Of a stretch of DNA of 64,000 bases, positions 1 to 64,000 are shown in pieces. The notes under the pieces are model-generated. The model had not been told where the DNA came from and ran no database searches. It saw nothing but the letters and a program-made list of their open reading frames with translations. A program made the position numbers and the translations under genes. The first letter of the stretch is position 1; each line of letters begins with the position of its first letter. Source of the DNA: Clostridium sp. 'deep sea' (GTDB lineage Bacteria > Bacillota > UBA994 > PWPR01); contig NZ_CP063353.1 of NCBI RefSeq assembly GCF_014931565.1, positions 1,302,001 through 1,366,000 on the forward strand, read 5' to 3'.

Positions 1-2562
1 ATCATTAGGTATGAAAATAAGCTTAACGTTATCTGGTAATAAAAACGCATTGTTTTCACTAACATCAGTAATAGAATACCAGTATCCGTCTTTTAAATAT
101 TGAACTAATCCGTTATTATTTACAGAGGTAATTGCAACACCTTTAGTGCCATTTGGATAGTCAATTCTATCCTTAACTATCTCAGATATTAGTAATCCAT
201 CTCTATCACTAAAGTCTTCTTTTTTTGTATAAAGAAGCTCTGGGGTAGATTTTAAAACTACAGGTGGACCATTATCTATCTCATCATCAACTATTGTAAG
301 TGTAGCTGATTTTATGCCACATACCGCACCACCATAGATATTTTTTAGGTTAATAGAAATGGTTTCATTACATTCAATAATACTATCATCGTTAATATTT
401 ACAATGAAATTCTTTGTTGATTCTCCTACATTAAATATTAGTTCATTACCAGTAACACTAAAGTCATCACTATCTGCTGTAATTCCAGCTACCTCACAGA
501 TAACTTTTGTTGTTTTATTCATTCCACCTGTTTTATTCACTATTACATTAATTGAGTTATTTTCATTTACACTAAATGTATTACTACTTAAACTTACAAC
601 TCCATCTTGATCACCAAAAACATTAAATCTAAATATCTCAGTTACAGTATTAACATCATCTTGTACTTCAATTGTTATATTAGCTGATCCCACTTCATCT
701 GTATTGGGTGTAAGAGCTATTTTTTTTGCTGAACCAGTTCCACTTACTAGTATATTTTTATTAGATATTAAACTCTCATTATCTGATGTAACAGCCACTT
801 GGATGTTTTCCATATTAGTATCACAATCAAAAATATCTATATCTATACTTATTGGGGTATTTTTTAAAGTACTAACTGGAAAATCAGCTTTATTATAATC
901 CTGCCAACTAGCACATCCACTAATACTTGCTGTTGAACTAAAGCCTGCAGAACTATTACATACTAGGTTATTAGCAGTATTTCCACTTTCTTCATTTAAG
1001 GGATAGTAAGCCAATAATCCTTGTTCTGCACCTGTAAGGTTATTATGCATCTCATTAACTATCTGTTTGGCACTTTTGGCATAGTTCCAAACTCTAACAT
1101 CTTTCATATATCCATTAAATAATGAATCTGTGCTCCAGTTACTTCTACCTAGATAGTTTGTAGTACGTTCAATATTTGGTTTTATATGACCTTCCCCTTC
1201 AATCATCAATTGGCCATTCCAATAAATTAACATTTTTTTTGTATTGTCATCATATATGAATGCAGTATGTATCCATTCATTGTCTGGAATAAATTGTGTT
1301 GTGGTTATATCTTTTATTTCATTATCTTTGCGTATTTGAAATAAATTTTTAGTAGTATTACCACTAACTGAAGCTAGAATATTATTATTTTCAGTGCCAA
1401 TACCAAAATCAAAGAATCTCCTCCAATTATCTCTGGCACTCCATTTGGTCCACATCTCTATGGTAAATGAATTACTTAAGGTCATAGAACCAATATCTAT
1501 GTAATCATCTCCATCAAACTTAAGTATTTTATGACTATTGCTATATGTTATTATAGGTGGATTAGGATAGCCAGTAATATTTACATCTACTGAATCAATC
1601 CAATCAACATCAATAATATTTAAAAAACTATCGCCATATTCAACTATATAACCACCCATATTGCCTATTTGCTGATGTGGAAAATCATTCCATGTACCCT
1701 TCATTTCTTCATGAAAGATGCCATCCCAATATCCTGAATGCATATGAAGATAATCTTCATTATTACCATGGTTATTAGGCTCAACTCCAGCATTCCAGTT
1801 ATTGTACATATTATTTACTGTAATTCCTCCTACTTTTGAGCCTAATCCACTCCAAAACTGAGTATTTTCACTTGTAATTGGGCTAGTAACCCACTTCCAT
1901 TCGCCTTCTTGATTATTGTCTTCAGCTCCTAGCCAGCCATTAGCTTCACATTTACTAGCAACAAACTCATTTTCTTCTTGTGAAGTAATTACTGCTAAAT
2001 ATCCATTAATACCACAAATTGATCTTTGACTTGCAGCATCTCTAGCATCACTCCACGAAATGTTTGTAGCATTAACAAACTCGTAGAAATGGCCGTTAAA
2101 GTACATTAAGTTAAACTCTTTTCCATCCTGTAATCTGTTTACAATATATTCAATTTTTTTTGTACCTGTTGTAGCTGTAGTGTTTAGTTTTATTCCCCTT
2201 AAAAAATCTTGATATGTAGCTACATCAGCAATACCAGTTACCTCTAATACCCCATTATTGCTATTATACGTAGCAGTAAGCCCAGTAATATTATTAAATG
2301 TCAATGAATCTTCATGTTTATTGAAGTTGCCAGATATATATACTTTTGCTCCACATAAGTTACTCGCTGGATCACTAGCTTGAACACTTAGGTTTGCATC
2401 TATAACCTGTTCTCCACCGCCATAGTTGTAATTAATACTAGCTGCTACATCTACTAATAATTCTGAGTCACTTGCTTCAACTGCAAAAAATATTGAACTA
2501 ATAAGAATCAATATTAAAGATACAACTACACCCCTACTAACACCATTTTTGAGTAAAATCAT
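1..2562 (-). CDS. Large secreted multidomain adhesin, partial (C-terminus beyond left edge)
   Basis: The minus strand is open for 854 codons, with no stop before the window edge. The ATG at 2562 follows a strong ribosome site (AGGAGTGG). Residues about 8-28 form a signal segment ending FFAVEA. Residues about 30-135 resemble an adhesin beta-sandwich repeat. Residues about 137-309 look like a C-type lectin fold: WLGAEDNNQEGEWKWV near 208, EPNN..EDYL near 260, GTWNDFP near 288 and GYIVEYG near 302. Residues about 349-528 look like a LamG/concanavalin-like domain (FDGDDYIDIG to LLAYYPL). Residues about 650-765 resemble Calx-beta (FSVNENNSINV to TLTIVDDEID). GYWYSI near 824 starts another Ig-like adhesin module. 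This is probably a cell-surface, carbohydrate- or protein-binding protein. Domain calls rest on motif recognition. The anchor and full length are not visible. Confidence 0.85.
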   Translation of the reverse strand, partial: MILLKNGVSRGVVVSLILILISSIFFAVEASDSELLVDVAASINYNYGGGEQVIDANLSVQASDPASNLCGAKVYISGNFNKHEDSLTFNNITGLTATYNSNNGVLEVTGIADVATYQDFLRGIKLNTTATTGTKKIEYIVNRLQDGKEFNLMYFNGHFYEFVNATNISWSDARDAASQRSICGINGYLAVITSQEENEFVASKCEANGWLGAEDNNQEGEWKWVTSPITSENTQFWSGLGSKVGGITVNNMYNNWNAGVEPNNHGNNEDYLHMHSGYWDGIFHEEMKGTWNDFPHQQIGNMGGYIVEYGDSFLNIIDVDWIDSVDVNITGYPNPPIITYSNSHKILKFDGDDYIDIGSMTLSNSFTIEMWTKWSARDNWRRFFDFGIGTENNNILASVSGNTTKNLFQIRKDNEIKDITTTQFIPDNEWIHTAFIYDDNTKKMLIYWNGQLMIEGEGHIKPNIERTTNYLGRSNWSTDSLFNGYMKDVRVWNYAKSAKQIVNEMHNNLTGAEQGLLAYYPLNEESGNTANNLVCNSSAGFSSTASISGCASWQDYNKADFPVSTLKNTPISIDIDIFDCDTNMENIQVAVTSDNESLISNKNILVSGTGSAKKIALTPNTDEVGSANITIEVQDDVNTVTEIFRFNVFGDQDGVVSLSSNTFSVNENNSINVIVNKTGGMNKTTKVICEVAGITADSDDFSVTGNELIFNVGESTKNFIVNINDDSIIECNETISINLKNIYGGAVCGIKSATLTIVDDEIDNGPPVVLKSTPELLYTKKEDFSDRDGLLISEIVKDRIDYPNGTKGVAITSVNNNGLVQYLKDGYWYSITDVSENNAFLLPDNVKLIFIPND

Positions 2563-2596
2563 AACTCCACTCCTAAGCTTTGTTTTTTTGCTAAAG

Positions 2597-2734
2597 CTAT
2601 TTCATGTTAAAGTCTTCCCTCATCTTCTTAGAAGATGGAGATACTACCATTTCATCAGCTAATTTTAAGGCGGTTATTTTGATTAAAAATATATTTAATC
2701 TATGTAATATAATTTTGTTATTAAAAGCTATCAT
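2597..2734 (-). pseudogene. Remnant of a MarR-family regulator (HTH fragment)
   Basis: A 45-codon stretch encodes FLIKITALKLADEMVV followed by SPSSKKM. This aligns with the helix-turn-helix of the intact MarR gene just upstream (YLFKKITPSQLADEVKV, SRPASTKM). It lacks both flanking dimerisation helices and has no clear ribosome site, so it is probably a decayed tandem copy. The plus-strand frame over the same bases has no coding character. Confidence 0.6.
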
Positions 2735-2899
2735 TCATATTACCTTTCGCTATAGTAAGTTAACCATAGTTAACTCACTATCTATAATATATTTATACGA
2801 CATATTTTTCAATAGACAAGTGGCAGTTTTATTACTAAATATATTAATGAAAGCAGAGTTGTTAGGTTATTATGCCTAGATTTAGCAAACTTAGCTATT

Positions 2900-2938
2900 T
2901 ACTAAAAAACAAACACAATACCTAGGCATGTGTTTGTT
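2900..2938 (-). terminator. Rho-independent terminator after MarR gene
   Basis: A perfect 10-bp inverted repeat (2908-2917 with 2929-2938) encloses an 11-base loop. On the minus strand it is followed by a run of six T. It lies about 60 bases past the stop of the MarR gene. Confidence 0.8.
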
Positions 2939-3000
2939 AATGATTTATATAAATAATTTTTACTATTATATCATCCAATTTGGTTACCATAAAAAGCTTA

Positions 3001-3426
3001 TTATAGGGAATTATATTCATCAAGCAAGCCATTTAGTTTAAGTGTTAAATCATTGATTTTATCAAGCTCTAAATGCTTATATAATAGGTCAATAAACTCT
3101 TCATTTATTTTATTACTTATTTTATAAATTTCATGCCCTTCTTTTGTTAGGGAAACGGTATAAGTATTTCCCTTTATCTCAGAGGTATTTTTTTCAATAT
3201 AGCCAAGTTTTAACAGCTTTTTAACCATCTTTGTTGAAGCAGGGCGAGAAACTTTCACTTCATCAGCTAATTGCGAGGGGGTTATTTTTTTAAATAAATA
3301 TATTTTATCCATATAATAAAGCATTGAAATAGAGATTGGGATAGTAATATTGAAATAAAGGTTTTCTATTGTCTTATTTAAAAACTTATATAAAATTAAA
3401 TCTAATAGTTCTTTGTAGTCTTTCAT
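3001..3426 (-). CDS. MarR-family transcriptional regulator
   Basis: The protein has 141 residues, normal for the family. A winged helix-turn-helix occupies about residues 45-100 (ITPSQLADEVKVSRPASTKM, then YIEKN and a wing ending YTVSLTKEGHEIY). Long helices at both ends would form the dimer. The ATG at 3426 follows AAGGGGTG. MarR proteins usually repress their own gene and neighbouring efflux or stress genes; the target here is unknown. The gene stands alone, with its own terminator and a decayed relative downstream. Confidence 0.85.
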   Translation of the reverse strand: MKDYKELLDLILYKFLNKTIENLYFNITIPISISMLYYMDKIYLFKKITPSQLADEVKVSRPASTKMVKKLLKLGYIEKNTSEIKGNTYTVSLTKEGHEIYKISNKINEEFIDLLYKHLELDKINDLTLKLNGLLDEYNSL

Positions 3427-3715
3427 TTTTACACCCCTTAAATGATATACTTATCTAATAATTATATTATCTTTTTCATTTTCTAATATCAATAGTAAAG
3501 GTATAATATTAGTTTTGAAACTTTATCCTAATATATTTTAAACTCTAAATGTAACATTTATTAAAAATGTTATATATAAAACTGCAAATTACCAAACTAA
3601 GGTCAGTTCCTTGTTATGTTTAGGTAAGGTTTAAACATTTTTTATTTTTATCAAGAATATAGCCAACAAAATAAGTTTAAAAAATTCAATTATTTGGTGA
3701 CATAAATTGATGAGC

Positions 3716-3740
3716 AAAAAACCGACTCATACGAGTCGGT
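3716..3740 (-). terminator. Terminator after clpX
   Basis: An 8-bp GC-rich stem (3721-3728 with 3733-3740) with a 4-base loop is followed on the minus strand by TTTTT. It lies directly after the clpX stop codon. Confidence 0.9.
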
Positions 3741-3745
3741 TTTAT

Positions 3746-4999
3746 TTAAGCACTATGATTCTTTTTATCTTTAGATGATCGAACTATAATTGGTTCTTCG
3801 TCATCATTAATTACGCCATCAGTAATAATACATTTTGAGATATCATCTTTAGAAGGCAACTCATACATAAGCTCTAACATTAGTTTTTCTAATACAGATC
3901 TTAATCCACGTGCACCAGTTTCTAGCTTAATGGCTTTTTTAGCTACCGAACGTAATGCCTCTTCTGTAAACTCAAGCTCTACATTATCAAAAGATAATAG
4001 TTTTTGATACTGCTTGGTTAATGAGTTTTTAGGTTCATCTAAAATCTGCATTAAAGCCTCTTCATCTAAAGCATCAAGGGTAGCTATAACCGGTACACGA
4101 CCAGCAAACTCTGGTATTAATCCATATCGAAGTAAATCTTGTGGAACTACTTCTTTAAGAATTTCACCAATTTGTTTTTCCTCTTTGCTCTGAATATCTG
4201 CACCAAAACCCATTGACTTTTTGTTGATACGCTTTTTAATAACATCATCAAGACCACCAAATGCTCCACCACAAATAAATAGTACATTTGTTGTATCAAT
4301 CTGAATAAACTCTTGATGGGGGTGTTTTCTTCCACCTTGGGGTGGAACACTAGCCACTGTACCTTCAAGAATTTTAAGTAAAGCTTGCTGTACACCTTCA
4401 CCTGATACATCTCTTGTTATAGATGGATTATCAGATTTACGGGCAATTTTATCTATCTCATCGATATATATAATACCTCTCTCTGCACGCTCTACATCGT
4501 AATCTGCAGACTGAATAAGTTTCAATAGAATATTCTCTACATCTTCACCTACATAACCAGCCTCAGTTAAGGATGTTGCATCTGCAATAGCAAAAGGTAC
4601 ATTTAAAAACTTTGCCAACGTTTGAGCTAAAAATGTCTTACCAACACCAGTCGGTCCTATTAAAACAATGTTACTTTTACCAAGTTCTACATCGTCTTTT
4701 TCTACAGCTGAGTTAATTCGTTTATAGTGATTATAAACAGCTACAGCAAGTGTCTTTTTAGCCCTATCCTGACCTATAATGTATTCGTCCAGATGTTTTT
4801 TTATTTCAACTGGTCTAGGTACATTCTTGAGTTCTAGATTTTGGCTTTGCTCAACTTCTTCTTCAATAATAGCCATACAAAGCTCTATGCACTCGTCACA
4901 AATGTAAACACCTGGACCAGCAACAATTTTACGAACTTTATCTTGGGTCTTACCGCAGAAGGAGCATTTAACAAGTCCCTTATCATCAAATTTGAACAT
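3746..4999 (-). CDS. clpX: ATP-dependent Clp protease ATP-binding subunit ClpX
   Basis: This AAA+ unfoldase feeds substrates to ClpP in the cytoplasm. The 417-residue length is standard. The N-terminal C4 zinc-binding domain shows CSFCGK and CDECIELC (about residues 12-41). Walker A is GPTGVGKT and Walker B is IIYIDEID. The sensor-2 region reads [10 protein letters not shown]. The ClpP-docking loop reads MGF rather than the usual IGF, a mild variation. It lies 21 bases downstream of clpP on the same strand and ends at a strong terminator, so it is the last gene of a tig-clpP-clpX run. Confidence 0.98.
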
Positions 5000-5020
5000 T
5001 GTACACCTACCTTCTAGCCT

Positions 5021-5605
5021 TTAATTCTTTCTTCCCATAATTTTATCGACTATTCCATATGAAACTGCATCCTCAGCAGTTAGCCAATAATCTCTATCAA
5101 CATCACGGGCAACCTTTTTTATATCAGTACCAGTATGATGAGCTAATATTTTATTAAGACGCTCACGTGTTTTTAATATTTGACGGGCGCTAATTTCAAT
5201 ATCAGAAGCCTGACCCTGTGCACCACCATGTGGCTGATGAATCATAACCTCAGCATTTGGCAAAATAAATCTTTTACCATCAGCACCACCAGCTAATAAA
5301 ACAGATGCCATACTGGCTGCTAAACCAACACAAATTGTTGATACATCGGCTTTTATATGTTGCATAGTATCATAAATAGCTAATCCTGCGTTAACTACAC
5401 CTCCAGGGCTATTTATGTAAAGATGAATGTCTTTATCTGGGCTTTCACTCTCTAGAAATAAAAGCTGAGCAATTATAGTGTTTGCAACATTATCATCAAT
5501 GGGGCTACCTAAAAAAACAATACGTTCTTTAAGTAGTCGTGAATAGATATCATAGCTTCTTTCACCGCGATTAGTTTGCTCTACTACCATTGGAACTAAG
5601 TTCAT
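5021..5605 (-). CDS. clpP: ATP-dependent Clp protease proteolytic subunit ClpP
   Basis: This serine peptidase forms the tetradecameric barrel that works with ClpX. The protein has 194 residues. The catalytic triad sits at canonical positions: Ser98 in GLAASMAS, His123 in MIHQPHGG and Asp172 in RDVDRDYW. The ATG at 5605 follows GGGAGG. It lies between tig and clpX on the same strand, the conserved Firmicutes order. Confidence 0.98.
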
Positions 5606-5689
5606 TAATTCAACCTCCCATACTTAATAATATGATATTACCGTTAATAACTCCTGCAACTTTTAAATATTAGCTAATTTTTTTTGCTC

Positions 5690-7003
5690 TTACTCATTGT
5701 TCCCTTGCTCAGCCTCAATTACAACTGCTTTTTCAGTAATTAATTCTATTGCACGATCTTTTTTCCAACCGTCCTGTAATTGCTGCATAGAATTTGGTTG
5801 AGCTTTAAACATTTTTTTAATATCCTTAACCTTTTGATTATAAGCTTTTGCCATATCTTCAATTCGAGACTCAAACTCATCTTCATTAAGATCTATATTC
5901 TCTGTATTGACAATTTTTTCTAAAACTAAATCTGTTTTAACTCTGCGCTCTGCTTCACTGCGCATTTCTTGTCGATAATCTTCCATAGTTTTGCCAATCA
6001 TTTGCATGTACTGCTCTACAGAGATACCATAATTTTGTAAATTACGAGTACTTTCATTAATAATTGCATCTATCTCCTGCTCAATCATAGGCTCAGGAAT
6101 TTCTACTTCAGATGCATCTACTACTTTAGCTAATACTTCATTACGGAATTTCATGTCTGCTTGGTATTTGGCATTTTCTTCCATTTTTTTCATGGTATCT
6201 ACACGTAAATCTTCAACAGTCTCAAATTCACTTACTTCTAAAACAAAGTCAGTATTTAATTCTGGTACAATTTTACGTTTAACTTCATGAACATGAACCT
6301 TAAAAATTGCCTCTTTACCAGCCAATTCTTCGCTTTGGTAAGGATCTGGGAATGTAACTTTAACTTCTACATCATCTCCTGCTTTACTACCAACTAATTG
6401 TTCTTCATAACCAGGTATAAAACTATTTGAACCTAGTTCTAACATATAGTTTTCAGCAGCACCACCAGCAAAAGCTTCTCCGTCAACAAATCCTTCATAA
6501 TCTATTACAACACTATCTCCATCTAAAGCAGCATCTTCAACGCTCTCTAAACGAGAATGTTTTTCACGCATTGTTTTAAGTTCATCTTCAACTTTTTCCT
6601 CTGTTACAACTTCTACTTCTTTTGAAGCTTCTATACCAGTATATTGCCCTAAGACAACTTCTGGTTTAACTACAACTTTTGCTGTATAAGTAAAAGGTTT
6701 TCCTTGCTCAATATTGGCTTCTGTTATCTCTGGCTGGTCAACTGGATTAATTCCACTCTCTTTAACAGCCTCTGGATATGTTTCATTTAATAAGAAGTCA
6801 ATAGCGTCATCATAAAATATCTCTACACCAAAACGTGACTCTAATAAACGTCTAGGAGCTTTTCCCTTACGAAAACCTGGTAATGTAATGTCACGTGACA
6901 CCTTTTTATAAGCTTTTACTAAAGCTTTATCTACTCTTTCAGCCGAAACTTCAACTTTTAGTTCTATAACATTGGTTTCAACTTTGGTACTTGTAACGTT
7001 CAT
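5690..7003 (-). CDS. tig: Trigger factor (ribosome-associated chaperone and prolyl isomerase)
   Basis: Trigger factor binds nascent chains at the ribosome exit tunnel. The start is placed at 7003 (MNVTSTKVE), directly after GGAGG at 7011-7015. A longer frame to 7111 adds a low-complexity extension not typical of the family. The resulting 437 residues match family length. The N-terminal domain carries the ribosome-docking signature LPGFRKGKAP. The FKBP domain follows at about residues 155-245 (VVIDYEGFVDGEAF, PGYEEQL), then the helical C-terminal chaperone arms. It is the first gene of the tig-clpP-clpX set, with four tRNA genes upstream. Confidence 0.96.
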   Translation of the reverse strand: MNVTSTKVETNVIELKVEVSAERVDKALVKAYKKVSRDITLPGFRKGKAPRRLLESRFGVEIFYDDAIDFLLNETYPEAVKESGINPVDQPEITEANIEQGKPFTYTAKVVVKPEVVLGQYTGIEASKEVEVVTEEKVEDELKTMREKHSRLESVEDAALDGDSVVIDYEGFVDGEAFAGGAAENYMLELGSNSFIPGYEEQLVGSKAGDDVEVKVTFPDPYQSEELAGKEAIFKVHVHEVKRKIVPELNTDFVLEVSEFETVEDLRVDTMKKMEENAKYQADMKFRNEVLAKVVDASEVEIPEPMIEQEIDAIINESTRNLQNYGISVEQYMQMIGKTMEDYRQEMRSEAERRVKTDLVLEKIVNTENIDLNEDEFESRIEDMAKAYNQKVKDIKKMFKAQPNSMQQLQDGWKKDRAIELITEKAVVIEAEQGNNE

Positions 7004-7126
7004 CTTTTGGCCTCCAAATATGCTTGCATTAAAAAATTTACAGCTGCAAGATTTTTGTGATTTTGAATACAATAAATGTATTATACATGATAAAAAGACA
7101 CCTGCCAACAAACTGGTGCCTTAAAA

Positions 7127-7201
7127 TGGAGCGGAAGACGAGATTCGAACTCGCGACCCTCGCCTTGGCAAGGCGATGCTCTACCACTGAGCTACTTCCG
7201 C
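7127..7201 (-). tRNA. tRNA-Gly(GCC)
   Basis: The full cloverleaf reads on the minus strand. Acceptor GCGGAAG pairs with CTTCCGC, the D-loop is AGCTCAGTGGTAGAGC, the anticodon loop is TTGCCAA, the T-loop is GTTCGAATC, and CCA is encoded at 7127-7129. Confidence 0.97.
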
Positions 7202-7205
7202 ATAA

Positions 7206-7281
7206 TGGCTGGGGCTATAGGATTTGAACCTATGAATGCCGGAGTCAAAGTCCGGTGCCTTAACCACTTGGCCAAGCCCCA
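7206..7281 (-). tRNA. tRNA-Gln(TTG)
   Basis: Minus-strand cloverleaf with acceptor TGGGGCT pairing with AGCCCCA, anticodon loop CTTTGAC, T-loop GTTCAAATC and encoded CCA at 7206-7208. It is four bases from tRNA-Gly, so probably co-transcribed. Confidence 0.96.
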
Positions 7282-7294
7282 ACTTATTGTTTTA

Positions 7295-7372
7295 TGGGGT
7301 GAATGATGGGAATTGAACCCACGGCCTCTAGGGCCACAACCTAGCGCTCTAACCGACTGAGCTACATCCACC
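7295..7372 (-). tRNA. tRNA-His(GTG)
   Basis: The minus-strand cloverleaf has anticodon loop TTGTGGC and T-loop GTTCAATTC. An extra 5' G (7372) faces C73, the G-1 identity element of tRNA-His. CCA is encoded at 7295-7297. Confidence 0.96.
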
Positions 7373-7391
7373 ATATAAAGAAAGTGTCATG

Positions 7392-7468
<77 letters not shown>

Positions 7469-7517
7469 TTGCTGACAAAAGGCATTATATCGCAATTATG
7501 CGATCACGTCAAGCATT

Positions 7518-8114
7518 TTATTGCCAAATAGTTGACATTAAATCATAAAGTTTTGTAAATGCTTTTCCTCTATGACTCACTTTGTTCTTTTGATCGTCAT
7601 CCATTTGAGCAAATGTTTTATTGGCTTCCGGCACAAAGAATAAAGGATCATAGCCAAAACCATTATCACCAACAGATTCTCTTGTTATTATTCCCTTACA
7701 TTCGCCTTCTACTACATGTTTTTCCCCGTTGGGCATTACAAGAGCTATAGCTGAGGTAAAATGAGCAGTTCTACTATTAACTGGTACATCGTCTAGTAAT
7801 ATTAGTAGTTTATTGTTGTTATCTTGATCTGTAGAATTTTCTCCAGCAAAGCGAGCTGAATAAACCCCTGGCTCACCGTTTAAATAGTCTACACATAAAC
7901 CTGAGTCGTCAGCTATTGCAGGTAACCCTGTATACTCCATATAAGCGGTTGCTTTTTTTAATGCGTTTCCAGCAAAGGTATCTTGATCTTCTATTACCTC
8001 TAGTGTTTTGTCTAAATCATCTATGGAAATGATTTGGAGATTTAGAGATGACAGTAAACTTTGTAGTTCTTTTATTTTGCCTTTGTTAGTTGTTGCTAAA
8101 ACTATTTTATTCAT
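7518..8114 (-). CDS. rdgB: XTP/dITP diphosphatase (RdgB/HAM1 family)
   Basis: This enzyme hydrolyses non-canonical purine triphosphates (XTP, dITP, ITP) to monophosphates and so cleans the nucleotide pool. The protein has 198 residues, family-typical. Signatures are LATTNKGKIKEL near the N-terminus, DDSGLCVDYLNGEPGVYSAR and FGYDPLF with SHRGKAF near the C-terminus. It starts seven bases after the rph stop, so it is translated from the same message. The rph-rdgB pairing is common in Firmicutes. Confidence 0.95.
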   Translation of the reverse strand: MNKIVLATTNKGKIKELQSLLSSLNLQIISIDDLDKTLEVIEDQDTFAGNALKKATAYMEYTGLPAIADDSGLCVDYLNGEPGVYSARFAGENSTDQDNNNKLLILLDDVPVNSRTAHFTSAIALVMPNGEKHVVEGECKGIITRESVGDNGFGYDPLFFVPEANKTFAQMDDDQKNKVSHRGKAFTKLYDLMSTIWQ

Positions 8115-8121
8115 AATGTCC

Positions 8122-8838
8122 CTACTTAGTTAAAGTTTTTTCTTGATTTTCAAAAAGCTCATTGATACCCTTTTGGGCCAGCGATAACATTTCCTGTAAT
8201 TGGTTATATGAAAATACAGACTCTTCACCTGTTCCTTGAATCTCAATAAACTTATTGTTATCCATCATTACTACGTTCATGTCCACATCTGCTTTAACAT
8301 CTTCTCGATAGCATAAATCTAAAATTGGTTTGCCATTAACAATACCTACACTTATAGCAGCACATTTACCTTTTAAAGGGTTCGCTTTTAGTATACCATT
8401 TTTCATAAACTTTTGTATTGCTAAAGCTAATGCTATATAACCACCTGTTATTGATGCTGTTCTTGTGCCACCATCTGCCTCAATAACATCGCAATCTATT
8501 GTAATAGTTCTTTCTCCTAGTTTATGTAGATCTATTATTGCACGCAATGATCTACCTATTAATCTTTGGATTTCTTGAGTTCTACCACTAATTTTGAATC
8601 TCTCACGCCTATTTCTTGAAGGTGTAGCGGCAGGGAGCATTGAATATTCTGCTGTAAGCCAACCTTTACCTGATCCTACTAAAAAAGGAGGCACAGATTC
8701 CACCACAGTAGCAGCACATAGAACTCTTGTATTGCCCATACTTATTAGTACACTAGGAACATTGCTCAAAAAATCTGTATTAATTGCTATTTCTCGAAGT
8801 TGATTTTTTTGTCTTCCATCATGGCGCAATTGACTCAC
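8122..8838 (-). CDS. rph: Ribonuclease PH
   Basis: RNase PH is a phosphate-dependent 3'-5' exoribonuclease that trims tRNA 3' ends, fitting the tRNA genes just downstream. The protein has 238 residues. It opens RHDGRQKNQLREI and carries EYSMLPAATPSRNRRE and the phosphate-site motif GGTRTASITGGYIAL. The length matches the single RNase PH domain. It is the first gene of the rph-rdgB unit. Confidence 0.96.
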   Translation of the reverse strand: MSQLRHDGRQKNQLREIAINTDFLSNVPSVLISMGNTRVLCAATVVESVPPFLVGSGKGWLTAEYSMLPAATPSRNRRERFKISGRTQEIQRLIGRSLRAIIDLHKLGERTITIDCDVIEADGGTRTASITGGYIALALAIQKFMKNGILKANPLKGKCAAISVGIVNGKPILDLCYREDVKADVDMNVVMMDNNKFIEIQGTGEESVFSYNQLQEMLSLAQKGINELFENQEKTLTK

Positions 8839-9216
8839 TCATTTCCCTAAATTTTGTTATTTAAGCTTTTAAGATAACGATTTTTGGTAGAAACCTTAGT
8901 TTTGCTGTAGCAAATCACTCAATTTATTCTACAGTCACAGTTTAAAAAAGGCAAGTCAATTGACCGCCAAGTACATTAATTGTTCATTAAATTTTACTTA
9001 CTTACAATAAAACAATGATATTATAAACACATTGGGCATAAAATGCAAGTAGCCAATTTCTTTAATCTTGTTGTATTCACTTGTATACAGACCTTGCAGT
9101 ATAGATATATCAGTTATACCTACAGTACAGATTTATTTACAAGCTACATTGAGTACTGCCGATATTATTTTTACTCAAAAATCATTATTTTATTTACCTA
9201 AATCCTAATTTTAGTT
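8839..9216. other. Intergenic stretch without recognised gene
   Basis: This AT-rich spacer lies upstream of rph. It contains several short imperfect repeats around GTATAC/CTGTA (about 9080-9140). I see no coding frame or RNA structure I can name. The rph promoter should lie at its left end. Confidence 0.4.
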
Positions 9217-9245
9217 ATAAAAAAAGAACTGATAAATCAGTTCTT
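9217..9245 (-). terminator. Terminator after GerMN gene
   Basis: A 10-bp stem (9224-9233 with 9236-9245) is followed on the minus strand by a T-run, 14 bases past the GerMN stop. Confidence 0.85.
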
Positions 9246-9259
9246 AACAAGTTTATTTA

Positions 9260-9859
9260 TTACTTTCTTTTTAAAGGCTGACTAATATCTGTACCATGTG
9301 TCATGGTCGCTTTTATTTCACCCTCAATCATGAATTGAACACTAGTTATAGTTTCGAATTCAGTTAAGGTATATACTATTGAATCTACAGCTACTTGCTC
9401 ATGGTTTTTATCTGTACAGTTTAATAACTCTTTTGAAAAATCAATTTTACATAAACCATCTTCTTTAACAGTAGCTCCTATAACCCTAGTATTAGATGGT
9501 AAAGGAAGCTTCATTTCGGAATCAGTTATTAAGTGAGTATTTGCAACGTCATTTACTAAATGACTAATCGCAGACTTTGCTATACCAACAACCTTAGGAA
9601 TTTCGGTTTTTAATTCAACTATTCCTTGATTATTTTCATCAGCTAAATACAATACTGTTGGTCGTAATTCTATTCCAGGAATATTGTTGTTTTGAGAAGG
9701 TGCAGCCGTACCCTCATTACCCTCATTACTAGGTTGATATTCGGCAACTTCGTTATCTGGGTTTTTATTATCATTTAGCCATGGTAATGAAAACTGACAT
9801 CCACTAAGAATCACAAACATTAATAGAAATAGCAGCAGTACTTTTTTATTAAAAATAAT
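9260..9859 (-). CDS. GerMN-domain lipoprotein (sporulation/germination type)
   Basis: A lipoprotein signal (NKKVLLLFLLMFVILSGC) ends in an LSGC lipobox. A linker rich in N, E and P follows, then a GerMN domain over roughly the last 125 residues (VLYLADENNQGIVELKTEIP to GEIKATMTHG). GerM-type proteins act at the envelope in sporulation or germination. The start is problematic. A strong ribosome site, AGAGGGGG (about 9865-9873), is followed by ATT codons at 9859 and 9856 but by no ATG, GTG or TTG ahead of the signal peptide. The only conventional upstream start in frame is TTG at 9946, which lacks a ribosome site. I placed the start at ATT 9859 as a best guess. Confidence 0.75.
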   Translation of the reverse strand: MIFNKKVLLLFLLMFVILSGCQFSLPWLNDNKNPDNEVAEYQPSNEGNEGTAAPSQNNNIPGIELRPTVLYLADENNQGIVELKTEIPKVVGIAKSAISHLVNDVANTHLITDSEMKLPLPSNTRVIGATVKEDGLCKIDFSKELLNCTDKNHEQVAVDSIVYTLTEFETITSVQFMIEGEIKATMTHGTDISQPLKRK

Positions 9860-10081
9860 GATTTCCCCCTCTCGAAAGACCTTATTATTAATGTATACGC
9901 AGAGTTTGGGTAAAACATTACAAAAAGTTTTGTAAACGTTTGGCAATTATCATGTTGGGGTTAGGGGTGGTATTTTTGAGTTACTATTGCTTGTTTTTGA
10001 AGTTTTTAGGAGAGTTAGCGCAAGGCCAAAAATCGGGATGTATGCAATGACGTTCCCTACATAGATTTTCTTAATTTAAAC

Positions 10082-10108
10082 AACAAGTGAGGCAAAGCCT
10101 CACTTGTT
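10082..10108 (-). terminator. Terminator at end of NA37 gene
   Basis: A 12-bp perfect stem (10082-10093 with 10097-10108) with a 3-base loop overlaps the stop of the minus-strand NA37 gene and is followed by TGTTTAAATT. Confidence 0.8.
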
Positions 10109-11112
10109 TACTTATTTTGTATTTTATTAATATTCTTCAGCTCAATCGAAATAGTACCATCGGGGTTATTAATAAACTCAATAAAGTCACTATTATTAAA
10201 GTAATCTGCTGGTACCGACAATTCAATGCCTGTGTCGGTTTTAATTTTATGACTTTTAGCTGTTTTTTCAGCAAACTGCTTATCTATAGCAACAGCAACT
10301 GGCACACCTGCTTTTTGAACTTCATTGGTAAATTCTTCTCTCATCGATGAGCAGTCTTTAAATACCTCATTACCAATATCTACAGGGCGAACTTCATCAT
10401 GTGTTTCGGCATTTTCTAAAATATAGGTTTTTGCTTTAGAGACTGCTATAGCACTATTACTGCCATGATTATCTGCTACCTTATTTACTAATTTTTTTAC
10501 TATTTTTACTGCATCTTTGCTAGAAATTTGGTAACTTGCTTGTAAAACAAGATTAGGATAAAGGTAAATATTTTTCCCATTAACATATCTTTTTTTATCA
10601 AAAAACTTTATGTCATTCGTTTTTTTATTAATTTGCACATAAGAATTAAGTTTTTGACTTGTATTTGGTAGTATTGCATAGTGATTTATTATTTCATTTT
10701 TAACTGTATCTTCTTCTTGAGAAACATAGTGAGTATAGGCTACCGCATTATTACACTCCAATATTGCTATATAGTTATTATTAAACTCATCTTCATAGTC
10801 ACAGATTATTATATCTAGTGATTTATCTGTATCCGACTGGGCAATTGCTTTATAAATTCTTTCTGCTAATTGCTTAGCAAAAGTTAAAAAATTAACCTCA
10901 CTGTTATTATAAGCTAAAACCTCCTGTTTTAAGTCACTATCTGTATTAAAGGATCCTGTCATTAGTGAAGTATCTATAGAAGATTTTTCAATATGTTTGC
11001 TCACAAACTCAAATGTTTTATTATCCTGAATATCTAACTCCTCTTGTGAATATATAAAGAGATCTGAGCTGAAGTCAAAAATGTGTAAAACTGCGTTTTT
11101 TATTTTAATCAT
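10108..11112 (-). CDS. Nucleoid-associated protein, NdpA/YejK-like (NA37 family)
   Basis: The protein has 334 residues, close to the 37-kDa nucleoid-associated family. Family-like features are the opening IKNAVLHIFDF, the central YYVQINKKTNDIKFFDKKRY-type block, and the ending VPADYFNNSDFIEFINNPDG then TISIELKNI. The ATG at 11112 follows AAGGAGGG. E. coli YejK is a soluble DNA-associated protein of poorly known function. Here the gene is monocistronic with its own terminator. I am fairly confident of the family but not of the role. Confidence 0.8.
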   Translation of the reverse strand: MIKIKNAVLHIFDFSSDLFIYSQEELDIQDNKTFEFVSKHIEKSSIDTSLMTGSFNTDSDLKQEVLAYNNSEVNFLTFAKQLAERIYKAIAQSDTDKSLDIIICDYEDEFNNNYIAILECNNAVAYTHYVSQEEDTVKNEIINHYAILPNTSQKLNSYVQINKKTNDIKFFDKKRYVNGKNIYLYPNLVLQASYQISSKDAVKIVKKLVNKVADNHGSNSAIAVSKAKTYILENAETHDEVRPVDIGNEVFKDCSSMREEFTNEVQKAGVPVAVAIDKQFAEKTAKSHKIKTDTGIELSVPADYFNNSDFIEFINNPDGTISIELKNINKIQNK

Positions 11113-11180
11113 GTTTTTCCCTCCTTAATTAAACAACCTGCAAAAACAAATTGCTACCTCATAATTCACCATAAACAAAA

Positions 11181-11214
11181 ATTAAACTGTTGGATTATAG
11201 TCCAACAGTTTAAT
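11181..11214 (-). terminator. Terminator after second MarR gene
   Basis: A 14-bp perfect stem (11181-11194 with 11201-11214) with a 6-base loop is followed on the minus strand by TTTTTG, next to the stop at 11219. Confidence 0.88.
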
Positions 11215-11218
11215 GGTT

Positions 11219-11680
11219 TTAATTTGTATGACTGTCTTCTTTCATTAGAGTAAGTAACATCGACATGTATTTAATCATTTCAGTACAGTCATCTATGTTT
11301 ACTTTTTGTAAAACACCATTTAAGTAATTAATTCTCGAAGACATCACTTCTTTAAACACTTGATTACCTTTTTCAAGTACCTTAATTCTAATAACCCTTC
11401 TATCTTTTGTATCTCGTGCTCGAGTTACCAGTTCGTTTCGTTCCATTCTATCAACTAAATCAGTTGCTGTACTACATGCTAAGTACATCTGTTCACCCAA
11501 CTCACCAATTGTCATTTCTCCATTTTTTCGTAAAACTAATAGAGCACTAAATTGGGGTGGAGTGATTTTAAAGTCTGTTAAAATGTCTCTACCTCGTCTT
11601 TTGATAATAGAGCTTACTTTTCTCAAGACTCGCTCTAATTCTTCAACTTGTAGAGTATTAATCTTATTAGTATTATCCAA
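11219..11680 (-). CDS. MarR-family transcriptional regulator (153 aa, TTG start)
   Basis: A winged helix-turn-helix regulator. ITPPQFSALLVLRKNGEMTI leads into the recognition helix region YLACSTATDLVDRMERNELV, and the wing is DTKDRRVIRIKVLEKG. The reading frame is open back to 11815, but that extension overlaps the amidase gene and matches no MarR N-terminus. GGAGG at 11690-11694 lies 8 bases before TTG at 11680, giving a normal 153-residue protein, so I use that start. It sits 70 bases downstream of the amidase gene on the same strand and may be co-transcribed. Confidence 0.85.
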   Translation of the reverse strand: MDNTNKINTLQVEELERVLRKVSSIIKRRGRDILTDFKITPPQFSALLVLRKNGEMTIGELGEQMYLACSTATDLVDRMERNELVTRARDTKDRRVIRIKVLEKGNQVFKEVMSSRINYLNGVLQKVNIDDCTEMIKYMSMLLTLMKEDSHTN

Positions 11681-11750
11681 ACCTAAAACCTCCGCATAAC
11701 TATCTTGTTTAAATTTAGCAAAGCATGAATTAACAGTCAAGGATAAGTGG

Positions 11751-14105
11751 TTATTTATACATAAAAAACCTCTCAATTGCTGATACAATGTTCTCTGCAA
11801 TGGCATTTTGTCCATTTGTACTATTTAAGAACTGTCTTTCTGTGGGGTTTGATATAAAGCCCATTTCAATTAAAGCCGAAGGCATTTTCCAATGTTTTAT
11901 TACATAGAAACCTTTTGGAATGATCCCTCTACTTCTAAATCCTGTTGCTGTAACCAAACCATCTTGAAGACAACGAGCCAATCTTTCACTCTCTTGTTTA
12001 GAGTAGTAATAGGTTTCAACACCTGAACCTTGTCCTACATCTACAGAATTAGCGTGAATACTTATGGCAATATCTACATTTAAACTATTTACATACTCAA
12101 CACGTTCCTCTAATGATACCCTAGTATCGTTATTTTCTCTAGTCATCACAACAGTAACGCCTTTACTAACTAATATATCTCTTACCTTTTTAGCTACCTC
12201 TAAGTTTAGTGTTTTTTCTAATACACCTGCTCTAGCAGCTCCCGAATCAGATCCTCCATGTCCTGGATCAAGGGCAATAACTTTTCCACTTAGTGATGAA
12301 CTCAATAACACTAACTGAATATTTTTACTAAAACCAGTTGTATTAACTTTGTACGTACCTAAATTGCTTAAGTTAACAAGTAATTGAGAGCTCTCAGCAG
12401 TATTACTTAACTTAATCGTTTTAGCAATTTTACTATTTATTTCTTTTGTTTCTTCTTTAACTGCTTTACTATACGGAAAGTCTAATAACAAGTTATCATC
12501 TAACAAGTTTTGAAAAACTGTAAAGTTGGCTGGTTTATCAAATGATAAATCAATTGTTAATCTTCCATCCGCTTCAGTAATTTTCATATCCGTTAAAGCA
12601 GAGCCTAACTCAACTTGTAAACCTTCATTATTTTTTATTACACTATACGAGATTGGCTCGGCCAACACGATTTTAACTTCTACATCACTTCCTACTGTAG
12701 CTTTAGTAATACTAGAAATCATACTTGGCTTTTCACCAAAGCTAATATTATTGATATTCATGTTGTTGAGGGTAAAAGTAAGCTCCTTGGCCACATCTTG
12801 AGAATCGTGATCTCCCTCTACTAATCTATTATTTATGCCAACTAACCATTCTGCTATAAATCCTTCTTTACCATTTTGAGTTTGTACCTTTACCCAATCT
12901 GGCTTACGCTCTAAAACCTTTAAAGGCTCTCCTCGTAGAACGGTATCTATAACAGGAAACGTAGTTCCAGGGCCAGTTCTTACATTAACGTTATTTCGCA
13001 ACATTTCTAAGTCTAAAGTTAATAACCAGTCAGCAACCCATAACTTTTCATTCTTATACATTACATTATACCAACCAATGGTTTGACCAACTACTTGTAG
13101 TTTAGTGCCACCATCTACTGTTGCTCTAATTGTATTTGAATCTGCTGTACTTGGTTCGGTACGTAAGTTTACTTTTGCTGAGCTGATAACCCCAAATACT
13201 GGCTTATGAGGCTCCTCAAATAAGCTTTCTAACTTGTAGTCTACTAAGTTTGCAGCGTTTATTTGAATTTTACTCTTTTCCACAGTAATAGGCGGGTCTG
13301 GCTCGCTTGGATCTATAGGGTCTGTTGGCTCTGTTGGCTCCACTGGGCTACCATCACTGGGCAATAAAAAGATTGCCAAATAACCACCAGTTACTGGTTT
13401 TATTTCCAGTTTCGACTCTTTAGTTGTACAGTCTAAAACTATGCGTGAAACCAACGGATTATAGCTTAACTGACTAGTGCGTGCCTGGGTGTAATAATCA
13501 CTAGTTACTGAAATTGTTTTAGTTCCTGCATTCAATTTTGCCCCATTAAAGTCTATTACCTGTCTATTAGGGTCAGATAAGCTAAATGTATTATAGCTGT
13601 ATTCTCCATCAATCTTCACTAATATAGCTTGTTTATCTTCAGCTCTAGCTGCTATAACCTCAGTTATACTTGATGATGGTGAATTAATATCAATACGTCT
13701 TGCACTTCCTGTCCATTTTACTTCATAACCTAAAATTTCGCTCACAAATCTTAACGGTACATAGGTTCGGTTATTAATAATTTGAGGAGCTACATCGAGA
13801 GTAAATGTTTGGCTATCTCTGGTAACAGTATTCTTATCTATTGTTAATACTATTTTACTTGAGCCATTAAATATAGTTACTGTTCTATTTTCTCCGTTCC
13901 ACTTTATTTGAGAACCTAATTTTTCAGTAATTATACGTATGGGTGCTATAGACTTATTATTAACAAGCACTGGCTTAAATTCATTGCCCAATTTTTCGCC
14001 ATCTATGTACAAACTAATATCATTAACTGCAAATGCAATATTAAACATATTTAAAATCAATGCCGCTATTAAAACTAATGCCCAAACTCTTTTGTAGTGG
14101 TTCAT
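11751..14105 (-). CDS. N-acetylmuramoyl-L-alanine amidase with stalk, SH3 and AMIN domains
   Basis: This secreted peptidoglycan hydrolase cuts the MurNAc-L-Ala bond. It has 784 residues. Signal peptide 1-26 ends NIAFA. A copper-amine-oxidase-N-like stalk domain follows at about 30-140 (LYIDGEKL, APIRIITEKLG, VPLRFVSEILGYEV). Next are an AMIN-like domain (about 150-250), a proline/acid linker (PTEPTDPIDPSEPDPP), two bacterial SH3 domains (about 302-360 and 368-425), a second AMIN-like region (about 435-595) and Amidase_3 (about 608-780). Zinc and catalytic residues are visible in DPGHGG, LEKTLNLE, ISIHAN and LIEMGF. The ATG at 14105 follows GGAGGA. A broken paralogue lies immediately upstream. 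Confidence 0.93.
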   Translation of the reverse strand: MNHYKRVWALVLIAALILNMFNIAFAVNDISLYIDGEKLGNEFKPVLVNNKSIAPIRIITEKLGSQIKWNGENRTVTIFNGSSKIVLTIDKNTVTRDSQTFTLDVAPQIINNRTYVPLRFVSEILGYEVKWTGSARRIDINSPSSSITEVIAARAEDKQAILVKIDGEYSYNTFSLSDPNRQVIDFNGAKLNAGTKTISVTSDYYTQARTSQLSYNPLVSRIVLDCTTKESKLEIKPVTGGYLAIFLLPSDGSPVEPTEPTDPIDPSEPDPPITVEKSKIQINAANLVDYKLESLFEEPHKPVFGVISSAKVNLRTEPSTADSNTIRATVDGGTKLQVVGQTIGWYNVMYKNEKLWVADWLLTLDLEMLRNNVNVRTGPGTTFPVIDTVLRGEPLKVLERKPDWVKVQTQNGKEGFIAEWLVGINNRLVEGDHDSQDVAKELTFTLNNMNINNISFGEKPSMISSITKATVGSDVEVKIVLAEPISYSVIKNNEGLQVELGSALTDMKITEADGRLTIDLSFDKPANFTVFQNLLDDNLLLDFPYSKAVKEETKEINSKIAKTIKLSNTAESSQLLVNLSNLGTYKVNTTGFSKNIQLVLLSSSLSGKVIALDPGHGGSDSGAARAGVLEKTLNLEVAKKVRDILVSKGVTVVMTRENNDTRVSLEERVEYVNSLNVDIAISIHANSVDVGQGSGVETYYYSKQESERLARCLQDGLVTATGFRSRGIIPKGFYVIKHWKMPSALIEMGFISNPTERQFLNSTNGQNAIAENIVSAIERFFMYK

Positions 14106-14334
14106 CTTTCGTCCTCCGTGAGTATATCATTAATCTATAATTAAACTAAAAAATAATAAATAAAAATTTTAATTAACTTAAGCTAAAATCATACTATTTT
14201 TATTATACATAATTACAGCATAAATGGGTGCATTTAATTGAAATTTAACAGTACTCTTTATAGGAAATTTTTCATTTTGCTAGGCTTTATATACATTATG
14301 CGATGTGGTTTAGACTAGTTTTCGTTATAAAAAT

Positions 14335-14380
14335 GATTAAAGGGCTTATATTAATAAGATTTATTATATAAGCCCTAATC
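14335..14380 (-). terminator. Terminator after broken amidase copy
   Basis: A 10-bp GC-containing stem (14341-14350 with 14367-14376) is extended by GATTA/TAATC pairing and followed on the minus strand by ATTTTTAT. It lies just after the stop at 14400. Confidence 0.8.
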
Positions 14381-14399
14381 ATATTAAGTTATAATTAGT

Positions 14400-16019
14400 T
14401 TATTCATTTCTTAAAAAGTTCTCAATTGAAAACACAATATTTTCAGCAATTTTTTGTTGAACTTTGTCGTTTAAAAGCTGATTACGCTCATAGTCATTAT
14501 CCATAAAACCAATTTCCATTAAGGCTGAGGGCATTTTCCAATTTTTTGTTACTCTTAATCTAGTAGAGGGTTTAATGCCTCTATTTCTAAAACCTGTGGC
14601 AGATAAAAGACCAGTTTGTAAACACTGAGCTAGTCTCTCATTCTCTGGTTTAGGATAGTACCATGTCTCTACTCCAGAGGCTTTTCCTGTGCCATATCTA
14701 GTGTCGTTAACATGAATACTAACAGCTAAATCTGCCTTACAGCCATTTACAAGATCTACTCGTTCATCTAATAAAACTGTTTTATCATTCACCCTAGTCA
14801 TAAACACAGTTATACCTTTATCTGTTAGAATTTTTTGCACCTTTAAAGCAACTGGTAAGGTAATCTCTTTTTCATAAATACCACCTCTATAAGCACCTGG
14901 TCTGCTACCACCATGTCCTGCATCAAGAGCTATTACTTTACCACTTAAACTAGAGTTTAGTAATACCAGCTGCACATTTTTACTAAAACCAGCTGTATTA
15001 ACTTTGTAACTTCCAAGGTTATTTAGCGACACTTCTAGTACAGCACTATCTGGCTTGTTATTTAGCTTAACTGCTGATGCAATTTTATTATTTAGCTGCT
15101 TAGTTTGCTCTTTAACAGCTATGCTATTAGGAAAATCTAGTACTAGTTTTTTTTCTAATAAATTTTGAAAAACTGTAAACTTAGTAGGTTTATCAAAACT
15201 TAAATTAAGAGTAACTCTTCCCTCATTCTCACTGACCTGTAAGTCAGTTAAAGCTGCCCCAAACTCAATCTCTAAACCTTCATTATTTTCACTTATATTG
15301 TAAGCAATTGCTTCAGCCATATTTATTTTTACTTCAACATCATTACCAACTGCTTTTTTAGTTACACTTTTAATAATATTAGTTCTATCGCTAAAGCTTA
15401 CCTCATTTATGTTAGTATTTTTTAGGGAAAAGGTTAGCTCTTTAGCTACATCCTGAGAATCATTCTCTACCTCAATCAGTCTATCATTTATAGCCACAAG
15501 CCACTCAGCAATAAATCCCTCTTTGCCATTTTTGGTTTTTACCTTAACCCAATCTGGTTTGCGTTCTAAAACCTTAAAATGCTCGTCACGCATTACCATA
15601 TCTACAACTGCATAAGTTGTTCCTGGTCCTTGCCGAACATTTACGTTATTTCGTTTCATTTTTAGGTCAAGGCTTAAAAGCCAGTCGGCAACCCATAATT
15701 CTTCATTTTTGTATATAACGTTATACCAACCAAAAGACTGTCCTATGACTTGTAGTTTTGTTCCTCCATCAACAGTTACCCTAACTGTTTTTGAGTCTGC
15801 GGTGCTGGGCTCAGTACGTAGGTTAACTCGGGCAGAGCTAATAACTCCATACACTGGGGCTTGAGGTTCTTGAAACAGGCTTTTTAATTTGTAATCTTTT
15901 AAATTAGGCACACTTATTTGCAACCTACTTTTATCTACATTATTATTAGGCTTTGGTTCATCTGGCTTAGGTGGCTCTTCTGGAGTTGGCTTTGTATCCA
16001 CTATCTTCTCTTCTAACAT
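14400..16019 (-). pseudogene. 3' fragment of a second amidase: SH3-SH3-AMIN-Amidase_3
   Basis: These 539 codons match residues about 245-784 of the intact downstream amidase. A proline/acid linker is followed by two SH3 domains (VNLRTEPSTADSKTV, NNVNVRQGPGTTY), the AMIN-like region and Amidase_3 with DAGHGGSRPGA, VSIHVND and LMEIGFMD. In the same frame the homology extends upstream to about 16170, matching the stalk-to-AMIN junction of the paralogue. The first in-frame ATG (16019) falls inside the domain and has no signal peptide, so the fragment could not be exported. Catalytic residues are intact, suggesting recent inactivation, or a sequence error for someone to exclude. Confidence 0.8.
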
Positions 16020-16144
16020 AATTGCTAAGTAGCCTGATATCTCTTTTATAACTATGTTTGATTCTTTGACTGTACAGTCAAGTACTATTTGAGTAAGGTT
16101 AGGTTTTGCTTGAATAACACGAACCTGCGTGAAATATTCACTTG

Positions 16145-16657
16145 TTACGGGAATTTTTTCAGTCTTAGTATTATTTTTGCTTGTTTATGATCTTCTACTC
16201 GGGCAACTATAATTTCATTAACCTTTGCTGAAGGTGAACTAATGTTTATGCTATTAGTTTTACCATTCCACTGAACTTCATAGTTTAATAATTCACGTAA
16301 AATTTTTATTGGTATATAAGTAATGTTATTTATAATTTGAGGAGCTACCGTAAAGTTAAAGGCTTGTCCATTTTTAAAAACTGTTTTTTTGTCTATTGTT
16401 AAAACTATTTCAGTTAAATCTTTTGTTATAGTTACAGTTCTATACGCTTCACTCCATTTAATATCTAATCCTAAATATTCTTGTAAAATACGTGCAGGAG
16501 CAAGTGAAGTATTGTTGATCATAATTGGTGTGTATTTGTTAATCTTTTCTCCATTTATGTATAAACTAATATCCGTATTTGCTAGCGCTACATTAAACAA
16601 ATTAATAATTAAAGATGTTACTAAAACTAATACCCAAACTCTTTTATTATGTTTCAT
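16145..16657 (-). pseudogene. 5' fragment of the second amidase: signal peptide and stalk domain
   Basis: These 170 codons match residues 1-160 of the intact amidase. A signal peptide (KRVWVLVLVTSLIINLFNVALA) is followed by the copper-amine-oxidase-N-like domain (LYINGEKI, APARILQEYLGL). The frame then breaks. Between VEDHKQA and the sequence matching TKTISVTS, only 8 nt remain (about 16170-16177) where the paralogue has 102. The loss of 94 nt shifts the frame and ends the ORF at 16145. The ATG at 16657 follows GGAGGACG, so expression signals are intact. A secreted stalk fragment could still be made. Confidence 0.8.
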
Positions 16658-16941
16658 CTCTCGTCCTCCATTGAGTATATTGTTGAAGATTAATTATTTA
16701 TCTCTATTAATTATACATAAATATACTAAAAAGAGTTAGAGTTAAGCTCACTTAATTTAGGAATATATTTACTTTATTAATATTAAATTAAAGCATAAAT
16801 TGTTTCTAATGAATAATTAGACTTACTAACTCTCTAAAATGTTCAAAATATGCTTTAAAAAATTTATCTAGACTTAGGTTAATTATACTAATTAAATAAG
16901 TTACTAAAACATATAGCTGTTAAAACTTACAGTTATTAAAA

Positions 16942-16966
16942 AGGAGTCTCCCATGGAGACTCCTTA
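16942..16966 (-). terminator. Terminator after ferredoxin
   Basis: An 11-bp perfect stem (16942-16952 with 16956-16966) with a 3-base loop is followed on the minus strand by TTTTTAAT. It is 11 bases past the ferredoxin stop. Confidence 0.92.
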
Positions 16967-16976
16967 AAATGTAAGC

Positions 16977-17147
16977 TTATTCAGGTTTAATAGCTTCAAC
17001 TGGACATACGCCAGCGCAAGCGCCGCAATCAATACATTTCTCTGGGTCGATTTCAAACTTATTACTACCCTCAGATATGGCATCAACCGGACATTCAGGT
17101 TGACATGCACCACAAGAAATGCAATCAGTATTAATTTTGTGGGTCAT
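16977..17147 (-). CDS. 2x[4Fe-4S] ferredoxin
   Basis: A small electron carrier with two bacterial-type cluster motifs, CISCGACQPECP and CIDCGACAGVCP. This is the typical clostridial 2[4Fe-4S] ferredoxin. The start is set at 17147 (MTHKINTD), 7 bases after AAAGGAGG, giving 56 residues. A frame to 17177 would add ten residues that merely translate the ribosome site. The gene is monocistronic with its own strong terminator, as expected for an abundant ferredoxin in anaerobic metabolism. Confidence 0.95.
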   Translation of the reverse strand: MTHKINTDCISCGACQPECPVDAISEGSNKFEIDPEKCIDCGACAGVCPVEAIKPE

Positions 17148-17212
17148 TGCAGAACCTCCTTTATTGAATCTAAACATAGTATACTTGTCATTTACACAAC
17201 TTGCAAGTATTT

Positions 17213-17992
17213 TTAGCTGTTTAGTATCTCATCAATGAGGTCAAACCTTGTTGTAGATAATTCATAGGCAATATGCTGACAATATATAGGTAAATTATCT
17301 GCATTATAACCACAAATCTTTTCATAGTTACGGCTCTGCATTATGGCTTCTACTTGTATACGGTCTCCTATTTGTAGTTTACAGGCTTCTTCGGATAACT
17401 CATCCCAAAAAAGCAATGGTAAATAGTCTGTTTTTGTGGGTGTAAATCCTTTATGATTAACAGTGCCTCTGGGTCTGTTTACAGCAATTAATACATCTAC
17501 AATTTTTCTGCCTGTATGGGGTGTTTTTCTTACAAAAACTGAGTGAGGATTATTTGGATGGCCTCCCCTACAAATATAACCATCTAAAATTACTTTATTC
17601 ATAAACATACACAGAGAACAATCTTCGTGTATAATCATTTTTTTCACAAACAATGATTGAGCCAAACGAGTTCTACCATTTTCTTGTTCATTATAAGATC
17701 GCCAAGCTCCATTACTAATAGATACGCAGGCTCCTTTTTGCAACTTAAAGCCCGACATAACTTCACTTTTATGTCTTAAATAGTGGCTGATAATAACTGG
17801 TAATGTATAAGGGGTTTTCCCTAAGGTTCTAACAAAAAATTTGTAGTATTTTATATCATAACATTCATGGTTTTCTACAACATCACTTATTAATTGCCCA
17901 GATAGTTCTGCAATATTATTGTGTGTTAAACTTCGCTCATTTTTAACTATAATAGGCACATTAAACCCTCGATCATAAATACTTACTTTCAT
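17213..17992 (-). CDS. OB-fold protein resembling single-stranded DNA-binding protein
   Basis: The 259-residue start is at 17992 (MKVSIYDRG), after GAGGAGG. The C-terminal half contains a stretch like an SSB/PriB OB-fold: VFVRKTPHTGRKIVDVLIAVNR, then LPLLFWDELSEEA, then IGDRIQVEAIMQSRNYEK. The N-terminal half contains a similar pattern (YYKFFVRTLGKTPYTLPVII), suggesting a second OB-fold. Such long, two-OB proteins occur in clostridia outside the canonical ssb. It may act in replication or repair, but this is inferred from the fold only. Confidence 0.6.
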   Translation of the reverse strand: MKVSIYDRGFNVPIIVKNERSLTHNNIAELSGQLISDVVENHECYDIKYYKFFVRTLGKTPYTLPVIISHYLRHKSEVMSGFKLQKGACVSISNGAWRSYNEQENGRTRLAQSLFVKKMIIHEDCSLCMFMNKVILDGYICRGGHPNNPHSVFVRKTPHTGRKIVDVLIAVNRPRGTVNHKGFTPTKTDYLPLLFWDELSEEACKLQIGDRIQVEAIMQSRNYEKICGYNADNLPIYCQHIAYELSTTRFDLIDEILNS

Positions 17993-18200
17993 CAATATCC
18001 TCCTCAAACCATGTATCATACATTTCACTTTTTAAATGTATATTGGAGTTGAGCGAAAATTATCCCATAGAACAAGCTCTTTATTTATTAATCCTGACAA
18101 TTAACTGTACATAAAATATTAAAATTCGGTTAGATTTATATTATAGGTACATTTATATGTTATTATAGTTTTACTATTGAATATTACGGGGGTTTCTTAA

Positions 18201-18911
18201 ATGAAATATTGTGTAATACATGGTAGTCCACGCAAAGGCAATACGTATCATGTAACTAATCTTTTTAAACAAGAGCTAGATACCTTTGAAAATAATACTT
18301 ATACAGAATTTTTTTTACCTCAGGATATGCCTAATTTTTGTTTAGGCTGTTATAATTGTTTTTTAAAAGGTGAAGATAAATGCCCTCATTTCCAGTATAT
18401 TGAGCCAATTGTTAAAGCCATGAAAGAAGCAGATGGATTAATATTTACCTCACCCGTTTATGTTTTAAGTGCAACAGCTCAAATGAAAGCCTTACTTGAT
18501 CATTTAGGCTATTTATTTATAGTACATCGACCTATGCCAGAAATGTTTAATAAAACTGCTATGATAATCTCTACAACAGCTGGCTCAGGCACTAAAGGGG
18601 TTGTAAAAACAATTTCAGCTAGCCTCTCTTACTGGGGCATAAAAAAAATAGATAGTTTAAGGTTTAATATGCACGCCATTAACTGGGATGCTATAAAAAA
18701 CGTTAAACGACTTAGGTTTGAGCGAACTATAAAACTAAAGGCAGTATATTTTCATAAAGATACCAAAAAAAGATTTAAACTAAGAGGACCAGTTAAAAGA
18801 TTTATTGTTTATAAGTTTATTAAAAATTTAATTAGTTCATATGATGAGAATAACTTAGATAAACAATACTGGCAGGAAAAAGGTTGGTTAAACGGTAAAA
18901 ACCCGTTTTAA
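18201..18911 (+). CDS. NAD(P)H-dependent FMN reductase / iron-sulfur flavoprotein
   Basis: The protein has 236 residues and a flavodoxin-like fold. The FMN loop is HGSPRKGNTYHV, and TSPVYVLSATAQMKALLDH is typical of the NADPH-dependent FMN reductase family. Cysteines in CLGCYNCFLKGEDKC match the compact cluster motif of iron-sulfur flavoproteins, so it probably holds both FMN and a [4Fe-4S] cluster. The basic C-terminus (KDTKKRFKLRGPVKRF) is family-like. ACGGGGG precedes the ATG. It is the only plus-strand gene in this half of the window and stands alone. The electron acceptor is unknown. Confidence 0.82.
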   Translation: MKYCVIHGSPRKGNTYHVTNLFKQELDTFENNTYTEFFLPQDMPNFCLGCYNCFLKGEDKCPHFQYIEPIVKAMKEADGLIFTSPVYVLSATAQMKALLDHLGYLFIVHRPMPEMFNKTAMIISTTAGSGTKGVVKTISASLSYWGIKKIDSLRFNMHAINWDAIKNVKRLRFERTIKLKAVYFHKDTKKRFKLRGPVKRFIVYKFIKNLISSYDENNLDKQYWQEKGWLNGKNPF

Positions 18912-19077
18912 AATAATACAAGGATTTCTGCTTTAAATTATATAATTAAAGGGTCTGTTGCGTTTACTTAGTGGTTTCTACAAATATTAAATATTTACCT
19001 TAAGCTTAATATTATATCTATATTGCTGACATTAAGCTTTAAAAATCATACTTTCTAATTAATTAAAAATTTTTTTT

Positions 19078-19110
19078 AACCACTAAGGGCACAAAGAACA
19101 CGAAGAGGTA
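19078..19110. repeat. Three degenerate 9-bp units (RRCACNAAG-like)
   Basis: AACCACTAAG, GGCACAAAG and AACACGAAG follow each other directly in a non-coding stretch. From memory, similar CACNAAG-rich tracts occur between genes in diverse bacteria. No function is assigned. The rest of the 18912-19250 spacer is AT-rich and featureless. Confidence 0.45.
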
Positions 19111-19251
19111 TCTGGATCTACACAATTAGTGATTTAAAAATGAAACTTTACATTATAATTATAATAATAAATTATTTATTATATAAATATATTTTTATTA
19201 AAATCATTAATCATTTACAATAATGAACACAGTTATTTTTGCTGTAAATAG

Positions 19252-19293
19252 GCTACCACATTAGCTTCTTTTTTTTCTGCTAATGTGGCTGCC
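19252..19293 (-). terminator. Recurring CCACATTAGC-type hairpin, copy A
   Basis: Arms CCACATTAGC (19256-19265) and GCTAATGTGG (19279-19288) are extended by imperfect GGCT/CTGCC pairing around a T-rich loop. It lies 36 bases past the stop of the minus-strand gene at 19329. Near-identical hairpins lie at 23300-23340 and 61661-61702. Confidence 0.65.
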
Positions 19294-19328
19294 TTTTTTT
19301 TGCGTATATTTTACGTTAATAACTCTCA

Positions 19329-19898
19329 CTAAAACAGTACATGAGTATTTCTTTGGGCTCCTAATAACAAGGCAAAAATTATCTTAGGCTTATTGTACAT
19401 TAAAATATTGAATAAAAACCTGCCGTTATTTTGATAGTTACTAAGGGTAATATATAATTGCCATTGAGATGTTCTGCCTACTGTATAAAAATCTATTCTC
19501 TCAAGATCTTTGCCTGTAAAATTATATGTTTTGCGACCATTACAATACTCAAAATAGCCATTGTTATATTTAAAATAACTTTCAGCCATTCGCTTTTTAA
19601 TTTTTTGGCCACTAAATATTAACAATAAATCTATTAAACCAAACATTATTATTACAGACCATATTAAAAAAGGATTATTCTCTTGAGGATTATTAAAATA
19701 AGCTAATAATGCGAATAAAACACATATTGTTAAAATTATAATTACAATATTTAAACTTTTTTTGTACCTTGAACTTGCTATATTACTAACACTAAACTTG
19801 TATTGACCTTGATAGTTGACTTCTTGTCCATCAACTATATTACTTTTTTTCTTAGCGATGGCTTCAAACTCTTTTTTTAATCTGCCATAGTAAATCAT
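19329..19898 (-). CDS. Hypothetical membrane protein (two transmembrane segments)
   Basis: The 189-residue protein is not recognised. A basic N-terminal region (about 1-45) precedes two hydrophobic helices (NIVIIILTICVLFALLAYF and FLIWSVIIMFGLIDLLLIF). A soluble C-terminal domain rich in Y, F and N follows (YFKYNNGYFEYCNGRKTYNF), reminiscent of PH-like YcxB/bacterial PH proteins, though not clearly one. The ATG follows AAGGAG. It stands alone with hairpin copy A downstream. Confidence 0.6.
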   Translation of the reverse strand: MIYYGRLKKEFEAIAKKKSNIVDGQEVNYQGQYKFSVSNIASSRYKKSLNIVIIILTICVLFALLAYFNNPQENNPFLIWSVIIMFGLIDLLLIFSGQKIKKRMAESYFKYNNGYFEYCNGRKTYNFTGKDLERIDFYTVGRTSQWQLYITLSNYQNNGRFLFNILMYNKPKIIFALLLGAQRNTHVLF

Positions 19899-20074
19899 TT
19901 TTTTCTCCTTAATTATTATTATATAGATATTATTTTATCATAACAATTACTATAAAAACTCTATTGCAAGTGTATTTTCAGTACATTTAATGACAAATTC
20001 ACTGCTTATGAGCTATTGAATAATATTTATTTTACAAATATAGTTATTATTTTGCCTTATAAATGCAATTCTAT

Positions 20075-20213
20075 ATCCAGCATCTTTGCATCCTAGAATA
20101 GCTGTAGATAAATATAATGACATTACTATTTTTTAATAGTTGTTTTGCTAATTTTATAGATAGAGCTGTTTACCACTGTTAGGGCTACCCCATATAGAAA
20201 TAATCTTACTCAA
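20075..20213 (-). pseudogene. Degraded P-loop (ParA-like) ATPase fragment
   Basis: TTG at 20213 follows GGAGGTG and opens LSKIISIWGSPNSGK, a Walker A of the GSPNSGK type found in ParA/MinD-like ATPases near Tad-type pilus genes. The frame then stops, and the homologous continuation (KLAKQLLKNSNVIIFIYS) resumes in another frame. No full ATPase remains. Together with the SAF-like fragment upstream it marks a lost two-gene unit. Confidence 0.6.
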
Positions 20214-20315
20214 ATGTCTTCACCTCCGACTGGTTTTCTTGTATTTCATTTGCTACTTCGCATTGACACTTTCATCTTCTACTCTTTAATAATCTCATCT
20301 TTACTCCATTAAAAA

Positions 20316-20355
20316 AGCCTTTGTATTCTCGCAATTTTCACAAAATACAAAGGCT
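20316..20355 (-). terminator. Terminator after SAF-like fragment
   Basis: A 12-bp perfect stem (20316-20327 with 20344-20355) is followed on the minus strand by TTTTTAAT. Confidence 0.85.
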
Positions 20356-20424
20356 AGATGTATTTTCCCATTGACTTCAAGGTCTGCAAGCATTATTGCT
20401 TGCTTGTTGTTCAGATACTTTTTT

Positions 20425-20646
20425 TTAGTTTGGCCTAATAGTCCGCTGGCAAAGGTTCTTAGAGTTACTGACAACGGTTTCTAGCATATTTGATATTATT
20501 TCATATCCTATGGTAATGTCCTTTGTTACCCTTACTACTTTTACTTTGTTTGCTGCTGCTTTGTTGAACATTGGTGTTAAACCGAAGCAAACTAATAGAG
20601 ATAGCACTATGCAGGCTATCCTTAAGATGAACTCAAGAACATCCAA
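20425..20646 (-). pseudogene. Truncated SAF/CpaB-like membrane protein
   Basis: These 73 residues have an N-terminal membrane helix (FILRIACIVLSLLVCFGLTP), then KVKVVRVTKDITIGYEIISN, which matches the start of SAF domains in CpaB/RcpC-like pilus-assembly proteins. Family members continue for 150 or more residues, whereas this one stops shortly after. Reading on, another frame stays open to about 20300 without recognisable motifs. It is likely a decayed gene that once preceded the P-loop ATPase now also broken downstream. Confidence 0.5.
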
Positions 20647-20660
20647 TCTCTTCGTTATTT

Positions 20661-21686
20661 TTATTTTTTCTTAGCTTTTTTACTTAATGCCCATGCAAGT
20701 CTCGTATCTTTTTTAAATTTTGCTCTTCTTGGGTTACCCTCTGCTCGGTAGATATCTAGATTTTTTAAATCATAGAGAACTGACCAAAGTGTATCAAAAT
20801 TCGTTTTTTTATCATACTGACAGAGGAATCCCTTTTTGCCTGAAGCAATTTCTATACCTAATGCGCTATTAAGATTTTCTGCATCACTAAGATTCTTTAT
20901 CACGGTCTCATAACGTTCTTTTGTTCTATACCAATTTTCTGCTGGTCTATTATCATATTTTATCATATCCCGATCATTAAAATGATTTGTTGCAACTATA
21001 AACTTTTGCCCATCACTAGGTCTTCTTACAGTCATTTTTTCTGGACACATCTCTACTACAGCTAGTTCACCAGATGGGTCTGCTAGAACAATACATTGGC
21101 TAGTAAGTGTGGGAATCTTATTAAGTAAAGCTATTGCTTCTTTGACGTCCTTGCATTTTTCAAGAACCATACGCACAATCATCAAAAAGTTCAAACCTGG
21201 TTTAATTGTCTTAGGAGCAACAAAGGTTATGCCCACAGCTAGTCCATACTCATTTATTCCATCTTCTTTACCAATAAAGCTATCCCCTTGACCCAAAAAA
21301 TAGTATCCCCTTTTAGGTCTATATACAGCACTTTCAGTAGTTTTCTTTAATTGCACGAACATATCATGGTTTCTTACAAAGTAAACAGAACCATTCTCTT
21401 TATAACAAAAAGTGGAACAACCCACATCAAAAGAGAACGCACCTACTGTTATCAAAAATGTTCCAAATGCTAAAAATTGTAGTTCAAGTCCATCAGCCAT
21501 GCCTTTAATCTCATCAATAATCTCTGGATAAATTTCTTTACATATCTTTAAACATTCCTGTCCTAAATTTAGCTTCTTTTTATCAAACTTTAGTAAAGGT
21601 GATAAATCAACTCCATTTTTTTTTAGCATGAAACCATATTGAAATCCCATGTCATAATGCGATCCCTTAAATCTTGGTTTATACAT
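20661..21686 (-). CDS. C45-type linear amide hydrolase / acyltransferase (Ntn-hydrolase)
   Basis: The 341-residue protein resembles the acyl-CoA:6-aminopenicillanic acid acyltransferase and choloylglycine-hydrolase group. The predicted nucleophile is Cys90 (DVGCSTF), followed by VYFVRNHDMF. The family-typical KEDGINEYGLAVG, QCIVLADPSGELAVVEM and VATNHF also appear. C45 enzymes mature by autocleavage before the Cys. Here 89 residues precede it, fitting a pro-segment. The ATG follows GAGGAG. The substrate is unknown; amide bonds of peptides, acyl-homoserine-like or beta-lactam compounds are possible. An AraC-type regulator lies 47 bases upstream on the same strand. Confidence 0.82.
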   Translation of the reverse strand: MYKPRFKGSHYDMGFQYGFMLKKNGVDLSPLLKFDKKKLNLGQECLKICKEIYPEIIDEIKGMADGLELQFLAFGTFLITVGAFSFDVGCSTFCYKENGSVYFVRNHDMFVQLKKTTESAVYRPKRGYYFLGQGDSFIGKEDGINEYGLAVGITFVAPKTIKPGLNFLMIVRMVLEKCKDVKEAIALLNKIPTLTSQCIVLADPSGELAVVEMCPEKMTVRRPSDGQKFIVATNHFNDRDMIKYDNRPAENWYRTKERYETVIKNLSDAENLNSALGIEIASGKKGFLCQYDKKTNFDTLWSVLYDLKNLDIYRAEGNPRRAKFKKDTRLAWALSKKAKKK

Positions 21687-21733
21687 ATTATCAGCTCCTC
21701 AATAGGTTTATTTATAAGTAAATATTAACACTC

Positions 21734-22633
21734 CTACCTATTAAATTCTTGATAATCATTGCTCTTTTTTATTGGTATCAATATAGACATCTCCCCTGTA
21801 TGATTAGTAATAGAAAAATCCTTACTATATGTCTCAATAACATAACCATCACCAAGTCTATATCCCGATTTCTCTAACCATACAAAGTATATATAGCTAT
21901 ATATTCGATATATATGGCTAAAATCATCTTTAAAGCTAAAAATTGCATATAAACCTTTATCAATATCTAAAGTTTCAAGATTATTTCCTCTTACATTAGT
22001 ACACGCTTTTGGAAATCCAACAAATAAATTATAGTTATGCTGTTCATCAACTGTTCTAGCCTCTTGTTCCGACTCTAGCCATATTGTATATGCATATTGT
22101 CCACTTACCCTTATATCATTCTTTGTGCAATCAGTCAGAAATTCATTCCAGACTTTATCTAGTTGAATATTCTTTAGATTTGTAGTTGCTCTTTTACCCA
22201 CTAGGGTTAATTCTTCACATATTTTAACAATAGGTATAAGGTTCAATCCACTATGAGTAAATTCTAAAAATTCTCTATTAATTCTATTTATTTTTAAGAA
22301 GGGATTCTCTTTACTACTTACACGGTATCGACTTGGTGATATAGAAAAATAGTTTTTGAAAGCTCTTGTAAATCCTTCATGACTCGTATATTGACAATCA
22401 TATGCCACTTCAATCACCTTATCATCTGTTTGACGTAATCGATCGGCTATTATAGTAAACCTCCGTTTTTTAATATAATTTGCTATCGTTTCATGGGTTC
22501 CTGCCAAAAATATTCGATGGAAATGATATTTAGAAACCTTAACATGTTGGAATACTTTCTCATATAAATTTTCTTGAAATATGTGATCTTCAATATAATC
22601 AATTGCTCTAAGTATAATGTCGATATAATTCAT
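21734..22633 (-). CDS. AraC-family regulator with GyrI-like effector domain
   Basis: The protein has 299 residues. The AraC DNA-binding domain is N-terminal (YEKVFQHVKVSKYHFHRIFL, VIEVAYDCQYTSHEGFTRAF, FSISPSRYR), followed by a GyrI/Rob-like small-molecule domain over about residues 125-290. This SoxS/Rob-like layout is common for clostridial drug- or metabolite-sensing activators. It precedes the C45 hydrolase on the same strand and may control it. The ATG at 22633 follows AAGGATGA. Confidence 0.88.
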   Translation of the reverse strand: MNYIDIILRAIDYIEDHIFQENLYEKVFQHVKVSKYHFHRIFLAGTHETIANYIKKRRFTIIADRLRQTDDKVIEVAYDCQYTSHEGFTRAFKNYFSISPSRYRVSSKENPFLKINRINREFLEFTHSGLNLIPIVKICEELTLVGKRATTNLKNIQLDKVWNEFLTDCTKNDIRVSGQYAYTIWLESEQEARTVDEQHNYNLFVGFPKACTNVRGNNLETLDIDKGLYAIFSFKDDFSHIYRIYSYIYFVWLEKSGYRLGDGYVIETYSKDFSITNHTGEMSILIPIKKSNDYQEFNR

Positions 22634-22861
22634 CTAATCATCCTTTATTTTAAATCTTACAAAACTAAAAATCCTTATAAAGATAGGCATTTTTGTCCCA
22701 CTATAAACCTAGTTAATTGACTAAATACATGTCTATATGTGGATAATATTTAAGTATATTACAATGTTAAGTTCTTATAGTAATTTTTTAATATAGCAAT
22801 AATTCTATTGTATGAAAAGCACTTATGTAAATTTCTTTATTATCTAAAAACCCATAAATCT

Positions 22862-23170
22862 TTATAGTTCACTAAATCCGTCATGTCCACTACCATTTTT
22901 TATGAGATAATCAATTATCTTGGTTCTTAGGTGCCTATACAACCGTCATCCAAAAATTTTCATCATTATAAGCATATTGCATACTAATTGGATAATGTGA
23001 TTTTGCAAGCAACTCTAATATTACATCTATGTTACCATAAGTGTATAAACATTTTTCAATAAGCTAATCATAAACTTCAAAATTATCTAGCAAGCAATTT
23101 GACTCCATTCTTTTTAAATGCCGCTTCTTCCTCTAGGGAAAGATAACTTGGTAGTTTTAGCAAAACTTTT
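22862..23170 (-). pseudogene. Decayed gene of unknown family
   Basis: Coding-like stretches persist on the minus strand but are broken by stops and at least one frameshift. They include KVLLKLPSYLSLEEEAAFKK then NGVKLLAR, LIEKCLYTYGNIDVILELLA then KSHYPISMQYAYNDENFW, and, after a frame change, RLYRHLRTKIIDYLIKNGSG then HDGFSEL. The amino-acid composition is protein-like, unlike the surrounding spacer. I do not recognise the family. A palindrome abuts its 5' end. Confidence 0.5.
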
Positions 23171-23190
23171 GGCTGGCACAAGACCAGCCA
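23171..23190. repeat. REP-like palindrome, copy 1
   Basis: TGGCTGG and CCAGCCA enclose CACAAGA, followed by CTACGAAG. It shares the layout (G-rich arm, ACAAG-like loop, arm ending CCACTAC) with the units near 25391, 25428 and 27975. Confidence 0.5.
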
Positions 23191-23299
23191 CTACGAAGTA
23201 GGCGTAGTAACTGTAGGTATAATTTATTATTAATAACACAAGGGTGTAAATAATCTCTACTATTCAAATACTATTACACAGTTTTTTTGCAGTAAAAAA

Positions 23300-23340
23300 G
23301 CTGCCACATTAGCATTTTTTAATTCTGCTAATATGACAGC
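23300..23340 (-). terminator. Recurring CCACATTAGC-type hairpin, copy B
   Basis: Arms GCTGCCACATTAGC (23300-23313) and GCTAATATGACAGC (23327-23340) enclose a T-rich loop, followed on the minus strand by TTTTTTACTG. It is 27 bases past the S9 peptidase stop, so it is a likely terminator. Confidence 0.75.
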
Positions 23341-23366
23341 TTCTTAACATTTATATTAAATTATTT

Positions 23367-25355
23367 TTACTTCAAATATCTCTCAAACCAATCAGTTATG
23401 CCACGCAAACGGTCAAAACGGTTCCAGGGGCGACCTGAGCGAGAGAGCTCGTGGTTCTCACGTTTAAATACTAATAATTCTACAGGGGCTTTGCCTAAAC
23501 GTTTTAGAGCTACATAAAACTGCTCGGCTTGCTCGAATGGGCAACGGTAGTCTTCTTCGCTGTGAATTAGTAGAATAGGTGTTGTAGCTTTATCGGCAAA
23601 GCGAATAGCTGAGCGAGACATAATAAAGTCTTCACCAATACCTTTTTCTTGACCATCCCATAAGTCTGCTCCATCCATACCTCTGCGGTTACCATACCAG
23701 CCAATATCACTTACACCGTATTTTGTATAAATATTACTAATACTACGTAATGATACAATAGCCTTAAAGCGATCTGTTTGGGTGGCAATCCAGTTACATA
23801 AGTAACCACCGTAACTACCACCGGTAACACCTATGCGCTCGCTATCTACCCACTCATAATTAGCTGTTACATATTCAACAGCGTTCATAACGTCATCATA
23901 GTCATGTCCGCCCCAGTCGCCAATTACGCCATGAGTAAAGTCTTCACCATAGGTACGGCTTCCACGTGGGTTTGTATATACAATACCATAACCCATAGCA
24001 CATAATAAATGGAACTCGTGGTAGAAGGTCCAGCCATATGCAGAAGCAGGTCCGCCATGAATTTGAACTACTACTGGGAATTTTTCACCCTCTTTATAAC
24101 CAACAGGCTTCATAATCCAGCCCTCAATATCCCAATCTTTAGCACTGTTATAGGTAAAGTTCTCTGGATATGTTAGCTCTAATTCAGCCATTAATGTATC
24201 ATTATGACCAGTCATTTTTGATTGTTTACCATTAGCGTAAACATATATTTCACCTGGATGATTTGGGTTTTCAGCGTTAAAAGCTATTTTAACCTGACCA
24301 TTGTTTTCATTTACATCAAAATGAGTAAAGCCTTGTTTTTCGGTAACTATTTCAGTTACTTCACCCTTTAGGTTAACAAAACAGATTTTGCTTAAGCCCT
24401 GGTCACCTGTTCTAAAGTACAAACCACTGCCATCTTTTGCCCACATTGGGGTGTTATTGCCTGCACCATAACGGACATCTGAACCAGGACCTGCGTTAAT
24501 TGAACGGTCGTAGTTTAGGCTTAGGTTTTTAGCCTCGCCACCTTTAGCAGGTACTACCATAATGTTTTGGTTAGCTGAGTGTTTTTCACCTTTGTTATGA
24601 CCAACAAAAGAAATATATTCACCACAAGGAGACCAAGCTGGCATGCTTGCAGGACCATTATTGCTGGTAATTTTGGTGGTATCGCCAGATTCAATGTTTA
24701 CTACAAAGATATCTGACCATAAATTTGTTTCATCTTCATGCCGAGTTGAAACAAATGCTAAAAACTTACCACATGGAGACCATGTTGGCATAGAGTCATT
24801 AAATTTAGTGTTTGTAACTTTTTTAACTTCACCAGTTTCTACATCTGCAATCCAAAGGTAGCTAACACGATTATCTAAAAAGTAACCTTGTCCGTTAAAT
24901 TTATAACGAAGCTTGGTAAAATGCATTTTGTCTGGATTTTTACGCTCTTGTTTTTCGGCTGGGTCTTTTGCTACAAAAGCAATTTTTTTGCTATCAGCAG
25001 ACCAAGTAATGCTTGAGCCACCCATTTCAGCTACAGGGCGAGCCTCTCCACTTTGGGGCATAACAAAGATTTGTTTTTTGCCATTACGGTTAGATGTAAA
25101 TGCTAGGTATTTACTATCTGGAGACCAGCGTGGAGATGTATCTTTAACTAAATTGCCTTTTTTCTTAGCACTATAGGTTACTCTTGTGGTATTTTTATGT
25201 TCATCAACAACATATATAGAACTCTCATAACCGTTGTTTTCTACATCTGCTTCGGTAAGTGTATAGGCTAATAATTTACCACAAGCTGAAAAACGAGGGT
25301 CACTAACGTATTTTATTTTACAAATGTCTTCTACTACTACTCTACGTTTTGTCAT
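23367..25355 (-). CDS. S9-family prolyl oligopeptidase / acylaminoacyl peptidase, copy 1
   Basis: The start is at 25355 (MTKRRVVVED), after GAGGAAT. A frame to 25424 only translates a palindrome. The 662 residues lack a signal peptide, so the enzyme is cytoplasmic. A seven-bladed PD40/WD40-like propeller (about 1-390) has repeated WSPCGKFLAF-type blades. The alpha/beta hydrolase domain has nucleophile Ser in GVTGGSYGGY, Asp in EEDYRCP and His in ENHELSRSG. Such enzymes cleave short peptides entering the propeller. Two paralogues follow within 8 kb, pointing to peptide catabolism. Confidence 0.94.
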   Translation of the reverse strand: MTKRRVVVEDICKIKYVSDPRFSACGKLLAYTLTEADVENNGYESSIYVVDEHKNTTRVTYSAKKKGNLVKDTSPRWSPDSKYLAFTSNRNGKKQIFVMPQSGEARPVAEMGGSSITWSADSKKIAFVAKDPAEKQERKNPDKMHFTKLRYKFNGQGYFLDNRVSYLWIADVETGEVKKVTNTKFNDSMPTWSPCGKFLAFVSTRHEDETNLWSDIFVVNIESGDTTKITSNNGPASMPAWSPCGEYISFVGHNKGEKHSANQNIMVVPAKGGEAKNLSLNYDRSINAGPGSDVRYGAGNNTPMWAKDGSGLYFRTGDQGLSKICFVNLKGEVTEIVTEKQGFTHFDVNENNGQVKIAFNAENPNHPGEIYVYANGKQSKMTGHNDTLMAELELTYPENFTYNSAKDWDIEGWIMKPVGYKEGEKFPVVVQIHGGPASAYGWTFYHEFHLLCAMGYGIVYTNPRGSRTYGEDFTHGVIGDWGGHDYDDVMNAVEYVTANYEWVDSERIGVTGGSYGGYLCNWIATQTDRFKAIVSLRSISNIYTKYGVSDIGWYGNRRGMDGADLWDGQEKGIGEDFIMSRSAIRFADKATTPILLIHSEEDYRCPFEQAEQFYVALKRLGKAPVELLVFKRENHELSRSGRPWNRFDRLRGITDWFERYLK

Positions 25356-25390
25356 TTTATATTCCTCTCTATCTATATGGTACATTGCAG

Positions 25391-25411
25391 TGGCAGGTAT
25401 TGTGCCTGCCA
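25391..25411. repeat. REP-like palindrome, copy 2
   Basis: TGGCAGG and CCTGCCA enclose TATTGTG, preceded by ATTGCAG. It lies head-to-head with copy 3, 17 bases away. Confidence 0.5.
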
Positions 25412-25427
25412 GTTTACTAAACATATA

Positions 25428-25448
25428 TGGAGGACATAAAGCCCTCCA
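25428..25448. repeat. REP-like palindrome, copy 3
   Basis: TGGAGG and CCTCCA enclose ACATAAAGC, followed by CTACAATT, the mirror of the ATTGCAG flank of copy 2. The pair resembles the mosaic arrangement of bacterial palindromic elements. Confidence 0.5.
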
Positions 25449-25504
25449 CTACAATTAGTGATGCTTTCATACTATGTTTTGATGATATAGTATTAATTTA
25501 TTCA

Positions 25505-25775
25505 GTACAATATTTTCTACACTGCGTTACGAAAAATTGTTATCTAACTTCTTTTTTTAGAGGTACAATATTTTCTACACTTCGTTACGAAATTGTAATT
25601 TTTCTTTTTAATGTACACTATTTTTTTCGTTTCACTACAAAAAAATGTCAAAAATCATATTTCTTGCTTCTTTTTTTTCGGTACAATATTTTCTACACTT
25701 CGTTACGATATTGTAATTTTACTTTTTAATGTACACTATTTTTTTCGTTTCACTACAAAAAAGTGTTAAAAATTG
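25505..25775. repeat. Tandem direct repeat, 118-bp period
   Basis: GTACAATATTTTCTACACTT recurs at 25563 and 25681 (118 bp apart), with a variant at 25505. Each is followed by a related GTACACTATTTTTTTCG half-unit (about 25613 and 25731) containing CGTTTCACTACAAAAAA. The unit thus has two related halves and is present about 2.3 times. The array fills the spacer between two S9 peptidase genes. Plus-strand reading frames across it are by-products of the repeat. Confidence 0.75.
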
Positions 25776-27802
25776 TTGTATTCTGATTTATTTCTTTCTA
25801 TATGGTCATTAAACCAATCTACAATTGCTTTTAGGCGGGCAATACGTCGGTTTGGTTGACCTGAGCGAGATAATTCGTGATTTTCTTGTGGGAATCTTAA
25901 GAAAGATACCTTACGTTTTAAGGCCTTTAGGTATACATAAAACTGGTCAGCTTGCTCGATTGGGCAACGAATATCTTCTTCACCATGAATCATTAATAAA
26001 GGTGTATTTACTTTTTCTACATATTTAAGTGGAGAGCTATCCCACATTTTTGTTACATTACCCCAAGGTGTGCAACCAATTTCACTCTCTCCAAAGAAAT
26101 AGCCAATATCACTAACACCAAAGAAGCTTAGCCAGTTACTAATAGAACGCTGGGTAACTGCTGCTTTAAATCTATTGGTATGACCAATAATCCAGTTAGT
26201 CATAAAGCCACCGTAACTTCCACCAGTTACACCCATTCTGTCTTTATCTACATAAGGTAGGGTTTCAGCGTAGTCTACAGCCTTCATTAAATCACCGTAG
26301 TCGTTTCCACCGTAGTCTCCACGAACGGCATCAGCAAATTTTTGTCCATAACCTTGACTACCACGGGGGTTAGTAAACATTACTACATAACCAGCAGCAG
26401 CTAAAAGCTGAAACTCGTAAAAGAAGCTAGGGGCATATAAGCTATGTGGGCCACCATGTACCTCTAATACAAATGGATACTTAACGCCTTCTTTAAAACC
26501 ATAAGGCTTTAAAATCCAACCCTGTATTTCCCAGTTATCTACACCACGGTACCAAAACTCTTCTGGCTCTGCAATATAACACTCATTTAATATTTCATCA
26601 TTAACTTTAGTTAGTCGTTCCAGTTCACCTGTTGTTAAATCTACTAAAGCAATATCTCCTGGCTGTAACGCATTAGAGTAAACCACAGCCGCTTTATTGG
26701 TTTTAAGGTTAAAACTATAGCCAGTAATTTGCATACTACCACTAGTTAATTGAGTTACATCTCCACTAGCAAAGTCTACTTTGTGAATATGGGTACTGCC
26801 ATGAATACTTGAGGTCACATATAAAAACTGACCACACTTACTCCATACTGCACCTGTAAACGGAGCTCCAAGTTTCATATCAGAGCCATGATTAATACCT
26901 AGGTTATTATCAAAATTAGCTGTAAGCTCTCTAATTTCTCCGTTATTGTTGTCTCTTACAAATAAACGGCTATTAGTAGCGCTTTCGAACTCAAGTTTAT
27001 GACCATAAAATGCTAAGTAACGACCATCTGCATTAAATACAGGCAAGCGGTATTGACCATCGGTATTTGTTAGCTTAGTAATTTTTTTATCTTGTAAACA
27101 AATCTGCCATAAATCCTGTACTCTTATAGTATAGTCAGCATCTTCACAGCGATGACTTTGAAATACTAATGATTTACTATTAGGAGCCCATACTGGGGTA
27201 TTTTCACTATACTGACCACTTGTAACTTGCTCAATTTCTCCTGTAGCTACATCTGCTACAAAAATGTGTTTAACTTTTGTGCCTAATAAACCTACTCCTG
27301 GTAAACCATTAAGCTTAAACTTTAATTTATCTATTTGGCGAACAACTTTGTGTTGTTTCTTTTCATTTTTATCTCTATCGTCTTCAGCTAAGTTTTTTAG
27401 TTCTGTAAGGGTTTGCCCTTCAAACATGTTAGCTGTAAAGGCAATCTTTTTACCACATGGTGACCATACTGGGTCATTAACTCCATAACGAAGCTCCACT
27501 AAAGGACGAGCCTCTCCACCAAAAGCTGGCATAACAAATAGTTGTTTTTTACCGTTTCTTTTAGAGATAAAGGCAATTTGGCTGCCACATGGTGACCATT
27601 TTGGACGTTCATCTACATTGCTAAAAGTAAATTGTCTATTTGTTTTATTGGCAATGTCGTAAATCCAAACATTAGGAAGATACTTTTCATCTTCTGTTGT
27701 ACTTAAAACATATAATATTTTGCTTCCATCTGGAGATAGTTGTGGATCATATGCAAACTTAAATTTCATAAAGTCCTCAACTTTAAATTGACGCTTTTTC
27801 AT
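25766..27802 (-). CDS. S9-family prolyl oligopeptidase / acylaminoacyl peptidase, copy 2
   Basis: The 678-residue cytoplasmic serine peptidase has the same architecture as copy 1. A beta-propeller (WSPCGSQIAFISKRNGKKQL and later blades) precedes a hydrolase domain with GVTGGSYGGFMTNW (Ser), HGEEDIRCPIEQADQFY (Asp) and QENHELSRSG (His). The ATG at 27802 follows GGAGGG. It is closer in sequence to copy 3 than to copy 1 (both start near KRxFxVxDFM and share APxFFYEFQLLAxAGY-type stretches), so copies 2 and 3 look like the more recent pair. Confidence 0.94.
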   Translation of the reverse strand: MKKRQFKVEDFMKFKFAYDPQLSPDGSKILYVLSTTEDEKYLPNVWIYDIANKTNRQFTFSNVDERPKWSPCGSQIAFISKRNGKKQLFVMPAFGGEARPLVELRYGVNDPVWSPCGKKIAFTANMFEGQTLTELKNLAEDDRDKNEKKQHKVVRQIDKLKFKLNGLPGVGLLGTKVKHIFVADVATGEIEQVTSGQYSENTPVWAPNSKSLVFQSHRCEDADYTIRVQDLWQICLQDKKITKLTNTDGQYRLPVFNADGRYLAFYGHKLEFESATNSRLFVRDNNNGEIRELTANFDNNLGINHGSDMKLGAPFTGAVWSKCGQFLYVTSSIHGSTHIHKVDFASGDVTQLTSGSMQITGYSFNLKTNKAAVVYSNALQPGDIALVDLTTGELERLTKVNDEILNECYIAEPEEFWYRGVDNWEIQGWILKPYGFKEGVKYPFVLEVHGGPHSLYAPSFFYEFQLLAAAGYVVMFTNPRGSQGYGQKFADAVRGDYGGNDYGDLMKAVDYAETLPYVDKDRMGVTGGSYGGFMTNWIIGHTNRFKAAVTQRSISNWLSFFGVSDIGYFFGESEIGCTPWGNVTKMWDSSPLKYVEKVNTPLLMIHGEEDIRCPIEQADQFYVYLKALKRKVSFLRFPQENHELSRSGQPNRRIARLKAIVDWFNDHIERNKSEYNNF

Positions 27803-27974
27803 TTAAATCCCTCCTGCTTATATTTTTCACTATGTATACTTCTCTACCCAGCACGTTAACCCTTCCATTACCTAAACAAAATTTATATCCTTTTGTAGCA
27901 TGTGCAATAAAATAAAGATTAATTATAAAAATATGGAATTAATAGCTACTGGTATTGGTATATTTATAAAAACA

Positions 27975-28002
27975 CAGTGGCGGACAACAAAGTCCGCCAC
28001 TG
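27975..28002 (-). terminator. Terminator / REP-like palindrome, copy 4
   Basis: An 11-bp perfect stem (27975-27985 with 27992-28002) has loop AACAAA and ends CCACTGCAAATT, like the other REP-like units. On the minus strand TGTTTTTAT follows, so it can terminate the gene ending at 28047. Confidence 0.75.
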
Positions 28003-28046
28003 CAAATTGTATTTTTTTTAATTAATCAACCTAATAATTTCTTTAC

Positions 28047-28532
28047 TTAATCTTGTACTGTGATTGAACTAATAACTTGCTCTAAAAACGTTATAATATA
28101 TGGGTTACTTTCTTCACTTAAAGTAAATGTAAATGCCATGTAACGGCATTTTTGAAAATGCTCATTATCCATCATAAAATCGTATCCCATTACACACTTT
28201 GGATTACAGGCCTCAGGGTCTATTAATCGTTTGCATACAGAGGCTTTTTTTATTTCTTTTTTCATTTTAGCTGGTAAGCTATTAAGAAAATCTTCATGTT
28301 TTACAATACTCTTAGGATAAATGCGTAGTTTCATACCCGACTTTCTAGCTACAAAAGAGGCTACTGTTTTTTTATTTAAAAGGTAAGAAACTAAAAAGCC
28401 ATTTTTAGCAGGCTTTATATTACATTTACATTTATTTAACATAAGTAAATCATTTATTTTAGTAACAAATAATTGATAACGACTGTCAACCGTGTTTAAA
28501 AACTCGTTAAATTGTGCACTCACTTTCTTCAC
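28047..28532 (-). CDS. Hypothetical protein, 161 aa, Cys-containing
   Basis: I do not recognise the family. The soluble protein carries CKCN near residue 35 and CNPKC near residue 109, which could bind metal. It also has KSGMKLRIYPKSI and ends with a short helix. GTG at 28532 is the likely start, but its ribosome site is weak. It begins 21 bases after the AraC/GyrI gene stop on the same strand and is followed by a strong terminator, so the two form a unit and the regulator may act on this protein's ligand. Confidence 0.65.
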   Translation of the reverse strand: MKKVSAQFNEFLNTVDSRYQLFVTKINDLLMLNKCKCNIKPAKNGFLVSYLLNKKTVASFVARKSGMKLRIYPKSIVKHEDFLNSLPAKMKKEIKKASVCKRLIDPEACNPKCVMGYDFMMDNEHFQKCRYMAFTFTLSEESNPYIITFLEQVISSITVQD

Positions 28533-28553
28533 TCTTTCTTATTGACATAAACT

Positions 28554-29405
28554 TTAGGGTTTTTGCACTACAGGTATCCACACTTCGTACTTAGCATTTT
28601 GGGGATCATCATTAAGGTATACTTCAATATCTGGAGCATTAGCATACTCATAGCCAGAGCTAGGCAACCATTCGGTAACTATACGTTGCTCTAATTCATT
28701 GATAGATTGCTTCGCTCCACCACCGGAGAATATGGCCCAAGTTGCGGCTGGAACAATATATTCTGATAAGGTGTTGTCTATGGCATGGTCACTAGCCACA
28801 GCAATAAAGTATTTCCATTCCTGCTCATCATTACAAGCACTCACCCCTAATAAACCTGCTGGTTGACTGTTCATCATTTTAGCCAGTTTTGCTATGGTTC
28901 CTTGCATAGCTGCCTTTTGCCACATTTGAGGCACAAGTTCATAGTTCTTTTCTATTTCTTTGTGTAAGGGTTCTACTACTCCAATTATACGAAAGGCTTC
29001 TTTTTTTTCAATTCTGTAATTCATTCCACAAGCTCCCTTAATGGTTATTTTGAAGCTAATAGGTGGATAGGCTTTTAAAGCAATAACTGACTCTTTAACA
29101 AGTGATGGAGCTACCCCATGAATTTTTTGGAAAGCCCTATTAAATGCTGTAGGTGAAGTATAACCGAATTTTAATGCTACATCAATAATTTTCTTATTAC
29201 CATTCTGTAACTCAACTGCTGCTAGTGACATACGCCTACGACGTATGTACTCAGAGAGTGGTATATTCGCCATATAAGAAAACATTCTCTGAAAATGATA
29301 AGTAGAGCAACAAGCTATTTTAGCAAGCTGTTCGTAATGAATTTTCTCTGTGATGTGTTCTTCAATATAGTTAATTGCTTTATTTAGTCTATCAATCCAT
29401 TCCAT
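28554..29405 (-). CDS. AraC-family regulator with GyrI-like effector domain
   Basis: The protein has 283 residues. The N-terminal double helix-turn-helix shows YEQLAKIACCSTYHFQRMFS, IDVALKFGYTSPTAFNRAF and GVAPSLVK. A GyrI/Rob-like ligand domain follows (about residues 125-283; EAFRIIGVVEPLH to YEVWIPV). The ATG at 29405 is preceded by AAGGAGT. It is the second regulator of this architecture in the window and sits between S9 peptidase copies 2 and 3. The ligand is unknown. Confidence 0.9.
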   Translation of the reverse strand: MEWIDRLNKAINYIEEHITEKIHYEQLAKIACCSTYHFQRMFSYMANIPLSEYIRRRRMSLAAVELQNGNKKIIDVALKFGYTSPTAFNRAFQKIHGVAPSLVKESVIALKAYPPISFKITIKGACGMNYRIEKKEAFRIIGVVEPLHKEIEKNYELVPQMWQKAAMQGTIAKLAKMMNSQPAGLLGVSACNDEQEWKYFIAVASDHAIDNTLSEYIVPAATWAIFSGGGAKQSINELEQRIVTEWLPSSGYEYANAPDIEVYLNDDPQNAKYEVWIPVVQKP

Positions 29406-29524
29406 AACTACTAACTCCTTTGTTATTTTAATTGCTTTGTAATAGCTTGTCCTCTCTTTTTATGCCTTAATTAACGAGCAACACTACATACGACACAATC
29501 GTATTATTATTATAATCTATTGTA

Positions 29525-31531
29525 TTATAGATACTTGTTAAACCAGTCAACAATAGCTTGTAAACGTTCTACTCTACGCTTTGGTTGACCAGACCTAGAG
29601 AGGTCATGATTTTCATTAGGGAAACGTAGTAATTCTACTTTTTGTTTTAATCTCTTTAAAAATGTATATAATTGATCAGCCTGTTCCATACACGACCTAA
29701 TATCTGACTCTGCATGGATGATTAATAAAGGTGTCTTTATATTTTCTACATATTTAAGAGGAGACATATCCCATAGTTTATCAAAGTTATGCCATGGTAG
29801 GTAACCAAACTCAGCCTCACTAAAATAGCAGCCACAATCACTCATACCGCTAAAGCTAAGCCAGTTATATACACCTCGCTGAGCAACCGCTGCTTTAAAT
29901 CTATTGCTATGACCTATAATCCAAGCAGTCATAAAGCCACCAAAGCTACCACCTGTTACCCCTAGTCGTTTGTTATCTACATATGAAAGTTTTTCAACCT
30001 CATCTATTACTTTCATTAAGTCGCCATAATCTCCTCCACCAAAATCGTTGAAATTAGCACAGGTAAATTCTTGACCATAACCATTGCTTCCTCTGGGGTT
30101 AGTAAACAGTACACAATAACCAGCTGAGGCTAATAATTGAAACTCAAAAAAGAATAATGGGGCATACATTACATGGGGTCCACCATGTACCTCTAACACT
30201 AGGGGATACTTTTCACTTTCATTAAAGTTATAAGGCTTTAATAGCCAACCTTGAATATCCCAATTATCTTTGCCTTTAAACCATATTTCTTCTGGCTCAG
30301 CTACATAACACTCATTTAATAAATCTTTATTTACCATAGTAATTTGCTCAAACTTGTTGTTTTGCAAATCTAGTATTGCTATATCTCCGGCAGTAGTACT
30401 ATTGGCAAACTGAATAACGGCCTTATTATGCTCTGCATTTATGCTGTAGCCATTAATTTGAATGTTTTGTTTAGTTATTGTTGTTATTTCAGCTGACTTA
30501 ATATTACACTTTGCTAACTGGGTATTGCCATGTTTAGAGTAAGTGAAATATATATATGTACCACATTTGCTATAGATAGGAGCAGGAATTGAGGTTTTTA
30601 AGGTCATATCCGCAATATGCATTGAACCAACATTGTAATCAAAATCTGCTAAAATATCTGTTTTATTAAGGCTATTGATATCTACTATATAAATACTAAT
30701 GTTAGTAGCTGTATGGTGTTGTAATTCGTGACCATAAAAGGCTATTTTTTTGCCATCGGTACTAAAAGTAGGACTAGCAACTAATCCTTTACACTTGGTT
30801 AATCTTTTTTGCTCTTTGCTTTTTAGATCAATTATATAAAGATCTGAATCCATAATATTATAACCTATATCTTCAGCCATATTGCAGCTAAACGCTATAT
30901 TTTGGCTATTAGGTGACCATGTAAATTCATTTATGCTATAACTACCACTTGTTAGCTGTTCTATTTTGTATGTTTTTAAATCTAGTATAAAGATATGCTG
31001 CACCTTATTGTCTATTAAACCAGCTTGAGGCAAACCATTATATTTATAAAGTAGCTTAGTAACTCTTTGAGATATTTCTTTTTGATCTTTAATTTTTTTA
31101 TCATTTTCATCTTCGGCACACTTTAATAAATCATCAACTGTTTGTTTTTCATACATCTCTGCTAAAAACGCTATTTTTGTGCCACATGGTGACCATACGG
31201 GTTCGCCAACACCATATCTAAAGTCTACAACTGGCTCTGCTTCTCCACCATTGACAGTCATCACATATATTTTTTTACGATCTTTACGGCTTGAGTTGAA
31301 GGCAATTTTGTCACCATTTGGTGACCATCTAGGATTTGAATCTGAGTTTCCGTAGGTAAACTGACAATTGTTATTGGAAGCGATATCATATAAACAAATA
31401 TTAGAAAGGTATTTTTTTTCTTCCATACTACTTTTAACATATAATATTTTTTTTGAATTTGGCGCAATTTGGGGATCATATACAAAGTTAAACTGCATAA
31501 AGTCATTTACATTAAACGGTCGTTTGTTCAC
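29525..31531 (-). CDS. S9-family prolyl oligopeptidase / acylaminoacyl peptidase, copy 3
   Basis: The 668-residue protein starts at GTG 31531, after GAGGAGGG. The propeller blades (WSPNGDKIAFNSSRKDRKKI, WSPCGTKIAFLAEM) and the hydrolase domain match the other copies: Ser in GVTGGSFGGFMTAW, Asp in HAESDIRSCMEQADQLY and His in NENHDLSRSG. The nucleophile elbow reads SFGG rather than SYGG, a conservative change. More AT-rich codon choices and divergence (SC for CP after the Asp) suggest a different substrate preference from copy 2. Confidence 0.93.
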   Translation of the reverse strand: MNKRPFNVNDFMQFNFVYDPQIAPNSKKILYVKSSMEEKKYLSNICLYDIASNNNCQFTYGNSDSNPRWSPNGDKIAFNSSRKDRKKIYVMTVNGGEAEPVVDFRYGVGEPVWSPCGTKIAFLAEMYEKQTVDDLLKCAEDENDKKIKDQKEISQRVTKLLYKYNGLPQAGLIDNKVQHIFILDLKTYKIEQLTSGSYSINEFTWSPNSQNIAFSCNMAEDIGYNIMDSDLYIIDLKSKEQKRLTKCKGLVASPTFSTDGKKIAFYGHELQHHTATNISIYIVDINSLNKTDILADFDYNVGSMHIADMTLKTSIPAPIYSKCGTYIYFTYSKHGNTQLAKCNIKSAEITTITKQNIQINGYSINAEHNKAVIQFANSTTAGDIAILDLQNNKFEQITMVNKDLLNECYVAEPEEIWFKGKDNWDIQGWLLKPYNFNESEKYPLVLEVHGGPHVMYAPLFFFEFQLLASAGYCVLFTNPRGSNGYGQEFTCANFNDFGGGDYGDLMKVIDEVEKLSYVDNKRLGVTGGSFGGFMTAWIIGHSNRFKAAVAQRGVYNWLSFSGMSDCGCYFSEAEFGYLPWHNFDKLWDMSPLKYVENIKTPLLIIHAESDIRSCMEQADQLYTFLKRLKQKVELLRFPNENHDLSRSGQPKRRVERLQAIVDWFNKYL

Positions 31532-32152
31532 ATTAAGCCCTCCTCAAAATTTATAATAAATTAATATTTCTACAATTCATTGTTATATCCTTCCAAATTA
31601 ATTATTATTTATTGAGTTTTACTGTAAATTTAGGGTATATAATAGGCTTATTAAAAACTATACTTTATAATATATCTCCAGATTTATATAGGATTTTTAG
31701 AGTTTAAAACCAAAAACAAACCTTATATTAGTTTTTGCTTTTAAAAAAAAGCTAGGCAGCTTTTTAGCTGCCCAAAGGATGGAGTTTAATTCAGGAATGA
31801 GTTCAATAAGTAATATAATTAAACTCACAATATCTACTGCAATACAAAATGAGAATGTAAAAGGGGATGCATTGCTAATTTATAGATATTTATTCTTAAA
31901 TTCTTTTTCATTATATAGATTAAAAACTGCCTAATTGTTAAGAGTTTGTAAAGAAAGTGACAAATAAACCACTGCTTTTATTTAAATATTTGTAAATTAA
32001 ATTTAACATAAATTATCTATTTAAATAAACTAAAATATTTACAACTACAAAACTTTTTTTTAAAAATATTTTGTGTTTTGCTTGGTTTATCTAAAGTAAT
32101 ATTTTAATTTATATTACAATACATAACATATATTAAGTTATTTACTGTTATT
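31532..32152. other. Long AT-rich spacer with a minus-strand terminator
   Basis: At 31743-31773 a hairpin (GGCAGCT with AGCTGCC) is followed on the minus strand by eight T. It could end transcripts from the ABC exporter operon that stops at 32153. No gene is supported in the remainder. Confidence 0.6.
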
Positions 32153-33421
32153 TTATAATATTACTCTATTATTATATTTTTGATTATATAAACTACAGAA
32201 TACTCCATTTTTAAATAACAATTGATCTGGAGTACCTTGTTCCATTACTATGCCATTCTCTAATGTTATTATATAATCTGCTTTTAATGCTAAGTCTATA
32301 TCATGAGTTGCTATTACTAGTGTGCTTAGCTGTTGTTTTAGGGTATTAAAAACCAGTTCACTAGTATGGTTATCTAACGCTGATGTTGGTTCATCAAGTA
32401 AAATAACAGGTGCTTGACGCACCAAGGCTCTAGCTAATGCTACTCTTTGTTTTTGCCCACCCGATAACTCAATACCTTTTTCACCGATTACGGTTTCATA
32501 TTTATTATTTAATTGCAAAATAAAGTCATGTGCTTGAGCTAATTTTGCCGACTGGCTAACTTCTTTGTTAGTAGCTTGTAAATTGCCAATTTTAATATTA
32601 TCCATTACTGAACTAGTAAACAAATAAGCATTTTGAGGCACATAGGCTAACGAGTTTCTAATTTGTGATAGATTTAGCTCATTAACTCCTGTTCCATTAA
32701 TGTTTATACTACCTTGCTCTGGAAAGCATATTCCAACAATAAGTTTTAATAAAGTGCTTTTACCACTACCGCTGTGTCCTACAATAGCTGTATACTTTGC
32801 TTTAGGAATTTGTACTGATACTTTATTTAATATTGGTATATTTTCATGATAAGAGTATGTAACATTGTTAAATTCTATTGCTGGTAAGGTGTGGTACTCT
32901 TTAATAATAGGTTCCCTATCTAGTTTAATTTTAGGTTTAATATTTGCTATTTCTTTAATTTGTTTTTGGATTCTCGTTAAGGATACACATGCTTGTTCAG
33001 ACTGCTTTAAATAATAAGGTAATCTTTGAAATAAAGAAGAAACATGTCTTCTTAATTGATTGGCAATTAATACTTCGGGTATTGTATTTAAACCAAGTAA
33101 TACCAGATAACTACCCAGCATTATCACAGACAGAATTACTATCATACTAATTAATTGATTAAAGGTGCCTAATACTGCCTCAACATTAACTCTTTTTATA
33201 TTATTTTGCTCTAATACTTGGCTTTCTTTAGTATAGCAGTTTGCATATTTGTGCTCTAAATTAAAGCTTTTTAGTACCACTAAACCATTTATAATTGAGC
33301 TTACTTTTAGTACTAGTTTTTCAATTTGTGCCTGTCTTTTTTTACTTAGTGTTTTAAAACTACTAGATAAATGCTTGTTACCTAATGCACCTAATATGCT
33401 AATGAAAACACAGGTAATCAT
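32153..33421 (-). CDS. ABC exporter, second half-gene, 3' part (membrane end and ATPase)
   Basis: The 422-residue frame covers the end of a type-1 exporter membrane domain and a complete ATPase. Walker A is GHSGSGKST, the signature LSGGQKQRVALAR, Walker B VILLDEPTSALD and the switch His is in ATHD. In the upstream frame the membrane domain continues at 33442-33891. Homology in the 3' frame reads back through WLTYVSRQL to a TTTTTTTAGGGGG run near 33450, where one missing base joins the frames. If joined, the protein has about 578 residues, normal for a TMD-ATPase half exporter. The likely role is export of the peptide encoded at 35842. Confidence 0.85.
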   Translation of the reverse strand: MITCVFISILGALGNKHLSSSFKTLSKKRQAQIEKLVLKVSSIINGLVVLKSFNLEHKYANCYTKESQVLEQNNIKRVNVEAVLGTFNQLISMIVILSVIMLGSYLVLLGLNTIPEVLIANQLRRHVSSLFQRLPYYLKQSEQACVSLTRIQKQIKEIANIKPKIKLDREPIIKEYHTLPAIEFNNVTYSYHENIPILNKVSVQIPKAKYTAIVGHSGSGKSTLLKLIVGICFPEQGSININGTGVNELNLSQIRNSLAYVPQNAYLFTSSVMDNIKIGNLQATNKEVSQSAKLAQAHDFILQLNNKYETVIGEKGIELSGGQKQRVALARALVRQAPVILLDEPTSALDNHTSELVFNTLKQQLSTLVIATHDIDLALKADYIITLENGIVMEQGTPDQLLFKNGVFCSLYNQKYNNRVIL

Positions 33422-33441
33422 TAACTGCCGGCTTACATAGG

Positions 33442-33891
33442 TTAGCCATATAAGCCCCCTAAAAAAAGGAAAATACTGGAAACAAAACTAGGTATTGTTA
33501 TTCTATAGTAAGCTTCAATATGCTCCATATCACTATTTAACAGAGTTACTATTTTTCCTGAATCAATTCTATCTACAAACTTATAGTCTTCCTGCAAAAC
33601 TGTTTGAACTAACTTTTGTCGTAAAATTGCTACTGATTTTAAACTTAGTATACCGTATAAGTAATCAAAAATATTTTGCAATACATTTAATAATTGCATA
33701 ATAGAAAACAATATAACTACAGTAAATATTAAATCTCGAAAATTGCCCGCTAACATCGACTTATAACTGCTACCAATCATAGATGTAAATACAAATTCTA
33801 AAGCCATCCAAGATAAACAACCTAGGATAATAAAAAAGTAGTACTTTTTCTTATTATGAATAGAATTTAAAACATGCAAATATTTCTTCAC
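33442..33891 (-). CDS. ABC exporter, second half-gene, 5' part (membrane segments)
   Basis: These 149 residues hold the first two or three transmembrane helices (YYFFIILGCLSWMALEFVFT, DLIFTVVILFSIMQLLNVLQ) and the coupling-helix region (LVQTVLQEDYKFVDRIDSGK). The frame then ends after FLFLGGLYG at the homopolymer noted in the 3' part. GTG at 33891 follows AAGGAGG, which overlaps the end of the first exporter gene, so the two are translationally coupled. It is either a real one-base deletion, a phase-variable switch, or a sequencing error. Confidence 0.8.
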   Translation of the reverse strand: MKKYLHVLNSIHNKKKYYFFIILGCLSWMALEFVFTSMIGSSYKSMLAGNFRDLIFTVVILFSIMQLLNVLQNIFDYLYGILSLKSVAILRQKLVQTVLQEDYKFVDRIDSGKIVTLLNSDMEHIEAYYRITIPSFVSSIFLFLGGLYG

Positions 33892-33893
33892 TC

Positions 33894-35579
33894 TTAGTTA
33901 CCTCCTTGTTGTAAAATAAGATATTTAGGATAGTCAATTAATTTTCCATCTAAAATAGCTATTACTCTATTCGCTAAAGCTAAAGACTCTTGTTTATGGG
34001 TAACTATCAAACAGGTTTTATCTTTTGTGTTATCTGTTATTGTTTGCCAAAGTTTAGAGGCAGTATGTAGATCTAAGGCTGAGGTGGGTTCATCAAGAAG
34101 CCAAATTGGAGCATTTTTAATGATAGTGCGAGCAACTGCTATACGTTGATTTTGACCCCCTGAAAAATTACTTGCTGATTCCTTTACAATTGTTTCATAT
34201 CCGTTCTCATTATCTTCTATAAACTCATTTGCTTGCGCTTGTTGCGCAGCTATTCTTATATCTTGTTGAGTAGCATTTTTATTGCCATCAGCTATGTTAT
34301 TAGCTATAGATTGGGGAAACAAATAAGACTCTTGAAAAACCAAGCCAAGCTGTTCTCTTAGTTGATGTTTATTCCATTCTCGAATTTCTTTACCATATAC
34401 ACAAATACTACCTGTATAATTTGGATATAACCCAAGTAATAGCTTTATAATTGTGCTTTTTCCTGAACCACTGCTACCAACTAAAGCTAGCTTTTCACCT
34501 GCCTGTACTATAAAACTAATATTTTGCAAGGTCTGATCTGGGGCAGATTTATACTTAAAAGAAACATTATTAAAGCAAATAACAGGGTTGCACTTAACTA
34601 ACTCTACCTTGGGTAGTTGCTTTTCTTGCTTTAAAACTATAATGCTATAAACTCTTTTTACAGAAACCATACCACGTTTAATGTTTCCTAAAAGAGTTGG
34701 TATGCCACTTATTGGCCAACGAATATCATCAATTAAAAATGTAAATGCAGTTAATTGTCCAATACTTAAATCACCTTTAATAACAAAATAACCACCAAAC
34801 ACTAAACTAATAGCATATGGCATTATTCCTATCATATTACCTAGTATATTTAATATTACTCTGTTTAATAAAATTGATTTACCATATATTATTGTTTTTT
34901 TAATTTTCTTTGAAATACTATTAGAAAACTGTTGTTGTAGATTATAACTATGAATTGTTTCTACACCTAATACTATTTCTTGGGCTTCATTATTAATAAG
35001 TGATAATTGCTTTTGCATGCTTAAGCTACGTTTTCCAATAATATCTGTTAGTTTTATCGCTAAAAAGTAAAAAAAAGGTATAGTTATTAAAGAAACCAGC
35101 GTTAATTGCCAGTTACTAATAATCATATAAGTTAAAGCAATAATAGCTCTTATTGGATTTAAAAATATGTTAATTAAAGTTATATGTATTAATGATTCAA
35201 TTTGCTCTAAATCACTGCTTAACTTTGTTAAATAATCACCAGAGCTTGACACAGTAACACTTGCATAATCTGCTTTTAGAATATTTTGGGTTGCTGTTGT
35301 ACGCAGATTATGCATATTTCTTTCAGTAAAGTAGCCCATGCTTTTTTCACGAATATAGCGCATAACTGCTAATGAAATCATTATTGACATTAAAGTAAAT
35401 AAGGAATTACTAAAGTTAGCTCTATTTTGAGCAAAGGCATAGTCCATAGTTTTACCCATAAAAATGGTTTGCATAACTTTTGCAAAAGTTGAAAATATCG
35501 CAAAAAAGATACCTATCAATAATAATTTTTTGTTTAATAATTTCTTAATAAACCCAAACAAACTTATTTCTTTGCTCAT
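33894..35579 (-). CDS. ABC exporter half-transporter (membrane domain plus ATPase)
   Basis: The 561-residue type-1 exporter has six predicted membrane helices (about 15-300). Its ATPase has Walker A GSSGSGKST, Q-loop LVFQESYLFP, signature NFSGGQNQRIAVAR, Walker B IWLLDEPTSALD and switch His in VTHKQ. There is no N-terminal C39 peptidase domain, so leader removal would need another protease. It pairs with the adjacent half-transporter, probably as a heterodimer. It lies downstream of the radical SAM enzyme and the small Cys peptide, separated by a partial terminator. Confidence 0.92.
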   Translation of the reverse strand: MSKEISLFGFIKKLLNKKLLLIGIFFAIFSTFAKVMQTIFMGKTMDYAFAQNRANFSNSLFTLMSIMISLAVMRYIREKSMGYFTERNMHNLRTTATQNILKADYASVTVSSSGDYLTKLSSDLEQIESLIHITLINIFLNPIRAIIALTYMIISNWQLTLVSLITIPFFYFLAIKLTDIIGKRSLSMQKQLSLINNEAQEIVLGVETIHSYNLQQQFSNSISKKIKKTIIYGKSILLNRVILNILGNMIGIMPYAISLVFGGYFVIKGDLSIGQLTAFTFLIDDIRWPISGIPTLLGNIKRGMVSVKRVYSIIVLKQEKQLPKVELVKCNPVICFNNVSFKYKSAPDQTLQNISFIVQAGEKLALVGSSGSGKSTIIKLLLGLYPNYTGSICVYGKEIREWNKHQLREQLGLVFQESYLFPQSIANNIADGNKNATQQDIRIAAQQAQANEFIEDNENGYETIVKESASNFSGGQNQRIAVARTIIKNAPIWLLDEPTSALDLHTASKLWQTITDNTKDKTCLIVTHKQESLALANRVIAILDGKLIDYPKYLILQQGGN

Positions 35580-35704
35580 ATTGTAGCCCCTAATATTTTA
35601 ATTAGATATGAATAGTATAAATATTGTAAATATAAGTATATATTTAGTATATCAAAATACAATTGTAACATCTAGTGTATACAATATTATTAGTTAAAAA
35701 ATAC

Positions 35705-35780
35705 AAACTAGATAATCAAGATAAACCATTACATAATTTAAAAGCAATATAGCTGGTTTATTTAATGATTATCTAGTTTA
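35705..35780 (-). terminator. Long hairpin between precursor peptide and exporter genes
   Basis: AAACTAGATAATCA (35705-35718) pairs with TGATTATCTAGTTT (35767-35780), and an inner TAAACCA pairs with TGGTTTA. On the minus strand GTATTTTTTAAC follows. It is probably a partial terminator or a 3' stabiliser that lets the peptide message exceed the exporter message. Confidence 0.65.
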
Positions 35781-35841
35781 TAAAATCTTTTACAAACTTA
35801 ATAATTTACTGCTATAAACTAAATATAAATTGACCAAAGTT

Positions 35842-35937
35842 TTATTTATTGCAGCATCCTTCGTTACAAGATCCGTCACCAGGTTTAGAAATTTCTTGAA
35901 GAGCTAGTCCTCTAACTTTATCAGTTAAATTAATCAT
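35842..35937 (-). CDS. Putative RiPP precursor peptide, 31 aa, Cys-rich tail
   Basis: The ATG at 35937 follows a very strong ribosome site (AAAGGGGGG). The peptide opens MINLTDKVRG, has a leader-like helix (LALQEI), then a KPGDG hinge and a C-terminal SCNEGCCNK with Cys24, Cys28 and Cys29. It lies 63 bases after the radical SAM/SPASM gene and ahead of two ABC exporter genes on the same strand, the normal setting of a RiPP precursor. Thioether formation on the three Cys, as in sactipeptides or ranthipeptides, is a plausible modification. I do not recognise a named precursor family. The leader/core boundary is inferred from the GDG hinge. Confidence 0.75.
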   Translation of the reverse strand: MINLTDKVRGLALQEISKPGDGSCNEGCCNK

Positions 35938-35961
35938 GTTTTACCCCCCTTTCGTATAATT

Positions 35962-35996
35962 TTTATCTTTAGGCTAATGCCTATAAAGATACGAAA
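35962..35996 (-). promoter_or_regulatory. Intercistronic hairpin before precursor peptide
   Basis: On the minus strand TATCTTTA pairs with TAAAGATA and GGC with GCC around ATTA, between the radical SAM stop and the precursor ribosome site. There is no T-run after it, so it is more likely a processing or stability element than a terminator. Confidence 0.45.
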
Positions 35997-36000
35997 TAAG

Positions 36001-37425
36001 TTAAAGTGGCTGTCCTACCTTTGATAAATTTTCTTTAAATAGTTCGAAGTTGTTTTCCTTAACTAACTTAACAATCCAACCAGCTTTTTGCTTGAAAAAA
36101 TCTATTCTTGTTTTGCAAAACCAGTCTGGAATTTTGTTAATATTTTTTTCTACTAAATATATTTTAGCTGGACATCCTTTGCATTCATCTACAAACCAAC
36201 ACTCTTGACATTGTGGGCTATTCTCTTTATATGCAATACTAACTTTTTCTTTTGCCTTTTGAATTGTCTCATCAAGATTATTATTAAAAACGTTACCAAT
36301 TTTTAATTCATTTATCATAGCTAAATTATGGCATGGGTAAATGTCACCATCAGGGGTAATACATATTACTCCTTCACCTAATGGACATAAAGCATCATAC
36401 ACCTGTTTTTTACCTAACCTAAACAACGAATCTACCCATTCCCAGTCCATAACAGGGGATTTTTCTAATAATATGTCTTCATAAAAACTATTAAATAACT
36501 CATTTACATTCTTTAATTCTTCTTTGAGCTCAAATGACATAGACATATCTTCTCCCATACAACTATGACATAACACCATATTTTTGCCGTTTAAATCTAA
36601 ATCATTTATAATATATTTTCTTAACTGTTTCATGTTATAACCAGCTTGCAGGTGGTGTTTAGTATAAACTGTTTCTATAGAAATATTAGTGTCTTTAATA
36701 TGTTTACGTAACTTGCTAATATTACTTTTCACTAAGTCATAAGAGCCACATCCATCTTCAAAGGGCCTCATTTTATCGTGAATATTTTTAGGTCCATCAA
36801 TGCTAACTGTAATTTGCATGTCATACTTTTTAAGAATATTAATAATATGATCATTAACAATTGTGCCATTTGTTATTACCGAAAAGTTTGGTGTTGTTTT
36901 TTGCTGAGCAATAAAACCTTCAGCTAAATATGTAATCATATCTGTGTTAAGTAATGGCTCTCCACCAAAAAATAATATACTACTAAGGTTTTTGCCTTTA
37001 AAAAATTCTAATATTTGACTAGCTACATGCTTGCTTAACAGCGCTATATCTCTACCATATGACCCTTGCGATGCATAACAATACTTACATCTTAAATTGC
37101 AATCATGAGAAACGTTAATGACTACTTGCCTAAAGTAATTATCAGGCTTTTTGCTATCTTCAAAACTCTCATTCATCCTTTTCTTAACATCATCACATAT
37201 TTCATTAAAATATTTAGCAATTTTTTCTTCCATATTCGTGGGAGCAGCTACCGATAAATCTATAGTGTTATTTTCTTCAACATAATTAATAAAATCATCT
37301 TCTACAGCATACATGCTCTGTGTTGACGGCTGATATAAAACATAATCTCCAAATTGAGTTTTGAAATAGCAAAAATCAAAAGTGATTTCTGGCAAAAGTA
37401 TTCTAAATTTTTTAACATCGTACAC
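36001..37425 (-). CDS. Radical SAM/SPASM peptide maturase
   Basis: The 474-residue protein starts at GTG 37425, 9 bases after AAGGGGG. The radical SAM cluster motif is Cys109-Cys113-Cys116 (CNLRCKYC), with GGEPLLN at 154-160. The SPASM domain has Cys347, 365, 406, 409, 415, 418 and 437 (CPLGEG, CHN, CQEC, CKGC, WFC), enough for two auxiliary [4Fe-4S] clusters. Residues about 24-52 (FGDYVLYQPSTQSMYAVEDD) resemble the PqqD-like recognition element of SCIFF-type maturases. It therefore probably modifies the adjacent Cys peptide. The anaerobic sulfatase-maturase group is the main alternative, but no sulfatase is nearby. Confidence 0.88.
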   Translation of the reverse strand: MYDVKKFRILLPEITFDFCYFKTQFGDYVLYQPSTQSMYAVEDDFINYVEENNTIDLSVAAPTNMEEKIAKYFNEICDDVKKRMNESFEDSKKPDNYFRQVVINVSHDCNLRCKYCYASQGSYGRDIALLSKHVASQILEFFKGKNLSSILFFGGEPLLNTDMITYLAEGFIAQQKTTPNFSVITNGTIVNDHIINILKKYDMQITVSIDGPKNIHDKMRPFEDGCGSYDLVKSNISKLRKHIKDTNISIETVYTKHHLQAGYNMKQLRKYIINDLDLNGKNMVLCHSCMGEDMSMSFELKEELKNVNELFNSFYEDILLEKSPVMDWEWVDSLFRLGKKQVYDALCPLGEGVICITPDGDIYPCHNLAMINELKIGNVFNNNLDETIQKAKEKVSIAYKENSPQCQECWFVDECKGCPAKIYLVEKNINKIPDWFCKTRIDFFKQKAGWIVKLVKENNFELFKENLSKVGQPL

Positions 37426-38000
37426 GCTTTATAACCCCCTTATAAAACTTAGTAAAAATATTTTAAAGCAATATAAAAAATATATATTACTTAAAATCAA
37501 TCTATAATTTGTTAACCTTATAAGAAAAATAGCATTAAAAATTTGTCAATATAGTCTAGTTATAATATTATTTAACTATATTTTACATTACTACAATAAT
37601 TTAAAGTTGTAAAGGTTTATTTCTATTTAATTCCTTTTATTTACTAATATTATTTAAATAGCTGGCAATTTTTATTTAAAATTAAAAGAGACTAGCTTTA
37701 GGCTCGTCTCTTAGCTATTAATATTTTAATAACTTGTAAATCTATAAAAGTTTCTTAATTCTTTATATTTAAGCGCTTCACGTTTAGTTTAAAATAACAA
37801 AATACAACCCATAGTTTTCTTATCATGTATAGCCCTCTTTATTTATGGTATGTAATTATATTTTCAATATCTTACACTAAAATATGCTTTTTACACTTTT
37901 ATGTTACCAAATTTACGATTTGAAGACTTACTATTATGGGTGATGTTAAGGTACTTGTATTAGGCGAAGACAAGCTTCGCCTTAATTCAATTAATTTCCA
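37426..38000. other. Spacer with minus-strand hairpins and a consensus -35 box
   Basis: Two hairpins are visible: 37682-37711 (AGAGAC with GTCTCT, followed on minus by TTTTAATTTT, terminator-like) and 37963-37981 (GGCGAAG with CTTCGCC). A consensus TTGACA lies about 130 bases ahead of the radical SAM start on the minus strand, but no well-spaced -10 follows. No gene is seen. Confidence 0.5.
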
Positions 38001-38927
38001 TTACAATGATTCATCTACTGAATCGCTATAGATAATAGTCCACATAGCGTTCCACCAGCTTGGGTTATTACATTTCCAAGAATTACAATGTTTACACATT
38101 GGCAGTTTACTGTATTCTTGATTTATATGAATTTCTCTTATTTGCTTTAATTTTTCACCTTGCCAAACCTCTTGCAAACTTTGTTTTGTTAAATCTCCCA
38201 AAACAATGTTTGCGTTGTAATCCATACAGCATAAAGGAACTTCTCCATTCCAATGTACATTTAAGATTTGCCATAGCTTATAACAAGGTATTCTTTGTAA
38301 TCTTATCGGATGATATTCATTTCCTCTATCGGGCTGATTGCCGTGCCAATCATCATAAGAAACAGTTCTTACATCATCAACTATTACTCTCCAAAACTTT
38401 TCAAACTGTTGTAAAAGAGGCATAAGTTCATGCATCAAAATATAATCGCATACAATTAAAGGTTTAGTTAAACCACGTTTATTACGCTCATTAACAAAAT
38501 GAATTATTCTCTCAACCACCTGGTAGTAATCTAGCCCTTGTAGCTGTTTATATTGTTGCTCGTTAATACCATAAAAGCTAATATGAATTTCGTCTACTAA
38601 ATTATTATCTAAAATCTCTTTAATGTGTTCATTTGTACATAAACTCATATTGCTATGCAATATTACAGAGCTTTGAGGTTGCAGCTCTTTACATTTTTTT
38701 ATAATGTTAATAATACGTTTATCCATAAATGGTTCACCCATTAAAAATGGTATTAACGTATTCACTTCATTACATTGTTTGAGAATATTTTCAATAAGCT
38801 CATTGCTCATTTTACCTTTTTCTCTTGTCATTATTGAATGACAGCAAAACTCACAGCTAGCATTACAATAAGAGTGGGTCTCGAATTGAACAGTTTGGGG
38901 TCTTTTTTCTAGGGACTCTATTACCAC
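38001..38927 (-). CDS. Radical SAM/SPASM protein of the surface-glycan locus
   Basis: The 308-residue protein has a radical SAM motif at Cys21-Cys25-Cys28 (CNASCEFC). Core elements are LMGEPFMDKR (in the position of GGEP) and HISFYGINEQQY. The C-terminus has SPASM-like cysteines (PCYKLW, CCMDYN, MCKHCNSWKC). The start is GTG 38927, after AGGGGTGA. It is the last gene of a set with glycosyltransferases and amino-sugar genes, 10 bases after the acetyltransferase-dehydrogenase gene. SPASM enzymes in such clusters may modify sugars, lipids or peptides; the substrate here is unknown. Confidence 0.82.
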   Translation of the reverse strand: MVIESLEKRPQTVQFETHSYCNASCEFCCHSIMTREKGKMSNELIENILKQCNEVNTLIPFLMGEPFMDKRIINIIKKCKELQPQSSVILHSNMSLCTNEHIKEILDNNLVDEIHISFYGINEQQYKQLQGLDYYQVVERIIHFVNERNKRGLTKPLIVCDYILMHELMPLLQQFEKFWRVIVDDVRTVSYDDWHGNQPDRGNEYHPIRLQRIPCYKLWQILNVHWNGEVPLCCMDYNANIVLGDLTKQSLQEVWQGEKLKQIREIHINQEYSKLPMCKHCNSWKCNNPSWWNAMWTIIYSDSVDESL

Positions 38928-38937
38928 ATTTTCACCC

Positions 38938-40359
38938 CTAATTTAGCTTTTTTTCTATTTCACTTAATACTCTAGCAACAATATCCATCTCTTTATACGA
39001 TATTAATAGTTTTTTTGCTGTAACTGCATTAACAAAGCTTTCTAGTTGATTTTGCAGTTGATCTTTACCTGCTACCCAGGTTTTTGTTTGCTGTTCGAGT
39101 TTAAAGTATTGATCTTTATTTAGTTCATTATTTTCACATGGTAGTGTTGTAATTATAGTTTTATTCATGAAGTCAGCCTCAACAAACTGGCCAACAGCAT
39201 GTATTTTACATACTCTGTTTCTTTGTTCAGTTACTCTTGATGCTAACAAGCTAACTAAAATTCCCCTTTCACTTTTTAGGGTAACATAAACAATATCTGT
39301 TTTTTGAGAGTGAATTGTTTTACCCCAAACACTTTGCACAGTAAAATCCTCTTGTAACAAGTAAGATATTAAATCAATATCATGTACTAATAAATCGTAT
39401 ACAATAGATGTTTTAGAATGTTTGTTAGAGTATCCCCCTGTTCTAGCTGTTTCAATAGAAATAATATTAGTTTGAGGTAATTGTTGCTTTAGTGCTTTAT
39501 ATGATGGATTGTATCTTTCTACTTGCCCAGGCTGTAGTATTAAATTGCGTTTTTTGGCTATTTCAATAATTCTTTTGCTAGTTTCATAGTCTGTGGTTAA
39601 AGGCTTTTCGCATAGTACATGTACATCACTTAACAAAGCTTCTGTAGCATGTTCATAATGATATGGGCTAGGTGAGGCTATTATTACAGCATCTACTGCC
39701 TTTAAAAGCTCTTTTGTGGTACTAAAATACTTAATATTTGGGTGTTTTTTTTGCACTGTTGAAACTGTTTTTTCATTTACATCATAAAAGCCAATTAACT
39801 CTATCTCTTTATTAGAGACTGCTTTTAATATGTGAAACTGCCCCATTTTTCCTGCACCAATAACACCTATTTTGAGCTTGTTAATGACAGCTTTATTTTC
39901 AGTTTTAAGAACCCTTGCTGGGTTTCCTACAACAACAGTATTAGCAATAACATTTTTGCAAACCACTGCTCCAGCTCCTATTAATGCTTTTTCACCAATA
40001 CATACCCCGCATACTATAGTAGCATTTGCTCCAATAGAAGCACCTTGGCACACTAAGGTTTCAGTAATATGCCATTTACCTACCGCACTAGGGTGTTTAT
40101 CATTTGTAAATGTTGCATTTGGACCAATAAATACATTGTCCTCAATAACTACTCCTTTATAAACAGAAACTCCATTTTGAATTTTTACATTATCTCCTAT
40201 AATTACTCCATTATCTATATAACAGTTTTGCCCTATATTGCAGTTCTTGCCAACTACGCATCCCTCTCGCACATGACTATAGTGCCATATTTTTGTTCCT
40301 TCTCCAATTTCAGAGGGTTCGTCAATAATAGCCGTTGGGTGGGCAAAATAACTTTTCAT
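38938..40359 (-). CDS. Fused N-acetyltransferase and Gfo/Idh/MocA sugar dehydrogenase
   Basis: The protein has 473 residues. Residues 1-150 form a left-handed beta-helix acetyltransferase with hexapeptide repeats (IGEGTKIWHYSHV, IGQNCYIDNGVIIGDNV, IGANATIVCGVCIGEKALIG), like WbpD. From residue 156 an NAD(P)-dependent oxidoreductase follows (IGVIGAGKMGQFH, CEKPLTTDY, HDIDLISYLL), like WbpB. In UDP-2,3-diamino sugar pathways the dehydrogenase, the aminotransferase and this acetyltransferase act in sequence. All three activities are present here, two of them fused. It probably makes a 3-acetamido sugar nucleotide for the neighbouring glycosyltransferases. Confidence 0.88.
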   Translation of the reverse strand: MKSYFAHPTAIIDEPSEIGEGTKIWHYSHVREGCVVGKNCNIGQNCYIDNGVIIGDNVKIQNGVSVYKGVVIEDNVFIGPNATFTNDKHPSAVGKWHITETLVCQGASIGANATIVCGVCIGEKALIGAGAVVCKNVIANTVVVGNPARVLKTENKAVINKLKIGVIGAGKMGQFHILKAVSNKEIELIGFYDVNEKTVSTVQKKHPNIKYFSTTKELLKAVDAVIIASPSPYHYEHATEALLSDVHVLCEKPLTTDYETSKRIIEIAKKRNLILQPGQVERYNPSYKALKQQLPQTNIISIETARTGGYSNKHSKTSIVYDLLVHDIDLISYLLQEDFTVQSVWGKTIHSQKTDIVYVTLKSERGILVSLLASRVTEQRNRVCKIHAVGQFVEADFMNKTIITTLPCENNELNKDQYFKLEQQTKTWVAGKDQLQNQLESFVNAVTAKKLLISYKEMDIVARVLSEIEKKLN

Positions 40360-40365
40360 TTACAA

Positions 40366-41451
40366 TCACCCCTTAAAATCATTCACCGTATCAACTATAT
40401 GCTTTAATTCTTGGGTTGTTAATGATGGGTGAACGGGTAAAGATAAAACTTGATTACTTACTATGTTTGCCACTTTGCAACCACAGTCAATATAGCCATA
40501 ACTCTGTATACTATTTTGATTTTGTAATAATGTTGGGTAATAAATCTTAGCACCTATTCCTCGAGCTTGTAAAAAGCTAAGAAGCTTATCTCTTTGATTA
40601 CATTTTATTGTATAAAGATTATATACATGGCGACATTTTTTCTTAGTTGTAGGAAGTGTTATTAAGGGATTTTTGATATTACCAGAATAATAAGAAGCAT
40701 TAAGTTGTCGATCTCTATTAAAACTTGGTAAATTTTTTAGTTGAACAATACCGATAGCTGCCTGTATATCATTACTTCTATAATTAAAACCTAATATATT
40801 GTGTTTATATGGTCCTGTTTGGCCGTGATTAGCAAGTAAAGCAGCCTGATTTGCTAAATTACTATCATTGGTGGTAATAATGCCACCTCCACCACAAGTC
40901 ATGTTTTTAGTAGGATAAAAGCTAAAAGCACCAGCTAAACCAATACTACCAACTTTAGTGCCATTAATACTGGCTCCATGTGCCTGAGCAGCATCTTCAT
41001 AAACCTGTACATTATATTTTTGGGCAATCTCCATTATTTCGTTCATGTTTGCTGGTAATCCATATAAATGAACTACAACTATTGCTTTAATGTTTTTTAC
41101 GGTTATTAAAGCATGTTCTATTGCCTCGGGACTTATATTGAAGCTATTTTCATCTATATCTACAAATACTGGAACTGCACCACACATTGCTATTGTGTCT
41201 GCTGTAGCTGAAAAAGTAAACGCTGTTGTTATTATTTTATCTCCTGGTTTTATACCACCTGCTAATAACATAAGTTGTAAGGCTGTTGTGCCAGATGTTG
41301 TTAATACAGCATGTTTGCTACCAATAAATTCGGCAAATTTCTTTTCAAGCTCCTTAGCTTTTTTACCATGTGCTAACATACCCGACTCTAATACTTCTAA
41401 AACTGCTTTTTTTTCATTATCACCTATTAATGGTTTTGCAATTGGTATCAA
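40366..41451 (-). CDS. DegT/DnrJ/EryC1-family sugar aminotransferase
   Basis: This PLP-dependent enzyme has 361 residues and transfers an amino group to a nucleotide keto-sugar. Family signatures are PIAKPLIGDNEKKAVLEVL, LTTSGTTALQLML, VYEDAAQAHGA and FSFYPTKNMTCGGGG, whose Lys is the PLP site. TTG at 41451 follows GGGAGGAG, which overlaps the upstream stop. It works with the fused dehydrogenase/acetyltransferase encoded next, an arrangement like WbpE with WbpB and WbpD. Confidence 0.92.
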   Translation of the reverse strand: MIPIAKPLIGDNEKKAVLEVLESGMLAHGKKAKELEKKFAEFIGSKHAVLTTSGTTALQLMLLAGGIKPGDKIITTAFTFSATADTIAMCGAVPVFVDIDENSFNISPEAIEHALITVKNIKAIVVVHLYGLPANMNEIMEIAQKYNVQVYEDAAQAHGASINGTKVGSIGLAGAFSFYPTKNMTCGGGGIITTNDSNLANQAALLANHGQTGPYKHNILGFNYRSNDIQAAIGIVQLKNLPSFNRDRQLNASYYSGNIKNPLITLPTTKKKCRHVYNLYTIKCNQRDKLLSFLQARGIGAKIYYPTLLQNQNSIQSYGYIDCGCKVANIVSNQVLSLPVHPSLTTQELKHIVDTVNDFKG

Positions 41452-43425
41452 TTAAAGTCTCCTCCCGCTGATTTTGTTGTGTAATTCTTGTGACTCTGGA
41501 AATCTTTTTAACCCTTCAAAAAGTACAGCATCAGACATTTTATTGTATATTTCACTTAACAACTTTATAGTCTTTAAATCGCGACAAAGCTTTATAGACT
41601 GCTGAGTATTACACATGGCTTCATGTAATAACCCTAAACTGCTATATGCTAACCCGAGTAAATAAAATGATTCAGCAGTTTTATGTCCACGTTTGTGGCA
41701 GTCTAGTAGCTCCAGAACAGCAAGTTTATACTGCTTATTATTTATATAAAATCTACTGAGTTTAACCCAAACATCCATATTCCTTAGACTTGAAAATATA
41801 GGCAGAAGAAGTTTAAGATAAGCTATTTGATTTGAGCAAATAAACATATTAAATATTTCAAGACATTCTGCTATATAGTTATCTGTTAAATCTATCTCGG
41901 TATTTACATTATTGAAAAATAGTTCATTTAGGGCTCTGTATAACTCTATATACTCTTTTACACTTTTATTTTGCAAAGTTATAATGTTTTTAATCATGTT
42001 TTGATCTTGCTTAAAAAAACCTAAAACTAACATAATTCTAATTATCATTAATGTATCTGCATTATTAGATTTGAGAGCAATATTTAGATATTGTTGAACT
42101 GTACTATAATCACGTGCTAATAAAGAAGCTAGTGAAACGTTTAAGGCAATTTTTCCGTTAAGAACAAGACCAGCTTTAGTTGCATAGTTAAACATTTTAA
42201 GAGCTTCGGTATAATATCCTATTTGAGTACAAGCTAAAAAAGCAATATTATACTTATCTACTTCATTCATAAAGTTTATATAGACAAGCAGTTTATTAAC
42301 AAACTCAGCTTCTGGAACAGTATTAGCTACTAAGTTTATAAGTGCTTTAATAACATAAATGAAAGATGGATTTATCTTTAATGAATCGTGATAATATCCT
42401 AAGGCTAACTCGGTTTTATTTTGCTCTTCTGCGATTAAACCAAGTCTATAAAAAGCTCTAAATGAACCTACTCCTTTTAATGATGTGTAGGTATGTTTAT
42501 ATACATCCCCTAATTGCAAACATTTTTTTAAATAGTTAGAAGCAAGCTCAAACTCACCTAAGGTGTAAAGTACCTCAGATGCTAAGAAGTATAAATCTGT
42601 ATAATCAGGATATATCTTAATCGAATCTTGTAAAAATAAAAGTGATTGTTTATAGGTACCCATTAAATATAACGATAAGGCCATTTTTTTATGACACTCT
42701 GCCATATAACCCAATTTATAATTAGGTGATTGCAAACACATATTAAAGTTAGTAACAGCCTTTTGATAGTCGGCAATTCTTAAATATTCAGCTCCTAAAT
42801 TATAGTGGCTATAAGCGTCACCATTAAGTTCTACCTCTGCTTGTAACAAAGATATATTTCTCTCTGTTTTATTTTTCTTTTTTATGGTCTCCGCTAAATA
42901 GCCATAGTGATATATTATTACTTCTGAAAATACACATGGCGTAGTTTTTTTACTATTAGTTATAATACTTTTTTCAATTTGCTCATGTATTCTTCTTTGG
43001 TAACGATACTGAGGTTTATTTCTAAATAATCTTAAACTTGTTCCACTAACATAAGATTGACCCTGTTTGTCACCCAAATAATCTATAACTTTAAAATTGT
43101 AACCATCTACATAATTATTATTTAATAAAGCTTGCCATTTTTTTATGGCTACTTGTTCTAATCTTTCATCTGCATCAAGAATTAATATCCAGTCGCATTT
43201 AGCATTATTTATGGCCAAATTACGTGCTTTACTAAAGTTGCCTTGCCAAATAGACTCAATTAACTTAACTTTATAGTGCTTTGCTATTTCTATTGTTTTA
43301 TCAGTTGATCCTGTATCAACAATAACTACTTCATCTACATAGTTCTTTACACTGTTTAAACATTCAGCTAAATAATCTTCTTCATTTTTTACAATCATAC
43401 ATAGTGCTACTGAAGGTTTATTCAA
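41452..43425 (-). CDS. Glycosyltransferase family 2 with TPR repeats, copy 2
   Basis: The 657-residue cytoplasmic protein has no membrane helix. Residues 1-200 are a GT2 domain (ALCMIVKNEEDYLAECL, VDTGSTDKTIEIA, LILDADERLE with the DxD metal site). The remaining 450 residues are tetratricopeptide-like helices (YSHYNLGAEYLRIADYQKAV, AFYRLGLIAEEQNKTELALG). The TPR array probably grips a protein acceptor, as in protein O-glycosyltransferases. TTG at 43425 follows GGAGAA and overlaps the previous gene by 8 bases. The repeat protein upstream is the obvious candidate substrate. Confidence 0.88.
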   Translation of the reverse strand: MNKPSVALCMIVKNEEDYLAECLNSVKNYVDEVVIVDTGSTDKTIEIAKHYKVKLIESIWQGNFSKARNLAINNAKCDWILILDADERLEQVAIKKWQALLNNNYVDGYNFKVIDYLGDKQGQSYVSGTSLRLFRNKPQYRYQRRIHEQIEKSIITNSKKTTPCVFSEVIIYHYGYLAETIKKKNKTERNISLLQAEVELNGDAYSHYNLGAEYLRIADYQKAVTNFNMCLQSPNYKLGYMAECHKKMALSLYLMGTYKQSLLFLQDSIKIYPDYTDLYFLASEVLYTLGEFELASNYLKKCLQLGDVYKHTYTSLKGVGSFRAFYRLGLIAEEQNKTELALGYYHDSLKINPSFIYVIKALINLVANTVPEAEFVNKLLVYINFMNEVDKYNIAFLACTQIGYYTEALKMFNYATKAGLVLNGKIALNVSLASLLARDYSTVQQYLNIALKSNNADTLMIIRIMLVLGFFKQDQNMIKNIITLQNKSVKEYIELYRALNELFFNNVNTEIDLTDNYIAECLEIFNMFICSNQIAYLKLLLPIFSSLRNMDVWVKLSRFYINNKQYKLAVLELLDCHKRGHKTAESFYLLGLAYSSLGLLHEAMCNTQQSIKLCRDLKTIKLLSEIYNKMSDAVLFEGLKRFPESQELHNKISGRRL

Positions 43426-45310
43426 GATAATTTCTCCTAACTTTATTAGCTTTTATTTGATAGCATAAAGAAAGTTTAGAATAAACTTTTACTAAAGTTG
43501 CTCCGCTACTCAATAAACCACAGCCCTCTGCTATTAAGAAATTATATAAAGTCTCTGATCTATTTGATAAACTCATAAATCTTTTATATTTAAAAAGCAA
43601 TGATAAGTTAGTATCTTTTAGATAAATGTCTACAAAACAATCTGGTATTGGCCTTTCATCAAAAATCTCTATTAAATCGCTGGCCTGTAAATTATCAGTA
43701 AAGAATCTTACTTTAAGATAATTCATTATTTTATTGTTTTGATAGGGCTCTAACTCTCTAACAAGTAATAATACTGCTTCTTTAATTTGCTTCTCTGATA
43801 AATTATTTTTTTTCAGCTCCTGTTTATCATTCAAAATTAACGAGTTTGCAAACATTAAAAATACCTGAATATTTGAATCATTGGTTTCTTTATTTAATAA
43901 ATCATTTATAAAGCTTTTAGCTTCGTCAATTCTACCTAAACTCCACAAACACAAAAAAATATTAATTGTTAGTTTACGTTTTTCGACCTCGCTAACTTTG
44001 TTTAGCAAAATCCTAAAGTTTTTGACTGCAGTATCATAATTTTTTAAATGCACACAAGCCAAGGAGTACTTTAAGGCTGACTTATAACTAATCTCTTTAA
44101 TATTGTTGATTAAATAATCAATAAGGCTATATAATTTTTTTAAATATAGCTCATTAATAAGGTCATCAACTAGCTGCCTATACTTATTACAATAGTTAAG
44201 CAAAAGTTTTTTTACTAACTCATTCTTATTAGATTTCATTAACAAATCACAATAGTAAGCATATACACTTGGGCTATCTGGTAATATCTTTACAAGTTTA
44301 TCTAACTTTTCTATTGCACTATTTATGTTTCCCAGCTCATAATAAATATTTGCCATTAACAAAAGAGGTTTAGTAGACCCAACTCCGCTATGGCTATCAT
44401 AAACTACAGCCTCTCCTAATTCTAAACATTTAGTTAACTCACTTAGTGCTTGCCCATAGTTTCCAATGTTATAGAGTGCAACAGCTTTTAGATAATGTAG
44501 GTCAGTATAATCTGGCCACTGTTTAAGTGCAGTATTAGCTATATTTACCATCTTATTAAAATTTTTTAACTGTTTATAAGAAATGATGAGACATTTATAG
44601 GCTCTTGGAGCATAAGATTCATTGCCCCCAAAAAATGGTATAATGCTCTCTAAAAGATCTATTGCTTCTTGATACTTAGTATCTGAATAACTATTAATAG
44701 CTAAATGATATTTGTAGTAAAGATTATTGGGATCCTTGACTAGGGAGTTTTGCAATAACTCTCTATTTCTTTTTTGCTTATTTTTTCGTATAATCTCTGT
44801 TTTAAGATAGCCAGAGTGATAGATAATTAATGGAATTTCACTGATTTTTGAATATCCTTTAACTTGCTCATGTACCTTTCCCTCATATTTGATAATATTA
44901 TTGTTGCGAAACAGCCTTAAGCTTTTATTTTTTTCGGCAGAAACTGTATTATTAGGCTCAATATAGTTACATACAGTTACAATAAAGCCATCTATTTTTT
45001 TTACATATTCTTGCTTTAAAAAATCTTTTAGTTTTAAACCTTCTTTAGCATAAAGTATTTCATCAGCGTCTAGTACTAAAATCCAATCTTTACTTGCATG
45101 TTTTATTGCTTCATTTCGCGCTTTAGCAAAATCATTCTTCCAACTAATTTCTTTAACAATAGCTCCATATTTTTTAGCAATAGCAATAGTATTATCAGAT
45201 GAGCCTGTATCAATTATTACTATTTCATCTACATATTTTGTAGCTTGCTGAAGATTGCTGGGTAAATTAAGCTCTTCATTTTTAACAATCATACATAGGC
45301 TAATGCTCAT
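43418..45310 (-). CDS. Glycosyltransferase family 2 with TPR repeats, copy 1
   Basis: This paralogue of the next gene opens SLCMIVKNEELNLPSNL, with DTGSSDNTIAIAKKYG and LVLDADEILYAKEG (DxD). About 420 residues of TPR-like helices follow (LHYLKAVALYNIGNYGQALS). The start is placed at ATG 45310, where the family N-terminus begins; TTG 45322 is an in-frame alternative. A short hairpin (45328-45348) separates it from the repeat-protein gene. With its paralogue it may glycosylate different positions, or add successive sugars, on the repeat protein. Confidence 0.88.
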   Translation of the reverse strand: MSISLCMIVKNEELNLPSNLQQATKYVDEIVIIDTGSSDNTIAIAKKYGAIVKEISWKNDFAKARNEAIKHASKDWILVLDADEILYAKEGLKLKDFLKQEYVKKIDGFIVTVCNYIEPNNTVSAEKNKSLRLFRNNNIIKYEGKVHEQVKGYSKISEIPLIIYHSGYLKTEIIRKNKQKRNRELLQNSLVKDPNNLYYKYHLAINSYSDTKYQEAIDLLESIIPFFGGNESYAPRAYKCLIISYKQLKNFNKMVNIANTALKQWPDYTDLHYLKAVALYNIGNYGQALSELTKCLELGEAVVYDSHSGVGSTKPLLLMANIYYELGNINSAIEKLDKLVKILPDSPSVYAYYCDLLMKSNKNELVKKLLLNYCNKYRQLVDDLINELYLKKLYSLIDYLINNIKEISYKSALKYSLACVHLKNYDTAVKNFRILLNKVSEVEKRKLTINIFLCLWSLGRIDEAKSFINDLLNKETNDSNIQVFLMFANSLILNDKQELKKNNLSEKQIKEAVLLLVRELEPYQNNKIMNYLKVRFFTDNLQASDLIEIFDERPIPDCFVDIYLKDTNLSLLFKYKRFMSLSNRSETLYNFLIAEGCGLLSSGATLVKVYSKLSLCYQIKANKVRRNYLE

Positions 45311-45327
45311 ATATTTCACCAACTTAA

Positions 45328-45348
45328 GGGAGTGAGAAACCCACTCCC
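45328..45348 (-). promoter_or_regulatory. Intercistronic hairpin after repeat-protein gene
   Basis: GGGAGTG (45328-45334) pairs with CACTCCC (45342-45348). On the minus strand it ends a few bases before the glycosyltransferase start and lacks a T-run, so it more likely protects the abundant repeat-protein message than terminates it. Confidence 0.5.
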
Positions 45349-45369
45349 ATTAATTTTTTATATTTTGAA

Positions 45370-48300
45370 TTAAGTTCTAGCTTGCCAAATAATTTCTAGA
45401 TTAGTATCTGATCCTGCTGTTGTACTGGCGTATGCAATACGAGCATACTGTAAAAATGTTGTTGAAGATAGTATTGTTGCTTGTGTTGAAGCCAGCGTAA
45501 TTGTAGCAGCATCAGTAATCCAACTAATATTATCAGGGCTTAATTCTAAACGTATATCTGCTGAGTTTGATAATCCTGAGTTCTCAATCCAGAAAGAATA
45601 TATTTGTCGTTCTGATACATCTCTAGCAGTTGAACCAGCAAAGAGCGTGGCTGATGTTACTGTTTCAGTTGCTGTTGTAAAATCTCTAAAGATAGTTACA
45701 CTATCAGAATTAGCTGTTAAGTCTCTTATATCTATATCTGTTGAGGTTATAGATGAGCTTACTGTTCCTACTACATTCACAGCACCGTTAGCATCTGTCT
45801 CTACTGCGGTTAATGTTCCTCCATTTGAACCATAGATCTGAACACTATCTGAAGTTGCAGTTAAATCTCTAATGTCTAGGTCTGTTGCGGTCACTGTAGC
45901 ACTTACTGTTCCTACTACATTCACAGCACCGTTAGCATCTGTTTCTACTGCTGTTAATGTTCCTCCATTTGAACCATAGATCTGAACACTATCTGAAATT
46001 GCAGTTAAATCTCTAATGTCTAAATCTGTTGCGGTCACTGTAGCACTTACTGTTCCCACTACATTCACAGCACCATTAGCATCTGTCTCTACTGCGGTTA
46101 ATGTTCCACCGTTAGATCCATAGATTTGTACGTTATCTGATGTTGCGGTTAAATCTCTAATATCTAAATCTGTTGCGGTCACTGTAGCACTTACTGTTCC
46201 CACTACATTCACAGCACCGTTAGCATCTGTCTCTACGGCTGTTAATGTTCCACCGTTAGATCCATAGATTTGTACGTTATCTGATGTTGCAGTTAAATCC
46301 CTAATATCTAAATCTGTTGCGGTCACTGTAGCACTTACTGTTCCTACTACATTTACCGCACCATTAGCATCTGTTTCAACTGCGGTTAATGTTCCACCGT
46401 TAGATCCATAGATTTGTACGTTATCTGATGTTGCAGTTAAATCTCTTATATCTATATCTGTTGAGGTAATAGAAGCACTTACTGTTCCTACTACATTTAC
46501 CGCACCGTTAGCATCTGTTTCAACTGCGGTTAATGTTCCGCCGTTAGAGCCGTAGATTTGTACGCTATCTGAGGTTGCTGTTAAGTCTCTAATGTCTAGG
46601 TCTGTTGCGGTCACTGTAGCACTTACTGTTCCCACTACATTCACAGCGCCGTTAGCATCTGTCTCTACAGCGGTTAATGTTCCGCCGTTAGAGCCGTAGA
46701 TTTGTACGCTATCTGAGGTTGCTGTTAAGTCTCTAATGTCTAGGTCTGTTGCGGTCACTGTAGCACTTACTGTTCCTACTACATTCACAGCACCGTTAGC
46801 ATCTGTCTCTACAGCGGTTAATGTTCCGCCGTTAGAGCCGTAGATTTGTACGTTATCTGAGGTTGCTGTTAAGTCTCTAATGTCTAGGTCTGTTGCGGTC
46901 ACTGTAGCACTTACTGTTCCTACTACATTCACAGCGCCGTTAGCATCTGTCTCTACAGCGGTTAATGTTCCGCCGTTAGAGCCGTAGATTTGTACGCTAT
47001 CTGAGGTTGCTGTTAAGTCTCTAATGTCTAGGTCTGTTGCGGTCACTGTAGCACTTACTGTTCCTACTACATTCACAGCACCGTTAGCATCTGTCTCTAC
47101 AGCGGTTAATGTTCCGCCGTTAGAGCCGTAGATTTGTACGCTATCTGAGGTTGCTGTTAAGTCTCTAATGTCTAGGTCTGTTGCGGTCACTGTAGCACTT
47201 ACTGTTCCTACTACATTCACAGCACCGTTAGCATCTGTTTCTACTGCTGTTAATGTTCCTCCATTTGAACCATAGATTTGTACGTTATCTGATGTTGCGG
47301 TTAAGTCTCTTATATCTATATCTGTTGAGGTTATAGAAGCACTTACTGTTCCTACTACATTCACAGCACCGTTAGCATCTGTTTCTACTGCTGTTAATGT
47401 TCCTCCATTTGAACCATAGATTTGTACGTTATCTGATGTTGCGGTTAAGTCTCTTATATCTATATCTGTTGAGGTAATAGAAGCACTTACTGTTCCCACT
47501 ACATTCACAGCGCCGTTAGCATCTGTTTCTACTGCTGTTAATGTTCCACCGTTAGATCCATAGATTTGTACGTTATCTGATGTTGCAGTTAAATCCCTAA
47601 TATCTAAATCTGTTGCGGTCACTGTAGCACTTACTGTTCCCACTACATTCACAGCACCGTTAGCATCTGTCTCTACTGCGGTTAATGTTCCACCGTTAGA
47701 TCCATAGATCTGAACACTATCTGAAGTTGCAGTTAAGTCTCTTATATCTAAATCTGTTGCGGTCACTGTAGCACTTACTGTTCCCACTACATTCACAGCA
47801 CCGTTAGCATCTGTCTCTACAGCGGTTAATGTTCCGCCGTTAGAGCCGTAGATTTGTACGCTATCTGATGTTGCAGTTAAATCTCTTATATCTATATCTG
47901 TTGAGGTAATAGAAGCACTTACTGTTCCTACTACATTCACAGCACCGTTAGCATCTGTCTCTACTGCGGTTAATGTTCCACCGTTAGAGCCGTAGATTTG
48001 TACGCTATCTGAGGTTGCTGTTAAGTCTCTTATATCTATATCTGTTGAGGTAATAGAAGCACTTACTGTTCCCACTACATTCACAGCACCGTTAGCATCT
48101 GTTTCTACTGCTGTTAATGTTCCACCGTTAGATCCATAGATTTGTACGTTATCTGATGTTGCAGTTAAATCCCTAATATCTAAATCTGTTGCGGTCACTG
48201 TAGCACTTACTGTTCCCACTACATTCACAGCACCGTTAGCATCTGTCTCTACTGCGGTTAATGTTCCACCGTTAGATCCATAGATCTGAACACTATCTGA

Positions 48301-48888
48301 AGTTGCAGTTAAGTCTCTTATATCTAAATCTGTTGCGGTCACTGTAGCACTTACTGTTCCCACTACATTCACAGCACCGTTAGCATCTGTCTCTACAGCG
48401 GTTAATGTTCCGCCGTTAGAGCCGTAGATTTGTACGCTATCTGATGTTGCAGTTAAATCTCTTATATCTATATCTGTTGAGGTAATAGAAGCACTTACTG
48501 TTCCTACTACATTCACAGCACCGTTAGCATCTGTCTCTACTGCGGTTAATGTTCCACCGTTAGAGCCGTAGATTTGTACGCTATCTGAGGTTGCTGTTAA
48601 GTCTCTTATATCTATGTCTGTTGAGATCATAGTAGCGCTTACTGTACCTGCTATCTTTAGTGCACCTGTGGCATCAGTCTCTATCGCTGTTAAGGTTCCG
48701 CCATTAGAGCCATAGATTTGTACACTATCTGAGGTTGCGGTTAAATCTCTTATATCTATATCTGTTGTTGTAACAAAAACTGCACCATCTGAATCAACCT
48801 TTACAGCTACATCAGTTGCGCCGTCTAAACCATATATTCTGGTCAAAAGTTGTTTAGGCCAGTTTTGAAATACATTATAATTTGGCAT
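45370..48888 (-). CDS. Repetitive structural protein with 21 copies of a 48-residue repeat
   Basis: The 1172 residues comprise a 41-residue N-terminus (MPNYNVFQNWPKQLLTRIYG), 21 consecutive 48-residue units (residues 42-1049, core DLTATSDSVQIYGSNGG) and a 123-residue C-terminal domain. Units differ mainly at SVQ/NVQ and SASITS/SATVTA. They are rich in T, S, N, D and G, almost free of K, lack Cys, and look like a beta-solenoid. There is no signal peptide and no anchor. The C-terminal domain matches that of the preceding gene's product. The ATG at 48888 follows AAGGAGGG. It is probably a glycosylated spore-surface or exosporium-like fibre, judged from context. The C-terminus resembles DUF6385-type proteins as I recall them. 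Confidence 0.85.
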   Translation of the reverse strand: MPNYNVFQNWPKQLLTRIYGLDGATDVAVKVDSDGAVFVTTTDIDIRDLTATSDSVQIYGSNGGTLTAIETDATGALKIAGTVSATMISTDIDIRDLTATSDSVQIYGSNGGTLTAVETDANGAVNVVGTVSASITSTDIDIRDLTATSDSVQIYGSNGGTLTAVETDANGAVNVVGTVSATVTATDLDIRDLTATSDSVQIYGSNGGTLTAVETDANGAVNVVGTVSATVTATDLDIRDLTATSDNVQIYGSNGGTLTAVETDANGAVNVVGTVSASITSTDIDIRDLTATSDSVQIYGSNGGTLTAVETDANGAVNVVGTVSASITSTDIDIRDLTATSDSVQIYGSNGGTLTAVETDANGAVNVVGTVSATVTATDLDIRDLTATSDSVQIYGSNGGTLTAVETDANGAVNVVGTVSATVTATDLDIRDLTATSDNVQIYGSNGGTLTAVETDANGAVNVVGTVSASITSTDIDIRDLTATSDNVQIYGSNGGTLTAVETDANGAVNVVGTVSASITSTDIDIRDLTATSDNVQIYGSNGGTLTAVETDANGAVNVVGTVSATVTATDLDIRDLTATSDSVQIYGSNGGTLTAVETDANGAVNVVGTVSATVTATDLDIRDLTATSDSVQIYGSNGGTLTAVETDANGAVNVVGTVSATVTATDLDIRDLTATSDNVQIYGSNGGTLTAVETDANGAVNVVGTVSATVTATDLDIRDLTATSDSVQIYGSNGGTLTAVETDANGAVNVVGTVSATVTATDLDIRDLTATSDSVQIYGSNGGTLTAVETDANGAVNVVGTVSASITSTDIDIRDLTATSDNVQIYGSNGGTLTAVETDANGAVNVVGTVSATVTATDLDIRDLTATSDNVQIYGSNGGTLTAVETDANGAVNVVGTVSATVTATDLDIRDLTATSDNVQIYGSNGGTLTAVETDANGAVNVVGTVSATVTATDLDIRDLTAISDSVQIYGSNGGTLTAVETDANGAVNVVGTVSATVTATDLDIRDLTATSDSVQIYGSNGGTLTAVETDANGAVNVVGTVSSSITSTDIDIRDLTANSDSVTIFRDFTTATETVTSATLFAGSTARDVSERQIYSFWIENSGLSNSADIRLELSPDNISWITDAATITLASTQATILSSTTFLQYARIAYASTTAGSDTNLEIIWQART
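45742..48765 (-). repeat. 144-bp coding tandem repeat, 21 units
   Basis: The 144-bp unit repeats in perfect frame. A higher-order duplication is visible: the stretch starting at 47521 recurs at 48097 with offset 576 bp, exactly four units. Synonymous differences (for example GTTAGATCC and ATTTGAACC variants) mark sub-families, so the array has grown by unequal recombination in blocks. Confidence 0.92.
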
Positions 48889-48920
48889 TTATATACCCTC
48901 CTTTTTACTACATACTTAAC

Positions 48921-49787
48921 TTACTGTAATTTAGCAATATAATTAATTGTTAAAATTGTAGGAAGTCCTATAGTAGCTGATTTGTAAGCAACTCTTATAT
49001 AGTTGCCAAATATTTGTGGTATTAAAGTTACCTCTTCACCAGTTGCAACAGTAACTTCCAATCCATCATCAACATAGGTTATATCATCACTACTTATTTG
49101 CAGTTTTATTACAGCATCTTCTGGCCCATCATTTTTTATAAAGAATGTTGAGAAGAAAGCTTTAGAAAACTGTCGCGGTGTAGAAAACGCATAAACATCA
49201 CCTGTTATTACTGGTGGGTCTGCTTTAAACTCCGTAACGGGCTCTAAAGATCCAGTAATTTCTATTGGTTCATACTCAAAATCTAGTAATATTGATGGCC
49301 AACGGGTACTATTGCTATAACCAATACCGTAGATTTTGATTGCAGTTGAAAATATTGATTCATCTACTGCTTTAATTAACAAACCAAAATTACGTTGAGG
49401 ATCTACAATCCATTCCTCAAGTAGTGCTTTAATATTTACATCAATATCTACTATTCCTGGACCTACATCAAAAACAGCAAACGGTGCTGCATCAAAATTA
49501 GGTGGACTACCAGGACACGTTGGTGTTGGTATCCAATTTTCAATTATTTTATAAATACCAAATGTTTTTGTTATTCCTGAATCATGGGAATGAACCTGCA
49601 TACTCAATATTGCAGAACTGATATCAGCTATTGTTAAAAATGGGTCAATGTCAAATAGTAAAATACCTTGAGAAATTTGAAGTATTTTACGTCCCAATTG
49701 AATTGTGCTAGAATTCTGCTGGCAATCTGCAGGATCTAAGTTGTTAATTGCAAAAGTATCTATTGGCACAACATATTTAATAGTCAA
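48921..49787 (-). CDS. DNRLRE-like structural protein sharing the repeat protein's C-terminal domain
   Basis: The 288-residue protein starts at TTG 49787, after AAAGGAGAG. Residues 1-170 resemble a DNRLRE domain (ILLFDIDPFLTIADISSAIL, GIYKIIENWIP, VDIDVNIKALLEEWI, NFGLLIKA). Residues about 195-285 (FSTPRQFSKAFFSTFFIKND, then LQISSDDITYVDDGLEVTVA, YIRVAYKS) align with the C-terminus of the repeat protein (STARDVSERQIYSFWIENSG, LELSPDNISWITDAATITLA, YARIAYAS). No signal peptide is present. It is the first gene of the locus, behind a SigK-like promoter, and may cap or anchor the repeat fibre. Confidence 0.75.
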   Translation of the reverse strand: MTIKYVVPIDTFAINNLDPADCQQNSSTIQLGRKILQISQGILLFDIDPFLTIADISSAILSMQVHSHDSGITKTFGIYKIIENWIPTPTCPGSPPNFDAAPFAVFDVGPGIVDIDVNIKALLEEWIVDPQRNFGLLIKAVDESIFSTAIKIYGIGYSNSTRWPSILLDFEYEPIEITGSLEPVTEFKADPPVITGDVYAFSTPRQFSKAFFSTFFIKNDGPEDAVIKLQISSDDITYVDDGLEVTVATGEEVTLIPQIFGNYIRVAYKSATIGLPTILTINYIAKLQ

Positions 49788-49844
49788 ATTAATCTCTCCT
49801 TTCAGAATTATCTAAGGCAAGTAAAATCAATACAAGCCTTACTA

Positions 49845-49872
49845 TAAAATATGAACATAGTAATTAAGTGTT
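49845..49872 (-). promoter_or_regulatory. SigK-like (late mother-cell) promoter
   Basis: The minus strand shows AACA, then 16 bases from its AC to CATATTTTA. The SigK consensus is AC, 16-17 bases, CATANNNTA. It sits about 58 bases ahead of the TTG start of the surface locus. Sequence match only; not proof of use. Confidence 0.45.
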
Positions 49873-49886
49873 ACATAAATTTAACA

Positions 49887-49912
49887 AGCTTTTTGTGAAA
49901 AAAGCTTGTATA
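49887..49912. terminator. Inverted repeat upstream of the surface locus
   Basis: ACAAGCTTTTT pairs with AAAAAGCTTGT around a short centre. It lies between two divergent promoters and may be a regulatory site or a bidirectional terminator. Confidence 0.4.
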
Positions 49913-50129
49913 ATAACAACAATAAGCGAATAATCTTAGAACTATTTATAAGATAAATAATTTTATAAAAAATTTAAGTTTATAAAAGGTTATTTTGCTT
50001 ATTATATTTACTTATATAGCTTGTTTATAAATCTTTATATTATATGTAATACAATCATAGCTTGTTCTACTCTTTTCCATTTGACTATTTATAATTTGTA
50101 ATGTATACTACCGTTTAATATATTGATTA

Positions 50130-50395
50130 AATCGTTGATTGAGATTAGTAACTATTAACAATTATTAACAGAGAGTCAAACAAGGGTGGGAGTTTGATAA
50201 TAATTTTTTTAGTGAATGGACTCATGAGTTGAAGCTGAATTTTAGTAAGCAACACGGGTTTCTCCCGTTATAGAGATAGGGTATCGGATTTTTAATTTTC
50301 CTGTACTTGAATATAAGGAGATTAATATCTCAAATTAGAGGTGGCACCGCGTATATACGCCCTCTGTATACTTTGTTATACAGAGGGCTTTTTTG
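50130..50395 (+). promoter_or_regulatory. T-box leader, tryptophan-type
   Basis: The T-box sequence GTGGCACCGCG is at 50341-50351. A terminator stem (50360-50370 with 50377-50387) follows, ending CTTTTTT. Stem I includes GATTAGTAAC on its 5' side, and GTGAA then TGG then ACTC on its 3' side. The TGG fits a Trp specifier, in agreement with trpB downstream. Uncharged tRNA-Trp should pair with TGG and the T-box bulge, favouring the antiterminator and read-through. Confidence 0.9.
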
Positions 50396-50435
50396 TATAT
50401 AAATAGCTAATTTATTCTATAAAGGGGGGCTTATT

Positions 50436-50453
50436 ATGTTGTACCACTGGTGA
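50436..50453 (+). CDS. Leader peptide MLYHW
   Basis: The five-codon ORF ATG TTG TAC CAC TGG TGA follows AAAGGGGGG with a 6-base spacing. Its last sense codon is the rare Trp codon. It lies between the T-box terminator and trpB, 46 bases before the trpB start. Ribosome stalling at TGG, or at the stop codon, could add Trp-dependent control over trpB translation, analogous to the Trp-codon leader peptide before B. subtilis anti-TRAP, which also sits behind a T-box. Function is inferred from position and composition. Confidence 0.55.
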   Translation: MLYHW

Positions 50454-50499
50454 AAAGTTGCTCAGCTGATAAATAAGTCTTTATATAGGAGGATATAAA

Positions 50500-51672
50500 A
50501 TGAAAAAAAATATTGGTTATTATGGTGATTTTGGTGGCATGTATGTAGATGATAATTTAAAAAAATGTTTACTTGAGGTTGAATCTGCCTTTAACAGGTG
50601 TATTAAAGATGTAAATTTTATTAATGAACTTCAATACTACTATAAACATTATATTGGAAGAAAAAGTCCTTTATACTTTGCAGAAAACTTATCTAAAAGA
50701 TTGGGTGGTGCAAAAATTTATTTAAAAAGAGAGGATTTAAATCACACTGGTTCTCACAAAATTAACAATGCAATTGGTCAGGTTTTGCTGGCAAAAAGAA
50801 TGGGTAAAAAAAGAATTATAGCCGAAACCGGCGCTGGACAACATGGAGTTGCTACTGCTACAGTATGTGCTATGTTTGATATTGATTGCACTATTTATAT
50901 GGGAGAAACAGATGTAAAACGTCAATCACTTAATGTGTTTAAAATGAAGCTGTTAGGTGCCAATGTAGTTGCTGTAAAATCTGGTAAGGCAACTTTAAAA
51001 GAAGCTGTGGATGCTGCCTTAGCTGACTTCGCAAATAATAGTAAAGCTACTTACTATTTAATTGGATCTGCTGTTGGACCTCATCCATACCCCCAAATAG
51101 TAAGGGAATTCCAAAGTGTTATTGGATTTGAGTGTAAACAGCAGATTATAGCTATAGAAAATAAATTACCTAATTATGTTATTGCTTGTGTGGGTGGGGG
51201 TAGTAATGCCATAGGAATTTTTCATGCATTTAACAATGAAAATAATGTTAATTTAGTTGGAGTTGAACCAGCCGGCAAAGGTCTTAATACAAAATTACAC
51301 TCTGCCTCCTTAAGTAAAGGTGAAGTTGGTATTATACATGGCTTTAAATGTTATACCCTTAAAGATAGTAATGGAGAAAACTCTGTAGGACACTCTATTG
51401 CTGCTGGACTAGACTACCCAGGTGTTGGCCCAGAGCATTGTTTTTATAAAGATTGCAATAGGGCAACTTATGTATCTATTACAGACACTGAAGCATTAAA
51501 TGCATTTTATTTACTAAGTAAAACAGAGGGCATAATTCCTGCACTTGAAAGTTCTCATGCAGTAAGTTATGCCTGCAAACTAGCCCCTACTTTAAACGCA
51601 GATGATATTATAGTTGTAAATTTATCTGGTAGAGGAGATAAAGACATTAATCAAATAATTCAGTTAAAATAA
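50500..51672 (+). CDS. trpB: Tryptophan synthase beta chain
   Basis: This PLP enzyme condenses indole with serine to tryptophan. The 390-residue protein is TrpB1-like, with PLP lysine Lys87 in HTGSHKINN, the catalytic Glu loop [12 protein letters not shown], the phosphate loop VGGGSNAIG and [10 protein letters not shown] near the end. The ATG at 50500 follows AGGAGG. No trpA or other trp gene is adjacent, so it may salvage indole rather than complete a full pathway. It is controlled by the Trp T-box and perhaps the MLYHW leader, and ends at its own terminator. Confidence 0.95.
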
Positions 51673-51678
51673 AACATC

Positions 51679-51705
51679 AGGAGAGCAAAATTGCTCTCCT
51701 TTATA
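51679..51705 (+). terminator. Terminator after trpB
   Basis: A 10-bp stem (51679-51688 with 51691-51700) follows the trpB stop by seven bases and is followed by TTATATTGTTTATT. Confidence 0.85.
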
Positions 51706-51734
51706 TTGTTTATTTATTGATAATAAATAAAGAT

Positions 51735-52592
51735 TTATAATAAGTATTTACTTTTAAACTCATCGTTACTCATTTGTGCTATACTTCTAACCTCTTGTAT
51801 ACCATGCTGTTTATAAGCTCTAAATACAATTTCGTAACCCAATCTATGGGTTAACCGTTTTCCCGAATACGTCTTGTTTTTCATTTCCTCAAGACTTACC
51901 AAACTGTTGTTGTTCATTTCAGTTAATGTATTATATAAATTTTTTAAATTCTCATACTTTATATCCGAAATTATATAATCTTCAAGCGCTGGATATCCAT
52001 AGTAGGGTAAATCATTTACTGTTCTATAATTATATGCAGAAAAAATACCTATTCCTTCATACTGTATTAAATAGCTTATAGTTTGTAAAAAGCTATTTTT
52101 ACTAGTGAAATCAAAGTACTTTTCTAACTGTTCAGAAACAGTATGGGCAGTTTCATGAATGGCTATCGAAAAAATCTCTTTAATATCTTTACAGATAGCA
52201 ACGTTTAAATTAATACAAACAACATTATCTATACCTATGCCTATGTCGTAACCAATTACTGGGCAAATTATTGTTTGTGATAAATTACAATTTTTAAATA
52301 TATTGGTAACTTCTTTGCTGATTATTGTTTGCCACTCATTAGTTTTTGTTTTTAATTGAGCTACAATTTTTTTTATATCGTTTAAGTTTTGGCTTAAATT
52401 ACGTAAGCCATAGCCAGCGTTAGTGGCACCATTAAGGGCATCTATAAGCATGTTTACATTAAATTTAGAACCAGTCATTTTAACATGTTTTTGAATAGTA
52501 TCATAAGCAATTGTACTGGTTATTTCATTGATATCACCTTCATTGGCGGCCGCCTTTAAAACAATGTCTACATAAGAAAAATCAAATTTCAT
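51735..52592 (-). CDS. Putative zinc metalloprotease (HETAH motif)
   Basis: The 285-residue soluble protein has an HExxH zinc motif in FSIAIHETAHTVSEQL (about residues 142-158). A downstream YEGIGIFSAY (about 191-200) could supply the third ligand Glu, as in gluzincins. The layout resembles DUF5700-type putative Zn proteases as I recall them. A Gly/Ala-rich N-terminal half precedes the motif. It starts five bases after the GNAT gene stop on the same strand and is probably co-translated. The substrate is unknown. Confidence 0.6.
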   Translation of the reverse strand: MKFDFSYVDIVLKAAANEGDINEITSTIAYDTIQKHVKMTGSKFNVNMLIDALNGATNAGYGLRNLSQNLNDIKKIVAQLKTKTNEWQTIISKEVTNIFKNCNLSQTIICPVIGYDIGIGIDNVVCINLNVAICKDIKEIFSIAIHETAHTVSEQLEKYFDFTSKNSFLQTISYLIQYEGIGIFSAYNYRTVNDLPYYGYPALEDYIISDIKYENLKNLYNTLTEMNNNSLVSLEEMKNKTYSGKRLTHRLGYEIVFRAYKQHGIQEVRSIAQMSNDEFKSKYLL

Positions 52593-52596
52593 TATT

Positions 52597-53433
52597 TTAC
52601 CTATTTAAAACCCTTTCCATTACAATACAGTTACTGCTTATCGGCATAAACCCGTATCTGTGTAACTCATTTAGCTCTTTATTAAGATTGGGCGGTAACA
52701 TAATATTGATTTTATTAACACCTGTCTCTTTAGCTTTATTTACTGCAAAGTTAAAACAATTAGTTGCATTGCCTTCATATAAAGCAAACTGCAAGGCTCG
52801 TTCGGGCATAAATCTAGCTCCCACTACAAGCAAATCCGAATTATTAAAATAAACAAAACCCATCTTACTTAAATATCTGTATAGGTCCTTATTCATTTTA
52901 TAAAATGTTCTGTTTAAAATCATAAAACTATTCCACTTTTTTTCAAGTGGACTAAGTAGCTCAACTGTTTTTTGATAATTTGCCTTTTGAAAAAATACAT
53001 TATTATTAATTTCTGTGCCTGTAAGTACGTAATCTGCCCCAGCAAATTCTCCTGCCAAAGTAAAACCATTAATTTTAGCTAGACCTGCACTAGCAGCATT
53101 ATTTACCCCTGTATACATCCTTATTGCATTTACCTTAAGTATTTGAGCTTGATGTAAGTATTGGTTATAAATTGCCTTTCCTACACCTAAACCTTGATAA
53201 TCTTTATCCACCCTCAAGGTTTCAAGCCAAGCTGAGTTATCTGGTAACACTGTAAATTTTCCTATGCCAACAATTTTACCATTTATTTCAGCAACATATA
53301 ATGGCTCTTTTAAATTACTAGTAAAATCAGTCCACATCCGCTCTACATACCTTAAATTAGGTGTAGCTTTACTTTCTACATATATAGCTTGCTGTTTATC
53401 TTTTTCTGTAGCTGGTCTTACATTAATTTTCAT
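52597..53433 (-). CDS. GNAT-family N-acetyltransferase
   Basis: The protein has 278 residues. The N-terminal GNAT domain shows NVRPATEKDKQQA, LYVAEINGKIVGIGKFTVLP and the acetyl-CoA loop LRVDKDYQGLGVGKAIYNQY, then TGVNNAASAGLAKINGF. The C-terminal 120 residues look like a degenerate second GNAT half, giving a two-domain protein. The ATG follows AGGAGC. It is coupled to the putative metalloprotease gene. The substrate is unknown. Confidence 0.88.
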   Translation of the reverse strand: MKINVRPATEKDKQQAIYVESKATPNLRYVERMWTDFTSNLKEPLYVAEINGKIVGIGKFTVLPDNSAWLETLRVDKDYQGLGVGKAIYNQYLHQAQILKVNAIRMYTGVNNAASAGLAKINGFTLAGEFAGADYVLTGTEINNNVFFQKANYQKTVELLSPLEKKWNSFMILNRTFYKMNKDLYRYLSKMGFVYFNNSDLLVVGARFMPERALQFALYEGNATNCFNFAVNKAKETGVNKINIMLPPNLNKELNELHRYGFMPISSNCIVMERVLNR

Positions 53434-53530
53434 AAATACGCTCCTAATATTTAATTACTATAAAATTAAAGATAAAACTTTAGTATCCTGCTTTAAACTT
53501 TGTTTTTAGCGTATTTACTTTTTAATAATA

Positions 53531-53572
53531 CAAACTGAGCTAGTAAATTAAGCAATTTACTAGCTCAGTTTG
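53531..53572 (-). terminator. Terminator-like 19-bp hairpin
   Basis: A near-perfect stem (53531-53549 with 53554-53572) with a 4-base loop lies directly downstream of the minus-strand gene ending at 53580. The T-content after it is moderate in both directions. Confidence 0.7.
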
Positions 53573-53579
53573 ATTGAGG

Positions 53580-53921
53580 TTATTTATATGTTATATAAAA
53601 ACAAAGCACAGATGATACATATATAGTTATAGATAATCCATACAACACCAAACCCATACTTTGAAGAGTTACATTAAACATTTGAGGTATGTTAAATACA
53701 CCCAAAACTGCTATTAATAAAAGAAATGCTAAGATTAACCTCGATGCATTGCTTCTCACTTTCAACATAAAAAATGAGTCCATTCTTTCTATTAATTCAA
53801 GGTCTATGGCTATCCATGATAGAGTTATAAATCCAAAAATAAAATAATCATACCTATCTTGCACAAAGCCATACATTATAATAAAGACCATAGACATATA
53901 GAGAAAGACTTTTTTATACAT
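53580..53921 (-). CDS. Small hypothetical membrane protein
   Basis: The 113-residue protein has about four hydrophobic segments (VFLYMSMVFIIMYGFV, FIFGFITLSWIAIDL, LILAFLLLIAVLGVF, GLVLYGLSITIYVSSVLCFY). The family is not recognised. The ATG follows GGAGGTGG. It stands alone with its own terminator. Nothing in its context suggests a role. Confidence 0.6.
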   Translation of the reverse strand: MYKKVFLYMSMVFIIMYGFVQDRYDYFIFGFITLSWIAIDLELIERMDSFFMLKVRSNASRLILAFLLLIAVLGVFNIPQMFNVTLQSMGLVLYGLSITIYVSSVLCFYITYK

Positions 53922-54330
53922 TTAAGCCACCTCCAAAAAAAATACTTATACTTATATGCACTTGTAATATTTAATATCTTATACCTACTATTTTTGTAAG
54001 TTAATATCTTGATGTAGTAAATCTATTTTATAAAGTCATATATAACAACACCACCTTATATTTAAAAGTATTTATGTATAATCATGCACTTTTTAGATAT
54101 ATTATTATCAAAAATTAATCATCTACTCTTTTATTTATATTACTACAAAAAAAGTTATTTTTTTTAATTATTTAAAAACTGGTCGTTTTTTTTAGCTAAT
54201 CGGCAATAAAATATATTGTATACGACAAGTTTTTTGCACTTTTCTCCATACTGAACAATTTAGCCTATAATAACTTTAGAAAATAATAATATTAGAAAAT
54301 ATAACGATTTTACTTAACTTTAAAATACTT
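53922..54330. other. AT-rich spacer without gene
   Basis: Very AT-rich, with runs of A and T. No coding frame, RNA or convincing promoter can be named, apart from the terminator that follows at its right end. Confidence 0.4.
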
Positions 54331-54361
54331 AAAGGACAAGCTTAAAAAAGCTTGCCCCTTT
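54331..54361 (-). terminator. Terminator after ABC permease
   Basis: AAAGG..CAAGCTT pairs imperfectly with AAGCTTG..CCTTT around AAAA, 18 bases after the permease stop. Confidence 0.7.
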
Positions 54362-54378
54362 GTTAATATTATTTATAA

Positions 54379-55104
54379 TTATTTTTTTACAGTGGCTTTT
54401 CGTATCAGCAAATATTGAAACAATGCTATAACAATAATCGCTATAGAACTCCAAAAAACAAATAATAGTGGATTACTAGTATTGTATTTGCCAAAAAATA
54501 TAGCAAAAGCTTTATAAATTCTGTTTATAACTCCACCAGGTACTGATTTATCAAGAATAGGTATTGAAATTAAAAATAGTAATGGAACACCAAATGAAAT
54601 AAGCTGTTTAAGCCTTTTGTTACTCCTATAATATATCATAGATATAAGCATACCCAATAGGTTTATTAAGGCGTATAAAAATACCATCCATAAAAACCCT
54701 TCTAAATATGATAATAAAGAATTTCCTGTATATCTACTAAGATACATTGAGCTAAAAATAGACTCATAACCAGAGATTAAGCTACCCACTACTCTAATTA
54801 TGCTATCAACAAAAGCCATAATCGCCGCTATTGGAAACACTGCTAATACCAAACCAGTAAAGATAGTTTTACGAGTTAATCCATTAACTAAACCAAATTT
54901 AAATCCATCTTTAAACGTTGCAATACCTCCAACAAACATAAATATTGCTGTAGATAATTCCAAACCGTTTACTTGTATTCCACCAAAATTTAAAGCTTTA
55001 GATAAAAACGCAAGAACTAAAACGGTAAAGATTATTAAGTAATATATTGAAATAGAGTTTCTACTATCAGCAACCTGATACTTTATATATGTTTTTATTT
55101 TCAT
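54379..55104 (-). CDS. ABC transporter permease (YtrC/ABC-2-like)
   Basis: The 241-residue integral membrane protein has about six helices (YLIIFTVLVLAFLSKAL, VLAVFPIAAIMAFVDSII, LLSYLEGFLWMVFLYALINL, LLFVFWSSIAIIVIALFQYL). It follows the ATPase gene by two bases. Together with the GntR-type regulator upstream this is a YtrA-like locus, usually responding to envelope stress or antibiotics. The transported compound is unknown. Confidence 0.78.
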   Translation of the reverse strand: MKIKTYIKYQVADSRNSISIYYLIIFTVLVLAFLSKALNFGGIQVNGLELSTAIFMFVGGIATFKDGFKFGLVNGLTRKTIFTGLVLAVFPIAAIMAFVDSIIRVVGSLISGYESIFSSMYLSRYTGNSLLSYLEGFLWMVFLYALINLLGMLISMIYYRSNKRLKQLISFGVPLLFLISIPILDKSVPGGVINRIYKAFAIFFGKYNTSNPLLFVFWSSIAIIVIALFQYLLIRKATVKK

Positions 55105-55106
55105 TG

Positions 55107-55967
55107 TTATTCACCATCCTTATTTGTTAAGTGCACAAATAATTTTTGCAAATCAATTTTAGATAATTCTAAACCCTGGGGAATAGATTCTTTAGAGATA
55201 TTCTCTAGTACATACACAGATTTTAATCCACCTAGTACATCTTCACCTAAAGTATTTAAATTCTTTGTAAAACTATCTACCTGCTGAGCTGGACCTGTTA
55301 TAGTAAAGCCTTGTGATAAGAGATTCTCCACTGTATCGGTTAACATTACTTTGCCCTCATCAATTATTATAACTTCCTCTATTATGTTGGCAGCCTCCTG
55401 AACTAAATGAGTAGACAATATAATTGTTTGCATATCTTTTGAGTACTTATTTATTAACTCTTTATAAAATAAATCTCGATGGTTTGCATCTAACCCTAAA
55501 ACAGGTTCATCTAAAATTATAATGTCTGCATTACAAGCCAAAGAAATAATGATTTTATATATTGAAGAATAACCAGTAGATAACTCTTTAACTTTTTTAT
55601 TTATGTTAAGATTAAATTTATGTGCTAACTCTAAAGCATAATTGTTATCAAACTTAGGATAAAAAGCTTTGCTCCATTCAAATAAGCTTTTAATTTTGCT
55701 TCCTTCTGGGTAATAACATTGCTCAACCATACAATAAATTCTGCCTTGAGCTTTATCATTTTCTACTACTGATTCTCCCTCTAATAATACATCTCCACTA
55801 TTGCAAAATATTTTATTAGTTAAAATATTTAAGAGTGTTGTTTTGCCAGCTCCATTTCGACCTAACAAACCGTATATCTTGCCTTTCTCTAATTTAAGAT
55901 TTATATTATTAAGCGCAACTACATTTTTATATGTTTTGGTAACATTTTTAAATTCTATAAAGCTCAT
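55107..55967 (-). CDS. ABC transporter ATP-binding protein
   Basis: The 286-residue cytoplasmic ATPase has Walker A GRNGAGKTT, Walker B IIILDEPVLGLD and switch His in LSTHLV. The signature loop reads ELSTGYSSIYKI where LSGGQ is usual, a degenerate form common in YtrB-like ATPases. The ribosome site lies inside the end of the preceding small ORF (AGAAAGGGCTGAG). It pairs with the downstream permease and is probably repressed by the GntR protein. Confidence 0.9.
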   Translation of the reverse strand: MSFIEFKNVTKTYKNVVALNNINLKLEKGKIYGLLGRNGAGKTTLLNILTNKIFCNSGDVLLEGESVVENDKAQGRIYCMVEQCYYPEGSKIKSLFEWSKAFYPKFDNNYALELAHKFNLNINKKVKELSTGYSSIYKIIISLACNADIIILDEPVLGLDANHRDLFYKELINKYSKDMQTIILSTHLVQEAANIIEEVIIIDEGKVMLTDTVENLLSQGFTITGPAQQVDSFTKNLNTLGEDVLGGLKSVYVLENISKESIPQGLELSKIDLQKLFVHLTNKDGE

Positions 55968-55968
55968 A

Positions 55969-56112
55969 TTACTCAGCCCTTTCTACCATTTGAATTATTT
56001 CTTTTTTAGATACACCAATTTTTCCTGCTTCTTGTAACAATGGTTTAACATAACTCTCAAAAAAAGTAATCTTCTTATATGTTTTTGAAACATTTAACTC
56101 TACAATGCTCAT
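55969..56112 (-). pseudogene. Chimeric 47-codon ORF: ABC-ATPase start fused to GntR tail
   Basis: The first residues (MSIVELNVSKTYKK) resemble the start of the ATPase (MSFIEFKNVTKTYKN). The rest (ITFFESYVKPLLQEAGKIG, then VSKKEIIQMVERAE) resembles the end of the GntR protein (VIFFENYVKSLLHEAKKIG, VTKKEIIQMLERAE). Both ends carry the same AGAAAGGGC..GAGTAA..ATGAGC junction. It is best explained as the scar of a deletion between two tandem gntR-ABC pairs. It keeps an ATG (56112) and a ribosome site, so a peptide could still be made. Confidence 0.75.
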
Positions 56113-56113
56113 G

Positions 56114-56476
56114 TTACTCTGCCCTTTCCAGCATTTGTATTATTTCTTTTTTAGTAACACCAATTTTCTTGGCCTCATGTAGTAATGATTTCACATAATT
56201 CTCAAAAAAGATTACCTTTCTTTTATCTCTAATTTTTTTTGTTGCCCCTTGCCTAACAAACATGCCTATTCCCCGCTTTTTATATACAATATCATTATTA
56301 ACCAACATATTTACACCTTTTAAAGCTGTTGCTGGGTTAATCTTATACCTAACTGATATCTCTGTTGTAGACGGTATTTTATTCTCTTCAGTATATATAC
56401 CAGATAAAATTGCATCTTCTAATCCCTCAGCTAACTGCATATAAATAGGCTTATCACTTTCAAAATTTATTAGCAT
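56114..56476 (-). CDS. GntR-family regulator, YtrA subfamily
   Basis: The 120-residue protein has a winged helix-turn-helix (YMQLAEGLEDAILSGIYTEE, IPSTTEISVRYKINPATALK, GVNMLVNNDIVYKKRGIGMF) and a short C-terminal helical tail rather than a ligand domain, typical of YtrA. The ATG follows GGAGGCGG. It heads the operon of the chimeric ORF, ATPase and permease and probably represses it. Confidence 0.9.
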   Translation of the reverse strand: MLINFESDKPIYMQLAEGLEDAILSGIYTEENKIPSTTEISVRYKINPATALKGVNMLVNNDIVYKKRGIGMFVRQGATKKIRDKRKVIFFENYVKSLLHEAKKIGVTKKEIIQMLERAE

Positions 56477-56573
56477 CTTACCGCCTCCTCTGTTAAACGG
56501 TTAACTACTTGTGTAACTAACTATATAACATAGCTAAATAATTGTCAACACTATTTCAATTTATTTATTTAAA

Positions 56574-56614
56574 ATTAAAAAACAGATAAAGCTGTTTGGT
56601 AAACAGGGTATCTG
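56574..56614 (-). terminator. Terminator after lipoprotein gene
   Basis: CAGATA pairs with TATCTG and an inner CTGTTT with AAACAG; on the minus strand a T6 run follows. It lies 29 bases past the stop at 56643. Confidence 0.75.
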
Positions 56615-56642
56615 CTTTTAGATATTATTATAATTAATATTG

Positions 56643-58277
56643 TTATTCAGTTACAATTAAAAGGTTCCCTTCTTTATCCCAGCCTACGGGTAATCCGTTT
56701 ACTGAAAGCTGCTTTATTTTTTTTGTATTAATATTAAGTACCTTAATACTCTCATTTATCTTATTACTAAAAGCAACTCTCTCATTTGTAGCTAACCAAC
56801 TAACTGCCTTTACCTTTTTTTTAAAACTATATACATTCTTGTTTTTTAAAAATGAAAATATACATTCTTTATTATATAAATTTTTATATAATAAATAGGT
56901 TTTAGTTGGCGATAATAAATTATTAAAGTTAAAGTCTAAAAAACTTCCATAGAGCACTGTTTTTTTACTATTATTAATAATATTTAGCTTAATTAATTTT
57001 TGATCTTCTTCAAATAAGATATTTTCGTTATCTAAAAAAAATATTTTAGGTTTATGTTCTTTTAAATAGTTTGTTTTAAGTTGAAATTCGTATTTTTGGC
57101 TTTTGCTTAAAATATCATATACCTTTACGTACGTACAGTTATTTTTATCAAAAATAAAAACAATGTTTTTTTCATCACTTGAAAAATCAGCAGCCAAAAT
57201 ATCCTCCTCATAACAAGATATTATCTCACCTTTTTTATTATAAATAGTGTCTTTATAAAAAAAATACTGGGAAGCAGAGCAAATTAAATTGCTTTGCGAT
57301 TTTAACAAGCTGTACTTATTATTTTGCATTATTACTTGGTAATCTTCGCTGTTTAACAGGTTTAAGGATATGTTCATCATCTTATTGTCCTTTTGTAATT
57401 GTGCTAAAACATCGGTATAGATTAATTTATCTCCTTGATATGAAACTAAAGCTTGATCAATATTTAGGTTACCAGACACCGAATGAACCATATCACTCTC
57501 TTCATTATACTTAGCCAAAGAATTTCCTTTTACAAGCTTTAATACTAAACCCTCGTTATCTATTAAATAGGTGCCATCAAGATCTTTTGCCCCTGTTAAA
57601 TTTAACTTTATAGGTGTTACTTCATCTTCTGTTTGTTTTAAAAACTGAATTACTAAGCTAGTTGCACTCTCCCACTCACAACTTACAGCATAATTACTCT
57701 TTATCACTGCTTTACTAATTAAAGCTGTTACAGAGCTTTTATGCATTGCTTTACTAAAAACATACCTTATTTTAGAGTCGTTTAGTAAAAATACATGCTG
57801 ATTATCATTATTATGTATTTTTTCATAACGATTCAAAGGAGAAATTATTATTTTGTTCATTATGTAAACTTCATTAACTTTAGTAATCCAAAAACTACTC
57901 TTGTTGTTTAACGAGTTAAGTGTAACTAAAGCTTTATCATTAACCTGCCAGTTTATCGGTTTTACATACCATTGTTTGCTCTTTTTAAGTTGTTTAGGAT
58001 TATATATTAAGTATTTTAATCTTGTATTTAAATTTACTACCTCTTTAACTTGATGCAAAGTAAGATCTTTAGAGAAATCCATTTTAAGATAAAAATCATT
58101 ACTCGAAAACTTTATTGTTTCAGTTAATAGTTCACTTTCTAGTGTTTGCTGTAGATTACTTATTTCTTGTACTGATAAAATGTTAGTCACTTTAACATGT
58201 GTTTTACTTTTCACACCACAACAGCATAATAAAATTGTAACTAAAAATAATAACATTATTACCTGTTTTATTTTCAT
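56643..58277 (-). CDS. Lipoprotein with Ig-like and propeller-like regions, function unknown
   Basis: The protein has 544 residues. The lipoprotein signal (VIMLLFLVTILLCCCG) ends in a Cys-rich lipobox. Residues about 165-245 resemble an SbsA/Big_5-type Ig domain (IRYVFSKAMHKSSVTALIS, ATSLVIQFLKQ). The C-terminal 280 residues have repeated short beta patterns (DILAADFSSDEKNIVFIFDK, AVSWLATNERVAFSNK), like WD40/PD40 blades. The ribosome site is weak. It is likely anchored outside the membrane. The function is not known. Confidence 0.7.
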   Translation of the reverse strand: MKIKQVIMLLFLVTILLCCCGVKSKTHVKVTNILSVQEISNLQQTLESELLTETIKFSSNDFYLKMDFSKDLTLHQVKEVVNLNTRLKYLIYNPKQLKKSKQWYVKPINWQVNDKALVTLNSLNNKSSFWITKVNEVYIMNKIIISPLNRYEKIHNNDNQHVFLLNDSKIRYVFSKAMHKSSVTALISKAVIKSNYAVSCEWESATSLVIQFLKQTEDEVTPIKLNLTGAKDLDGTYLIDNEGLVLKLVKGNSLAKYNEESDMVHSVSGNLNIDQALVSYQGDKLIYTDVLAQLQKDNKMMNISLNLLNSEDYQVIMQNNKYSLLKSQSNLICSASQYFFYKDTIYNKKGEIISCYEEDILAADFSSDEKNIVFIFDKNNCTYVKVYDILSKSQKYEFQLKTNYLKEHKPKIFFLDNENILFEEDQKLIKLNIINNSKKTVLYGSFLDFNFNNLLSPTKTYLLYKNLYNKECIFSFLKNKNVYSFKKKVKAVSWLATNERVAFSNKINESIKVLNINTKKIKQLSVNGLPVGWDKEGNLLIVTE

Positions 58278-58333
58278 ATGATTATAACCCCATTTAGCTG
58301 TAATTTTTAGTCCTTTATTACTACTTGTCTAAA

Positions 58334-58370
58334 ATAAAAAAAAGTCCTCTACTAACATCTGGTAAAGGAC
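58334..58370 (-). terminator. Terminator after frameshifted small gene
   Basis: A 9-bp stem (58344-58352 with 58362-58370, one G-T pair) is followed on the minus strand by eight T. Confidence 0.88.
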
Positions 58371-58399
58371 CGCTTAAATGACATGATTCGTGTTATTAC

Positions 58400-58553
58400 T
58401 TATTTATATTCGCTTATAAACTGAATTAACTGCTGGTAATTTATATTATCTTTTACTTCAATTTTTTTATCAATTAATGCCTTTATTTTAAAACCAATAC
58501 TTGTATCTCCAATAAATACAGCTGCTACAATATTATTGTTATGCTTTTTTCAT
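58400..58553 (-). pseudogene. Small gene (about 50 aa) with frameshift in A6 run
   Basis: ATG at 58553 follows GGAGAG at a good distance, but the frame stops after MKKA. With one A fewer in the A6 run, a 50-codon frame runs from MKKHNNNIVAAVFIGDTSIG to QQLIQFISEYK, ending just before a strong terminator. Good start and end signals around a single-base break suggest a recently inactivated gene, a slippage-controlled gene or a sequence error. The family is unknown. Confidence 0.55.
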
Positions 58554-58854
58554 TATACATCTCTCCTGCAAATTTATAATGATAATAATAATTTATACTT
58601 TCTAATAGTAATTAGAATGTAAATTAGTAACGTTGGCAAAACTTAGCTCTGTTTTAAATTATTTTGCACCTTTTACCATAAATAAATAAGCTGAAACTTG
58701 ACAATCTTAATAATAGAAGTAGAATATTAACGTTGTGTTTTTTTATAAAGGTAAAAGCAGACTGTTGAGTTGTAAACAATGACTTAGTCTTAATTATGTT
58801 AAGTTATGCTAAGGCATTTTTTTTACTAAAAATTTATGTTGGAGTGCTTGCAAA

Positions 58855-59961
58855 ATGAACATCGTTAGTCAACATAGTGAATTAAGTTTAATCTCGATTC
58901 TTAATGATCTTAATTGTGATTTTTTAAATAATTGCTTTACAGAAAACAACTATACTTTAATCAATGACCAGCATCTTATAGAAGAGTTAAATATTACTTT
59001 TTTAGCAGTTTGCTCAGATATAAACTCAGTATATTTGCTTTCAGCTGTTGAAAACATTAGTGAAAACACCTGTGTTGAAAACTTGCGTTTTTCATTAAAC
59101 TTGCTAAACAAAGAAGATATAATTGTAGGTAATAATAGTGAGAACTTATGCAAAGAGATTAAAATCAATAACACAATATATACTCTAAGTGTAATAGATA
59201 TTAAAGAACCACTTGAATTATCTAATTGCACTATTAACCTTACAGAAGTAAGAAGAAATAGAAAAGCTCTAATTAAATCAGCTAAACCAATTACAGAAAT
59301 TAACAATAACTATAAAATGCCTATAACAGAAAACGCTTGTATAGCAGTAGATATTAATAGCTGTGATTTAAATTCAGGTATGTTAAGTTACGAATTTACC
59401 GTAACTCCCAGTAAAAATGAGTTTAATTACAATATGTTAATATCATTAAGTAATAATCTTAAACCTTTGTTGGGTATAATGTCTGCAAAAAGCAGCAAAC
59501 CTTGTTTAATAGAGTACAATAGAATTAATAATAGTAATAAATATAAATGTATTTATGATTTATCTACTATTAAAATAAATAACCTAAATAACTATTTCTT
59601 TTACTACTATAGTGCAAGTATAGACATTGCAAAATGTAATATAAGCTTTGCTTACGATTTAAAAAAAGGTTATAACGGTATATCTCATGTAATTAAAGTA
59701 GATAAAGCAATAGATATAAATGGCAAGCTATTTAAAGTAAAAGAATTTAGAATTGGTAATATCACCACCAGAATAATAATAGATGGATCATTATTAAGCA
59801 TTTGTGATTCTGTAGATAACGTATTAAAAATATATAATGGCAAGAAAAAGCTTGAGTTAATATCTGCCAAATGTACAAGTAAAAAAACTATATATGAGTT
59901 TAAAACAGATGTAAAAAGCAGTAATACTATTACGGTGAAAATAGCTGATAAGTTTTTGTAA
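58855..59961 (+). CDS. Hypothetical protein, 368 aa, with DUF5643-like C-terminal region
   Basis: I do not recognise the whole protein. It is soluble, with no signal or membrane helix, and rich in N, I and S. Residues about 270-305 (HVIKVDKAIDINGKLFKVKE, then FRIGNITTRIII) resemble the beta domain at the end of DUF4179/DUF5643 envelope proteins, but the membrane anchor those proteins carry is missing. The ATG follows GGAGTG. It is a monocistronic plus-strand gene. Confidence 0.6.
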   Translation: MNIVSQHSELSLISILNDLNCDFLNNCFTENNYTLINDQHLIEELNITFLAVCSDINSVYLLSAVENISENTCVENLRFSLNLLNKEDIIVGNNSENLCKEIKINNTIYTLSVIDIKEPLELSNCTINLTEVRRNRKALIKSAKPITEINNNYKMPITENACIAVDINSCDLNSGMLSYEFTVTPSKNEFNYNMLISLSNNLKPLLGIMSAKSSKPCLIEYNRINNSNKYKCIYDLSTIKINNLNNYFFYYYSASIDIAKCNISFAYDLKKGYNGISHVIKVDKAIDINGKLFKVKEFRIGNITTRIIIDGSLLSICDSVDNVLKIYNGKKKLELISAKCTSKKTIYEFKTDVKSSNTITVKIADKFL

Positions 59962-60156
59962 GCTAAACTTAGGCTGTGGTGAAATAACTTCGCGTTGTAT
60001 GCGTAATAAAAAATATTTTGTAAATACGTTGTGTGTTAACGCTTATTTCTAGCAAATTCATCTCTTAACATAAATTTAGGTTTAACAGGAATGTTGTTTT
60101 AATTTAATTGTTTAATTATAATTTATTAAAGTAACAAAATAGAAAGTGAGAATATT

Positions 60157-60525
60157 ATGCCTAAAGATTTATGTTTTTCAGATACATTAAGTATGTCGAA
60201 AGAACTGTGGAATCTTCATAAAGATGAATGGTCTCCAATGGAGCCAGAATATGCTAAAAACTTTATACTTTATATGGTTGAAGAAATAGGAGAAGTTATT
60301 GCCATTGTAAAGAAAAAGTCCCTACATGATGTTATGGCTAATGGACAAATTAGAGAGCATTTAATAGAAGAGTTAGCTGATATACTAATGTATTATAATG
60401 ATACTTTAAACAGATTTAATATTAGTGCAGAAGAATTAGCTAGAGTATACACAAAAAAACATAATAATAACTTAAAAAGAGATTACAAAAAAAACTATGA
60501 GGACTTTTTAGCTGGTAATGCATAG
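60157..60525 (+). CDS. MazG-like nucleotide pyrophosphohydrolase
   Basis: The 122-residue all-alpha NTP pyrophosphohydrolase has the metal-binding motif EEIGE (about residues 46-50) and, 29 residues on, EELAD (about 71-75), the EExxE...ExxD signature. Single-domain MazG proteins hydrolyse nucleoside triphosphates, and some degrade alarmones. It lies 54 bases upstream of the DUF1874 gene on the same strand with no terminator between, so the two form an operon. Confidence 0.85.
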   Translation: MPKDLCFSDTLSMSKELWNLHKDEWSPMEPEYAKNFILYMVEEIGEVIAIVKKKSLHDVMANGQIREHLIEELADILMYYNDTLNRFNISAEELARVYTKKHNNNLKRDYKKNYEDFLAGNA

Positions 60526-60579
60526 CAAACTTAATTTAGGGTATATAAAGTAAAGACTCTTTTATAAGGAGACATATTT

Positions 60580-60918
60580 ATGAGCTATAAAAGTGAGTAT
60601 CCAGTAGCACTATTTAATGGTACAGTTGCTACTACAAATGGCTTATACTCAATTGAGGATATAAGCATAACTGAAGCTAAAAAATATCTAAACCACAATG
60701 GATTTGAATCTGCTATTGGTCATTTAGCTACTGCAGAGCTTATGGCAGATGTGTTTAATAAAGATATAAAAATGAATAGAATTCAATATAAACAACAGAT
60801 TGGTCAAGTGGCTATCGTTTTTAAGTTAAAGCAACGTCCACCAGAGGGAATTATTTTAAACAGAAAAGAAATTGAGGATATAGGTTTTAATTTTAAGATA
60901 ATGAAAAGATTAAAATAG
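60580..60918 (+). CDS. DUF1874 protein, AcrIII-1/Crn2-like cyclic-oligoadenylate ring nuclease homologue
   Basis: The 112 residues match the DUF1874/STIV-B116 fold family along their length. Family-like blocks are SAIGHLATAELMADVF, NRIQYKQQIGQVAIVFKLK and RPPEGIILNRKEIEDIGF. His48, Arg86 and Glu89 fall where viral AcrIII-1 has its active-site His, Arg and Glu (about 47, 85 and 88 as I recall). AcrIII-1 and bacterial Crn2 cleave cyclic tetra-adenylate made by type III CRISPR systems. No CRISPR array or Cas gene is in the window. The ATG follows AAGGAGA, and a terminator follows the gene. Confidence 0.82.
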   Translation: MSYKSEYPVALFNGTVATTNGLYSIEDISITEAKKYLNHNGFESAIGHLATAELMADVFNKDIKMNRIQYKQQIGQVAIVFKLKQRPPEGIILNRKEIEDIGFNFKIMKRLK

Positions 60919-60930
60919 TAATATTAAGAT

Positions 60931-60972
60931 AAGAGAGTTAAATCTATTAGTTTTAGGTTAACTCTCTTTTAT
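60931..60972 (+). terminator. Terminator after the MazG-DUF1874 operon
   Basis: An 11-bp stem (60931-60941 with 60958-60968) is followed by TTTTATTTTA. Confidence 0.88.
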
Positions 60973-61660
60973 TTTAAAGCTAGGGCTTTTAACTTATAAT
61001 AGCTAAAAACAGCTACTAAGAAGCCCTAAGTTATACTAAACTAAAGAATTTTAAATGTAATATTTTTACTTATTTTGCTTAGACTTTTATTGTAAAAATA
61101 TATTGGTATTTTTGACCAATTTGATTAGTTGCTGTGTGAAATGGTCAATGTTTAAAAAACTTTGTTATTATATTATTTAGTTAAATTCTCTATTTTAGCG
61201 TATGTCTTTAGGTAAAATAAATTTTCTCTCTTTTATAGCAAAAATACTAATTATAATGCTAAATTATTAACAAAGTAAAACTATCTCTTTAAGTTAAGTT
61301 TAACAATATAATTTAATATTTATGTTTAGATGTTGATAAATTGCTTTATTGTAAACACCCCAAACCCATATTTACAGTTAATATTTGTAATATGGTATCT
61401 GGTATTTGTCGGACAATTACAGTATGGTCTGAATAATTAACTTAATTGGGTCCAATAGTGTTTCTTAGGGATGATTTCAGAAATTTAAAGTGAGGGCTGT
61501 CGAACTAACTCAACAGTAAACATATAAAAGACTACAGATGAAGGTGCTGAGGAGTAAGAAATATCATATATTATTCTTCATTTCATTACGTATAACATAT
61601 TGCTTTTCACTTTGTGACTTGTTGGTTTCTAAAACATAACATATATTTTTTATAAATAAA
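60973..61660. other. Long spacer with a two-part hairpin
   Basis: At 60981-61028, TAGGGCTT pairs with AAGCCCTA, and an inner TAATAGCT with AGCTACTA around AAAAAC. The rest is AT-rich without a convincing gene. 61440-61560 is less AT-rich than its surroundings but gives no recognisable frame or RNA family. Confidence 0.45.
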
Positions 61661-61702
61661 ACTGCTACATTAGCTTCTTTTTATCCCTGCTAATGCAACA
61701 GC
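61661..61702 (-). terminator. Recurring CCACATTAGC-type hairpin, copy C
   Basis: Arms CTGCTACATTAGC (61662-61674) and GCTAATGCAACAGC (61689-61702) enclose a T-rich loop, with TTTTATTTAT following on the minus strand. It is 11 bases past the stop of the small membrane gene. Confidence 0.65.
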
Positions 61703-61712
61703 CCCTTTGCTT

Positions 61713-61949
61713 TTATTTATTGAGCTTTTTATTTATTAGGTGTTTTTTTAAAATTTGAAGAAGGGCAGTTAAAATTGAAGCTAAAATGACTGTAACAATA
61801 AGTTGCAACACCATTAAAATACTATTCTCTTTATATATATTTGGATATAGTAAGTTTGTAACAATTAGTGTCAAAACAATTGCAATAATTATTCGCATAT
61901 AAGTTACATTACTTTTTTTTATAATTGGTTTGTTTAAAAACTTAATCAT
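61713..61949 (-). CDS. Small hypothetical membrane protein, two helices
   Basis: The 78-residue protein has two membrane segments (MRIIIAIVLTLIVTNLLYP and ILMVLQLIVTVILASILTAL) and basic ends (KKHLINKKLNK). The ATG follows AGAGGTT. The family is not recognised. It is monocistronic, with hairpin copy C directly after it. Confidence 0.55.
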   Translation of the reverse strand: MIKFLNKPIIKKSNVTYMRIIIAIVLTLIVTNLLYPNIYKENSILMVLQLIVTVILASILTALLQILKKHLINKKLNK

Positions 61950-62345
61950 AGTTAACCTCTATCTCTTTAATTTTCTACTTTCTAAAAACCAGTCTATCAC
62001 TTTTTAATCATACCATATTAGCAATCAAAATTTTAAAAAATATATAATATTACCCTATTACAATTATTTTTATTTGTTTCAGATAAATAGCTCTATATTT
62101 GTATTAGCAGAAAACATCCATTTTGCTAAGTGCAATGCCTTATACTCGCACAACTTTAATTATGGCTAGATATCTTATTTTGTGAGTGTCTATTTGTTAA
62201 TTATTGTTATAAGGTAATAGTATAGTAGCAATAGCAGAGAAAACGTGAACTACTCATTGTACTTGAACAACTCACGTTTTCTTTGTTTATTATACAGTTA
62301 GTTATTCACTTCAGTTTATGCGTACAATAAAATCTATTTTCTCTT
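61950..62345. other. Spacer with a terminator-like hairpin
   Basis: AGAAAACGTGA (62238-62248) pairs with TCACGTTTTCT (62272-62282). It could terminate the ABC importer operon ending at 62346. No gene is seen. Confidence 0.55.
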
Positions 62346-63125
62346 TTACTTATCTGATAATAATACAAAAGCCTTAGTTTTAATTCCTAAAGGGTCTAGA
62401 TCAACAATTTTTGTTTTTACATTAAAAAACCTATTAATGTTTTTTTCTGTAAGAACATCACCTGTTTTTCCGTAGTCATATATACAATTACGACCAAGCA
62501 GCAAAGTATTGTCCGATACTTTTAAGGCATGTACAGGACTGTGGGTGTTCATAATGCATGATATTTTTTTATCATCTACCAGTTTTCTTATTCTTTGGAT
62601 AATAAGCTCTTGATTTTTAAAATCCAGATGTGCTTCAGGCTCATCTAATATTATTAACTTGGGATCCCCTGCCAAAGCTCTAGCAATATAAACCAATTGA
62701 AGTTGACCACCACTCATTTTAGAACACTGTCTTGCTGCAAGATGCGTAATTCCCATATTATTAATACTTTGCAATGCTATTTCTTTATCTGTTTTTGAAG
62801 GTGTTGCAAAAAAACCCATATGTTTTGTTCTACCCATGCAGACCATATCAAGTGCAGTATAGGGGAATTTTACGGCATGTGCTTGAGGTACATAAGCTAT
62901 ATCTTTCTCTTTTGAGATACCTTCAATTTTTTTGCCGTTTATCGACACATACCCCGATTTCCATTTTAGTACTCCTGTTAGACAGTTTAGAAAAGTTGTT
63001 TTTCCAACTCCATTTTCACCCAAAACACATAAAAGTTTTCCCTCTTGTAAAGTTAAAGATAGATTTTGTAATATTGGTTTATTTTTTATATAGCTAAAAC
63101 AACCATTGTTTACAGACAATCTCAT
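62346..63125 (-). CDS. Iron-siderophore/cobalamin-type ABC importer ATPase
   Basis: The 259-residue FecE/BtuD-like ATPase has Walker A GENGVGKTT, signature MSGGQLQLVYIAR, Walker B LIILDEPEAHLD and switch His in NTHS. The ATG overlaps the permease stop by four bases (ATGA), showing translational coupling. It energises uptake through the FecCD-type permease encoded upstream. The substrate, probably an Fe-siderophore, heme or cobamide, cannot be fixed from this pair alone. Confidence 0.93.
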   Translation of the reverse strand: MRLSVNNGCFSYIKNKPILQNLSLTLQEGKLLCVLGENGVGKTTFLNCLTGVLKWKSGYVSINGKKIEGISKEKDIAYVPQAHAVKFPYTALDMVCMGRTKHMGFFATPSKTDKEIALQSINNMGITHLAARQCSKMSGGQLQLVYIARALAGDPKLIILDEPEAHLDFKNQELIIQRIRKLVDDKKISCIMNTHSPVHALKVSDNTLLLGRNCIYDYGKTGDVLTEKNINRFFNVKTKIVDLDPLGIKTKAFVLLSDK

Positions 63126-64000
63126 ATTTTTTCTCCTTCCCTTTTGAAAAAGACAAATACAAAGATTGGAGCACCAATAATTGCAGTTAATATACCTATA
63201 GGTATCTCAGCTGCTGTAGCACAACGAGCAATTAAATCTACAGTAACCATAAATAAGGAACCCAACACAATAGAAGCTGGTAACAGGTGTTTATTATTTG
63301 CAGTAACACATTCTCTACAGATATTTGGCATTATCATTCCTATCCATCCTATTATGCCTGATACAGTTACACAGGTAGCACTAATAATTGTACAGGCAAT
63401 AATAATAATAATTCTATTTTTTTGTGGATTTATACCTAAGGTATAGGCCTCTTCATCTCCCATTGATAAAACATTGATTTTCCAGCGCATTAATACTAAC
63501 ACCAATAATCCAATACCTATAAATAATAAAGCAAAAACTACTTTATCATAACCAACATTTGCAAAACTACCCATCAGCCAATAGGTAATTGAAGGCAATA
63601 CTGATTCTGTATCAGCAACTAGTTTTATTAATGAAATTAGGGCGCTGAAAAAAGAGGCTACAACTATTCCCGATAACACTAACGCCAAAGTTGATTGGTC
63701 CTTTTTTATTTTTGATATTGAGTATGTGATTAATACACTAACAATACCTCCCACAAAAGCCATAGGAGCTACCCCAAAGGGTAATGTAGAGCCCAAAAGC
63801 ATAGCTAGTGCTACGCCAAATCCAGCTCCATTACTAACACCTAAAATATCAGGGCTCACCAATCTATTTTGAAATATGCCTTGAAAAGCAGCCCCAGAGG
63901 CTGCTAGTCCTGCACCTACTAAAATATTCAAAAATACTCTTGGTAGTCTTATATCCCAAACAACTTTATAGGCTGTTTTATTTGTAATTACCCCTGTCAT
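63122..64000 (-). CDS. FecCD/BtuC-family permease, partial at right edge
   Basis: At least eight membrane helices and family signatures are visible: WDIRLPRVFLNILVGAGLAA, GAAFQGIFQNRLVSPDILGV, LLPASIVLGS and EIPIGILTAIIGAPIFVFVF. The frame is open to the last base, and typical family members have another helix before WDIRLPR, so the true start lies beyond the window. It is the membrane partner of the downstream ATPase. A binding-protein gene is expected outside the window. Confidence 0.92.
   Translation of the reverse strand: MTGVITNKTAYKVVWDIRLPRVFLNILVGAGLAASGAAFQGIFQNRLVSPDILGVSNGAGFGVALAMLLGSTLPFGVAPMAFVGGIVSVLITYSISKIKKDQSTLALVLSGIVVASFFSALISLIKLVADTESVLPSITYWLMGSFANVGYDKVVFALLFIGIGLLVLVLMRWKINVLSMGDEEAYTLGINPQKNRIIIIIACTIISATCVTVSGIIGWIGMIMPNICRECVTANNKHLLPASIVLGSLFMVTVDLIARCATAAEIPIGILTAIIGAPIFVFVFFKREGEKI

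Follow-up and report, generated by a model that had tools for sequence, protein, structure and literature searches.

Orphan RiPP loci built around radical SAM-SPASM enzymes are common, and several are found in this genome alone. Within the 64-kb stretch of DNA analysed here (the window), an earlier note had pointed to a compact locus of this kind, in which a Cys-tailed ORF of 31 residues with a strong ribosome site lies between a radical SAM/SPASM enzyme and two ABC exporter half-genes. Both the ORF (35842-35937, minus strand) and its placement between these genes are present as described. The locus raises the question of whether the short ORF encodes the substrate of the neighbouring enzyme and, if so, what kind of product the pair would make.

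Organization and genomic context of the locus

The genes lie on the minus strand in the order maturase, precursor, ABC half 1, ABC half 2. The maturase (36001-37425) has 474 residues, a GTG start, an RRE-like N-terminus and seven SPASM cysteines. A spacer of 63 bp separates the stop codon of the maturase from the putative precursor, MINLTDKVRGLALQEISKPGDGSCNEGCCNK. The precursor's ATG is preceded by GAAAGGGGGGTAAAAC, with a strong ribosome site, AAAGGGGGG (35940-35955), only a few bases away. After a gap of 262 bp follows ABC exporter half-transporter 1 (33894-35579; 561 residues, with transmembrane and nucleotide-binding domains and without a C39 peptidase domain), and then half-transporter 2 (32153-33891). 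Downstream of these genes, a terminator-like stem-loop with a T-run (31775-31752) may end the operon.

The description of the locus as compact is fair for the genes as a whole, but a strong hairpin of some 80 nt (35702-35782, minus strand) parts the peptide from the ABC genes. This long, A/U-rich and self-complementary element is followed by a U-rich stretch, and the region that contains it (35640-35841) has a computed folding energy of -48.2 kcal/mol (z -5.0). A repeat element was ruled out, there being no second copy in the genome; the hairpin may instead act as an attenuator or as an mRNA-stabilising element.

We compared this region with that of a genome from the same genus, in which 0.8 kb separates a triad of S9 peptidases (81, 79 and 58% identity) from the DegT gene behind it. 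In the window the same flanking genes enclose 8.8 kb, including the RiPP operon, that is missing from the relative. This marks the locus as accessory, a pattern expected of such biosynthetic genes, and the S9 peptidases next to it as the older residents. One of these peptidases (29525-31531) was weighed as a leader peptidase, since the genome G259 also has a radical SAM-ABC-S9 arrangement, and was rejected, since the same-genus genome conserves the triad despite having no RiPP operon, and since a terminator-like site lies between. No dedicated leader peptidase was found at the locus, and neither ABC protein has one.

A second radical SAM/SPASM gene (38001-38927, minus strand) adjoins sugar genes and is not counted here as a part of the RiPP system; it encodes a 308-residue protein weakly like the maturases of tungsten-cofactor oxidoreductases, stands at the end of a sugar gene cluster, and has no counterpart at this position in the genome of the same genus. 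Elsewhere in the window, a protein of about 1170 residues built from near-identical units of some 40 residues each (DIRDLTATSDSVQIYGSNGGTLTAVETDANGAVNVVGTVSA; 45370-48888, minus strand) is encoded beside glycosyltransferase-like and sugar genes.

The exporter and its frame break

Of the two ABC half-genes reported earlier, half 1 is intact and half 2 is split into two frames (33442-33891 and 32153-33421), with 149 codons followed by 422 in the -1 frame. The break, at TTTTTTTAGGGGG, reads CTT TTT TTA GGG GGC and lies inside a T7-G5 run (33421-33445, minus strand), where a difference of one base in the T or the G run would account for the split. Read in the 0 frame, T TTT TTA also has the form of a classic slippery heptamer for -1 frameshifting, which agrees with the frame of the second part. 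The split may be due to an error in sequencing, to phase variation, to genuine decay or to slippage by -1.

The one-base break, taken together with a same-genus genome that lacks the locus entirely at this place, raises the possibility that the locus is decaying, with an intact maturase and peptide, a dead exporter and a product that stays in the cell. We regard this as unlikely, although it deserves to be taken seriously: the operon's remaining ORFs are unbroken, homopolymer runs such as T7-G5 are typical sites of sequencing error or phase variation, and the slippery heptamer is in the right frame. A second split gene in the window, encoding a cell-wall amidase (14400-16657, minus strand) beside an intact paralogue (11751-14105), may also point to assembly error.

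The maturase is a divergent relative of CteB and PapB

The maturase matches the Pfam Radical_SAM (65.2 bits; gathering threshold 29.5) and SPASM (31.2 bits; threshold 21.5) families. The three cysteines of its CX3CX2C radical SAM motif (C109/113/116) and the seven SPASM cysteines that had been noted before (C347, 365, 406, 409, 415, 418 and 437) were all found, and all are invariant in an alignment of 38 sequences at 23-29% identity. Its best NCBIfam matches are to PapB (NF047865; 169.7 bits, cut-off 340) and to the SCIFF maturase (TIGR03974; 163 bits, cut-off 425), with weaker matches to cyclophane maturases. Because its scores stay far below every cut-off, the enzyme belongs to no curated family.

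Structural comparison led to the same group. The closest solved structure by sequence is CteB (5wgg, E 7e-36), and an AlphaFold model of the maturase (mean pLDDT 80, weak at 299-345) superimposes on CteB (5why) with a Z score of 32.2 and an rmsd of 4.0 over 394 residues; further matches are to anSME (Z 27.8), ChlB (Z 26.6) and TigE (Z 23.0). Only the fold points towards the PqqD- or RRE-like N-terminus suggested earlier: in the whole-model alignment, the strands and then helices of the model from residue 15 on align with CteB from residue 1 on, overlapping the range of its leader-binding domain. By NCBIfam, sequence and fold alike, then, the enzyme is CteB/PapB-like, in support of a RiPP locus with a SPASM maturase of this group.

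The resemblance to the SCIFF system (CteA-CteB, a ranthipeptide) includes the best fold match, the domain order, the seven-Cys SPASM domain and an adjacent Cys-rich precursor. However, the window peptide does not carry the CQSACKTSC motif of SCIFF precursors, the last SPASM spacing is C-x2-C against C-x3-C in the alignment consensus, and this genome has a separate SCIFF pair (L047). In a phylogenetic tree the window maturase falls outside the SCIFF clade (support 97/97), on a long branch (2.13) whose exact place is unsure. Judged by its sequence, the window enzyme is not a SCIFF maturase.

Relatives of the maturase and their precursors

No orthologue of the maturase was found in the 100 nearest genomes or in 398 genomes of the phylum, where the best matches (about 31%) are mostly SCIFF maturases, most with a SCIFF peptide alongside; nor did any genome set searched yield an orthologue above 36-37% identity. 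A scan of genome contigs with the single maturase protein as query gave no match, whereas a two-sequence profile, applied to one genome from each of 84,980 species, recovered 80 loci, of which the motif marks 72 as SCIFF. IMG/VR and plasmids contained no copy of the maturase, and matches in phage records were limited to unannotated human-gut contigs at about 23-33% identity.

The nearest non-SCIFF maturases are 29-36% identical to that of the window and mostly stand beside differing Cys-containing precursors. They include those of a Bacteroidales MAG (L111, 34%), a rumen MAG labelled Endomicrobia (L112, 36%; leader similar, core not readable) and a Muribaculaceae MAG (L114), whose precursor carries GCLIANGKCTEGGCGIANGKC. 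A search of 344 genomes from the order of L111 added a near-identical copy (L221) and a further locus (L222, 33%). The precursors of L111 and L221 end in HGCQGLFCRCS, and that of L222, which carries SGCGGDNGNCGSGCGCGG, is a Gly/Cys-rich peptide, SGCGGDNGNCGSGCGCGGDDGNCGSG (L222:6730-6912, minus strand), directly upstream of its maturase (5300-6667, minus strand). These Bacteroidales-type loci (L111/L221, L114, L222), to which BGC8 of Porphyromonas gulae is comparable (PMC10352776), resemble the window in having a Cys-containing precursor directly upstream of the maturase and transport genes downstream. They differ in that their precursors are longer and, in L111 and L114, contain GG, whereas a GG leader is missing from the window peptide and the ABC proteins of the window lack C39 domains.

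Another orphan locus, in G259 (L109:1235-7395), consists of a radical SAM maturase, a precursor, an intact ABC gene, a truncated second ORF and an S9 peptidase. Its 27-residue precursor, MSKITFSSVSPMDWCFGLGGCGVVKIN (L109:7312-7395, minus strand), carries MDWCFGLGGCGVV and lies behind AAAGGGGGTG, just upstream of the maturase. The earlier note had named homologous maturases without a conserved Cys peptide alongside as a ground for refuting its reading. This did not come about, as Cys-containing precursors were present at L109, L111/L221, L114 and L222, although the peptides themselves were not conserved.

Which modification the maturase would install

Precursors of the PapB type carry C-X3-D/E motifs, and PapB accepts Cys-Xn-Asp/Glu with n of 0-6 (PMC9413430). 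The repeated C-X3-D motifs of PapA (freyrasin, a ranthipeptide) are absent from the window peptide, which has no C-X3-D/E motif at all; an acidic residue lies downstream of Cys24 only, so that the PapB rule fits Cys24-Glu26 alone. The reading of the peptide as a thioether substrate is thus compatible with PapB-type linkage at Cys24, but the C-terminal Cys28 and Cys29 leave no room for it, having no Asp, Glu or Thr acceptor downstream. The core spacing would instead fit short rings such as those of streptosactin (GggA-GggB, a sactipeptide), which join Cys25 to Ser28 and Cys31 to Gly34, i to i+3 (PMC8172795). The window maturase gives only a partial match to GggB (NF050038), at 121.9 bits against a cut-off of 650. 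On sequence, a thioether here may be of the sactipeptide type, to an alpha carbon, or of the ranthipeptide type, to a beta or gamma carbon.

A different reading is that the peptide is the substrate and the modification something other than a thioether, such as a C-C or C-O cross-link, a cyclopropane or an epimerisation, with the cysteines serving metal binding or disulfides. In line with this, the fold is matched by enzymes other than those of the SCIFF system, namely ChlB and TigE, the latter of which reportedly makes cyclopropylglycine, and both the cyclophane-maturase matches and the lack of an acceptor for the vicinal pair would be accommodated. We nevertheless consider it improbable, as both sequence and fold place thioether-forming enzymes (CteB, PapB and SCIFF) at the head of the matches, and as cysteines are retained in the otherwise unrelated precursors of related loci.

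The precursor is an orphan

We asked how often a small ORF with these features occurs in this genome by counting across 161 kb, comprising the window and seven stretches that surround further radical SAM genes. Of 2471 small ORFs, 57 had a comparable ribosome site, and ten of these also had at least three cysteines (filter: 20-70 residues, good ribosome site, ≥3 Cys). Only two ORFs in the 64-kb window passed, the precursor, with its three C-terminal cysteines, and a ferredoxin, while most of the others adjoin other radical SAM enzymes of this genome and include the SCIFF peptide as well as Cys peptides beside Clo7bot-like and ScmF-like maturases. A ribosome site and a Cys count of this kind are rare enough to make noise a very unlikely origin of the ORF.

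The earlier statement that the peptide fits no nameable precursor family holds for NCBIfam, Pfam and some 400 genomes. It matched no NCBIfam or Pfam family and found itself alone in its own genome; across the 398 phylum genomes all other matches were at chance level (E >= 0.03), and the weak ones inspected were fragments without a convincing radical SAM neighbour. Other genome-wide matches to the DNA pattern for CxxxCCN were read and contained no convincing precursor. Conservation of the small ORF in relatives was not found among these genomes, so that the second ground for refutation named in the earlier note did come about; this weakens the case for a peptide family, not the reality of the precursor.

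This genome has a second orphan RiPP locus (L043:5524-8678; G000:C1 ~3060523-3063677), with two related precursors (GCSGGNCCNGK and GCGAGDCCNGK) that match no NCBIfam family, a ScmF-like radical SAM/SPASM enzyme, a partner with a weak SPASM match only, and a DrrA-like ABC gene. Both E[IV]SR and the CC-N tail of the window peptide recur in its precursors (EISRGCSGGNCCNGK), a likeness that is suggestive only: of 2000 shuffles, 24 scored as well for one precursor (about 1 in 80) and 33 for the other (about 1 in 60), too many for kinship to be claimed. At another locus (L044:2338-10108; G000:C1 ~547337-555107), three Clo7bot-like maturases (335-372 bits, cut-off 600) are preceded by short Cys-rich peptides such as MKFIVKPKPVNKDYEPWCPTFCPCRWPNRMV, in one case followed by a 555-residue ABC-transporter-like gene.

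A reading in which the small ORF arose by chance or serves as a regulatory leader peptide, and the maturase acts on another substrate, would agree with its lack of conservation in phylum genomes and with the strong hairpin behind it, but is very improbable given its exceptional ribosome site and Cys count, the Cys peptides that likewise stand beside the maturases of related loci, and the absence of any other precursor candidate among the ORFs of the operon.

Proposed mechanism and implications

Taken together, these analyses identify a genuine, uncharacterised radical-SAM RiPP system with an orphan precursor. In enzymes of this group the RRE binds the leader, a 5'-deoxyadenosyl radical abstracts a hydrogen, and the SPASM clusters assist C-S bond formation. 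We think it probable that the operon works in this way, the maturase closing one or more Cys thioether rings in the precursor and the product being exported. The RRE-like N-terminus would bind the leader (about residues 1-18), hydrogen abstraction by the radical SAM centre would strike a residue within the GDGSCNEGCCNK core, and closure of the ring or rings would be aided by the SPASM clusters. Gene order, ribosome site, the family and fold of the enzyme and the conserved ligands of its clusters are established here; the role of the ORF as substrate, the thioether and its positions, the export and any biological activity are inferred. By spacing, the simplest candidates are Cys24-Gly27 and Cys28-Lys31 (i to i+3), with Cys24-Glu26 as the sole PapB-style pair. 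An unlinked protease would take off the leader and the heterodimeric ABC exporter would release the product; the presence of an exporter implies extracellular action, and an antimicrobial or signalling role may be envisaged. Besides the lack of downstream acceptors for Cys28 and Cys29, the orphan state of the precursor, the lack of a close maturase orthologue, the frameshifted exporter half, the missing leader peptidase and the long branch all count against this explanation.

More speculatively, and with the odds well against it, the product may be a peptide of about 8-12 residues that combines a C-terminal pair of vicinal cysteines with one or two very small thioether rings of i to i+3 spacing, possibly binds metal, and is made by a maturase lineage without a described member. 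If true, this tiny-ring topology would stand between streptosactin and the ranthipeptides. As the known PapB rule is impossible at two of the three Cys positions, the regiochemistry may differ. With this locus, the divergent edge of the CteB/PapB group gains an orphan pair of precursor and maturase, which illustrates how many radical SAM RiPP loci fall outside curated families.
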